A stretch of DNA of 31,638 bases, taken from IMG/VR virus record IMGVR_UViG_3300039203_000020, positions 1 to 31,638 of that record; one strand, written 5' to 3'. Position numbers and translations under genes: made by a program. How positions within the stretch are numbered: the first letter of the stretch is position 1; each line of letters begins with the position of its first letter. Source of the DNA: a virus. Below the pieces are notes generated by a model that worked only from the letters and a program-made list of their open reading frames with translations, was not told where the DNA came from and did not search any database. Of this stretch, positions 1 to 31,638 are shown in pieces.

Positions 1-79
1 ACGGGCTGGCCCATGGGTCAGCGATCAGTGAGAGGAGATCCGGCTCCTCGACGGGGGAGGTTGCGAGTTGGGTGGTCAT
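1..79 (-). CDS. Partial early-operon protein (N-terminus only)
   Basis: The reading frame opens with ATG at 79 and runs off the left edge of the window, so only the first 26 residues (MTTQLATSPVEEPDL...) are visible. They are acidic and show no recognisable domain. Its ATG overlaps the stop of the gene at 76-333 in an ATGA tetranucleotide, the junction used throughout this operon, which is the main reason to believe it. Function cannot be assigned. As the next gene in the leftward early operon it may be the start of a larger replication or recombination gene, but that is only inference from position. Confidence 0.5.
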   Translation of the reverse strand, partial: MTTQLATSPVEEPDLLSLIADPWASP

Positions 80-333
80 GCGCGCACCCGCTCGGGACGG
101 TGAGTGCCGCACGTCGAGCGGTAGCCGTCAGCGGTAGGCGTCCCGCAGGAGACAGGGTTCTTGCAGCCGCGCTCGTCGCACACCGGGACAAGCTCCATGC
201 CCTTGCACGCGGGGCAGCCGTAGACGGCCTCACCCTCGTCGAACGGGTGCGCCCCAACCAGGAGGCCGCCCCACACCGTGATGGTGCCGCAGTCCTCGCA
301 GGACCACCGGCTCGGAGCCAGCGCGGTACTCAC
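76..333 (-). CDS. Small zinc-binding hypothetical protein
   Basis: An 85-residue protein with several cysteine pairs: CEDC near residue 12, CPAC near 37, CDERGC near 47 and two more cysteines toward the C-terminus (VSCGT, STCGT). This spacing is typical of small zinc-ribbon proteins that stabilise a minimal fold or bind nucleic acid or protein. It has no catalytic motif. The start is a GTG at 333, overlapping the stop of the upstream membrane-protein gene (GTGA), so it is very likely translated by coupling. It sits in the leftward early operon expressed when the switch goes lytic. The role is unknown; the zinc-binding call rests on cysteine spacing only. Confidence 0.6.
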   Translation of the reverse strand: MSTALAPSRWSCEDCGTITVWGGLLVGAHPFDEGEAVYGCPACKGMELVPVCDERGCKNPVSCGTPTADGYRSTCGTHRPERVRA

Positions 334-515
334 AGCGCCCACCGCCACGCGACCAGCACGAGCGGGACCACGCACACCCACGCCGCCACCGCGACCGCCC
401 ACAGCAGCGCCGACACGGCCGCCCACGGGTCCGCGCCGGCTTCGGCCTCGGGGGTCGGCGTGGCCCACGGGCGCGTGGAGAAGTCGCTCGTGAAGGACGG
501 CTCGCGGTCGGTCAT
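330..515 (-). CDS. Small membrane protein
   Basis: A 61-residue protein with a hydrophilic N-terminal half (MTDREPSFTSDFST...) and a long hydrophobic C-terminal half (about residues 33-60, WAAVSALLWAVAVAAWVC and onward). That is long enough for one membrane span and perhaps a tight hairpin. Its ATG overlaps the stop of the upstream HNH gene (ATGA), and its own stop overlaps the next start, so it is an integral part of the early operon. Such small membrane proteins are common in actinophage early regions and some act in superinfection exclusion. Nothing in the sequence proves that here. Confidence 0.6.
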   Translation of the reverse strand: MTDREPSFTSDFSTRPWATPTPEAEAGADPWAAVSALLWAVAVAAWVCVVPLVLVAWRWAL

Positions 516-937
516 GCTGACACCCGCTGGGCGTGCTCCGCATCGAGTCGGCGCTGGTAACGCCGAACCGCTTCTCGGCGGCAGGTACGACAGTCGCGCG
601 ACCCCTTGGGTGTCAGGTACGTGTTCATCTCGTCGTAGGCGTGGCCCTGGGGACAGTGCGTCCGGAGCCCCTGAGGGTTGTCCTTGTTCCACGCCTGCGT
701 TCGCCGATCGGCCCACCGAGTGTTCGCGGGTGAGTAGTCACCGTTGTTGTCGATCCTGTCAAGCGACATGCTTTCGGGCTTCGAGCCGAGGTCGGCCATG
801 TAGTTGGCGAAGGTCAGCCAGCGGTCGCAGACCTTGATCCCTCGTCCGCCGTAGCGCGCGTAGCTGGGGAAGGTCGGCTCCGTGCAGCGTCGGATCATGG
901 ACCGCCAGCGGTAGTAGTCGGTGCGCGGGCCGGTCAT
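512..937 (-). CDS. HNH endonuclease, phage early-region type
   Basis: A 141-residue protein of the small HNH type common in phages. The N-terminal half carries WRSMIRRC...YGGRGI.VCDRW..F.NYMADLG, followed by the core SLDRIDNNGDYSP.NTRWA, where D-R-I-D-N-N-G and N-x-R-W form the HNH-like metal and DNA contacts. The C-terminal third has a second zinc-like motif, HCPQGH...RDCRTCRR (about residues 94-121). Known relatives cut double-stranded DNA and often behave as free-standing homing enzymes. The ATG at 937 overlaps the stop of the HTH gene, so it is the second gene of the leftward early operon. Fold confidence is high; whether it is mobile or serves packaging or host takeover is open. Confidence 0.85.
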   Translation of the reverse strand: MTGPRTDYYRWRSMIRRCTEPTFPSYARYGGRGIKVCDRWLTFANYMADLGSKPESMSLDRIDNNGDYSPANTRWADRRTQAWNKDNPQGLRTHCPQGHAYDEMNTYLTPKGSRDCRTCRREAVRRYQRRLDAEHAQRVSA

Positions 938-1131
938 GCGACACCAGCCGCACGGTCGAGCGCGACGCGCTCGACCTCCTCGGGGGTGAAGAGGAACGCG
1001 CCGCGCAGACCGGGGAGTTTCTGGACGGGATCGATCTTGCCGAAGGCGACCCAGCGGGAGAGGGTGGAGCGGTCGATCTGGAGTTGTTCGCACACATCGG
1101 CGCTGGTGACAAACTGGGGGGTGTTGTGCAT
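934..1131 (-). CDS. Helix-turn-helix protein, excisionase/Cro-like
   Basis: A 65-residue MerR/excisionase-type winged-helix protein. After a short leader comes TSADVCEQLQIDRSTLSRWV (helix-turn-helix, about residues 9-28), then LRGAFLFTPEEVERVAL, the wing and final helix typical of the Xis/HTH_17 family. Small proteins of this kind direct excision with the integrase or act as Cro. It is the first leftward gene from the switch region, divergent from the repressor. I place the start at ATG 1131 rather than the upstream ATG at 1140, because a TTGACA/CAAGAT promoter puts the transcription start at or next to 1131, giving a leaderless mRNA; no ribosome binding site precedes either ATG. Its own start lies inside an operator-like inverted repeat. 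Xis versus Cro cannot be decided from sequence. Confidence 0.8.
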   Translation of the reverse strand: MHNTPQFVTSADVCEQLQIDRSTLSRWVAFGKIDPVQKLPGLRGAFLFTPEEVERVALDRAAGVA

Positions 1132-1159
1132 GGGTGTCATCTTGTGCCATGCACAACAC
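1121..1159. promoter_or_regulatory. Operator-like inverted repeat over the early promoter
   Basis: GTGTTGTGCATGG at 1121-1133 is perfectly inverted as CCATGCACAACAC at 1147-1159, leaving a 13-base spacer. The right arm covers the spacer between the -35 and -10 boxes of the leftward promoter and the left arm covers its start codon. The core half-site TGTGCAT recurs at 1221-1227 near the repressor promoter. Position and symmetry fit a binding site for the repressor or for the HTH protein itself; binding is inferred. Confidence 0.6.
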
Positions 1160-1167
1160 TGTGTCAA
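1131..1167 (-). promoter_or_regulatory. Early leftward promoter, leaderless
   Basis: Read on the minus strand: a perfect -35 box TTGACA (1167-1162), a 17-base spacer, a -10-like CAAGAT (1144-1139), then 7 bases, then the ATG of the HTH gene at 1131. The transcript would start at or next to the ATG, so the mRNA is predicted to be leaderless. The whole element is embedded in the operator-like inverted repeat. Confidence 0.65.
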
Positions 1168-1213
1168 TACCTAAGGCCCGGCGAGTCTCCACGAATTTGT
1201 CCAGCGTGGCATC

Positions 1214-1250
1214 TTGTGTCTGTGCATAACCTTGTGTCAGAATCACCCGC
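1214..1250 (+). promoter_or_regulatory. Repressor promoter, leaderless
   Basis: TTGTGT (1214-1219), an 18-base spacer and CAGAAT (1238-1243) end exactly 7 bases before the repressor ATG at 1251; no Shine-Dalgarno is present. The segment 1210-1243 is an imperfect copy of 1138-1168: both start with CATCTTGTG and contain TGTGTCA 22-23 bases later. The repressor could therefore bind here too and regulate itself. The boxes match consensus only moderately. Confidence 0.5.
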
Positions 1251-1619
1251 ATGAGTCAGACACAGAGCAAGGATCAGCTTGCCTTCGACCTGATCGACCG
1301 ACTGCACAAGTCGATGCGGGTCAGCGGACACAGCACGCGGACGCTCGGCGCCGCCCTCGGGACTCACCGCAACACGATCGCCAACTACCTCGCCGGCCGG
1401 ATCACTCCGAACCGGCGAACCCTGGTGGCATGGGCGCTAGCGGTAGGACACGGCGTCACAGCCGAGTGGCTCGAGACGGGCCAAGGGGATCCGCTGTCCC
1501 CTCCTACCGGCACCCCCCGTGACGACGGCGACGCGGCCCTAGCACGTCTCGCAGCGAAGAACCGTGCGCGACACGCCGGGGGCGGTGCTACCCGCCGGTA
1601 TCAGCCGGTGGCAGCATAG
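1251..1619 (+). CDS. Immunity repressor (HTH)
   Basis: A 122-residue DNA-binding protein. Residues about 30-65 (TLGAALGTHRNTIANYLAGR followed by TPNRRTLVAWALA) form a clear lambda-repressor/XRE-like helix-turn-helix of the kind seen in actinophage immunity repressors. The C-terminal third is hydrophilic with no protease or dimerisation domain such as LexA/CI S24, so it would not be a RecA-cleaved repressor. It faces the leftward early operon across a 119 bp region with operator-like repeats, the classic switch arrangement. The ATG has no ribosome binding site and is predicted to be leaderless. The last residues, PVAA, resemble an ssrA-like C-terminal degradation signal; this is suggestive only. 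The repressor call rests on the fold, small size and divergent position next to the integrase. Confidence 0.8.
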   Translation: MSQTQSKDQLAFDLIDRLHKSMRVSGHSTRTLGAALGTHRNTIANYLAGRITPNRRTLVAWALAVGHGVTAEWLETGQGDPLSPPTGTPRDDGDAALARLAAKNRARHAGGGATRRYQPVAA

Positions 1620-1640
1620 GGATACGAACGCGTATCCCTA
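1617..1640 (+). terminator. Perfect hairpin at the repressor stop codon
   Basis: TAGGGATACG (1617-1626) and CGTATCCCTA (1631-1640) form a perfect 10 bp stem with an AACG loop. The stem begins with the repressor's own TAG stop codon. There is no U-rich tail, so it is a non-canonical terminator or an mRNA-stabilising hairpin; an operator role is also possible. Confidence 0.5.
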
Positions 1641-1696
1641 CTGCACCGTCACGATTGACCGAGACAACCGTTTCTAGATGGGGGAGAAAGAACGCC

Positions 1697-2008
1697 ATGA
1701 GCGAGACCGCCCGCCTCACCCTGACCGACTTCCTGCTCGCGCGGATCGCGGAGGACGAGGCCCGCTTCCGTCGCGTCGAGTTCGAGCTCTCCTATATCAA
1801 CCTGTTCGACCGACTGCTGGCCGAGTGCGAGGCGAAGCGGCGGATCGTGGAGTTGCGCTACTCGTGGAACCTGCAAGCTGAGCGAAACCCCGAGCCGCCG
1901 TTCAGCTCTATCTTCCAGACTCAGGTCAACACGGCCGACGCGATCCTCCGCGCGCTCGCCCTCCCCTACGCCGACCACCCGGACTACCGCGATGAATGGC
2001 AGCCGTGA
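1697..2008 (+). CDS. DUF6221-family small protein (copy 1)
   Basis: A 103-residue protein with the DUF6221 signature: TLTDFLLARIAEDEA near the N-terminus, LLAECEAKRRIVE in the middle and LALPYADHPDYRDEW at the end. It lacks the central HIARHDPARV segment seen in the copy at 4971-5450, so it is a shortened member. The start is ATG 1697, preceded by a GGGGGAG purine run. An earlier in-frame ATG at 1655 would leave no such site. It lies between repressor and integrase and overlaps the integrase start, so it is in the lysogenic transcription unit. The family is frequent in Streptomyces and actinophage genomes, with no known function. Confidence 0.75.
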   Translation: MSETARLTLTDFLLARIAEDEARFRRVEFELSYINLFDRLLAECEAKRRIVELRYSWNLQAERNPEPPFSSIFQTQVNTADAILRALALPYADHPDYRDEWQP

Positions 2009-2814
2009 GCGACACCCCCATCGCCGACGCCTACGAGCGGTGGCTCCAGCTCTGCGACTGGTCACCGAGGACCGTGAAGGCCCGGACCACGCTGGCCCGG
2101 GGGCGGCTGAGGGCATGGGGGCTCGAGGGGATGACGCCGGAGAACATCTTCGAGTGGCTGGGCCGCGAGGGTCTGAGCCGCTGGACCAGGGCCACCTACT
2201 ACGCCCACCTCAAGGACTTCTGCAAGTTCCTGGTCGTAGGCGGGTACATCGAGGAGACCCCGATGGACTCCGAGCTGGTCCACCAGCCGAAGCGGCCTAA
2301 GTCGCTGCCCCGGCCACTGTCGGAGGAGGAGGTCGAGCGGGTGCTGCGCGCAGCGAAGGGCCGCGAGCGTGACTGGATCATGCTGGCCCTGCTCGCCGGC
2401 CTCCGGGTCCACGAGATTGCGAAGATCCGAGGCGAGGACGTCTCCCCCAACGGGATCTATGTGCTGGGCAAGGGGGCCGTGGAGGCCATCCTGCCGATTC
2501 ACCCCGACCTCTGGGTGATGGCGCAGCGCTACCCGCGGCACGGCTGGTGGTTCCCCAACCCGCAGGGCGACCACATCCACCCCGACACGATCACGGCCCG
2601 TGTCACAGCGCTGTTCCGCCCGCTCGGCATCAGCGAGGGGTCGGTCCACCGGCTCCGGCACGTCTACGGCACGCGGCTCCTGCGGTCCGGCGTCCATGTG
2701 CGGCGGGTGCAGACGCTGATGCGACACGGGAGCCTGGAGACCACGGCGCTTTACACGGCGGTGGACGAGGACGAGCTCCAGGCTGCGATCAACCTGTTGC
2801 CGTCGATCGCCTGA
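1996..2814 (+). CDS. int: Tyrosine-recombinase integrase (armless)
   Basis: A 272-residue tyrosine recombinase that integrates and excises the phage DNA at attP/attB. Residues about 8-100 are the SAM-like core-binding domain (ERWLQLCDWSPRTVKAR...ATYYAHLKDFCKFLV). The catalytic domain follows with all expected residues: Arg137 (LLAGLRVHEI), Lys159, His218-x-x-Arg221 (HRLRH), His244 (LMRHGS) and nucleophile Tyr253 (TALYTAVD). The protein starts directly at the core-binding domain, so the usual N-terminal arm-binding domain of phage integrases is missing, as in the 'simple' armless integrases described for mycobacteriophage Brujita. The start is ATG 1996, or GTG 2005, which overlaps the upstream stop as GTGA; both lack a strong ribosome binding site, so coupling is likely. 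The attP core lies about 770 bp downstream. Confidence 0.95.
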   Translation: MAAVSDTPIADAYERWLQLCDWSPRTVKARTTLARGRLRAWGLEGMTPENIFEWLGREGLSRWTRATYYAHLKDFCKFLVVGGYIEETPMDSELVHQPKRPKSLPRPLSEEEVERVLRAAKGRERDWIMLALLAGLRVHEIAKIRGEDVSPNGIYVLGKGAVEAILPIHPDLWVMAQRYPRHGWWFPNPQGDHIHPDTITARVTALFRPLGISEGSVHRLRHVYGTRLLRSGVHVRRVQTLMRHGSLETTALYTAVDEDELQAAINLLPSIA

Positions 2815-2815
2815 C

Positions 2816-3010
2816 TCACGGCCTGCCGCCCGCCGCGATCCACGTCCTCAGCGCGTCCAGCTTCGCCTTCGCCTCGGCCTCGGTCTTGCCGGTGACGGTG
2901 ACGCGGCGTCGGGCTCCGGTGCGGGTGTAGCCGTGCTCGATGGTGCCGAGCCAGCGGCCGTCGGAGGAGCGGCGGTAGACGGAGCCGGTGCGGTACTGGC
3001 GGCGGGTCAT
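2816..3010 (-). CDS. Stand-alone integrase arm-binding-like domain
   Basis: A 64-residue basic protein (MTRRQYRTGSVYRRSSDG...). The pattern G-S-V-Y-R-R-S-S-D-G-R-W-x-G-T-I..G-Y-T-R-T-G-x-R-R-R-V-T-V-T-G-K-T-E-A-E-A-x-A-K-L matches the three-stranded AP2-like N-terminal domain that tyrosine integrases use to bind arm-type sites. That domain is normally fused to the integrase; here it is a separate gene on the opposite strand, with its stop one base from the integrase stop (convergent). It overlaps the upstream gene by ATGA (start ATG 3010) and so belongs to the leftward 5.9-2.8 kb operon. A role in trans with the integrase (directionality factor, arm-site binder or competitor) is inference; a free DNA-binding protein is the conservative call. 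Confidence 0.7.
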   Translation of the reverse strand: MTRRQYRTGSVYRRSSDGRWLGTIEHGYTRTGARRRVTVTGKTEAEAKAKLDALRTWIAAGGRP

Positions 3011-3432
3011 TCGGTGTGAGCGCGGTTGGCGGTGCAGACCATGTGCATACAGATCTCCCGCTCGTCCTCTTCGCGCGTGACCTCGACGTCGCGGGGAGCT
3101 CCACACGTCCAGCAGAAACCGTACAGCTCCACCAGCCGCCGCTGTTCGGCCGCCCGGGTGTTCATGGTGGGGCGGGACGCGGACCACAGCTCGGTGATCC
3201 GTGGCGCGATGTCGTCGCCCACTTGGTCGGGGGTGAAGTAGCCGGTGCCAATGAGTGCCTCCCGCGCGAGGCTGACGCGCCTCTCGGCGACACTCACGGC
3301 CTCGGCCCGCACCCGCTCGTCGTGGGCAGCGACGGCCTCCGCGACGGGCCGTGCCATTCGCTCGATATCTTCAGCGACCGCCTCCATGACCCCTGCCATC
3401 GCCAGCACCATCTTCTGCGCCTCGTCGCTCAT
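3007..3432 (-). CDS. Hypothetical protein with C-terminal zinc motif
   Basis: A 141-residue protein. The first half (about residues 1-75) is a helical, Ala/Glu/Arg-rich stretch with coiled-coil character. The second half contains FCWTCGAPRDV and, about 20 residues later, CMHMVC, a probable four-cysteine zinc knuckle. I choose ATG 3432, preceded by a GGGAGAAG purine run, over ATG 3495, because the extra 21 residues look like non-coding translation. It is the first gene left of the attP core and overlaps the arm-domain gene, suggesting joint expression. The family is not recognised; a DNA- or protein-binding role is likely but unproven. Confidence 0.65.
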   Translation of the reverse strand: MSDEAQKMVLAMAGVMEAVAEDIERMARPVAEAVAAHDERVRAEAVSVAERRVSLAREALIGTGYFTPDQVGDDIAPRITELWSASRPTMNTRAAEQRRLVELYGFCWTCGAPRDVEVTREEDEREICMHMVCTANRAHTE

Positions 3433-3586
3433 CGCTTCTCCCGTCCGCTCGCGCGTAGTGTTTCCATGTCTCCAACCTAGCACGACGTCAGCCATGTTTA
3501 CAGCCTTCTCAACGCCGGTCCTGTCCTGTCAGGACCCCGTTTTCACGCTCAATCCGGCCTCATTCCCTACCTCTTACGCCTAGTAT
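3433..3586. other. Non-coding flank of attP
   Basis: About 150 bases with no convincing gene between the start of the 3007-3432 gene and the tRNA-like core. This stretch is visibly richer in A/T and pyrimidine runs than its surroundings (for example the CCTCATTCCCTACCTCTTAC region at 3558-3578). It plausibly holds the promoter of the leftward pair 3432-2816: a TGCTAGGTT extended -10-like element reads leftward near 3470. No integrase arm repeats could be picked out by eye. Confidence 0.4.
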
Positions 3587-3635
3587 CCCTTCCCTTACAA
3601 GGAAGATGTCAGGGGTTCGAATCCCTTTGCGCCCA
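3587..3635 (+). other. attP: attP core: 3' half of tRNA-Val(UAC)
   Basis: The segment folds as the 3' half of a class I tRNA. The anticodon stem is CTTCC/GGAAG (3589-3593 and 3601-3605) around the loop CTTACAA (3594-3600), whose anticodon TAC reads valine. Next come the variable loop ATGTC and the T stem-loop AGGGG-TTCGAAT-CCCTT (3611-3627). The 3' acceptor strand TGCGCCC with discriminator A (3628-3635) completes it. There is no D-arm or 5' acceptor strand upstream, so this is not a functional tRNA. A tRNA 3' end is the usual attB of tyrosine integrases, and the phage carries the matching piece so that integration restores the gene. Exact ends of the identity block need the host sequence. 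Confidence 0.85.
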
Positions 3636-3638
3636 CGC

Positions 3639-3791
3639 TCAGGGGCCGGTCTCGGGGCCGGGTTGTGTAGCCAAGTCGTCAGCCTTCTGGCGGACTACCG
3701 TCGTCCGCCGTGGGTACAAGATCGTGCCGGCCAGCACCGCGAACACCGTCCCCAGCCACGTTGACGCGACCCGTTCGTCCGGGTCGGTCAT
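3639..3791 (-). CDS. Small membrane protein
   Basis: A 50-residue protein with one predicted membrane span (about residues 10-26, STWLGTVFAVLAGTILY) followed by a basic, hydrophilic tail. The start ATG 3791 overlaps the stop of the upstream gene; its stop lies only 3 bases from the tRNA-like core. Integration would therefore put this gene at one prophage end. No family is recognised. Confidence 0.6.
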   Translation of the reverse strand: MTDPDERVASTWLGTVFAVLAGTILYPRRTTVVRQKADDLATQPGPETGP

Positions 3792-3898
3792 CGCCACCGT
3801 CCCGAGGCGAACATGACCCCGACGAACGCGCAGAATGTGAGACCGGCCGCGACTAGCCCCTCCCACCCGAATACCTGCCACACGTCGTACAGGCTCAC
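3788..3898 (-). CDS. Very small membrane protein
   Basis: A 36-residue frame starting at GTG 3898 (GTGA overlap with the preceding stop) and ending in an ATGA overlap with the next gene. Most of it is hydrophobic (GLVAAGLTFCAFVGVMF, about residues 14-30) and it ends in a basic GRWR tail, consistent with one membrane span. The tight overlaps at both ends are the best evidence that it is real. Function unknown. Confidence 0.5.
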   Translation of the reverse strand: MSLYDVWQVFGWEGLVAAGLTFCAFVGVMFASGRWR

Positions 3899-4086
3899 GT
3901 CCCCATCTCCCCGTCCGGCACGGCTTCGATCCCGAACTGGTCGATCGTCCGCTCGCAGGTGGCACACTCGGCGATCACATCGTGACCTCCGGGCCAGGTG
4001 TGCAGGTGGCCGCCCGCCGCCTCGATCGCTTTCAGTCGAGCGGCGTGAGCGGCGTACCCCTCGGGCGTGGGGCGGTCGACGCTCAC
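3895..4086 (-). CDS. Small hypothetical protein with CxxC motif
   Basis: A 63-residue protein with HLHTWPGGHDVIAECATCER in its centre (His and Cys residues around 27-45), a likely zinc site, and an acidic C-terminus. GTG start at 4086 overlaps the preceding DUF6221 stop (GTGA), and its own stop overlaps the following GTG. No known family is recognised; it is one of several small Cys-pair proteins in this operon. Confidence 0.6.
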   Translation of the reverse strand: MSVDRPTPEGYAAHAARLKAIEAAGGHLHTWPGGHDVIAECATCERTIDQFGIEAVPDGEMGT

Positions 4087-4514
4087 GTCCCCGCCCCGTC
4101 CGTGGCGGCGGGGCCCACCCCGTAGGCCGAGGCGAGCGCGACCAGGGTCGGGCAGTCATCTGGCAAGACGCCCGGCGTCTCGTGCAGATCGGTGCAGGTC
4201 GGATCGAAGTGGTCTCCGCGGTGGTCCGGCGTGTGCAGCTCGACCACCGCCCGCACCCCCGCGCACATGGCCAGCACGCGGGCGGGGTCGTGGCGGGCGA
4301 TGTGGACGCGGACGGACTCGTCGTTGAAGTACCCGATGACATCGGCGCCAGCGTCCCCCTTGCCGACCGTGAGCAGCTCGTTTCCCTCAAGCCACCACGA
4401 GCCCTTGGCCCACCAGTCGCCGGACGGGTAGACGCCACTCTCAGCCGCCTCCCGCGCCACCGCCTCGTCGGCCTCGACGGCGGCGAGGATGGCAGCGGCG
4501 AGGTCGGCGGTCAT
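4083..4514 (-). CDS. DUF6221-family protein (copy 2)
   Basis: A 143-residue protein related to the copies at 4971-5450 and 1697-2008. It has the N-terminal LAAAILAAVEADEAVAREAA helix, a middle domain with Trp-rich WWAKGSWWLEGNELL, the family hallmark HIARHDPARVLAMC (about residues 75-88) and a C-terminal DCPTLVALASAYG. It is the most divergent of the three copies. ATG 4514 overlaps the upstream stop (ATGA). No function is known for the family. Repeated presence in one phage suggests ancient duplication or repeated acquisition. Confidence 0.75.
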   Translation of the reverse strand: MTADLAAAILAAVEADEAVAREAAESGVYPSGDWWAKGSWWLEGNELLTVGKGDAGADVIGYFNDESVRVHIARHDPARVLAMCAGVRAVVELHTPDHRGDHFDPTCTDLHETPGVLPDDCPTLVALASAYGVGPAATDGAGT

Positions 4515-4732
4515 CGCGGCCACACGAGGGTGACGGTGCCGCGAGGCGGGGACGGGATGCCGTAGTGGTCGGCCAGGAACTCGGGAGAGAACTCCGCCCC
4601 GCAGGCGTGCCGCCACCAAATCCCGGAGCCGCCGGCTCTCATAGCGGTCAGCTCGACCAGACGCTCCCCGCACTCAAGGCAGGAGTGCCGCGCCTCCCAG
4701 TCGGCGATCGTCTGGTCGAGGTCGTCAGTCAT
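4511..4732 (-). CDS. Small zinc-ribbon-like hypothetical protein
   Basis: A 73-residue protein with HSCLECGERLVEL (CxxC, about residues 17-21) and WWRHACGAEFSPEFL (HxCG, about residues 40-54). Together they look like a treble-clef or zinc-ribbon pair, although the second half has only one Cys plus His. ATG 4732 and the stop overlap both neighbours. Function unknown. Confidence 0.65.
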   Translation of the reverse strand: MTDDLDQTIADWEARHSCLECGERLVELTAMRAGGSGIWWRHACGAEFSPEFLADHYGIPSPPRGTVTLVWPR

Positions 4733-4974
4733 GGGGTCGGCTCCTCAATGTCGATGGGGGCGTCGAAAACGGTTCGTGCGTGCGTGACAGTGAACCGGTC
4801 GCCCTCGATGGTCACGACGTCGCCCGGCTGAAGGTCCAGCGCCATCTCGACGCCTTCGACCTCTACACGCGTGAAGCCGGACATGACGCGGAATGTCATC
4901 TGCCGCCCGTCTTTGTAGCCATCGCGCCATCCTTCGGAGTATCCCTCGCTCCAGGGGGCTGCCGGGCCGGTCAT
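4729..4974 (-). CDS. Small hypothetical protein
   Basis: An 81-residue acidic protein. The start (MTGPAAPWSEGYSEGWRDGY) has a repeated YxEGWxDGYxDG-like aromatic/glycine pattern. The rest looks like a small beta-barrel segment (VEGVEMALDLQPGDVVTIEG), reminiscent of short SH3-like or cold-shock-size modules. No family can be named. ATG 4974 overlaps the stop of the DUF6221 gene and its stop overlaps the next ATG. Confidence 0.6.
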   Translation of the reverse strand: MTGPAAPWSEGYSEGWRDGYKDGRQMTFRVMSGFTRVEVEGVEMALDLQPGDVVTIEGDRFTVTHARTVFDAPIDIEEPTP

Positions 4975-5450
4975 GGCCGCCACTTCTCGCGGTAGTCCGG
5001 GTGGCCGGCATAGGGCTGCGCGAGGACGCGGAAGACCCAACGCGCCCTCTTGTCGTCATCGGACTGGCTAGCGCCGTATCCGAGCTCGTCGCCCCAGTCC
5101 CTGTGCCTCAGGAATGGCGCCAGCGTCGTCACGATCCGCCGCTTCGCCTCGCACTCGGCCAGCACGCGGGCGGGATCGTGGCGGGCGATGTGCTCGGCGT
5201 TCTCCTGTGAGTGGCCGCCGGGTTCGACCCGAGTCCCGTAAGAGATGACTTCCATACCGCCGAAGTCGGCGAGTTCCTCATCGTCGTCGTCCTCCCGCAC
5301 GACTTCCACCGTCAACCATTCCCCCTCGGGATCATGGTTGACGTGTTGCATGACCTGGGTAGCCCACTCGCCTGGGCTAGCGGCGCGCGCCACCGCCTCG
5401 TCCTCCGCGATCCGCGCGAGCAGAAAGTCGGTCAGGGTGAGGTCGGTCAT
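4971..5450 (-). CDS. DUF6221-family protein (copy 3, full length)
   Basis: A 159-residue protein with the complete family pattern: LTLTDFLLARIAEDEAVARA (residues 4-23), an acidic central insert (VVREDDDDEELADFGG), the conserved HIARHDPARVLAECEAKRRI (about residues 89-108) and the closing LAQPYAGHPDYREKW. Its N-terminal helix and C-terminus are almost identical to the short copy at 1697-2008 on the other side of attP. DUF6221 proteins are common in actinobacteria and their phages and have no established function. Start ATG 5450 overlaps the preceding stop. Confidence 0.8.
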   Translation of the reverse strand: MTDLTLTDFLLARIAEDEAVARAASPGEWATQVMQHVNHDPEGEWLTVEVVREDDDDEELADFGGMEVISYGTRVEPGGHSQENAEHIARHDPARVLAECEAKRRIVTTLAPFLRHRDWGDELGYGASQSDDDKRARWVFRVLAQPYAGHPDYREKWRP

Positions 5451-5578
5451 GGCCGGCCTGCCGCGAGCCAGCCAACGAGGAGCGCGCTACCGAACACAAC
5501 AACGGTGACGATGCTCGCGGCGGTAGCTGGGTGGTAGGCCACGAACTCCTCCAACCAGGAGCGCTGCGTCTCGCTCAT
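5447..5578 (-). CDS. Small single-span membrane protein
   Basis: A 43-residue protein: a short soluble N-terminus (MSETQRSWLEEFVAYHP) and one membrane span (about residues 19-40, ATAASIVTVVVFGSALLVGW). ATG 5578 overlaps the stop of the RHH gene and its stop overlaps the next ATG. A small membrane effector is plausible; nothing more specific can be said. Confidence 0.6.
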   Translation of the reverse strand: MSETQRSWLEEFVAYHPATAASIVTVVVFGSALLVGWLAAGRP

Positions 5579-5715
5579 CGCTTCACGTACCTTTCCAGCG
5601 CCCGCCTCACGGCGTCGCTCACGGTCTCGCCGCGCTCTGCGGCCTTGGCTTGTGCGGCCAGGTAGAGCTTCGCCGGGATGCGGAAGCACTTGACTGGCGT
5701 CTGGCTGGATGTCAT
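5575..5715 (-). CDS. Ribbon-helix-helix DNA-binding protein
   Basis: A 46-residue protein whose whole length fits an Arc/CopG-type ribbon-helix-helix. A beta-strand (TPVKCFRIPAKLY) is followed by helix 1 (LAAQAKAAERG), then the turn ETVSDAVRRALERYV (helix 2). Such proteins bind DNA as dimers and usually repress their own operon. It is the second gene of the leftward operon starting at 5939 and is a candidate regulator of that operon or of the divergent zinc-ribbon gene. No toxin partner is adjacent. The fold assignment is good; targets are unknown. Confidence 0.75.
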   Translation of the reverse strand: MTSSQTPVKCFRIPAKLYLAAQAKAAERGETVSDAVRRALERYVKR

Positions 5716-5939
5716 GGCTGCACCTCGATCGGCGCGGTCTTCGGATGACGCTTCTCCCATAAGCGTAGGAGCCGGCGGGCCTTACGCTCGGCACCCTTCT
5801 GGCTCCATGCGTAGGTCCCCCACTCGGCAGCGAACCGACCCATTCCGGCTTCGCCCCACGTCTCCCATCGGTGCGGTCGGATCTGCCTCACGAACATGCG
5901 AGGCGTCATGTCGATGGGTGGCGGCGGCGGGATCGTCAT
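5712..5939 (-). CDS. Hypothetical basic protein, first gene of operon
   Basis: A 75-residue protein: a proline run at the start (MTIPPPPPIDMTP), aromatic residues (FVRQIRPHRWETWGEAGMGR) and a basic helical C-terminus (QKGAERKARRLLRLWEKR). It is likely a small nucleic-acid- or protein-binding protein. ATG 5939 has a GGTAGGG ribosome binding site and lies just downstream of a TGTTATAACA promoter-like palindrome, so it opens the operon 5939-3639. Family not recognised. Confidence 0.65.
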   Translation of the reverse strand: MTIPPPPPIDMTPRMFVRQIRPHRWETWGEAGMGRFAAEWGTYAWSQKGAERKARRLLRLWEKRHPKTAPIEVQP

Positions 5940-5956
5940 ACGCAAACCCTACCATC

Positions 5957-5986
5957 TGTTATAACACCCGTGCTACGCTCCGCGCC
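5957..5986. promoter_or_regulatory. Divergent promoter region with palindrome
   Basis: TGTTATAACA (5957-5966) is a perfect 10 bp palindrome containing a TGnTATAAC extended -10 on each strand. Leftward it would serve the operon starting at 5939. Rightward, a second extended -10 (TGCTACGCT, 5971-5979) ends 7 bases before the ATG at 5987, predicting a leaderless mRNA. No clear -35 box is visible, as is common with extended -10 promoters. The palindrome could also be an operator, for example for the RHH protein. Confidence 0.5.
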
Positions 5987-6166
5987 ATGAAGTCAATGAA
6001 GTCCACGAAGGTAGACCTCGAGGGGAACGTGACCTGCCCAAAGTGCGGGACCAAGAACCAGTTCGCAATCAAGCGCGGCGGCAAGGCGAAGCTGATCGGC
6101 ATCGCGACAGTCGAGTGGCGCGTCAAGTGCCTGGGCTGCGGGACGAGCCTCAGGATGATGGGCTGA
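5987..6166 (+). CDS. Zinc-ribbon protein, moron-like unit
   Basis: A 59-residue basic protein with two cysteine knuckles, CPKC (residues 17-20) and CLGC (about residues 48-51), separated by about 28 residues: a canonical zinc ribbon. Lys-rich ends (MKSMKSTKV, KRGGKAKL) suggest nucleic-acid binding. It is the only rightward gene in the right-hand 28 kb. It has its own promoter upstream and a hairpin terminator directly downstream, and sits between the late genes and the small-gene operon. That isolated, self-regulated arrangement is typical of morons expressed from the prophage. There is no Shine-Dalgarno; a leaderless start is likely. Function in the host is unknown. Confidence 0.7.
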   Translation: MKSMKSTKVDLEGNVTCPKCGTKNQFAIKRGGKAKLIGIATVEWRVKCLGCGTSLRMMG

Positions 6167-6176
6167 ACGCACGAAA

Positions 6177-6204
6177 CCGCCCGCCCCCACGAAGGGACGG
6201 GCGG
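6177..6204. terminator. Shared hairpin terminator between convergent genes
   Basis: CCGCCCGCCCC (6177-6187) pairs with GGGACGGGCGG (6194-6204) with one mismatch, making an 11 bp GC-rich stem. It lies between the convergent ends of the zinc-ribbon gene (6166) and the last late gene (6227), so it can stop transcription from either side. No long U-tract is present, as is common in high-GC actinobacteria. Confidence 0.65.
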
Positions 6205-6226
6205 CTCGCTGTTGCGGGGGGAGCTG

Positions 6227-6520
6227 TCAGACGACCCCGACGGCGAGGACCCGGGGGTCGCTGTCGCCGTTGGACAGGGTCGCGGTGAGGGTCACGGTGA
6301 GGTCGGCGCCGGCCGGGGTGATCCCGGTGGTGGCGAGGTGGAACGTGATGGCGGTGCCGGAGCCGACGACTGCCGTGAGCGTCCCCGCGGAGGCGACGCC
6401 AGAAGCCGACGTGATCGTGACGGGCGTCAGTGTGCCGTAGGCCGCGGCGAGTCGGGGTGCCCAGTTGTCGGTGTAGGTCAGGCTCGCGGCGGCCTTCTGT
6501 GTGATGCGGACGTCGGCCAT
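6227..6520 (-). CDS. Small Ig-like/beta-rich tail-region protein
   Basis: A 97-residue protein made almost entirely of alternating small/beta residues (SASGVASAGTLTAVVGSGTA, DLTVTLTATLSNGDSDP). It looks like one immunoglobulin-like or bacterial Ig domain, with no catalytic motif. It is the last gene of the late leftward operon; its ATG shares one base with the stop of the preceding repeat protein (TGATG), so the two are translationally coupled. A role as an accessory virion or host-adhesion domain is the usual reading for such modules; not proven. Confidence 0.6.
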   Translation of the reverse strand: MADVRITQKAAASLTYTDNWAPRLAAAYGTLTPVTITSASGVASAGTLTAVVGSGTAITFHLATTGITPAGADLTVTLTATLSNGDSDPRVLAVGVV

Positions 6521-8499
6521 CAGTCGTCCACCTCCGGGGCTGTGAGTGTGCGGCGAACGGTCGGGGCGGTCAGGGTCCGGGCCACGGCGGGGGCGTCGAG
6601 GCGCCGGTCTACGGCCGGTGCCTCGAGGGCGCGTTCGGCGGCTGGTGCGACCAGGGTGCCGCGTCGTGTCGGCGCGGTGAGCTGAACGTAGGGGGCGTGG
6701 AAGCCGCTCGAGACGCCGACCAGGTTGCCGAGGAACCCGAGCGCGGCCGACAGGCCCTTACCGATGCGCCGTCCGAGGCTCCCGGCGAACCCGACGGTGG
6801 CGGACTGCGAGGAGCCGATGCGCCTGGTCAGACCACCGACGGTGAACCCGACCGTCGCCGCTATGCCGCGACCGGTGCGGCGGGCCAGCGACCCGGTGAA
6901 CCCCACCGTAGCCGTCAGTGCCTTCGTGAAGAAGTGGACCGCAGCGGTGGCCATCGCCCCGGTGAACGAGACGGTCGCGGTCAGTCCGTGGCCGACCCGA
7001 CGCGTCTGCGACCCGGTGAAGGAGACCGTGGCGGATTGGCCGCTGCCGATGCGACGGACCTGCGCGCCGGTGAAGGACAGCGCGGCGAGGATGGCCTTGC
7101 CGGCGCTGCGCGACTGCGACCCGGTGAAGGAGATGGTCGCCGACTTGCCGGCTGCGATCCTCCTGGCCTGCGACCCGGTGAATGACAGGGTCGCGGTTAG
7201 CGCCTGGGTGAAGACGTGGACGGCGGCCGTGGCGAGCGCCCCGGTGAACCCGACGGTCGCTGTGATCCCGTGCGCGGTGCGCCGGGCCAACGTGCCAGTG
7301 AACGCGACGGTTGCCGAGAGCGCGTGCGTGGTGCTGCGTGGCAGCGCCCCCGTGAACCCGACCGTAGCGGCGTTGCCCTTGGATACCCCGCGGGCCTGTG
7401 TTCCGGTGAACGCCACCGTCGCAGACTGGCGGGAGGCGATCGACCTAGCCTGCGCTCCCGTGAAGGACAGCGTGGCCGTGAGCGCCTGAGTGAAGTGGTG
7501 GACCGCGGCGGTAGCGAGCGACCCCGTGAAGGAGAGGGTCGCGGCCAGGGCGCGGGCTGTGCGCTTGGTCAACGCGCCGGTGAACGCGAGCGTCGCGGCG
7601 AGGACGTGGACGACCGCCCTGGCCAGCGTGCCGGTGAACCCGACCGTGGCTGCCTGGCCTTTCCCGGTGCCCTTGGACTGTGCCCCGGTGAACCCGACGG
7701 TGGCGGACTGTGAGGACGTGTACGCCTGCGCGCCTGCCGTGCCCAGGTCGTAGGCACTATTGGCAGGCGACCATTTCGCGTTGGTCGGGGCGTCCATGAA
7801 CGCCGGGAACGCGTTGCCCACCATGAATCCCGGGCTGAGGAAGGCAGGACCGTAGGCAGCGGCGGTGGCGGCGCCCTTGAGCACCTCGATCGCCGCGATG
7901 GACCCGGTGACACCCGTCGTGGGTGCGGACAGGCCGACGCTCTGACTGGCCCCGGTCAGCGTGCAGTGACCGGCGTATGAGGTGTTGTTCGCGGCGAGGA
8001 ACTGGTAGCCGTCCTCGGTCGCGGACAGGTCCCAGGCGCGGGTTGCCCCGTCGGTGCCGTTCCAGTCCGCAGCGATGACGATGCCGAGGTTCCCGGATGC
8101 CCCAGCGAGGGTGCCTTGCAGGCTTGCTGCGAGGGGAGCGGAAGCGAGGACGTTGGGCGAACCGGCGAGGCTGTAGCCGTCAGCGGTCGGGCAGACGTAC
8201 AGCCAGCCGTTGTGGATGCTGGCGCCGCCCGTAGGCGCCGTCGTGACGACCACGCTCGAGCCGCCGGCCGTGGCGGCCATGGCCCAGACGTATGCGTTGC
8301 AGGTGCTGGCGGTGTTCGTGTGGCCGTTCGGGGCGCCGAACGCCAGCCCCGTCCCGGAGGGGTTGGCGAGCGTGATCGGGTTGTCCCACGTCTCGGCGAT
8401 GACAACCACGATGTCGCCGCTCGCCAGCGTCGGGATCGTCCACGACAGGGTGCGGGAGTCCGACGTGGTGGTGGCGTCGGCGAGGATGGTGAGAGCCAC
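6520..8499 (-). CDS. Repeat-rich tail/fibre protein
   Basis: A 659-residue protein in three parts. Residues 1-210 form a beta-sandwich-like domain seen in actinophage tail genes (ATTTSDSRTLSWTIP ... GSIAAIEVLKG). Residues about 262-592 consist of 18 units centred on FTG (consensus ATVxFTGxxxRR), mostly 18 residues apart. Residues 607-659 hold six 9-residue LxAPxxxRx units. No enzymatic motif is visible. Extended repeats in a late-operon gene suggest a fibre or adhesin exposed on the tail, but the central units (Arg and small hydrophobic residues) do not match a fibre family I can name. ATG 8499 has upstream purines (GGAAGGGTGGTAGGCC). Confidence 0.7.
   Translation of the reverse strand: MALTILADATTTSDSRTLSWTIPTLASGDIVVVIAETWDNPITLANPSGTGLAFGAPNGHTNTASTCNAYVWAMAATAGGSSVVVTTAPTGGASIHNGWLYVCPTADGYSLAGSPNVLASAPLAASLQGTLAGASGNLGIVIAADWNGTDGATRAWDLSATEDGYQFLAANNTSYAGHCTLTGASQSVGLSAPTTGVTGSIAAIEVLKGAATAAAYGPAFLSPGFMVGNAFPAFMDAPTNAKWSPANSAYDLGTAGAQAYTSSQSATVGFTGAQSKGTGKGQAATVGFTGTLARAVVHVLAATLAFTGALTKRTARALAATLSFTGSLATAAVHHFTQALTATLSFTGAQARSIASRQSATVAFTGTQARGVSKGNAATVGFTGALPRSTTHALSATVAFTGTLARRTAHGITATVGFTGALATAAVHVFTQALTATLSFTGSQARRIAAGKSATISFTGSQSRSAGKAILAALSFTGAQVRRIGSGQSATVSFTGSQTRRVGHGLTATVSFTGAMATAAVHFFTKALTATVGFTGSLARRTGRGIAATVGFTVGGLTRRIGSSQSATVGFAGSLGRRIGKGLSAALGFLGNLVGVSSGFHAPYVQLTAPTRRGTLVAPAAERALEAPAVDRRLDAPAVARTLTAPTVRRTLTAPEVDD
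6535..6681 (-). repeat. Six 9-residue LxAP coding repeats
   Basis: Residues 607-659 of the 6520-8499 protein read as LTAPTRRGT, LVAPAAERA, LEAPAVDRR, LDAPAVART, LTAPTVRRT and LTAPEVDD: an exact 9-residue (27 bp) period with invariant Leu, Ala and Pro and mostly an Arg at position 8. Confidence 0.85.
6724..7716 (-). repeat. Nested 18-residue/94-residue coding repeat
   Basis: Eighteen units with the F-T-G core lie at residues 270, 288, 306, 324, 346, 364, 382, 400, 418, 440, 458, 476, 494, 512, 534, 552, 571 and 589 (the last two degenerate: FAG, FLG). Spacing is 18 residues except 22 after residues 324, 418 and 512, where a LATAAVHxFTxALTAT insert occurs. Those three lie exactly 94 residues (282 bp) apart, so a five-unit block was itself duplicated. 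Confidence 0.9.
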
Positions 8500-8532
8500 G
8501 GCCTACCACCCTTCCTGTCGGCTCGCGGCTCC

Positions 8533-9531
8533 CTAGTTGGCGGTGATGGAGTAGCCGTTCATCGTGAACGTCGCACCACTGGACTGCGTGATCTCCCAGC
8601 CGCTGTTGACCTGCGAGAGCACCGGGTGGGCGGGGACGAACCCTCCCGCGACCAGCCAGTCCAGACCGGCCTTGATGTCGACGGACCCGCTGTGCTGCTG
8701 CGCGCAGGTCCCGGAGCCGCCTGCACCGTCGAGCACGAAGATGATCTCGGCGCCGTAGCCGCCGTAACGGTGGACGGTCCAGCTCTGCCCGTCGAAGGTC
8801 GCGCTCCCGAGGAGCGTGGAGCCGAACGCGCCCTCGTTGCAGCGCCCCTGGGTGTCGGTCCAGAACATGACGTCGTTGGCGTAGCCGTCCTGCCAGATAT
8901 CGGGAGACCACTCATACGAGGCCCCGGTGGCCGGAGAGGTCTCGTCGTAGTTGATCGTCAAGGTGGCAAGGGAGTCCAGCGGAGTGTCGGAGCAGCAACC
9001 GGCACCGGCCCAGCCGGTGCCGTCCCAGTCGTTGGTGAGCTGCTGAACGTCGGGGTAGGTCTGGACGCAGCCGCCACAGTCGGCCAGGTCAGCGACGACC
9101 TTCCAGTCGCCAGGGCTGTTCGCGTACACAGTCTCGGTCCCGTAGGCCCCGGTGTTCTGGTTCGCCACGTAGGTGTCGTACCCGTTGGACATCGGAATGC
9201 CCGGGTAGAGGTAGGCGCCACAGTTGCTGCCAAGCGGCACCGTGCAGGCCCAGGTGCCGGACGTCGGGGTCGAGCTTGCGGTAGCAGACGCGGACGTGGT
9301 GGCACTGGTCGGCGAGGCGGTGACCGTGACGGTCTGGGTCACCGTGGCGGTGACTGTGGCCGTAACCGTCTGGGTCGCGGTGACAGTCGCGGTGACCGTC
9401 TTGGTGATCGTGGCTCGAGCTGCGGCCAGCCCGGACCGTGCGGTCGACGGCGAGGTCAGCCCGACCATGACCAGGCACACCAGGGAGACGATGGCGAGGA
9501 CCGCGAGGGGCGCGCGAACTGTCGGGCGCAT
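8533..9531 (-). CDS. Secreted/anchored GH12-like glycosidase-fold protein
   Basis: A 332-residue protein. Residues 1-30 are a signal or anchor segment (basic start, then LAVLAIVSLVCLVMVGL). Residues 41-72 are a Thr/Val/Ala repeat (TVTATVTATQ...) and 73-92 a Ser/Thr linker. The rest is a cysteine-containing beta-jelly-roll resembling glycoside hydrolase family 12 (cellulase/xyloglucanase-type): YANDVMFWTDTQG (218-229) and SGWEITQSSGATFTMNGYS near the end match the two catalytic strands. The acid/base-like Glu313 is present, but the usual nucleophile Glu appears as Asp220, so activity is uncertain. It sits among tail genes and could bind or trim host surface polysaccharide. A carbohydrate-binding role without catalysis is equally possible. 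Confidence 0.6.
   Translation of the reverse strand: MRPTVRAPLAVLAIVSLVCLVMVGLTSPSTARSGLAAARATITKTVTATVTATQTVTATVTATVTQTVTVTASPTSATTSASATASSTPTSGTWACTVPLGSNCGAYLYPGIPMSNGYDTYVANQNTGAYGTETVYANSPGDWKVVADLADCGGCVQTYPDVQQLTNDWDGTGWAGAGCCSDTPLDSLATLTINYDETSPATGASYEWSPDIWQDGYANDVMFWTDTQGRCNEGAFGSTLLGSATFDGQSWTVHRYGGYGAEIIFVLDGAGGSGTCAQQHSGSVDIKAGLDWLVAGGFVPAHPVLSQVNSGWEITQSSGATFTMNGYSITAN
9319..9414 (-). repeat. Thr-Val coding repeat
   Basis: About 96 bases of imperfect GTGAC/GTCAC-type repeats coding for TVTATVT-like residues 41-72 of the GH12-like protein. The pattern makes a stiff or glycosylatable linker between the membrane-proximal segment and the globular domain. Confidence 0.75.
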
Positions 9532-9532
9532 G

Positions 9533-10075
9533 TCAGGTCTTGCCCTGGTTGAGGATGTGCACGTTGAACACGTCGACCGTGATCGTGTTCGACGCCGACG
9601 AGGTGCCCCACGTCCCCGCGATCCCCCACGACTTCGCGGCGGTGGTGTCGATGGTGACCGAGCGGGCCGCCGCTGTGACCGGGACCGCGGATGCGGCGAA
9701 GGCTGTCAGCGACGTGCCGAGATCGAGGACGCCGGAGCCGTAGAGGACGCCGGAGGCTCCGACCGTGGTGACGATGCCAGCCCAGTGGATGTGCCAGGGC
9801 CACGCCGCGGCGCCAGAGCCGGTGGTGATGGTGCCCGAGTTCCACACCTGCGCGACCGCGCCGTAGTAGACGCCGATGGCCAGGGTCGGGGTGACGGTCG
9901 TGGAGAACTCACCCCACGCCTCGATCTCGACCCGCGTCCCCAGCTTCAGCTCGTTCGCATACGACATGGGGAGCGGCGTCGGGGAGATGTCCTGGATCGC
10001 GGTAAACGTGTTCTTCGCCGCGCCGCGTGCGGTCGGGTGCGGGTCGAGCAGGTTCTTCCAGGTGTTGTTACCCAC
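9533..10075 (-). CDS. Putative minor tail/virion protein
   Basis: A 180-residue protein with no catalytic motif. The start (MGNNTWKNLLDPHPTARGAA) is followed by a beta-rich body: YANELKLGTRVEIEAWGEFS, PTLAIGVYYGAVAQVW and SLTAFAASAVPVTAAARSVT. This looks like the jelly-roll or galactose-binding-like modules appended to actinophage tails. Its stop is followed one base later by the ATG of the GH12-like gene, so they are probably co-translated. Virion location is inferred from its place in the late operon and its composition. Confidence 0.6.
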   Translation of the reverse strand: MGNNTWKNLLDPHPTARGAAKNTFTAIQDISPTPLPMSYANELKLGTRVEIEAWGEFSTTVTPTLAIGVYYGAVAQVWNSGTITTGSGAAAWPWHIHWAGIVTTVGASGVLYGSGVLDLGTSLTAFAASAVPVTAAARSVTIDTTAAKSWGIAGTWGTSSASNTITVDVFNVHILNQGKT

Positions 10076-10093
10076 GAGTAGCCTCCTGTGCGG

Positions 10094-10792
10094 CTACCCC
10101 AGGGGTACCGCCTTGATGTTGGTTGAGCCGCAGTCGAGGCACTCATGGACGACGCCCGTGCCATGACGACCGGAGCGGAGTTGTAGGTTCTCGATCCGGT
10201 TGTCGCTCTTGTTGCCGTTGATGTGGTGGACGGTCTCGTGAGGCTCCAACGGTCGACCGAGGGCCTTCTGCATCACTACGCGATGTTCGAGCCTGCGCTG
10301 TTTACCGCGGCCGACGATCACGTAGCCATCTGCCCCGGTGTAGCGCCAACCCTCGGGTTTGTACTGGGGGTGATCAGCGCCGCGTGCATAGACGCGGCCG
10401 GCTGATCGACAGGCTCCCGAGCAATAGACCCGTTCTGGATTGTGGACCTGTGAGACGAACCGCTCGAACGTCTTACCGCAGCGGGCGCAGGTGTAGGTCT
10501 GCTTCGGCTTGTGGCCCAAGGATGCATGGAAACAGCGCACAGAGCAGAACTTCCGCGCATGGAATACGGGCGTGCCGCATTGCGCGCATGGATGCCGGTC
10601 CGTCCGAGCTTTTCCAGCGCAGGCGTGAGAGCAGAACCGCCTCGTCGGCGTATTGACCGGCTCGCCGCAGGCTTCGCATTTCGGCCGCTTGGCTCGCGTC
10701 TCGCGTCTTCGCCCCTCCCCCCGACATTCAAGGGAGCAATATTTCCTCGCGCCACGTTTCAGGGGAGAGCCGCATATCTCGCAGGTCGTCAT
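10094..10792 (-). CDS. HNH endonuclease with zinc-knuckle array
   Basis: A 232-residue putative homing endonuclease. Residues 1-135 hold four consecutive CxxC...CxxxC knuckles (CEIC/CSLEC, CEAC/CSHAC, CAQC/CSVRC, CARC/CSGAC), an array for DNA binding. The HNH core follows: HRVVMQKALGRPLEPHETVH, then HINGNKSDNRIENLQL with the His-Asn-His metal site. A final CLDCGS ends the protein. It interrupts two tail genes, carries its own promoter and predicted leaderless ATG, and its upstream 44 bases are noticeably AT-rich. All of this fits insertion of a free-standing mobile gene. Family-level confidence is high; the target site is unknown. Confidence 0.85.
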   Translation of the reverse strand: MTTCEICGSPLKRGARKYCSLECRGEGRRRETRAKRPKCEACGEPVNTPTRRFCSHACAGKARTDRHPCAQCGTPVFHARKFCSVRCFHASLGHKPKQTYTCARCGKTFERFVSQVHNPERVYCSGACRSAGRVYARGADHPQYKPEGWRYTGADGYVIVGRGKQRRLEHRVVMQKALGRPLEPHETVHHINGNKSDNRIENLQLRSGRHGTGVVHECLDCGSTNIKAVPLG

Positions 10793-10829
10793 GCGATTCA
10801 GTATATACCGAGCGCATGTAGTTTACCAA
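10793..10829 (-). promoter_or_regulatory. Own promoter of the zinc-knuckle HNH gene
   Basis: On the minus strand: TTGGTA (10829-10824), an 18-base spacer and TATACT (10805-10800) ending 7 bases before the ATG at 10792. There is no Shine-Dalgarno, so the mRNA should be leaderless. The surrounding segment (10793-10830) is clearly AT-rich compared with its neighbours. Confidence 0.6.
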
Positions 10830-10836
10830 CCCACCC

Positions 10837-11766
10837 TCAACCGCCTTGGTTCGGAACCAAACTGTACGAAAACTGGATGGAATCTCCGTTGTTTACGTTG
10901 ATCGCGGAGAAGACCTTGTGGTCCCAGATCACCGGCCGGAACACCAGCGTGTCCGCGTTGACCGGTGCGGTGCCGGCCGCACCCGTCGCGGTCAGATACC
11001 AGGCGCCGACCGTCAGGACGCTGGTCGTGTTGGACAGGACCAGCCCCCACGAGACGCGGGTGGCGTTGGTGTTGTCGATGATCGTGTTGGCCTGCCCCTG
11101 GATGGCGGTGGTCGACGCGGTGAGCGGGGTCGCGGTGACGGTGCCCGTGGTCGCCGAGCCGGCCGTGAACGGGGAGCCCGTCGCGGAGGTGAGGGCGGTG
11201 CCGCCGATGGCCCCGAGGTTGCCGAACAGGCCCCACTCAGTGACTGCCTCGGTGCCGGTGTAGTTGATCGTGGCGACCGACTTGTAAGTCTGGGTGCCGG
11301 TGGTGCCGGTGCCAGCGGTCGCAGCCTGCACGAGGCTCTGCACGCCCGCCACCATCGTCTGACCGCCGAACGTGGACGGCGTCTGAAGCTTGATGTCCGT
11401 CACGGCGGCGGCGGTGACCCCGGTGCCGGACGCGTGGTTGTTCGCGATCCGCAGGATGTTGATCGCCGCGGCCGACGGGGCGGGCCAGGCGAAGTCGTTG
11501 GCCATGGAGAGGACGCCCGCGTCGGTGACGAGCCCGGAGCCGAGGTCGTGCTCGTGAACCACCTGCCCGTCGCCGTCGCGGTGGGTCGCGGTCAGCTCGG
11601 AGGCGAAGATCCCGCGGGCGAACAGTGCGCCGTCGCCGGGGTCGCGGGTGAACATGACCCGTCCGACCCCTGGGATGCGGAGGCCACGCGCCGTGTGTGG
11701 CCCGCGCGCCCGGATCAGGCGGGTGTCGAGGGACGCGGAGAATCCCTGCTTGCCGATGTGGGTCAT
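10837..11766 (-). CDS. Putative tail fibre/baseplate-associated protein
   Basis: A 309-residue beta-rich protein. The N-terminal 70 residues (SLDTRLIRARGPHTARGLRI, DPGDGALFARGIFASELTAT) precede a domain with SMANDFAWPAPSAAAINIL and RIANNHASGTGVTAAAVTDI. A Thr/Ser/Ala-rich body and a C-terminal strand pair (DSIQFSYSLVPN) complete it. The SMANDFAW...NHASGTG pattern recurs in phage tail-fibre-like proteins that I know only as hypothetical. No enzyme motif. The start ATG 11766 has a good GGAGA ribosome binding site 4 bases upstream. Confidence 0.6.
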   Translation of the reverse strand: MTHIGKQGFSASLDTRLIRARGPHTARGLRIPGVGRVMFTRDPGDGALFARGIFASELTATHRDGDGQVVHEHDLGSGLVTDAGVLSMANDFAWPAPSAAAINILRIANNHASGTGVTAAAVTDIKLQTPSTFGGQTMVAGVQSLVQAATAGTGTTGTQTYKSVATINYTGTEAVTEWGLFGNLGAIGGTALTSATGSPFTAGSATTGTVTATPLTASTTAIQGQANTIIDNTNATRVSWGLVLSNTTSVLTVGAWYLTATGAAGTAPVNADTLVFRPVIWDHKVFSAINVNNGDSIQFSYSLVPNQGG

Positions 11767-11791
11767 GGGGTCTCCTCGGTGGTGGTGTGCA

Positions 11792-11884
11792 TCAGTGGAA
11801 TACGTTGGGGTGTAGGCCGAGCCAGGCGAGCGTGTTCACGACCGCGATGACGGCGACCCAGAAGACGAGCCAGTTGATCTGCAT
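11792..11884 (-). CDS. 30-residue membrane protein beside holin
   Basis: A short frame (ATG 11884, TGA at 11794-11792) coding for 30 residues starting MQINWLVFWVAVIAVVNTLA: one strongly hydrophobic span from about residue 5 to 23 and a short polar tail ending LHPNVFH. It begins one base after the holin stop, with a GAAGGGAACTGAC purine stretch upstream that overlaps the holin end. Its size and position fit a second holin, antiholin or spanin-like lysis accessory. No family match can be claimed. Confidence 0.6.
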   Translation of the reverse strand: MQINWLVFWVAVIAVVNTLAWLGLHPNVFH

Positions 11885-11885
11885 G

Positions 11886-12152
11886 TCAGTTCCCTTCGTT
11901 GGGGTCAGGGGTGACCGGTGGGGCGGGCGGGGACGGCAGCAGCGACGGCCCGGAGTCGGGGCTGGTCAGGTTCGCGCCGAGCCCCTTGAGCAGCGTCAGG
12001 CCGGCGGCTGAGGCGGAGATCTCGACGGCGTTGCGCCAGTCGAGGTGGGCGACGTTGGCGGCTGCGATGTAGACGGGGATGAGGGTGGCGATGAACGTCG
12101 AGGCTGTGCGTTCGCCGAGGTCGGCCCAGTAGGTCTTGCTCCACTTGCTCAT
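11886..12152 (-). CDS. Holin
   Basis: An 88-residue protein. The N-terminus SKWSKTYWADLGERTASTFI followed by ATLIPVYIAAANVAHLDW and VEISASAAGLTLLKGLGANL matches actinophage holins of the r1t/phiC31-like type: two membrane helices (about residues 20-37 and 44-62), then a Pro-rich polar tail ending in charged residues. Holins collect in the membrane and release or activate the endolysin at lysis time. ATG 12152 shares a base with the preceding stop (TGATG). The endolysin is about 2.3 kb upstream in the same operon, an unusually loose lysis cassette. Confidence 0.8.
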   Translation of the reverse strand: MSKWSKTYWADLGERTASTFIATLIPVYIAAANVAHLDWRNAVEISASAAGLTLLKGLGANLTSPDSGPSLLPSPPAPPVTPDPNEGN

Positions 12153-12313
12153 CAGAGGAGCGCGGCGGTGTGGGTCGCGAACGTGAACGGTGCGGATAGC
12201 GGCATCCAGGTCGTCGGCTGAACGGGGAGCACCGTCGGGCGGAGAGAGTGCACGGGGCACTGTCCGCAGGTGCACTTCTGCTCGTGGTCGTCGGATGCGA
12301 CGGCGGTCTTCAT
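12152..12313 (-). CDS. Small Cys/His-motif protein
   Basis: A 53-residue protein with DHEQKCTCGQCPVH (residues 9-22), a compact C-x-C-x2-C-x2-H cluster that could bind zinc or another metal, followed by a hydrophobic, Thr/Pro-rich C-terminus (TTWMPLSAPFTFATHTAALL). It is coupled to the holin start by a TGATG overlap and preceded by a GAAGGAG ribosome binding site. No known family; coupling hints at a lysis-related role. Confidence 0.55.
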   Translation of the reverse strand: MKTAVASDDHEQKCTCGQCPVHSLRPTVLPVQPTTWMPLSAPFTFATHTAALL

Positions 12314-12323
12314 GGCGCTCCTT

Positions 12324-13289
12324 CTAGTTGGCGACGGTGAAGGTGACGACCTGGACCGAGGAGTGGGTGGACACGTTGTTGGTGCCGCCCTCCGGCTTGG
12401 TCCCACAGTCGTTGCCCACGGAGCCGTCACAGGGTGAGTCGGAGCGGATGAACAGCTTGTGCGGCCCGTTTAGCAGCTTTGTGGTGTCAATTAGCACCGG
12501 CCCCTTGTACGAGCCCGCCTGGTCGATGAGCACGGTCCCGGGGTTCGGGGGCGTGGCGTGGAAGGCGGGGTCGACCGAGGCGAAGGAGTGGTCGACCACC
12601 TTGCCTCCGGCGCCCGGGTGCATCCACACGCTCGGGGTCCAGACGCCGGAGACGGTCTGGGGGAGAGGACTGAGGAACTCGGCCTCTTCGTACAGCGAGC
12701 CGGTGTACCAGGACGAGCCCGCGATCCGGGTCGGGCTGATCGCGTTCTTGGTCGGCTGTCCGTTGGCGAGCAGCAGCGGCCACGCGGCCCCGGCGAACTG
12801 CTTGGTGCCGCCGGCGCCGGGGTGGGTGACGATCGCGGCCGGGCGGAAGTTCTCATACCCGTCGGTGGTGGCGACAGTGGTGTTCAGGTCAATCGGTACG
12901 GTCCACACGCACTGCATCGGGGTGGTCGGGCAGTGCTGGGCGGCGGTCTGTCCGACCTTGACTGAGACGACCTGGTGGTTCTGGCCATTGCCGTCCAAGA
13001 GGTGGATCCGCATGTTCTGCAAGTAGCCGGGATTGTCATGGAGCTGGACAACAAAGTCGAAGTGGACCACACCGACGACGGGTTGATATAGGGGAAAGCA
13101 GATACCCAAATGGACATGGCCGAAGTCCTCCGTTCCGGAGACGGTGGGCCGCCACCAGTCCTGCGCTTCGAGGAACACGCGGGGTTCGTTGTACCCGGTG
13201 CAGGCCAGCGGATCCGGGGCCGCGGAGGCTGGGGCTGGGTACAGGCCCGCGGCCAGTAGTGCGAGGGTGAGCAGCAGGCGGCGCATCAT
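12324..13289 (-). CDS. Secreted protein of unknown function
   Basis: A 321-residue protein with a textbook Sec signal peptide: MMRRLLLTLALLAAGLYPAP then ASA just before residue 24. The mature part is beta-rich, with scattered Cys (CTGYNEP, GICFPLYQP, CPTTPMQCVW, CDGSVGNDC) likely to form disulfides. It carries DFGHVHLGICFPLYQPVVGV and twin HPGAGG motifs (IVTHPGAGG, VWMHPGAGG). The start ATG 13289 overlaps the HNH stop (ATGA). It resembles actinobacterial secreted proteins I cannot name. A phage-encoded exported protein in the lysis region could act on the envelope, or coat the virion if the signal is used as an anchor. Confidence 0.65.
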   Translation of the reverse strand: MMRRLLLTLALLAAGLYPAPASAAPDPLACTGYNEPRVFLEAQDWWRPTVSGTEDFGHVHLGICFPLYQPVVGVVHFDFVVQLHDNPGYLQNMRIHLLDGNGQNHQVVSVKVGQTAAQHCPTTPMQCVWTVPIDLNTTVATTDGYENFRPAAIVTHPGAGGTKQFAGAAWPLLLANGQPTKNAISPTRIAGSSWYTGSLYEEAEFLSPLPQTVSGVWTPSVWMHPGAGGKVVDHSFASVDPAFHATPPNPGTVLIDQAGSYKGPVLIDTTKLLNGPHKLFIRSDSPCDGSVGNDCGTKPEGGTNNVSTHSSVQVVTFTVAN

Positions 13290-13603
13290 GTCACCGGATG
13301 GGCCAGCGTGTACGGCGGATGGTCGCTGGGCCGCTGGACCCACGCCCGTGCAGCGAGGTCACGCACGAGGGCGTTGTAGTGCTGGAGCACGCTCCAGGCG
13401 GGCTCGCCCCCGGCGTGGACGTAGGCATTCAGTAGCTGGTGGACGGCGGTGTGAGAGTTGGGGCAGATGTAGATGAGGTTGTCCGGCTCGGTCGGCCCGC
13501 CCCATGACTGCGGCAGAATGTGATGACGGGCCGGCACGTAGGCGCCGGGACCGTGCGTCATCGCGCACGGACACGGATGCGCGGCGACCTCAGGGGTGGG
13601 CAC
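13286..13603 (-). CDS. HNH nuclease-like protein
   Basis: A 105-residue protein with CPCAM near the N-terminus and the core RHHILPQSWGGPTEPDNLIY followed by ICPNSHTAVHQLLN (about residues 26-58). This is the HxxP..GG..xxxN..xLCxxCHxxxH-type HNH fold, with His27/28, Asn42 and the NSHTAVH histidines. The second metal-binding Cys pair is reduced (one CPNSH), as in many phage versions. GTG 13603 overlaps the preceding gene by 14 bases; an alternative ATG at 13561 would drop the CPC part. HNH proteins near phage packaging genes assist terminase; here it lies in the lysis region, so a homing or DNA-degrading role is more likely. Confidence 0.75.
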   Translation of the reverse strand: MPTPEVAAHPCPCAMTHGPGAYVPARHHILPQSWGGPTEPDNLIYICPNSHTAVHQLLNAYVHAGGEPAWSVLQHYNALVRDLAARAWVQRPSDHPPYTLAHPVT

Positions 13604-14321
13604 GGGTCGTCACCTCCAGCACGGTCAACACCGCCCGGTGGTCGAACCCCGGGCGTGAGGGCAGCAGCGTCACCGAGTCGCCGTGGGGAAGCGTGGTCAG
13701 GATGCCGTCGATGACCCGGCCCCCCTCGGTCGGCTGCTGGGCGGAGTGCCAGCCCCACGTCATCCGCGGGTACGGGCGGGCCAGTCGGTCGCGGACGGCC
13801 TTGCGGGACAGGTCCAGGTTCCAGTCGGCGGCGAGCACGACGCCGCCGCCGTGCATCCTCATCCGGGCCGCGTGCCAGCCCGCCGTCACCGACAGGTAGA
13901 CCCGGGTGGGCCACGCCGTCTTCCCGGTCGGGTCCAGCCCGCCGTTGTGGGCGGGCGTGTGGGTGACCGAGAACCACGGGCCGCCCTTGACCTCGGCGTC
14001 CACGGCATAGAGCGGGGTGTTGCGGCCCGACCTCAGTGTCAGCGGGGACAGCCGTGAGGCCTGCGTGTGCGTGAACGGGTAGGGTGCGCGGGCGAGGACC
14101 GCACACTCGGACTTGCCGGCGCCGGGCGGGTGGTGCCGGTGCCAGCCCGACTTGGCCGCCCACACTCGCAGCGCCGGCCGAAGGTGGGCGGGGCTGACCT
14201 CGGTGAGTGTGATGACGTCGGCCTTGACGGCCGGGTCGGTCGCGTAGAACGTCAGCGCCGCGGCGAGCTCGGCGGGTGTCGCGGTGAAGCGGCCCGAGGC
14301 GTGGACGTGGCGGATGTTCAC
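13590..14321 (-). CDS. Endonuclease/exonuclease/phosphatase (EEP) fold protein
   Basis: A 243-residue protein with the EEP (DNase I-like) motifs in order: metal-binding Glu41 in VITLTEVSP, His121 in SVTHTPAHN, Asp166 and Asn168 in VVLAADWNLD, Asp205 in VIDGILTT and the terminal Asp227-His228 in PGFDHRAVL. The catalytic set is complete, so it should hydrolyse phosphodiester bonds in DNA, RNA or a phospholipid/nucleotide. No signal peptide is visible, so it acts in the cytoplasm or virion. GTG 14321 overlaps the upstream stop (GTGA). Being in the lysis segment of the late operon is unusual; host-DNA destruction at the end of infection is one possible role (inference). Confidence 0.8.
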   Translation of the reverse strand: MNIRHVHASGRFTATPAELAAALTFYATDPAVKADVITLTEVSPAHLRPALRVWAAKSGWHRHHPPGAGKSECAVLARAPYPFTHTQASRLSPLTLRSGRNTPLYAVDAEVKGGPWFSVTHTPAHNGGLDPTGKTAWPTRVYLSVTAGWHAARMRMHGGGVVLAADWNLDLSRKAVRDRLARPYPRMTWGWHSAQQPTEGGRVIDGILTTLPHGDSVTLLPSRPGFDHRAVLTVLEVTTRAHP

Positions 14322-14485
14322 GAGAGCCCGAGGTCCTTGCCTCCGCGCTCGCGCTTGAGGCGGACGAGCATCTTGCGGATTGCCTCAGCGCCCCCGGGGT
14401 CGATCGTCGCGAAGTCGAAGTTCACGGTCGCCGGCCTGTCGTCTCGCAGGAGCCAGCGACCGAGGCTGTGCCGTAGGCGCTTCAT
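14318..14485 (-). CDS. Small basic protein downstream of endolysin
   Basis: A 55-residue basic protein: MKRLRHSLGRWLLRDDRP, then ATVNFDFATIDPGGAEAIRK and a charged tail LVRLKRERGGKDLGLS. Ends overlap both neighbours (ATGA at 14482-14485, GTGA at 14318-14321). No known domain. It could be a small adaptor of the lysis or nuclease genes; function unassigned. Confidence 0.55.
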   Translation of the reverse strand: MKRLRHSLGRWLLRDDRPATVNFDFATIDPGGAEAIRKMLVRLKRERGGKDLGLS

Positions 14486-15171
14486 TGCGCCGCCAACCAC
14501 GGGACGGTCACGCGCTTGAACTGCGTGATCCGGGCGGCACCCGGGCACGAGTGGAGGTTGGTGTTCCACTCGATGAACAGGGCGTGGTAGCCGACGCCGG
14601 GGGCGTTCCATGCCGGGCAGACCCGCAGCGGGAAGTCGGCCTGGGACTTGACCCACAGGATGACCCGGTGGAAGGCGTCGAGCTGGGCCGGAGGCATCGG
14701 GAGGCCGAGGTCGGCACCGACGCCGCCCTGGTGCTCGACGGACACGAACCCGACCCGCTTGCCGCCGAGGAAGAAGGAGTTGCCCGCGAACTGGGCGTCG
14801 GCCTCGAAGAAGATCGAACGGCTCTGCCGGATCGTCCCGTCCTTGTCGATGTAGAAGTGCCACTCGACGCCGCTGCCATCCGGCCGGATGTCGGGGTCGT
14901 TCGACACGGCGATGTGCTGGATGACACCGCACGGGGTGATCGCCGGGTCGTTCGAGCCGGGGGGGACGTTCTCGATGATCGCGCCGGGCATGAAGCCGTG
15001 CGCGACCGGTGGCTTGACCGGGTCCGGTGCCGGCTTCGGCTTCGGTGCGGCGGGGATCTTCTTCACGGCGTCGATCGCTGCCTGGACGCGAGCCTTGCGG
15101 GCCTTGCCTGTCGCAGCGTCTCGGGCGGCACGGAGCAGTGCGAGGGCGCGCTGGACGCGGTTCGCGGTCAT
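14482..15171 (-). CDS. Endolysin: N-acetylmuramoyl-L-alanine amidase
   Basis: A 229-residue enzyme that cuts the amide bond between muramic acid and the stem peptide in the cell wall. Residues 1-35 are a basic helical segment and 36-57 a Lys/Pro/Ala linker (AAPKPKPAPDPVKPP). The amidase_2/PGRP domain runs from about 60 to the end: zinc ligands His86 (VIQHIAVSND), His196 (GVGYHALF) and Cys209 (HSCPG), with WHFYIDKDGTI and VSVEHQGG between them. No signal peptide is present, so export depends on the holin. No separate wall-binding domain is visible unless the basic N-terminus serves. ATG 15171 has GAGAGG upstream. Confidence 0.88.
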   Translation of the reverse strand: MTANRVQRALALLRAARDAATGKARKARVQAAIDAVKKIPAAPKPKPAPDPVKPPVAHGFMPGAIIENVPPGSNDPAITPCGVIQHIAVSNDPDIRPDGSGVEWHFYIDKDGTIRQSRSIFFEADAQFAGNSFFLGGKRVGFVSVEHQGGVGADLGLPMPPAQLDAFHRVILWVKSQADFPLRVCPAWNAPGVGYHALFIEWNTNLHSCPGAARITQFKRVTVPWLAAQ

Positions 15172-15181
15172 TGGTTTCCTC

Positions 15182-16837
15182 TCACGTGACGACGCACTTG
15201 TGGTAGGACACGTTCCCTGTGCCGTAGGTCGAGTTGGCCAGGGAGAAGTACCCGCCACGGTGGGCGGTGTTGGCCGCCGAGATCGCAGCCACCGACGTCT
15301 CGTCCCCGCGGGACGCGTTGACCGTGGTCGGGGTGCAGTTGAAGGTGATCGTGACGTAGGGGACCAGGACCGCACTGATGGCCACGGTCGCGGACGGGAT
15401 CAGGGACAGGATCGTGAGCGACGTCGCGCCAATGGCCGCGGCTGCGTTGATGGTGGCGATCTGTCCGGTCGGGAGCAGGAACTGGTGACCCACCTTGAGC
15501 GCCACAGTCAGCGCCGAGACGGTCATCGTCGTGAGCGTCGAGCCGCCCGTCATGGCGGCAGTCAGGGTCAGGTTCTGCATGGCCGTACACGTCGAGGTGC
15601 CGAGCGACGTTGCCACGTTCGAGCCGTTGATCTCCCACATCTGGACGCCACCGCTCGCGCGGACCTTCACCATGTAGGAGTTGTTCTGGTCCGCCGTGTT
15701 CGACATCGAGTCGTCCGGCATCGCGCAGTAGATGGCCGGGCCGTTCGTGGTCGTCGTCGGGATGGTGTCGATCGCCACGCCGACACTGACCGTGTAGGTC
15801 GAGGCGGCGTTGGCGACCGGGCACAGGTTCCCGACGATCATGCCCCGGTTGGCGGTCGACGCCTTGAAGCGGTACGCCCCCGGGACGCCGATGAAGGACC
15901 CCCGCGCTGTGGCCGACATCGGGCCGTCTCCGTAGCCGAGGTCCCCCTGCTCCCAGCGGCCGGACATGTGCCAGGACGTGGCCGTCTTGCGATAAACCGC
16001 GGTGTTGCTCGTGACGTAGTAGATGCCCTCGTTGGTGAAGAGCCCGTCGATACCCTTGGCGATGGCGGCCGCGTAGCTGGCCTGGTGGTCGAGGGTGTAG
16101 ACGAAGACGCGCAGCCCGGCGGCCTGGAGCGCGGCCACGTTCGCGGCGGTGAAGTCGGCCTGCGTGTAGTCGAGGGCCACGGACCAGATGTTGTTGGCCT
16201 TCAGGAAGGTCAGGACCCCCAGCATCCCTGCGAACGTGGTCCCGACGAGCTGCGTCTTGTAGCCGCGCGCCGCTGCTATGGCCATGTTGGTCTGTGAGCC
16301 CGACGTGATGATGGTCGAGTCCTTGAGTCCGAGCGCGTCGAGCCGGTCACACATCGCGGTCGCGGTCGAGTCGAGCTGGTCCTTAACCTCCGGCACCAGG
16401 ACACAACGGCCGGCCAGCGCGGCCAGCGCGTCATCCCAGAACGGCACCGGCACGTTGGTGTAGGCGCCGCCCCACGCGCCCGCGACGTCGATGCTCAGCG
16501 TCGCCCATGTCGCCTTGGTGAAACTGTTGACGTTGCCGGTGCCGGTCGTGGTCCGGTCGACGGTCGCGTCGTGCATGATGACGAGCGTGCCGTCGGCGAG
16601 GGCCTGCACGTCGCCCGCCTCCACGGCGGTGTATCCGAGCAGGATCGAGTTCCTGTAGGCGTCGACGCTGTTCTCTGCGCCCAGGTCGGCGCCACCCCGG
16701 TGGGCGATCAGCAGGGGAAACTGCATATCCACGACGCGGGGAGCCCGGGACCACGCGGAGGCGGAGTCGGCGTCGTCCACGTAGGTCCGCAGGGTGGCGT
16801 TCCAGGGCGTCGACCCGGTGGTCGGATAGGTGGGCAT
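15182..16837 (-). CDS. Tail protein with glycerophosphodiesterase domain
   Basis: A 551-residue protein. A short N-terminal adaptor (about residues 1-40) is followed by a glycerophosphodiester phosphodiesterase (GDPD) domain to about residue 270. His46-Arg47 in LLIAHRGGADLGAENSVDAY, Glu55, Glu73 and Asp76 in GYTAVEAGDVQALADG and His89-Asp90 in VIMHDATVDRTT are the metal-binding and catalytic residues. The remaining ~280 residues are beta-rich and look like a tail-fibre extension. GDPD domains on actinophage tails are thought to degrade glycerol-phosphate polymers such as wall teichoic acid while the tail penetrates. The ATG at 16837 sits one base after the stop of the upstream tail gene. Confidence 0.85.
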   Translation of the reverse strand: MPTYPTTGSTPWNATLRTYVDDADSASAWSRAPRVVDMQFPLLIAHRGGADLGAENSVDAYRNSILLGYTAVEAGDVQALADGTLVIMHDATVDRTTTGTGNVNSFTKATWATLSIDVAGAWGGAYTNVPVPFWDDALAALAGRCVLVPEVKDQLDSTATAMCDRLDALGLKDSTIITSGSQTNMAIAAARGYKTQLVGTTFAGMLGVLTFLKANNIWSVALDYTQADFTAANVAALQAAGLRVFVYTLDHQASYAAAIAKGIDGLFTNEGIYYVTSNTAVYRKTATSWHMSGRWEQGDLGYGDGPMSATARGSFIGVPGAYRFKASTANRGMIVGNLCPVANAASTYTVSVGVAIDTIPTTTTNGPAIYCAMPDDSMSNTADQNNSYMVKVRASGGVQMWEINGSNVATSLGTSTCTAMQNLTLTAAMTGGSTLTTMTVSALTVALKVGHQFLLPTGQIATINAAAAIGATSLTILSLIPSATVAISAVLVPYVTITFNCTPTTVNASRGDETSVAAISAANTAHRGGYFSLANSTYGTGNVSYHKCVVT

Positions 16838-16838
16838 G

Positions 16839-17330
16839 TCAGGCCGCCTCGTAGGTGCCGTTGATGCTGATGATGTCTCCGACCGCGGGGACCACCGGGG
16901 TCGCGGCGCCGACTCTGTTGCCGAGGCCGTCGTTCAGCTGAACGGCGGTGGTCGACGACTTGAGCGCACCCCGAGAGAAGTCGGTCGTCGCCGACGAGTC
17001 GTAGAAGTTGCCTGACCCCGCTGCGACATGCGAGCCCGACTGGGCGGTGACCGGGGGAAGCGTCCACGAGTAGCCGCCCGTACCGAGCGTGTCGGTTGAG
17101 CCGACCGTGTAGACGATCTCGAAGTGGACCGTCTTGTCGACCTGCTTGTAACGGCCGATGAGGGTGCCGTTGACGACCACGGGGTTCGTGCCGGTCGCGG
17201 ACCACGTCGGGGTGTAGGCGGTCCACGCGCCGCCGATGATCCCCATGTTGGTCGCGACAGGGGTCCCGAAGATGGTCGTGGAGATCTGGGTCGAGGTGGT
17301 CGGCGCCGTCACTGTTGCCCATGTCGGCAT
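16839..17330 (-). CDS. Minor tail/fibre protein
   Basis: A 163-residue beta-rich protein. Motifs GGAWTAYTPTWSATGTNPVV and GTLIGRYKQVDKTVHFEIVY are typical of the trimeric phage tail-collar modules that link a baseplate to a fibre. The end GDIISINGTYEA closes the fold. No catalysis. It lies between the hub protein and the GDPD tail protein. ATG 17330 has upstream GGGAGCGTTC. Confidence 0.7.
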   Translation of the reverse strand: MPTWATVTAPTTSTQISTTIFGTPVATNMGIIGGAWTAYTPTWSATGTNPVVVNGTLIGRYKQVDKTVHFEIVYTVGSTDTLGTGGYSWTLPPVTAQSGSHVAAGSGNFYDSSATTDFSRGALKSSTTAVQLNDGLGNRVGAATPVVPAVGDIISINGTYEAA

Positions 17331-17346
17331 GAACGCTCCCCCTTCC

Positions 17347-19188
17347 CTAGATAGCCCAGACCGCGGAGTCCCACAGGGAACCCGGGTCGTCCCAGAGCGC
17401 GGCTTGGAACAGCGAGCGGGCGATGACGTTGCAGGTGATCGTCCAGGACTCCGCAGTCGCCTCCTCGCGCCATCCCTGGACCACCACGTCGGCGGTCGCC
17501 CCGCCCGGGTTCTGGCTCGCCAGCGAGGTGACCCGCAGCCAGCAGTTGAGGTCCAGCGCGCCGAGCACCGCGTTGGCCATCGACGCGGTCATCCCGTACA
17601 GGTTGATCGTCAGCGTCCCGTAGCGCGGCGTCGGCTCGGCGAAGTTGCCGATGATCCAGTTGGCACGGGACAGCGCCTCGGAGTCGGTCCGGACGAGGTA
17701 GGACCGCGAGTCCGGATAGCGGCCGTGCGTTGTCTCCGAGGGGGTGTCGCGGACCAGCTGAAGGCTCCCGGTGCCTTCGGCGGTGACCTCGACGTAGTTG
17801 ATGATCCGCTGGTCGTCCAGCACCGGCTGAACATCGGGGGTCACCCACTGCCGGTCCAGGATCAGGTCGGGGACGGTCTTGACCGCGACCCGGTTCCGGT
17901 TGTGGAACGTCAGACTGCCGGAGCCGTCGACGAAGACCAGCCCGAACTCGGCGTCGGCGACCTCCAGCATCGCCTCGAACGCCGACTTTCCGTTGGTAGC
18001 CTGGGCCGGGACGTTCGTCAGCGACGTGTCGAGGCTGCCGACAGGGACGCCCGCATAGCCGGCGAGCCGAGCCAGGCAAACAGTGCCGTACTCGGATGCG
18101 CCGCCGGCGGTGTAGATCGCCGTCACGTTCGCGGCCGTGAGTCCCGAGGGCCACACCGCGACGTGGGAGATCGTGCCGGTGAATGGTGCGCCGCCGCCAG
18201 TCGTCGCGCCCACTGAGGTGTAACCCTGCATGGTGCCGGAGCCCGTCGCCGTCGACGCCACCGCGACACCGTCGAGGTAGAGGGTGGAGGTTCCGCCGCC
18301 GCCCTGCACGATCGCCAGGTGCGTGGATCCATCGACCACCGCTGCACCGCCGGTCAGTCCGGCGAACCCGGGCCCGGTCGCGTTGAGATGGCCGGTCGAG
18401 TCGATATAGAGAGCCCAGCCCTGGGAGTAGGTAAGGGTCGCCCCGAACGCCCCCGGGGTGGTGGTCGTGTTGAACTCGCAGCCCAGCGCGAACGTGGTCG
18501 GCGCAGACCCGGAGAACGCATTGGTGCCCGCCATCAGGAACTGGCCCCCCGCGAACACCGCGGCGGTCAGACCGTCGACACCCGGCCCGGTGCCAGACCC
18601 GAACGTCATCGCCGCGCCAGTGCCGGTGATGACCAGCGGTGCGGCCTGGTTGCTCGACGTGTCACCCGCCGACGTCGAGTTGGCCGCCTCACCGAGGGTG
18701 TAGTAGGGGTCCGGGTCGTGGGCGAGGATCTCCTCCTCGAGCATCGACCGCAGCGGATGCCGCTCAGCCCGCGCCTGCGCGTCCGTCGCGGTGACCTGCA
18801 CCGTCGCGAACGTCGTCACCACTGCCGGCCACGACACCGGCCACGACTTCACGTAGCCTGTGAACCGGTTCATACCGCCCCCGCCGAAGCCGCCGAGCCC
18901 GAAGCCGCCGAGCCCGAAGCCGGAGCCGCCCGCGTCGGCGACCAGCCGGACCCTCTGGTCCACTGTGATCGGAGACGGGGTGGCGAGGATGGTCGAGCCC
19001 GGGGTGAACCGGCCGTCGGAGTTGTTGAGGGTCAGGCTCAGCTCGCCGGCCGTGACGGCACCCTGCCAGTCGTCGCGGCCCCGGGTGATCCCGTAGCCGT
19101 CGAGGCCCATGACCTTGGACGTGATATCGAACGGGAACGTGCCGGTTCCGTCGTCAAGCAGGAGTGTCAGGGCCGGGAGCGTCATCAC
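17347..19188 (-). CDS. Baseplate/hub minor tail protein with laminin-G-like insert
   Basis: A 613-residue protein. The N-terminal ~160 residues (LTLLLDDGTGTFPFDITSKV, GELSLTLNNSDGRFTPGS) and the C-terminal ~200 (DDQRIINYVEVTAEGTGS, VVQGWREEATAESWTITCNV) look like a tail-hub protein of Siphoviridae type. Between them, about residues 180-370, is a concanavalin/laminin-G-like module (FALGCEFNTTTTPGAFG, LAIVQGGGGTSTLYLDGVAV, TGTISHVAVWPSGLTAANVT) that probably binds carbohydrate. A Gly-rich loop, GFGLGGFGLGGFGGGG, lies near residues 90-105. Start is GTG 19188 (GTGA overlap with the tape measure stop) or ATG 19185. Confidence 0.75.
   Translation of the reverse strand: MMTLPALTLLLDDGTGTFPFDITSKVMGLDGYGITRGRDDWQGAVTAGELSLTLNNSDGRFTPGSTILATPSPITVDQRVRLVADAGGSGFGLGGFGLGGFGGGGMNRFTGYVKSWPVSWPAVVTTFATVQVTATDAQARAERHPLRSMLEEEILAHDPDPYYTLGEAANSTSAGDTSSNQAAPLVITGTGAAMTFGSGTGPGVDGLTAAVFAGGQFLMAGTNAFSGSAPTTFALGCEFNTTTTPGAFGATLTYSQGWALYIDSTGHLNATGPGFAGLTGGAAVVDGSTHLAIVQGGGGTSTLYLDGVAVASTATGSGTMQGYTSVGATTGGGAPFTGTISHVAVWPSGLTAANVTAIYTAGGASEYGTVCLARLAGYAGVPVGSLDTSLTNVPAQATNGKSAFEAMLEVADAEFGLVFVDGSGSLTFHNRNRVAVKTVPDLILDRQWVTPDVQPVLDDQRIINYVEVTAEGTGSLQLVRDTPSETTHGRYPDSRSYLVRTDSEALSRANWIIGNFAEPTPRYGTLTINLYGMTASMANAVLGALDLNCWLRVTSLASQNPGGATADVVVQGWREEATAESWTITCNVIARSLFQAALWDDPGSLWDSAVWAI
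18883..18922 (-). repeat. 15 bp tandem repeat coding the Gly-rich loop
   Basis: The 15 bp unit CCGAAGCCGCCGAGC occurs at 18883-18897 and again at 18898-18912, with a partial third copy directly after, coding GFGLG units of the hub protein. Length changes by slippage would stay in frame. Confidence 0.8.
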
Positions 19189-22100
19189 ACTCCTGCCGTC
19201 TTGACGCCCTTACGCTTGTTGCGGCGGCGGATTTGCCGGATGATCGCCTCTTCGCCGATCTTCACGGTGATGGTCTGATCCTTCTTCAGCGTGGCATCGA
19301 GCTCCTTAAGCCGATGCTCGAGATCCCTGAGGACGTGCTCTTGCCGCTCGAGGGTGTGCTCCTGGCGTTGCGCGAGACGGATGTCGGCGTTGACCGAACC
19401 GCCGCGGACGTAGTTGCCGGCCCGCATCCCAGCGGCGTGCAGCGAGTCGCTGGTCTGCTTGTTGAGACGGTTCAGCCGCCGGATCTGCGCCGGGTCGCCG
19501 GTCGCCAGGGCGTGCAGTGCCGCGGCGCCGGATGTGCCCTCGGACTGAAGCTGCCTGACCAGGGCCTTCGACAGCCCCTCGCCCGTGACCTTATTGACGT
19601 CCCGCATCAGCCGGTGCGCCTGGTGGGCCTGCCGTTTCTGGTACTTGATGAGGTCGGTGATTGTCTCGGGCGTGGTGACACTGGTGCCCGCCGCGTCGGT
19701 GGTCGTATGCGAGAGGTCGACGCCGAACAACGAGTTCGCGGTGAAGGTGCTCAGGAACCCGGACTGGGTGTTCTTCAGATTGGTGATCTTGCTCAGGTTC
19801 GCGGTGATCTGTTTCCCGACGTTGTCGATGACCCCCTGGATCTGCTGCATCGCCTTCTGGACCGACAGCTGCCGACTCGCGATGCCCTGAAGAAGCCCGT
19901 CCATCAGGTCCCGGCCGAGCTGGGCCATCTTCCGCGAGGGCGAGTGGGCTCCGGCTGCGCGGCGGGCTGCGGCGATGGCGTTCTGGACCGCGGCGGCCGC
20001 CTGCTGGGCGAGCAGCCCTGACGTGCTAGAGAACCCAGCGATGACCCCGGCGGAGAGAGCATCGCCGACCGACCTCCCACCGGTCGAGGCGATCCCCTTC
20101 GCGTTGATCGCGGCGGCCTTGATCGACGCCTCGAACCTCGACAGGTTGGCCTTGGCCTCCGCCGGCCCGGCCTCGACCTGTGTCTTCACGCCGAAGCCTA
20201 TGTCGCGAGCCAGGCCCGCAGCCGTGTGCGCTCCCGCGCGGAGACTCTCCTGGTACAGCGCCAGGTTGGCCTTCGACTTGTCGGTCTCGGAGAGCTTCGC
20301 CTTGACCGACTCAATGGCCTTGACCGTGGAGTTGATCCCGGCCGCCGCGATCAGGGTTCGGACCTGCTTCGGCATCAGGTGATACCGGCGAGCGATGTCG
20401 GCGATGCCCTTGGCCGTAGGGATGATCCCGTGAGCGGCGACGTAGGTCCTGACGTTCTTGGGCAGGCCCTTGAGCTTGCCTGAGTAGTCGGTCGTGGCGG
20501 CGATGTTCCGGCGGAGTTGCTGCTGCTGGCTCTTGAATGCCGGGATGCCCTTGCGAACCGCGTCGATGGCGTTCTTCTGGGCGGCCGCCTGCTGCTTGAG
20601 TCCGTTGATCTCAGCCTGTCGGGCCTGCTGCTCGCCGGTGGGCTTGACGCCACCCCTAGCCCCAGCGGCGGTGTCGTAACCGCTCGCCTTCTGCGCAGCC
20701 TCGAGGGTCTTGATCTGGCTCGTCAGCGCCTTGTAGTTCTGGACCTGACGATCGATCGCGGTAGTAACAACCTTGCGGGCGCTCCCCTCACCCAAGATCG
20801 CAGAGATCGCGGTCCTGGTAGTGATGCCGTAGATCGCCAGAGACTTCAGCGCCCCCGAACGGGCCAACTGGTTCTCGATGGTCATGCGGGTGTTCGACGT
20901 AATCGCGCCCGTAAGCTGGTCGAACGTACCGCCCAACCCTGAATAGTCGGCCTTCGCCGCCTTGGCCGCCGCCGCAGAAGACTGGATGTTCTTGTAAAGG
21001 CTGTACAGCAGGCCACCACCGGCACCGATCGCGGCGCCGATGGGACCACCCATCGAGAACCCGAGCAGGGCCGCGCCACCGACCGTGGTCAGAGTCTTGA
21101 TGCTGTCGTTGCTCGACTTCGCCCCGGCCGCCATCAGGCCCAGTCCGGCGATAGCGCCGGCGAAACGCAGCCCCGCCATCTTCCCGCTCAGCCCCTCGGT
21201 GGCGGCTGCCTGCGCCTTAGTCGCGTCGGTCGCCGCTGTCGTAGCTGTCGTGTTGGCGACCGTCGACGCGGTCGTCCTCCCCAGCGCCACGTCGATAGTC
21301 CCCAGCAGGCGGACGAAGAGGCCGTATGCCATCACCAGCCGCCCCGCGATAGCGAGGACCGGACCCAGCGCGACCAAGAACAGGGCGACCTCGGCCGTCG
21401 TCTTCTTCACGCCCGGACTCAGCTTGTCGAACCACCCCAGGAAGTTCTCCAGCCCCTTCGCGGAGTTGACCACCGCCGGGAGCAGGTGGTCGCCGATCTC
21501 GACGCCCAGCGTCGCGAGGGTGGACTCCAGCATCTTGAGCTTCGCCTGGGGAGTCGCGGCCTGTTTGGCGACATCGGCGCCGAACTTGGACATGCCGGCG
21601 GTGACCTGGGCCTCCTTCATCTTCAGCACGTCGAAGTTGTTGATCAGCGACATGATCCCGGCACCGGAACGGCCGCCACCGAAGGCGTGCGAGATGATCT
21701 GCGCCTGGTCGACCTTGCTCCAGCCTTGGAGGCCGTCCTTGATGTAGCCGATAGCCGAAACCAGGCCACCGTCACGGAGCTTGTGAGCCAGCTTGTCGGT
21801 GCTGATACCCACCGAATCCAGCGTCTTCGATGCTGCGCCGCTCGGCGCAGCCAGGAGCGAGAACGACATGCGCAGCCGAGTCGCGGCGGCGGCCGCAGGC
21901 ACGCCTTCGTCCGTCATCACCGCCAACGCCGCCCCGACGTCGTGCAGCGACAGCCCGAACGTCTTCGCGGACGCGAGGAAGCCGGTACCCAGCGCGGCGT
22001 TCAGGTCGCCCATCGTCATGTTGCCGGCGCCGACGATCGCATTCAGGGTAGAGACGGCGCCCTTGAAGCTGGTGGCGCCCTTGATGCCGGTCCGCCAGGC

Positions 22101-22559
22101 GCCGGCAACCGCGTTCGTGGTCTCCTCGAGGCTGGCGTTGCCGACCGAGGCCAGGTGCGAGGACTGCGCCAGCGCCTTCATCGCGTCGGCGTTGTCGAGA
22201 CCGACCGACTTCAGGTGGTAGAGGGCGTTCGCGAGGTCGATCGGGGTCTGCTGTACCTTCCCGCCGAGCGCGAGCACCTGCGTCGAGAGGACCTGGACGT
22301 CCTTCGCGCTCGCGCCCGCTTGGGTCTGAATCCGGGTCATGGCCGAGCTGAAGTCGGTCGCCATCTTGACCGCCACGGCGCCGATCGCCACCGCCGGCAT
22401 CGTGATCCCGCGGGTCATGCTCACGCCGACGCCGCTGATCTTCTTGCCGACCGAGGTGATCCTCGCCCCGGCCGTCTCTGCCGAGGCGGCAGCGGAGCGG
22501 AACGCCTTCGACGCCCCGTCGCGGCCGATCAGGTCGAAGATGATGGTGGTGGAGGTCAT
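19185..22559 (-). CDS. Tail tape measure protein
   Basis: At 1,124 residues this is the longest gene in the window, as expected for the tape measure that sets tail length and is ejected with DNA. The N-terminus shows the TP901-type tape measure domain (MATDFSSAMTRIQTQAGASA ... LAQSSHLASVGNASLEETT), residues about 60-320. Hydrophobic helices follow at about 390-420 (LFLVALGPVLAIAGRLVMAY), with a Gly-rich membrane-like stretch near residues 480-515. Helical repeats continue to a basic, coiled-coil C-terminus (QEHTLERQEHVLRDLEHRLK). By the general rule of about 0.15 nm per residue, the tail would be near 170 nm (estimate). Start ATG 22559 shares one base with the preceding stop. Confidence 0.95.
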   Translation of the reverse strand: MTSTTIIFDLIGRDGASKAFRSAAASAETAGARITSVGKKISGVGVSMTRGITMPAVAIGAVAVKMATDFSSAMTRIQTQAGASAKDVQVLSTQVLALGGKVQQTPIDLANALYHLKSVGLDNADAMKALAQSSHLASVGNASLEETTNAVAGAWRTGIKGATSFKGAVSTLNAIVGAGNMTMGDLNAALGTGFLASAKTFGLSLHDVGAALAVMTDEGVPAAAAATRLRMSFSLLAAPSGAASKTLDSVGISTDKLAHKLRDGGLVSAIGYIKDGLQGWSKVDQAQIISHAFGGGRSGAGIMSLINNFDVLKMKEAQVTAGMSKFGADVAKQAATPQAKLKMLESTLATLGVEIGDHLLPAVVNSAKGLENFLGWFDKLSPGVKKTTAEVALFLVALGPVLAIAGRLVMAYGLFVRLLGTIDVALGRTTASTVANTTATTAATDATKAQAAATEGLSGKMAGLRFAGAIAGLGLMAAGAKSSNDSIKTLTTVGGAALLGFSMGGPIGAAIGAGGGLLYSLYKNIQSSAAAAKAAKADYSGLGGTFDQLTGAITSNTRMTIENQLARSGALKSLAIYGITTRTAISAILGEGSARKVVTTAIDRQVQNYKALTSQIKTLEAAQKASGYDTAAGARGGVKPTGEQQARQAEINGLKQQAAAQKNAIDAVRKGIPAFKSQQQQLRRNIAATTDYSGKLKGLPKNVRTYVAAHGIIPTAKGIADIARRYHLMPKQVRTLIAAAGINSTVKAIESVKAKLSETDKSKANLALYQESLRAGAHTAAGLARDIGFGVKTQVEAGPAEAKANLSRFEASIKAAAINAKGIASTGGRSVGDALSAGVIAGFSSTSGLLAQQAAAAVQNAIAAARRAAGAHSPSRKMAQLGRDLMDGLLQGIASRQLSVQKAMQQIQGVIDNVGKQITANLSKITNLKNTQSGFLSTFTANSLFGVDLSHTTTDAAGTSVTTPETITDLIKYQKRQAHQAHRLMRDVNKVTGEGLSKALVRQLQSEGTSGAAALHALATGDPAQIRRLNRLNKQTSDSLHAAGMRAGNYVRGGSVNADIRLAQRQEHTLERQEHVLRDLEHRLKELDATLKKDQTITVKIGEEAIIRQIRRRNKRKGVKTAGV

Positions 22560-23023
22560 CAGGCGCTGCCTCCCCGGGTGATCTCTTCGGCGGTCTTCTG
22601 CATCTCGGCAGTGATCTTGAGCAGGATCTTCGGGGCCTGCTTGGTGATCGGCGTACTAGCGAACCCGGGCGGAACCGCCTGCGGCCTCCAGACCTTGCGG
22701 TTGCCGTAGACGGGGTGACGGAGGTTGCCGCGGTCGATGTCGCGGATCTCCTTCATGCCACGCCCCGCGATAGACACGCGGCCACCCGAGGCGGCCAGCG
22801 TCGTGCGGACCGCATAGGGCAGCGACGCCACCTCCTCGGCCAGCCCCCCTCCGTGCGGGAGGGTCTGGCGCGCCGAGTCCCGAATGCCGGGGATCGCTTC
22901 GGACGCGGATGCCCTGATCGTGGCGAGCAGATCTCGCTTGACCTTGCCGTCCCCGGCCACGGCGAGTCGGCGACCCAGCGCTGCGAGGCTCTGCGAACTA
23001 CGGATCTCGAAGTCGGCGACCAT
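22559..23023 (-). CDS. gp10-like minor tail-region protein
   Basis: A 154-residue protein: a helical N-terminal half (SSQSLAALGRRLAVAGDGKV, KRDLLATIRASASEAIPGIR) and the motif DIDRGNLRHPVYGNRKVW followed by PPGFASTPI, which recalls the HK97 gp10/minor-structural family ('...LRHPVFGN...W...PGF'). Relatives normally lie between the connector and the tail tube; here it sits between the chaperone pair and the tape measure. It may help tail tip or shaft assembly. ATG 23023 is 7 bases past the frameshifted chaperone stop and has a GGGAGGGTGAGGGG ribosome-binding region. Confidence 0.65.
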   Translation of the reverse strand: MVADFEIRSSQSLAALGRRLAVAGDGKVKRDLLATIRASASEAIPGIRDSARQTLPHGGGLAEEVASLPYAVRTTLAASGGRVSIAGRGMKEIRDIDRGNLRHPVYGNRKVWRPQAVPPGFASTPITKQAPKILLKITAEMQKTAEEITRGGSA

Positions 23024-23030
23024 CAGCCCC

Positions 23031-23497
23031 TCACCCTCCCTGTGCCGCCATCCAGTCGCGGGCCGCGTCCCCGGTCATCACGTTGCTGCCGCCGTCGTCG
23101 CCGCCAGCCATGCGGACGGCGGCGGCCATGAACTCCTCCACCTCGAGGGTGGTTAGGGCTAGGTACTCCTCCTTGCTGCGTCCTGTCAGGAGACAGAACT
23201 CAGCGAGGTCCCGGGCACCGGCTCGGGCGGCTCGTCTTTTCCCGACTCCTCATCGGAGGGCTCGGCGAAGAATGTCTTCAGCTCCTTGTTTGTCACAAGA
23301 AGCGCCGCCTCGTATGCCTCGTTATCAGTGGCGCCCTCGCGCCGCTTCACTACGAAGATCAGTGCGGTCGCAAACATCTCCACGTCGTTCTCAGCGAGAT
23401 GCTGGGAGGTCTGACCGAAGCGCTGGGCGATCGCAATCCGGTCGAGTCCGTTGATGGATTCGTAGACATCTTCGGCGGTCTGGCTCACGGCGCTCAT
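23031..23497 (-). CDS. Tail assembly chaperone, -1 frameshift product (G-T type)
   Basis: Two products start at ATG 23497. The short one (103 residues, stop at 23186) is a helical chaperone: ESINGLDRIAIAQRFGQ ... ALIFVVKRREGATDNEAYEA. A -1 slip at the GGGAAAA site (23243-23237), in phase with codons GGA-AAA (86-87), continues translation into a frame ending at TGA 23031. That gives 155 residues with an added part containing EFCLLTGRSKEEYLALTTLE and EEFMAAAV, the usual look of T-type extensions. In lambda-like phages the G and GT proteins chaperone the tape measure during tail assembly. Position directly after the tail tube gene and upstream of the tape measure matches. Confidence 0.85.
23186..23497 (-). 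CDS. Tail assembly chaperone, unshifted product (G type)
   Basis: The 103-residue product made when no frameshift occurs. The C-terminus after the slip site is acidic and Pro-rich (GKDEPPEPVPGTSLSSVS) and does not resemble the conserved part of the family, as expected for the abundant short form. ATG 23497 overlaps the tail tube stop (ATGA). Confidence 0.8.
   Translation of the reverse strand: MSAVSQTAEDVYESINGLDRIAIAQRFGQTSQHLAENDVEMFATALIFVVKRREGATDNEAYEAALLVTNKELKTFFAEPSDEESGKDEPPEPVPGTSLSSVS
23237..23243 (-). promoter_or_regulatory. -1 ribosomal frameshift slippery site GGGAAAA
   Basis: Read on the minus strand, GGGAAAA is an X-XXY-YYZ heptamer in the correct phase (tcG GGA AAA). It is preceded by an AG-rich stretch (GATGAGGAGTC) that can act as an internal Shine-Dalgarno and is followed by GC-rich sequence able to pair. 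It joins the two chaperone frames. Confidence 0.8.
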
Positions 23498-23913
23498 GCG
23501 ATCGGGTAGGTCATGCCAGCCGGCGCGTTGTTGTCGAACTCGGCGGTGATCGTCGACGCCTCTCCGACGCCGCCGGCGATCATGTTGTAGTTCATCAGCA
23601 GCCCGGTCATCAGGGCCGCCGGGTTGGTAGCCGACCGTGCCGCAGACGTGGCCCGGACCTCGATCACCACGCCGGTGGTGGACCCGATGAGCGGCTGCAG
23701 TGTCGCGTGGACCTTGCCGGACGCGAAGTCCTGGAAGAACACCACGGTGATCTTGGCGTCGCCCAAGCCCTTCGTGATCGCGATGTTGGTGGCACCGAAC
23801 GCGGTGATGTCCACCGAGTTCCGGGTGTCCTCGACGGTGACGTTGTTCGCGTGGTCAGACAGCGTGACGCCGTTGACGATGACCAAAGCGTCGGTCAGTG
23901 TGAAAATAGCCAC
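23494..23913 (-). CDS. Major tail (tube) protein
   Basis: A 139-residue beta-sandwich-type protein: TDALVIVNGVTLSDHANNVT, DTRNSVDITAFGATNIAITK and STITAEFDNNAPAGMTYPIA. The 'VNG..LSDH...V.....D.T.FG' pattern is characteristic of actinophage tail tube proteins, whose copies stack to form the tail shaft. It directly precedes the chaperone pair, the expected place. ATG 23913 has a GAAAGAAGGG ribosome binding site. Confidence 0.85.
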   Translation of the reverse strand: MAIFTLTDALVIVNGVTLSDHANNVTVEDTRNSVDITAFGATNIAITKGLGDAKITVVFFQDFASGKVHATLQPLIGSTTGVVIEVRATSAARSATNPAALMTGLLMNYNMIAGGVGEASTITAEFDNNAPAGMTYPIA

Positions 23914-23916
23914 GGA

Positions 23917-24204
23917 TCAGCCCTTCTTTCGTGAGGTGGGTTTACTTGCGGGCTTGTCGACCCGTTTGAGATGACCGCCCTGGATGAGTGCGGCTTCCTG
24001 CTCCACGAGCAATGCCAGGTCGACGGTCTCGCCCTGCTCGCCGCCGGCGTAGTTGTTGGTCAGCACCTTGTACGGGCGCGGGACGATCTCGAGGTGGCCG
24101 CCGTCGAGCTGGTCGCGCTCGTCGGATGCCGACAGGTCGAGCTCAACGTCGTCGGTCCCGTGCAGGGCCTTCGCGCGGTCGGAGATGGCGCGGTAGGTGT
24201 TCAC
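23917..24204 (-). CDS. Small hypothetical protein before the tail tube
   Basis: A 95-residue charged protein. It has SDERDQLDGGHLEIVPRPYK in the centre, LIQGGHLKRVD near the end and a basic Lys/Ser tail (KPASKPTSRKKG). GTG 24204 overlaps the preceding stop (GTGA). The L-x-G-G-H-L repeats twice (LDGGHLEIV, IQGGHLKRV), suggesting two related strands. No family known; a head-tail joining role is guessed from position only. Confidence 0.6.
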   Translation of the reverse strand: MNTYRAISDRAKALHGTDDVELDLSASDERDQLDGGHLEIVPRPYKVLTNNYAGGEQGETVDLALLVEQEAALIQGGHLKRVDKPASKPTSRKKG

Positions 24205-24545
24205 TGGAGTGGATACAATTCATAAGTAACCGTGGTGATGAACGAGTGCGCCACCGTCACCAGCCCGGTCGCCGGGTTCTGCTGGCCGGGCCGGATCCAG
24301 ACCACCTTCGAGCTGCCGTTCGCGACCGTGACGGTGTAGGTGTTCGACGGCAGCGCGTTGCCCGCGGAGGTGGTCCCGTAGTCGCTGATCGTGACCGTGT
24401 CGGAGGAGCCGCCGGCGTTGGTGATGTCCAGGTAGGCGCCTCGCCCTCCCAGAATCGACTGGTCGATGGTGTCGGACGCGGACACGGCTGCGCCTACGTC
24501 GGTGGTGCCGGCGACGGTTGGCGTGGTTGCGACAAGTGCGGCCAC
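24201..24545 (-). CDS. Putative virion accessory protein (beta-sandwich)
   Basis: A 114-residue protein rich in Thr/Ser/Val with an Ig-like pattern (GRGAYLDITNAGGSSDTVTI, SNTYTVTVANGSSKVVWIRP). Such small domains occur as head decoration or tail tube accessory proteins. GTG 24545 is preceded by a good AAGGAG site. No closer assignment is possible. Confidence 0.6.
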   Translation of the reverse strand: MAALVATTPTVAGTTDVGAAVSASDTIDQSILGGRGAYLDITNAGGSSDTVTISDYGTTSAGNALPSNTYTVTVANGSSKVVWIRPGQQNPATGLVTVAHSFITTVTYELYPLQ

Positions 24546-24559
24546 GGTGGGCTCCTTCT

Positions 24560-25018
24560 TTAGATGCGGATTTTGTAGGCGATGGCGAAGGCGATGGTTG
24601 TGCTCGCGCCGTCGCTGTCCTGGGACTCTTGAACATCGCCGGCCTGCATTTCGGCGAGGACATAGTCGAACGTGGTCAACCCGAGCTTCGGGTCCGCTCG
24701 GACGGCAGCCTCGAGGGCTGCCAAGTGGGCAAAGGCGGTGGAGCAGGCCATGTCTTGGTCGCTGTCGCCGTCCCAGGCCAGGACCAGCCCGTTGACTGTC
24801 CCGACCTCCTCGCGGTTCCCGCCGAAGGTCTGCATGGTCTGTTGGAAGGTGCCGGCCGAGTCGTACCCGGACTCATCCATGTTCTGGATGCCGACCATCA
24901 CCACGTCGCCCGCTTCAGCGGATATGTCGCGGCCCCGGGTGACGCGCACTCCCCCCATCGCCGTGGATGCGACGGAGAAGACCGCGGCAACGACGGACGG
25001 GAAGGCTGCCGAGGCCAT
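24560..25018 (-). CDS. Putative tail terminator protein
   Basis: A 152-residue protein. After a short hydrophobic start it has VRVTRGRDISAEAGDVVMVG, EVGTVNGLVLAWDGDSDQD and FAHLAALEAAVRADPKLGLT, ending STTIAFAIAYKIRI. The layout (helix, beta-sheet and a basic C-terminal strand) and its place between connector and tail tube genes fit the protein that caps the tail before head joining. This is positional plus fold-type inference. ATG 25018 shares a base with the connector stop (TGATG). Confidence 0.65.
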   Translation of the reverse strand: MASAAFPSVVAAVFSVASTAMGGVRVTRGRDISAEAGDVVMVGIQNMDESGYDSAGTFQQTMQTFGGNREEVGTVNGLVLAWDGDSDQDMACSTAFAHLAALEAAVRADPKLGLTTFDYVLAEMQAGDVQESQDSDGASTTIAFAIAYKIRI

Positions 25019-25611
25019 CAGGCAATACCCGGCACAAGGTAGGAGTTGGCGATGTCCTGAGCGCGCGAGGGCCACAGGCCCATGTAGCCCTGCGGTGGAG
25101 GATCGTTGCCCGGTCGGCGGGCGGGGCCGCGCTGGGTCTCCCACCCCTGCTTGAGCAGGCTCATCACGGCTTCCTTGATGTCGGCCGGCGTCGTCGCATA
25201 GCCCGCCACGTAGACGATGTGGATGTTGCGGGTACCGGACGCGAAGCTGATCGGGAACCCCGACGCCCGGCGGACCAAGAGGCCGCGGGACGTCTCCAGC
25301 GTGTACCCGTAGGTCCCGGACGTCCCGGTTCCGTCGAGCGGGTCGCTGGTCAGGGTGTAGGCGATCGAGTCCGTGTACGCCTCGGTGATCGAGGTGATGG
25401 ACTGGACCGGCGTGTGCCGCAGCACGATCGTTGGGCCACCGCCGTTGTACCACTCGTCATAAACCGGCGAACCGGCCACAGGGCCTACCCTGTTGACCCA
25501 TGCCAGCGAGGCGGTCGTGATGAACCCGCCGAGCTCGGAGTCGTAGGTCGAGGACGTGATGTCCAGGAACGTCTTCGCCTCATCGAGGCTGATGATGTCG
25601 CCGGTCGCCAT
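25018..25611 (-). CDS. Head-tail connector protein (gp6-like)
   Basis: A 197-residue protein. The N-terminus ISLDEAKTFLDITSSTYDSE followed by GGFITTASLAWVNRVGPVAG is the 'LdeaK.~yL.i....~D~el...i..A' helical pattern of the Phage_connect/HK97 gp6 family, forming the ring below the portal. A beta-rich middle (QSITSITEAYTDSIAYTLTS) and a helical region (TTPADIKEAVMSLLKQGWET) follow. ATG 25611. Confidence 0.85.
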   Translation of the reverse strand: MATGDIISLDEAKTFLDITSSTYDSELGGFITTASLAWVNRVGPVAGSPVYDEWYNGGGPTIVLRHTPVQSITSITEAYTDSIAYTLTSDPLDGTGTSGTYGYTLETSRGLLVRRASGFPISFASGTRNIHIVYVAGYATTPADIKEAVMSLLKQGWETQRGPARRPGNDPPPQGYMGLWPSRAQDIANSYLVPGIA

Positions 25612-25642
25612 GTCGCCCCCTCGGGAAGTTGTCGGTCCAGCA

Positions 25643-25676
25643 GAGAGGGCGGGGGCTCGTGGCCGCCCGCCCTCTC
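25643..25676 (-). terminator. Hairpin between head and connector genes
   Basis: GAGAGGGCGGG (25643-25653) is perfectly inverted as CCCGCCCTCTC (25666-25676). A further GGC/GCC pairing inside gives a roughly 14 bp stem. It lies in a 73-base gap right after the 105-residue head-region gene (stop 25685). Without a U-tract it could be a partial terminator that lowers tail expression relative to capsid, or an mRNA-stabilising hairpin. Confidence 0.6.
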
Positions 25677-25684
25677 AGTGGGGG

Positions 25685-26002
25685 TTACTTGCTCGACTTC
25701 GACGCGCGCGGCGCCTCGGTCGTCTCGATCGCGACGTCGCCGACACGGTTCTCCGCGCCGTCCTCGTTTCCGACCAGTGCGCGGTTCTCGAACGGGTGGA
25801 CACCCGCAGCGCGCCACATCTCCGCGGAGTGCTTTGCGCGCTCGAGGCCGTACTTCTTCTCGTGAGCGGGGCCGGTCAACAGACCGTCGGGGCGCTCGGG
25901 CTCGGGGTCGGCGGTCGCGAGGTGGTGCGCCTTGTGGGCGTCCTCCACCGTCTCGATGGTGCCGATCTTGCCCTCGGACTCCTTGGTGAAGTGGTTGCTC
26001 AT
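25685..26002 (-). CDS. Head-region hypothetical protein
   Basis: A 105-residue, very polar protein (MSNHFTKESEGKIGTIETV, then KAHHLATADPEPERPDGLLT and KYGLERAKHSAEMWRAAGVH). It is mostly charged and lacks hydrophobic strands, so it is probably extended or helical. It lies between the capsid accessory gene and a strong hairpin, with an AAAGGAAC ribosome site. Functions such as scaffold or head stabiliser are guesses by position. Confidence 0.6.
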   Translation of the reverse strand: MSNHFTKESEGKIGTIETVEDAHKAHHLATADPEPERPDGLLTGPAHEKKYGLERAKHSAEMWRAAGVHPFENRALVGNEDGAENRVGDVAIETTEAPRASKSSK

Positions 26003-26015
26003 GTGCCTGTTCCTT

Positions 26016-26411
26016 TCAGTTGACGGCGACTTCGGCCAGGACACCGATGTTGACGGCCAAACCGGTGCCGTTCTGCACCATCTGGACGTCGAAGATGTCA
26101 CCGGACTGGACCGCGAACGAGGCCGTGATCGGCACCGTCAACGGGGTTTCTGCAACGAGGTTGGTACCGGACACCAGGGTCACCGTGGCGATGACGCCGA
26201 GCGAGGCTGCAGCGCGTACCTGGCGGACGTTGAACGTGGCGTTGTTGGTCGCCACGCCGGTGACGGTCGTGTAGGCGGCAGGGGGCGTCAGGAGAACTCC
26301 CGACACCCCCGAACCCTGACCGTCTTGGGGGAGCACCGTTCCGACGACGGTGATGCTCGTCGCGCCGGCTGCCGTCTGCGCGGGCAGCGCGACCGGTCCG
26401 TAAAGAGCCAT
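26016..26411 (-). CDS. Putative head decoration protein
   Basis: A 131-residue beta-rich protein (LPAQTAAGATSITVVGTVLP, ITASFAVQSGDIFDVQMVQN) lying directly downstream of the major capsid gene. That is the usual place of small decoration or capsid-stabilising proteins. No motif beyond that; a capsid fibre is an alternative. ATG 26411 lies 4 bases from the capsid stop. Confidence 0.6.
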   Translation of the reverse strand: MALYGPVALPAQTAAGATSITVVGTVLPQDGQGSGVSGVLLTPPAAYTTVTGVATNNATFNVRQVRAAASLGVIATVTLVSGTNLVAETPLTVPITASFAVQSGDIFDVQMVQNGTGLAVNIGVLAEVAVN

Positions 26412-26414
26412 GAC

Positions 26415-27794
26415 TCAGAAGACCGGGGTGATGAGGCCGGTGCCGTTGACCACGGACAGGCTGGTCGTGTACCGCGACGGGATCGACGCGGCGTAGGCCA
26501 GCACCCGGAACAGGACCCCGGCCGAGTCGGCGTAGGGCTGCTCGAAGGTCTGCGCCTGCAACGGCGACTCCCACAGACGGAGGTCGCCACGGATCCCGAC
26601 ATAGACCGGGTCCTGGTTGGTACCCGCGCCGGTGTTGGTCGGGATCGCAGCGTCGGTCACCACGTCCAGGCCGCCGATCTTGCCGACCGCGCCCTGGGCC
26701 GCGTCGATGCCGCGGTCGTTGGTGGCGACCACGTTGAAGCTGGTTGCGGACGGGTTGACCAGCGGACGGTTGGTCGTGTCAGAGGACGACAGGATCCAGT
26801 TCCAGCGGCGGGGGTGCATCCAGATGGTGTCCGGAGGCAGGTAACGCACCGTCTCGATCGCCGCGGCAGCCGCGAAGATCTTGGAGTACAGACCGCCGGT
26901 GCCGCCCACTGCAGGGGTCGCCTGCGTGTAGGTGGTGTTGACGGTCCCCGACGCGGTGAAGTAGGTCGCGATCCCGTTCAGCTGCCCTGAGGCATTCGAA
27001 CCGGACAGCACCTGGAGCGACAGCGCCCGGGCGTAGTCCGCGGCGAGGTCCTGGAGCACGACCTCGTCGAAGGGGATGCCCGACTGCTGGAGCAGCTGGA
27101 GCGACACGACCTGCTTGCCGCCGATGGTCGAGACAGTGCCGGCGACCGAACCCGTGGTCATGTCCGTCTGGGACAGGGCCGTGTTCTGCGTGCTCTGGAT
27201 CGCGGTCGTGGTACCACCGGTCACCCTCGGCAGGTTCACCGAGGACACACCGGACGGCAGCGGCTTCACGCCGATGCTGTCCACGAGCTTGCGACCCGGG
27301 CGCGCCAGGGCGATGAACTCGTCGATGAGCCACAGCGGCGGAGCGAACTCTCCACCGGAACCACCGGTACCGCCGGTGTTGCCCAGAGCACGAGTCTCGA
27401 GCTCGTCGGCGGCCTGCTTGTTGTTGCGGACCAGCCGGTCGGTGGAGTCGCGGTCGCCCTTGTGCTGGGCCATGTAGAGGTCGCGGAAGTACGACGTCTC
27501 GACCTTGCCGTCGGCGTAGACCGGCGGGTCCTTCACGGTCACCGGGGCGGTGCGCTGCTCCCCGACGTCGCCGGCCGCAAGGGCTGCGTTGGCGGCGACG
27601 TAGACACGCCTCTCGTTGGCCTCGAGCTTCTCGATCTGCTCGTCGGCCTTGCGGCTCTCCTCGATGAGCGTGTCGAACTTGGCCGACTCGTCTTCGTCGA
27701 GGTCGCGCTTCTCTGTGGTGGGACCGGACAGCAGCTCTTCGAGCTCCTGGTTCTTCGCGGCCCGCCGCTCGCGCAACATCTCCAGTGGAGACAT
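26415..27794 (-). CDS. Major capsid protein (HK97 fold)
   Basis: A 459-residue protein. Residues 1-75 form a charged coiled coil (LRERRAAKNQELEELLSGP, FDTLIEESRKADEQIEKLE), the HK97-type delta/scaffold domain removed by the prohead protease. The body starts near residue 145 (FAPPLWLIDEFIALARPGRK) and contains the P- and A-domain patterns VNLPRVTGGTTTAIQST, QTDMTTGSVAGTVSTIGGK and LQDLAADYARALSLQVLSGS, with DTIWMHPRRWNWILSSSD and GIRGDLRLWESPLQAQTFEQ nearer the C-terminus. ATG 27794 has an AAAGGGG site upstream. The 113-base gap before it (27795-27907) holds no gene and one short CCCC/GGGG hairpin. Confidence 0.95.
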   Translation of the reverse strand: MSPLEMLRERRAAKNQELEELLSGPTTEKRDLDEDESAKFDTLIEESRKADEQIEKLEANERRVYVAANAALAAGDVGEQRTAPVTVKDPPVYADGKVETSYFRDLYMAQHKGDRDSTDRLVRNNKQAADELETRALGNTGGTGGSGGEFAPPLWLIDEFIALARPGRKLVDSIGVKPLPSGVSSVNLPRVTGGTTTAIQSTQNTALSQTDMTTGSVAGTVSTIGGKQVVSLQLLQQSGIPFDEVVLQDLAADYARALSLQVLSGSNASGQLNGIATYFTASGTVNTTYTQATPAVGGTGGLYSKIFAAAAAIETVRYLPPDTIWMHPRRWNWILSSSDTTNRPLVNPSATSFNVVATNDRGIDAAQGAVGKIGGLDVVTDAAIPTNTGAGTNQDPVYVGIRGDLRLWESPLQAQTFEQPYADSAGVLFRVLAYAASIPSRYTTSLSVVNGTGLITPVF

Positions 27795-27907
27795 GGTGCA
27801 CCCCTTTCCGGGGTTGAGGTGGGTTGTGGTTCCGCGTCAGATGGCGTCGCAAGGTGCCGTGGTTAGGCGGGCCTGCTATCCGGGCTTGTGCGGTCGTGCT
27901 GTCGGCG

Positions 27908-28678
27908 CTAGGCCGACTTGCGCAGGTTGGTCGCGGTCGCGATCCGTCGCGCAAGATCAAGGGGCAGGCTGTTCGCCTGCGGGGTCTCCGGGTCGGGGTT
28001 GGGGACACCGAGGACGGTCGCCAGGTCCGCCTGCGCCTCGTCGAGGGCGGCGTCAGCGGTGACCAGGGAGTCGAGCACGGAGGCGAGCTTGGACATGTTC
28101 GCGGCGCTGATCGCCTTGCCGGCCCGAATCTCGCGGACGATCGTCTCCGCGAACACGCACATCGCCTCCCGCTCATCGCGGGCGCGGACCGATGCGGTCG
28201 TGTTCGGGTTCGCCGGGTATGTCACCACCGACACGTCACCACCGGACAGTGCCGCCTCGTTGATGGTGCGCTGGGTGTAGTCCGGCGACCACGAGTCGCC
28301 CCCGGTGGGCACCCGGAAGGCGAACGACATCTGGTCGAGGTCCCCGCGACGCATCTTCGGCAGCAGCCGCTGCACGTCCGGGTCGGTCGGGTCCAGCGTG
28401 GCCCGGGCGTGGAGGCCCTGGGAGTCCGCGGAGAGGGTCAGTGTGCCCGACTTGGTGCGGGCGAGCGGTTGGCCCTCGTGGTCGATCAGGAGCCGCACGT
28501 CAGGGCCGGCGGCGAGGGTCTTCTCGAACGCGGTCGGCGCGATCCGCTCGACGAACGGGCCGAGGTCGTACTCCTGGTTGAAGGTCGCGGCGTACCCCTC
28601 GAACACGGGCGCCCCGGACTCCTCGCGGATCTCGAACGATGCCTCGACGGTGCGCTGCTCGAACATGATCGCGCTCAT
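27908..28678 (-). CDS. HK97-family prohead protease
   Basis: A 256-residue serine protease that trims the capsid precursor. Motifs: VFEGYAATFNQEYDLGPFVE, VRLLIDHEGQPLARTKSGTL (catalytic His67) and MRRGDLDQMSFAFRVP (catalytic Ser118), then the C-terminal conserved GGDVSVVTYPANPNTTASV. Both key residues are present. The extra ~85 C-terminal residues are acidic and helical, perhaps self-removed. ATG 28678 overlaps the portal stop (ATGA). Confidence 0.93.
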   Translation of the reverse strand: MSAIMFEQRTVEASFEIREESGAPVFEGYAATFNQEYDLGPFVERIAPTAFEKTLAAGPDVRLLIDHEGQPLARTKSGTLTLSADSQGLHARATLDPTDPDVQRLLPKMRRGDLDQMSFAFRVPTGGDSWSPDYTQRTINEAALSGGDVSVVTYPANPNTTASVRARDEREAMCVFAETIVREIRAGKAISAANMSKLASVLDSLVTADAALDEAQADLATVLGVPNPDPETPQANSLPLDLARRIATATNLRKSA

Positions 28679-29928
28679 ACGGTGGCTCCTTGCGGGTCGT
28701 CGGCCGGAACGGCCGCTACGGGTCCAGTCGGCAACTTGAGGGCTGGGAGTGCCTTCACCCCGCCCTTGGCGGTGATCGTCAGCGGCACCATGTCGGCCTC
28801 GGCCTTCTGGTCGTCGGTCATCGGTGGCAGCCCGTCACGAGCGCGGATCTCCGAAGGCACCAGGACCTTGCCCGCCAGGTGCATGTTGTCGACCGTGGCC
28901 TGCGTGGCGGCATCGGTGCGCAGCAGCGCGGCGGTGTTGAATCGCACCGTCTGTGGGGCCAGGAGCAGCGAGGACACGGCGTCCTCGAGGCGCTTGAGCC
29001 AGAACGACACCGAATAGGTGAGGAAGTCCAGCGACCGCTGCTCGACGTTCGCATAGGTCATCGAGTCGCCCTCGGTGCCGCCGACCATCGTCGCGGGAAC
29101 GTGGAAGAACTTGGCGATCTGGTTCACGTTCGCCTGCTGAGTGGCGAGGAACTGTGACTCCTCGGGCGAGACCTGGATCTGCGCCCACTTCAGTCCGGCG
29201 CCGATCACCACCGGCTCACGACCACGCACAGCGGCGATGATGCGGTCCTTGATCGTGCGCGCCTGCTCGGCGTTGATCTGCTGGTCGCTGGTCAGGATCG
29301 AGGACGGGTGCGCGCCGTCGAAGAAGAAGTCGGAGGCGAACTTGCGGGAGAAGATGTCCACCCCGATGGTCGCCGCGGCATAGGCGATCGGAGACAGTCC
29401 AACCCTCGTGCCCGGCAGCGTCATGCCACGCACATGCCAGATGTCAGCGGAGCGGTCGACCTGCGAGATGCCGATCTTGTAGACCGTGCGGCCCGTCTCA
29501 CGGTCGCGGGTCACCTTCACGTTGTCCGGGCTCAGTAGCTCGATCTGGGTGACCGTCGGGGCCCCGTCGATCATCTCGCGGGTCAGCAGGCCGTAGGCGT
29601 TCCCGCGGAGCAGCAGCGATGCCATCAGCATGTGCAGCCACTCGCTCTGTGTCATTCCGTCGGCCGGCTTCGTAATCACCAGCGGGTCGTCGACGCGACG
29701 TGGCTCACCGTCCGCGTTCAGCCGATAGGTCTCCAGCGGCAGCATCGAGACCGCGTTCGACAGCAGCCCCACACACGCCCACACGGTCGGCACCCCAAGC
29801 GCCCGCTCCGGGGTCGCCTCGATCGCCGAACCCACCCCGCCGTACATCGTCGCGCCAGGGAAGGGCGGGATCGGCGGCTCGGGGAACGTCGGCCCGGTGC
29901 GCTGCTCCTTGCCGAGGAAGATGCCCAC
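28675..29928 (-). CDS. Portal protein
   Basis: About 417 residues. The phage portal (HK97/SPP1-type) pattern is clear: VPTVWACVGLLSNAVSMLPL, TQSEWLHMLMASLLLRGNAY, IGISQVDRSADIWHVRGMTL, EESQFLATQQANVNQIAKFF HVPATMVGGT and NVEQRSLDFLTYSVSFWLKR. The dodecameric portal is the DNA entry and exit channel and the docking point for terminase and connector. I prefer GTG 29928, which has AAGGAG at proper distance, over the in-frame GTG 29934, which overlaps that site. Confidence 0.95.
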   Translation of the reverse strand: MGIFLGKEQRTGPTFPEPPIPPFPGATMYGGVGSAIEATPERALGVPTVWACVGLLSNAVSMLPLETYRLNADGEPRRVDDPLVITKPADGMTQSEWLHMLMASLLLRGNAYGLLTREMIDGAPTVTQIELLSPDNVKVTRDRETGRTVYKIGISQVDRSADIWHVRGMTLPGTRVGLSPIAYAAATIGVDIFSRKFASDFFFDGAHPSSILTSDQQINAEQARTIKDRIIAAVRGREPVVIGAGLKWAQIQVSPEESQFLATQQANVNQIAKFFHVPATMVGGTEGDSMTYANVEQRSLDFLTYSVSFWLKRLEDAVSSLLLAPQTVRFNTAALLRTDAATQATVDNMHLAGKVLVPSEIRARDGLPPMTDDQKAEADMVPLTITAKGGVKALPALKLPTGPVAAVPADDPQGATV

Positions 29929-29942
29929 ACGCACTCCTTCGG

Positions 29943-30077
29943 TCAGGTCAGACGGTCGATGAGCAGGAGCGCGCCTGCCGCGATCAGCGCGGCCGGCAGA
30001 CCCAGCCAGAGGTAGACGCCGACGATGATGAGCAGGAGAGCCGCGACACCCTTCGCGTGCTCGCGGACGACGCGCAT
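29943..30077 (-). CDS. 44-residue membrane protein between terminase and portal
   Basis: A short frame (ATG 30077, TGA ending at 29943) coding for 44 residues: a basic start MRVVREHAKG, a first hydrophobic span (AALLLIIVGVYLWLGL), a second (PAALIAAGALLLI) and DRLT. ATG is preceded by a strong GAGGAG site, and the gene fills the gap between terminase and portal exactly. Two-span mini-proteins at this spot occur in other actinophages, but their function is unknown. Confidence 0.7.
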   Translation of the reverse strand: MRVVREHAKGVAALLLIIVGVYLWLGLPAALIAAGALLLIDRLT

Positions 30078-30085
30078 AGGGCTCC

Positions 30086-31597
30086 TCACCAGACGTTCAG
30101 CGCGGGGTCAAGTTGGGATGATGCGCCCCATGATGCGAGGGTCACGGCCTCGAGCATCGAGATGTCGCCGGCCGATGTCTTCCGCGCCCACGTCCAGCGG
30201 TCGCCCACGTTCCGCTTCGCCGCGAACGACACCGCGAGGTCGAGCTCGGGATGGCTGGGGTGAGTCAGCGTCCGTTCCTGCACGCGGTCGAACAGGGTCG
30301 CGGAGGCGTCCAGCACGTCGCTGGTCTTCGCCAGGGTCACATTGATTCCGGCCGCCCACATCGCGGGGATCAGATCGGCGGTCGGCCCCCGCTCATCGAC
30401 CACGACGACGCACTGACGTTCGTCCTGGATCCGTTTCAGCTCGGGGACCAGCCAGCCCACTCCAGCCCGACGGTCGACCGCACCGACGACCAGCCGCTCG
30501 CCGTCGACGCCCGCAGCGCCGATCGAGGCGAACCGCCGGTCGAACGAAACCGCTGCGCCGATCGCACCCACGACCGGAGTGACCGCGTCGTCCGCGCAGT
30601 TCTCCCACTCGGGCAGCATCTCCTCGGGCTTCGCACCCAGGAGCGGCCACATGTTCAGGTACTGCGCAGCCCAGCCGCGGACGGGGTCGGGATCGTCGAA
30701 CTCTGGCTCGTCCTGTCCGGCCAGCGCCGCGGCGTACTTGCGGGCCATCAGGTCGCGGCGGTCCTGCGTCCAGTGCGGAGAGGCCGCTCGCCAGACAGCC
30801 TCGTCGGACATGTCGGCGTCTGGATGGGCGCCCCACAGCAGGAGGAGAACGTCAGGGTCGGCGTTTCGTAGAGCGGCCAACAGTCGACGCCGCATCAGGC
30901 TGGTAGCCCTGACGTGCGCCGTCGACGTGAGATGGAGCTGCGCCCAGAGTCGCTCCAGCAGCGCCGGTTCGATGCCGTCCGTGATCGATGTCGGGTCCAC
31001 ATCCCAGGACTCGTCAACCTGTCCGTAACCGACGTCGTATCCGTAGACGGCAGTGTCGGCGCGTAGGAGCCACCTGGACTCATCGGGGGCTTCGACCTCT
31101 TGGCCGCCGTTGAGTCGGATGACCTTCCAGTCCTTCCGCTCGGCCCACTGCCAAGCGCCCCGATGAATCTCCTTGCCGACCGCCAGGTCCTTCGACACCA
31201 GCATCACAAGCTGCTTCTCGCCGATGCGGTGAGCGTTGGCGATGCGCCATAGTGCGACCACCCGAAGGCGGGTGGACTTGCCGATACGTCTCGGCCCGGA
31301 GTCGATGACCTCTCGCCACACCAGGGCGCCGGCCTTGTCGTGCTCCAGTTGGCGGGTGATGGCAAGCGCCTGCCACCAGCGCAGCGTCAGACCTAGTTCA
31401 GCCTTCGCCCACTTCACACACTCGGCGCCGTATGACCCGACCGCGCGAGGGTGCGGGCCGGACATCGCCAGCGGGATCGCCGCATTGGCGGGCACCTTCC
31501 GAAAGCGCGTGAGCCACTTGGCCGAGCAGGCTTCCATCGGGTCGCCGCGGGCCTCGAGGATGCCCGTCACGCCGGTGCGGTTCGCGAGCGTGGTCAT
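30086..31597 (-). CDS. terL: Terminase large subunit
   Basis: A 503-residue packaging motor. The ATPase Walker A is the variant GPRRIGKST (Lys107 with the 31597 start) and Walker B is GQVDES (Asp195, Glu196). The C-terminal nuclease half shows an acidic triad in VVGAIGAAVSFDRRFASIGA, VVVVDERGPTADL and KTSAGDISMLEAV. The enzyme cuts concatemers and pumps DNA through the portal. I prefer ATG 31597, which has GAGGGG upstream, over GTG 31606. The small terminase subunit would lie beyond the right edge of the window. Confidence 0.95.
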   Translation of the reverse strand: MTTLANRTGVTGILEARGDPMEACSAKWLTRFRKVPANAAIPLAMSGPHPRAVGSYGAECVKWAKAELGLTLRWWQALAITRQLEHDKAGALVWREVIDSGPRRIGKSTRLRVVALWRIANAHRIGEKQLVMLVSKDLAVGKEIHRGAWQWAERKDWKVIRLNGGQEVEAPDESRWLLRADTAVYGYDVGYGQVDESWDVDPTSITDGIEPALLERLWAQLHLTSTAHVRATSLMRRRLLAALRNADPDVLLLLWGAHPDADMSDEAVWRAASPHWTQDRRDLMARKYAAALAGQDEPEFDDPDPVRGWAAQYLNMWPLLGAKPEEMLPEWENCADDAVTPVVGAIGAAVSFDRRFASIGAAGVDGERLVVGAVDRRAGVGWLVPELKRIQDERQCVVVVDERGPTADLIPAMWAAGINVTLAKTSDVLDASATLFDRVQERTLTHPSHPELDLAVSFAAKRNVGDRWTWARKTSAGDISMLEAVTLASWGASSQLDPALNVW

Positions 31598-31638
31598 CGA
31601 GACCACCCCTCGGAGAGAGAAAGTTTTTCATGGCGGGG
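31598..31638. other. Right edge, probably end of preceding gene
   Basis: Forty-one bases upstream of the terminase start. A short poly-A run (AAAAA read leftward) and GAGGGG lie here; no gene can be defined because the window stops. The small terminase subunit is expected just outside. Confidence 0.3.

Follow-up and report, generated by a model that had tools for sequence, protein, structure and literature searches.

A conserved palindromic operator predicted between divergent repressor and xis/cro-like genes of an actinophage contig, with a degenerate copy on the repressor side

The window analysed here, which is the whole stretch of 31,638 bases, is a phage contig from a virus record. It carries terminase (30086-31606) and portal (28675-29934) genes, both on the minus strand, and since few early genes are found at its left end, the record may be incomplete. 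A leftward xis/cro-like gene and a rightward rep gene diverge from a common control region, and the surrounding features are the following:

934-1131, minus strand: xis/cro-like HTH_17 gene, its start taken as ATG 1131-1129 (MHNTPQ...)
1251-1619, plus strand: rep, immunity repressor of 122 aa with the C-terminus ...RYQPVAA (assigned by phrog_2328, tblastn and tree)
1697-2008, plus strand: DUF6221 gene (Pfam domain match), inserted between rep and int
1996-2814, plus strand: tyrosine integrase of 272 aa (Pfam Phage_integrase, 6e-20)
3590-3637, plus strand: tRNA-Val 3' half as candidate attP core (matched in 21 of 296 actinomycete genomes)

The xis product matched Pfam HTH_17 (3.7e-6), phrog_66, annotated as excisionase and transcriptional regulator (7e-7), and Phayonce gp34 (48%, tblastn); its reading frame stays open upstream of the chosen ATG as far as a TTG at 1167. 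Rep matched the phrog_2328 transcriptional repressors (4.9e-17) and is 45% identical to the BigNuz and Nazo immunity repressors over 62-67% of its length (tblastn), while its profile is matched by solved structures of the 434 repressor; judged by sequence, it is an Xre/434-repressor-like helix-turn-helix protein. The pairing of a small Xre-type Rep with a divergent HTH_17 gene is the layout of the phrog_2328 repressor plus HTH_17 xis switches, and these sequence matches place both genes in the actinophage Rep/Xis family, best known for integration-dependent immunity (Mycobacterium phages BigNuz and Phayonce). The lysogeny module is flanked on both sides by HNH-endonuclease-like coding on the minus strand (512-940 and 2816-3187; phrog_374 and phrog_16880). 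A DNA search for distant relatives of positions 1-4000 returned short integrase, endonuclease and tRNA matches only, and a megablast search with 5000-29999 returned no matches.

Searching viral contigs with the single Rep protein retrieved no relatives, and an alignment of seven Reps used as query retrieved 53 loci from viral contigs and a further 15 from genomes of bacteria and archaea. Together with eight phage loci and the window these made 77 loci, of which 58 were kept at 85% Rep identity; within the phage loci L002-L017 (n = 16), viral-contig copies stand in for five cluster P loci, and the counts exclude Ryan, Nyceirae and Corgi, in which no divergent rep/xis pair was apparent. In the tree (57 rows, L070 dropped), which is poorly resolved overall, the window Rep is sister (99/96) to that of L018 (= L079), a Metallococcus carri prophage with an in-gene att site. 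This nearest Rep (56% over residues 7-87) belongs to a locus that shares the TTGACA box and whose xis starts with MHTE. Unlike in the window, the L018 repressor gene ends in a tRNA-like tail that places att inside rep, and in the L018/L079 Rep some 90 additional residues separate this tail from the HTH domain.

Between the two start codons the control region displays the following elements:

1121-1159, no strand: inverted repeat of the earlier note, arms 1121-1133 and 1147-1159 (sequence, shuffles)
1124-1131, plus strand: TTGTGCAT, a lone half-site that covers the xis start codon; left arm of that inverted repeat (sequence)
1139-1167, minus strand: presumed leftward early promoter P_R, with -35 TTGACA (1167-1162), a 17-nt spacer and -10 CAAGAT (1144-1139)
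1142-1156, no strand: predicted core operator O_R TTGTGCCATGCACAA, a 15-bp palindrome one mismatch from the family palindrome TTGTGCA-W-TGCACAA
1206-1243, no strand: second block, an imperfect same-direction copy of 1134-1168, with a leftward promoter-like module CTGACA (1240-1235)-18-CAAGAT (1216-1211)
1214-1229, no strand: degenerate second operator TTGTGTC-TG-TGCATAA, presumed O_rep (3 mismatches of 14, spacer 2)
1238-1243, plus strand: presumed rep promoter -10 CAGAAT, called on sequence only and followed after 7 nt by the rep ATG, a leaderless geometry

The presumed leftward promoter reads TTGACA-17-CAAGAT-7-ATG on the minus strand, and the palindrome fills its spacer and overlaps the -10. 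The same TTGACA-17-CAAGAT is found exactly in relatives L026 and L069. The -10 CAAGAT keeps three of six consensus bases, a strict sigma-70 scan reported no promoter within 900-1700, and no -35 was recognised for rep, for which the strict scan likewise reported nothing. Sequences, positions, conservation and gene families are direct observations, and from them we infer promoter activity and leaderless transcripts; the geometry of the start codon suggests that the xis message would be leaderless.

An earlier note had described this region as an operator pair made of a 13 bp inverted repeat and a duplicated promoter block, each copy covering one of the two divergent promoters. The inverted repeat was recovered exactly, with GTGTTGTGCATGG at 1121-1133 and its reverse complement at 1147-1159 separated by 13 nt, and so were the three TGTGCAT heptamers (1125, 1149 on the reverse strand, and 1221); elsewhere in the window a search for this heptamer returned just 3042 and 11786. 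The duplicated block is likewise present and imperfect, its copies being gapped and longer than described (about 1134-1172 and 1206-1247). When 1118-1250 was shuffled 1000 times with dinucleotides preserved, the direct-repeat score never exceeded 32 (observed, 45) and the perfect-arm length never exceeded 11 (observed, 13), and the inverted repeat is the only perfect one in the window with arms of at least 12 and a spacer of 3-40. Both repeats are therefore real and beyond chance. That they reflect accidental low-complexity similarity in an AT-richer intergenic stretch, a reading with which the negative strict promoter scan agrees, is contradicted by these shuffle tests and by conservation across genera, and its probability is negligible.

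The conserved element became apparent when the intergenic regions of relatives were compared side by side, in which the palindrome TTGTGCA-W-TGCACAA recurs. Sites with at most three mismatches from TTGTGCAWTGCACAA precede rep in 19 of the 58 non-redundant loci, the window included, and 16 of these 19 sites lie on the xis side; when a spacer of 1 or 2 was allowed, the palindrome was present in 27 of 57 loci. Among the 16 xis-side sites, a TTG taken as the -35 box is located 10-11 nt upstream in 12 (L024, L032, L081 and L082 depart from this spacing, L024 and L032 being BigNuz-type) and a start codon 9-11 nt downstream in 12 (the exceptions being L024, L028, L032 and L082). In the window, 1142-1156 is the sole site with at most four mismatches, and the palindrome reaches p = 0.005, the lowest value that 200 shuffles can give. 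A weight matrix derived from the sites of 15 relatives, with the window left out, ranked it first at 23.2 bits against 7.4 bits for the runner-up in 31.6 kb, the matrix being independent of the window and not of the consensus, since the consensus was first read by eye in the same relatives and their sites were chosen with it. A pattern search with up to two mismatches likewise gave one site in the window and matched 15 of 19 other records, some of them with two sites. By sequence, the window carries a predicted palindromic operator of a Rep/Xis switch, placed within the P_R spacer and immediately ahead of xis; dispersed asymmetric sites of the stoperator type (cluster A, L5) were not seen, with one palindromic site in the 31.6 kb of a window that is probably incomplete.

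This conservation also decides how the arms of the 13 bp inverted repeat should be paired. The palindrome 1142-1156 arises when TTGTGC at 1142 is matched with the right arm, and it is this pairing, not the one between the two arms of the repeat, that is kept among relatives; the whole repeat was for this reason set aside as the operator. It might nevertheless act in its own right as a wide-spaced operator or a hairpin, given that its arms are perfect beyond the shuffles and that L018, L045 and Barebow also have a half-site at the xis start beyond the palindrome (xis frames of at least 45 aa starting with ATGCACA are found in Barebow, L018, L045 and L081). We regard this as very doubtful: the distance from the start-codon half-site to the palindrome varies (18 nt in the window, 24 nt in Barebow and L045), the constant part is the 15-16 bp palindrome, and the right arm would be absent from a transcript starting near 1131.

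The second block does not mirror the first. Both copies share one orientation whereas the two promoters diverge, so the block repeats the leftward promoter/operator module and does not provide each promoter with its own copy; what stands of the operator pair is an operator region between the divergent repressor and xis/cro-like genes, with one site in the leftward early promoter. When the P_R module was compared with the second block, the direct score was 38 (p = 0.002) and the inverted score 18 (p = 0.08). Among the 15 relatives no direct copy is comparable, the best scoring 24, so that the duplication looks specific to this phage; several of them show inverted similarity instead. Retention of the repeats among relatives is accordingly divided, the palindrome being kept and the tandem block absent. 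In L018, the nearest relative, the main operator is the spacer-2 form TTATGCA-AA-TGCACAT and not the 15-mer. The site within the second block at 1214-1229 is the sole spacer-2 site with at most three mismatches in the window and scores low under the spacer-1 matrix. As a direct rather than inverted copy of the P_R module, the block could alternatively be another leftward promoter in tandem (CTGACA-18-CAAGAT), and not a rep operator, so that two promoters would serve the early operon. This appears unlikely, in view of its degraded -35 and of the other 15 relatives, in which no direct copy scores above 24; the block also covers the presumed -10 of rep (CAGAAT, 1238-1243), the place expected for O_rep. 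Overall, the sequence evidence identifies a genuine operator region that had been partly misread, its conserved unit being the 15-bp palindrome, accompanied on the rep side by a phage-specific degenerate copy.

Which protein reads the palindrome was considered by comparing recognition helices. Where the Rep recognition helix fits [RKN]N[TAS], palindrome sites are present in 19 of 29 loci, against 0 of 29 others (Fisher test, 4e-8), and with a spacer of 1-2 in 24 of 29 versus 3 of 28; on the tree this association is not significant (3 independent pairs, median p 0.5), and helix covariation was for that reason rejected as independent evidence and is not used as proof. Instead of Rep, the xis/cro-like HTH_17 protein could be the main reader, acting as a Cro-like autorepressor: the palindrome adjoins and partly covers the xis start, cluster P relatives of Xis are annotated as excisionase and transcriptional regulator, and Xis accompanies Rep in nearly all loci, a co-inheritance that cannot separate the two candidates. 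Excisionases of the HTH_17 xis type, however, tend to favour direct repeats, which counts against Xis, and a palindrome suits a dimeric Xre-type repressor. In phage BPs, moreover, the published footprint and gel-shift work describes the repressor (gp33) binding a palindrome between the PR -35 and -10 and a degenerate ORep (PMC4557955). We therefore consider Xis distinctly improbable as the main reader, and palindromic symmetry together with the published BPs footprints (PMC4557955) favours Rep as the binder.

The arrangement is probably best explained as the rep/xis switch of a temperate actinophage, in which Rep dimers occupy 1142-1156 and so shut off the leftward early promoter, and regulate their own gene from 1214-1229. 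A Rep dimer would bind the 15-bp palindrome, which fills the spacer of P_R between -35 and -10 and overlaps the -10, and would exclude RNA polymerase, keeping the xis/cro-like gene and the early operon off in the lysogen. At higher concentration, Rep would limit its own synthesis through the weaker 2-bp-spacer copy over the presumed rep promoter, and the lone half-site at the start of xis may contribute cooperativity; we infer Rep binding, autoregulation and this role of the half-site from the arrangement of the sites.

Such a switch is already known in kind, and the window adds a second, weaker predicted operator copy and a candidate attachment site outside the repressor gene. In phage lambda the divergent repressor gene cI and the cro gene likewise have operators between them, while the tripartite operators and the cleavage domain of the lambda CI/Cro switch were not seen in the window. 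The cluster P mycobacteriophages (BigNuz, Phayonce, Purky, Shipwreck and Jebeks) resemble the window in their divergent rep/xis pair, in the integrase that follows rep and in a palindrome upstream of xis, which in them is TGTGCAWTGCACAA. They differ from it in that their attP is inside rep (a tRNA-like segment) whereas the candidate attP of the window is 2 kb away, and in lacking both the DUF6221 gene between rep and int and the direct block copy after the operator. The BPs gp33 system of cluster G shares the palindromic operator between PR -35 and -10, the degenerate rep-side operator and a variable half-site spacing, as described in PMC4557955. According to the same source, the BPs operator has a different sequence (CGACATATGTCG), five regions are bound compared with one strong and one weak predicted site here, and attP lies within the repressor gene.

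As integration-dependent immunity would predict, a tRNA T-arm is found inside rep in 34 of 58 family members, versus 4 of 1160 shuffled controls; it is absent from the rep gene of the window. Searches for an attP inside this gene (six genomes, then 296 actinomycete genomes) gave short GC-rich matches only, plus the homologous rep of one genome (G001), and the DNA from rep to int (1251-1996) had no tRNA-like match in the 296 actinomycete genomes; the in-rep attP common core that characterizes BPs/BigNuz-type immunity was thus not found as a tRNA type. Downstream of int and 2 kb from rep, 3590-3637 matched, with E values of 1e-6 or below, the 3' halves of tRNA-Val genes in 21 of 296 actinomycete genomes. 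ARAGORN called tRNA-Val at eight of eight loci tested (seven of the 12 loci fetched for matches to 3590-3637, plus L122), and the sole 5-pair T-arm of the window is at 3611. We regard this segment as a candidate attP, a tRNA remnant being the alternative. A perfect 10-bp-arm hairpin, TAGGGATACG/CGTATCCCTA, covers the rep stop codon (1617-1640) and may be a terminator without a T run or a recombinase core; support for it as the integrase core was sought and not found.

The window Rep ends in -VAA, a possible ssrA-like tag of the kind associated with BPs/BigNuz-type immunity, and an -AA end is present in 24 of 58 family members. Speculatively, the phage may descend from an integration-dependent lineage in which the attachment site left rep, the -VAA tail stayed, and the doubled promoter/operator block would compensate through a raised sensitivity to scarce repressor. 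We give this history a small chance only. With the attachment site out of rep and the tail kept, the switch would have to work with a permanently tagged repressor, and the window would capture the transition between integration-dependent switches and classical ones. Precedents for the departures seen in the window are described in PMC5559632, which reports phages with tagged repressors whose attP was not identified and, in GMA5, a gene inserted between rep and int. Integration-dependent switches have been proposed to be ancestral (PMC9635641, PMC4557955), and the window, as an apparent natural case of this repressor family uncoupled from in-gene integration, bears on that proposal.

Phages and prophages linked to Mycobacterium, Curtobacterium, Brevibacterium and Metallococcus have one recurrent operator type in common, TTGTGCA-N(1-2)-TGCACAA. 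If Rep binds it, immunity specificity would be predictable from sequence and cross-immunity across genera would be directly testable. A term search of the cluster P paper (PMC9635641) found no mention of an operator, and a literature search combining the heptamer with repressor, phage and operator gave no phage-switch paper among the first 10 matches listed. Some relatives carry additional sites: in L020 (2431-2445) and L021 (843-857) a second palindrome, TAGTGCAATGCACTA, is located at the end of rep, approximately 420 bp from the main operator, and in the records of L025, L029 and L031 (G306, G309 and G310) another operator-like site, TTGTGCTTTGCACTA, lies at a distance of 4.4-4.9 kb from the main operator and possibly marks a second controlled promoter.

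Follow-up and report, generated by a model that had tools for sequence, protein, structure and literature searches.

A free-standing integrase arm-binding domain and an armless Brujita-type integrase of separate lineage in a probably chimeric phage integration module

Why should a phage whose integrase has no arm-binding domain encode such a domain in a gene of its own, immediately beside the integrase? The question is raised by a whole virus record of 31,638 bases (hereafter the window), actinophage-like, with its structural genes lying to the right on the minus strand. The integration region runs from an attP site through one small gene to the arm domain, then through the convergent integrase, a DUF6221 gene and the repressor, and ends with a divergent HTH_17 gene (Table 1). 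The small gene next to the attP contains a motif, GTGYFTPDQVGDDIAPRI, that is common to other phage genes. An HNH endonuclease gene at 512-931 (phrog_374, E=4e-33) directly adjoins the HTH_17 gene, and the DUF6221 / phrog_6326 family is present in three copies in the window (1694-2008, 4083-4511 and 4971-5450), with homologues also found close to the arm-type attPs of relatives L076 and L081. Farther along, near the tail genes, a 659-aa ORF (6520-8499) is made up of numerous degenerate repeats with the pattern ATVGFTGxxAR.

Table 1. Features of the integration region of the window, with positions counted from its first base
Feature	Position	Strand	Remarks
HTH_17 excisionase/Cro-like gene	934..1167	-	divergent from the repressor; 34% identity to Brujita gp35 (putative excisionase)
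HTH repressor (phrog_2328)	1251..1619	+	C-terminal end ...PVAA; without tRNA-like attP core
DUF6221 gene	1694..2008	+	between repressor and integrase
Armless Brujita-type tyrosine integrase, 272 aa	1996..2814	+	catalytic set R137-K159-H218-R221-H244-Y253
Junction of both modules	2812..2818		integrase stop 2812-2814, one base, arm-gene stop 2816-2818
Free-standing arm-binding domain, 64 aa	2816..3010	-	homologous to N-termini of full-length arm-type integrases
141-aa gene, function unassigned	3007..3432	-	alternative start 3495; between attP and arm gene
Putative attP core, 3' half of a tRNA-Val(TAC) gene	3589..3636	+	antisense to the arm gene
Predicted arm-type site ATGGCTGAC	3487..3495	-	offset +120 from T-loop anchor
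Predicted arm-type site AAGGCTGTA	3499..3507	-	offset +108 from T-loop anchor
Predicted arm-type site TTGGCTACA	3666..3674	-	offset -59 from T-loop anchor
Predicted arm-type site AAGGCTGAC	3678..3686	-	offset -71 from T-loop anchor

The integrase reading frame extends from the ATG at 1996 to a TGA ending at 2814, and since an in-frame TGA (1993-1995) stands directly ahead of this start codon, no arm domain can be read upstream and the missing arm is not a slip of annotation. An AlphaFold2 model of the protein (pLDDT 89) starts at the core-binding helices, with no N-terminal arm domain, and its best fold match in the PDB is the Brujita integrase gp33 (5VFZ), which is likewise the best PDB match by sequence (E=1e-42). 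The two enzymes share 38% identity over 96% of the length (tblastn E=2e-37), and the alignment shows the complete set of catalytic residues to be kept. The order of HTH_17 gene on the opposite strand, repressor and integrase is that of Brujita, with the DUF6221 gene added in between. The window integrase is recognisably an armless enzyme of the Brujita type. Its C-terminus is SIA and not the AA in which nearly all of the Brujita-type integrases compared (L003, L013, L015, L016, L067, L004, L009 and L036) end, and which is a possible degradation tag. Two of the contigs concerned, G014 (that of L015) and G015 (that of L016), encode two and three tyrosine recombinases respectively, each including a Brujita-type one, and a scan of the genome collection with the window integrase matched only a XerC.

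The 64-aa gene occupies the minus strand (ATG 3010-3008, TGA 2818-2816), and because only base 2815 separates its stop codon from that of the integrase on the opposite strand, the two genes are convergent. Its start overlaps the stop codon of the upstream gene (ATGA), so that it is likely to be translated by coupling. Codon statistics favour its frame, which scores 0.37 bits per codon where none of the other five exceeds -0.17, and GC3 in this frame is 0.95. When 2.9 million viral contigs were scanned with the 64-aa protein (tblastn) and with two alignments as queries, all relatives of the protein, about 20 of them distinct, proved to be the N-termini of full-length actinophage integrases of 395-480 aa. 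Identities were 60% and 50% in the first scan and reached 73% later, the closest relative being L081 (73% over 49 aa; 77% over 146 nt of DNA). Every column that is at least 90% conserved in the arm family is kept in the 64-aa protein, which ends at the start of the linker that leads to the core-binding domain and has no domain beyond the arm. At 0.344, its mean non-synonymous divergence from the other arm domains lies inside the range of these intact enzymes (0.306-0.383) and thus gives no sign of long neutral decay.

The structure predicted for the 64-aa protein (pLDDT 82) is beta-beta-beta-alpha, an arrangement reported for the arm domains of IntTn916-type integrases (PMC8138268). With a domain so small, a Foldseek search of the model against the PDB returned no significant match, and of the Pfam families tried PF14657 gave no match and AP2 (PF00847) only 15.1 bits (E=0.03), below the curated cut-off of 33.3; the identity of the protein would have escaped a search of Pfam alone. 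On the strength of its sequence relatives the protein is an integrase arm-type DNA-binding domain. The original prediction had held that the integrase begins at its core-binding domain and is related to the armless integrases of the Brujita type, and that a 64-residue protein matching the missing arm domain is encoded convergently one base away; all of this is borne out.

The small protein could have come to this position by other routes than as an arm left behind by a different integrase. Its sole PHROG match is labelled 'endonuclease' (phrog_16880, E=5e-13), and together with the HNH gene nearby this could indicate an AP2-type domain that derives from an HNH homing endonuclease and is unrelated to integration. 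However, 16 of 17 genuine arm-domain sequences match phrog_16880 as well, so that the label does not discriminate and misleads for a free arm domain; an endonuclease origin deduced from phrog_16880 was ruled out on this ground, and as all genomic relatives found are integrases and cognate sites flank an attP (see below), we consider any such origin very improbable. The original prediction had also proposed that the domain became detached from this very integrase and was inverted, for which the adjacency of the two genes is the one argument. In a maximum-likelihood tree built on the core-binding and catalytic parts of 13 arm-bearing integrases and the armless group, the arm-bearing and armless enzymes separate with 100/100 support, the window integrase falling in a group of seven rows (95/93) that also holds Brujita and metagenomic relatives. 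Because its catalytic part belongs to another lineage than those of all arm-bearing integrases, the arm domain was not cut from the window integrase, and the contigs of the close armless relatives contain no arm gene at all; the proposal is contradicted by these results and is scarcely credible.

The arm domain has more than its gene to mark it as part of an arm-type system. Outside the pair of genes to which attention had been drawn, a newly found attP of the arm-type kind, complete to judge from its predicted elements, is present at 3487-3686. Its putative core lies about 570 bp upstream of the 64-aa gene, and the assignment to a tRNA-Val 3' half is confirmed by matches to the tRNA-Val(TAC) genes of other phages. 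In the arm-bearing relatives a tRNA 3' half lies upstream of the integrase gene, within about 200 bp in most, and many of them have (A/T)TGGCTnACA repeats around it, 12 bp apart and on the integrase strand. The window has one tandem pair of predicted arm sites on each side of its tRNA-Val fragment, with the 12-bp phase kept, and under a site model whose training set comprised ten relatives and left out the window these two pairs rank first and second window-wide (20.9 and 19.2 bits). In loci without an arm-type integrase 0 of 720,756 positions score 19 bits or more, and the mean for simulated genomes is 0.02. Flanking pairs are present too in L002 and L081, both outside the training set, and the right-pair offsets from the T-loop (+108/+120) are identical in the window and in L081 (-60, -48, +108 and +120), both phages having a tRNA-Val core.

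Among the phages in which four sites are recognised, the window has the lowest site scores, a result compatible with slight decay and with changed specificity alike. The motif is not universal, since in L022, L030, L076 and L065 no pair attains 15 bits, and no such arm sites were found at four Brujita-type attPs (those of Brujita, L004, L009 and L067). As the core is intact and has sites to its left and right, the record is presumably not a prophage integrated at the tRNA-Val core. Near relatives of the attP or of the whole left arm were sought in phages and plasmids, where only tRNA genes matched, and a scan of viral contigs for the exact core gave no match.

The repressor end of the region was searched for an alternative core. 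The C-terminal AA of the repressor is common to the window, L003, L013, L016 and Brujita, and in BPs such a tag directs the viral repressor to degradation (PMC4557955). The searches that found the tRNA-like attP core of the Brujita repressor found none in that of the window, where a core of non-tRNA type is possible, nor in the close armless relatives L003, L013 and L016. A perfect 10-bp inverted repeat with a 4-bp spacer (1617-1640; TAGGGATACG-AACG-CGTATCCCTA) starts exactly at the repressor stop codon; it occurs once in the window and has no T-run, and a terminator, an operator or a recombination site are all conceivable. As a single copy without other support, this 24-bp palindrome was rejected as an alternative core.

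The two lineages, the identity of the arm, the core, the arm sites, the junction at a domain boundary and the armless nature of the present catalytic enzyme can all be read from the sequence. They are probably best explained by a chimeric module, in which a Brujita-type cassette displaced the immunity genes together with the catalytic portion of an integrase of the arm type, the arm gene and the attP being left over. The ancestor would have had an arm-type integrase with its attP in tRNA-Val; a small gene would have stood between the two, and the integrase gene would have converged on the repressor genes. A cassette of repressor, DUF6221 gene and armless integrase would then have taken the place of the repressor block and of the old core-binding and catalytic part, with the arm domain as a 64-aa gene, the tRNA-Val core and the four arm-type sites as presumed remnants of the old system. 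Such a replacement is supported by the gene order of the arm-type phages with readable context (L001, L002 and L081), which runs from the attP, sometimes through small genes, to the integrase, convergent repressor genes and divergent Cro/excisionase genes: the window keeps this order, with the cassette in the place of the repressor. An origin as a leftover is supported by the end of the arm protein at the interdomain linker and by its relatives all being N-termini of full-length integrases. No phage intermediate in the replacement was found. The related phage G004, with a 63% identical terminase and a full-length arm integrase, was rejected as the parent state because of weak synteny and an arm that shares only 41% identity.

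The arm protein is likely to be still made, by translational coupling, and still to bind its four sites. On the account of a chimeric module it would be mainly a young leftover, the sole likely residual effect of which would be to occupy the attP and the beginning of the operon to which its gene belongs, while integration would probably be carried out by the armless integrase alone, at another core or at the inherited tRNA-Val core. A passive leftover would be expected to decay, yet the conserved residues are all kept, the divergence is typical and the sites are in 12-bp phase; a recent event and continued use fit the intact gene and the phased sites equally. The extra gene between attP and arm gene was dropped as evidence for function, since attP and integrase are separated by genes in L081 and L002 as well, the attP of the other arm-type phages lying directly upstream.

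Continued use could take the form of a working two-protein integrase, in which the 64-aa protein on its four arm sites would aid or direct the armless integrase at the tRNA-Val attP in trans, through synapsis, efficiency or direction, a reading that we regard as rather unlikely. Action in trans is possible because the arm gene is intact, and the sole recognisable attP core has intact cognate sites on either side. The separate N-domain of lambda integrase reportedly stimulates the catalytic part (Sarkar et al. 2001, cited in PMC5871717). The option is kept alive by the lack of a recognisable tRNA core in the repressor where that of Brujita was found, and weakened by the same lack in the nearest armless relatives; arm sites around the attP are also expected of a leftover, which tells against a role in trans. 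The two components, moreover, come from different lineages, which makes a ready-made interface unlikely, and the small protein offers no domain beyond the arm. The Brujita integrase itself is described as needing neither arm sites nor a directionality factor (PMC7194413). No second phage with an armless integrase and a free arm gene was detected in IMG/VR at the sensitivity used, and the literature searched contained no description of such a system, in agreement with the earlier statement that none was known.

Alternatively, the free arm domain might serve on its arm sites as an autoregulator that represses its own operon, and perhaps as a competitor that keeps the arm-type integrases of other phages from acting at this attP. 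The right site pair (3487-3507) lies 55-75 bp upstream of the first start codon of the operon, and integrases with a promoter overlapping the att region commonly autorepress through arm-type sites, as tRNA-associated integrases often do (PMC2951348), so that autoregulation could apply here. No sigma-70 promoter was recognised at this position, however. Arm domains bind cooperatively with the rest of the integrase, and alone may bind weakly, which would also tell against such a regulator; we think this use of the protein doubtful.

Three known systems come closest to the window. With Brujita (gp33/gp34), BPs and Weirdo19ES, phages with integration-dependent immunity, it shares the catalytic enzyme without an arm domain, an upstream repressor gene on the same strand whose product ends in AA, and the excisionase/Cro-like gene divergent from the repressor. 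It differs from them in possessing arm-type sites, in two tandem pairs, and an arm protein, in a repressor without a tRNA-like attP, in an attP downstream of the integrase, and in the extra gene between repressor and integrase. With the full-length arm-type integrases of soil actinophages (L001, L018, L019, L081 and others) it shares an arm domain of 50-73% identity and IntTn916-like form (three strands and one helix), a tRNA attP core and tandem arm sites of the same 12-bp phase and offsets, whereas the arm of the window lacks core-binding and catalytic domains and is a separate ORF that stops at the linker. The lambda N-domain supplied as a separate molecule resembles it as a free arm domain beside an armless catalytic part; that pair is a laboratory product derived from a single enzyme, whereas the window combines two lineages naturally.

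Armless integrases have been treated as having neither arm sites nor arm proteins, and arm domains as inseparable from their enzymes; here both separations are found in one phage. That the arm domain of another lineage gives a 'directionless' Brujita-type recombinase efficiency or direction at an attP with arm sites, making up a natural two-component integrase, is a tentative suggestion at best. With the likely binding sites of the arm protein still in place, the locus nevertheless presents a natural version of the domain-separation experiment in lambda, and exchange of modules may be a route by which control through the arm could be lost or regained.
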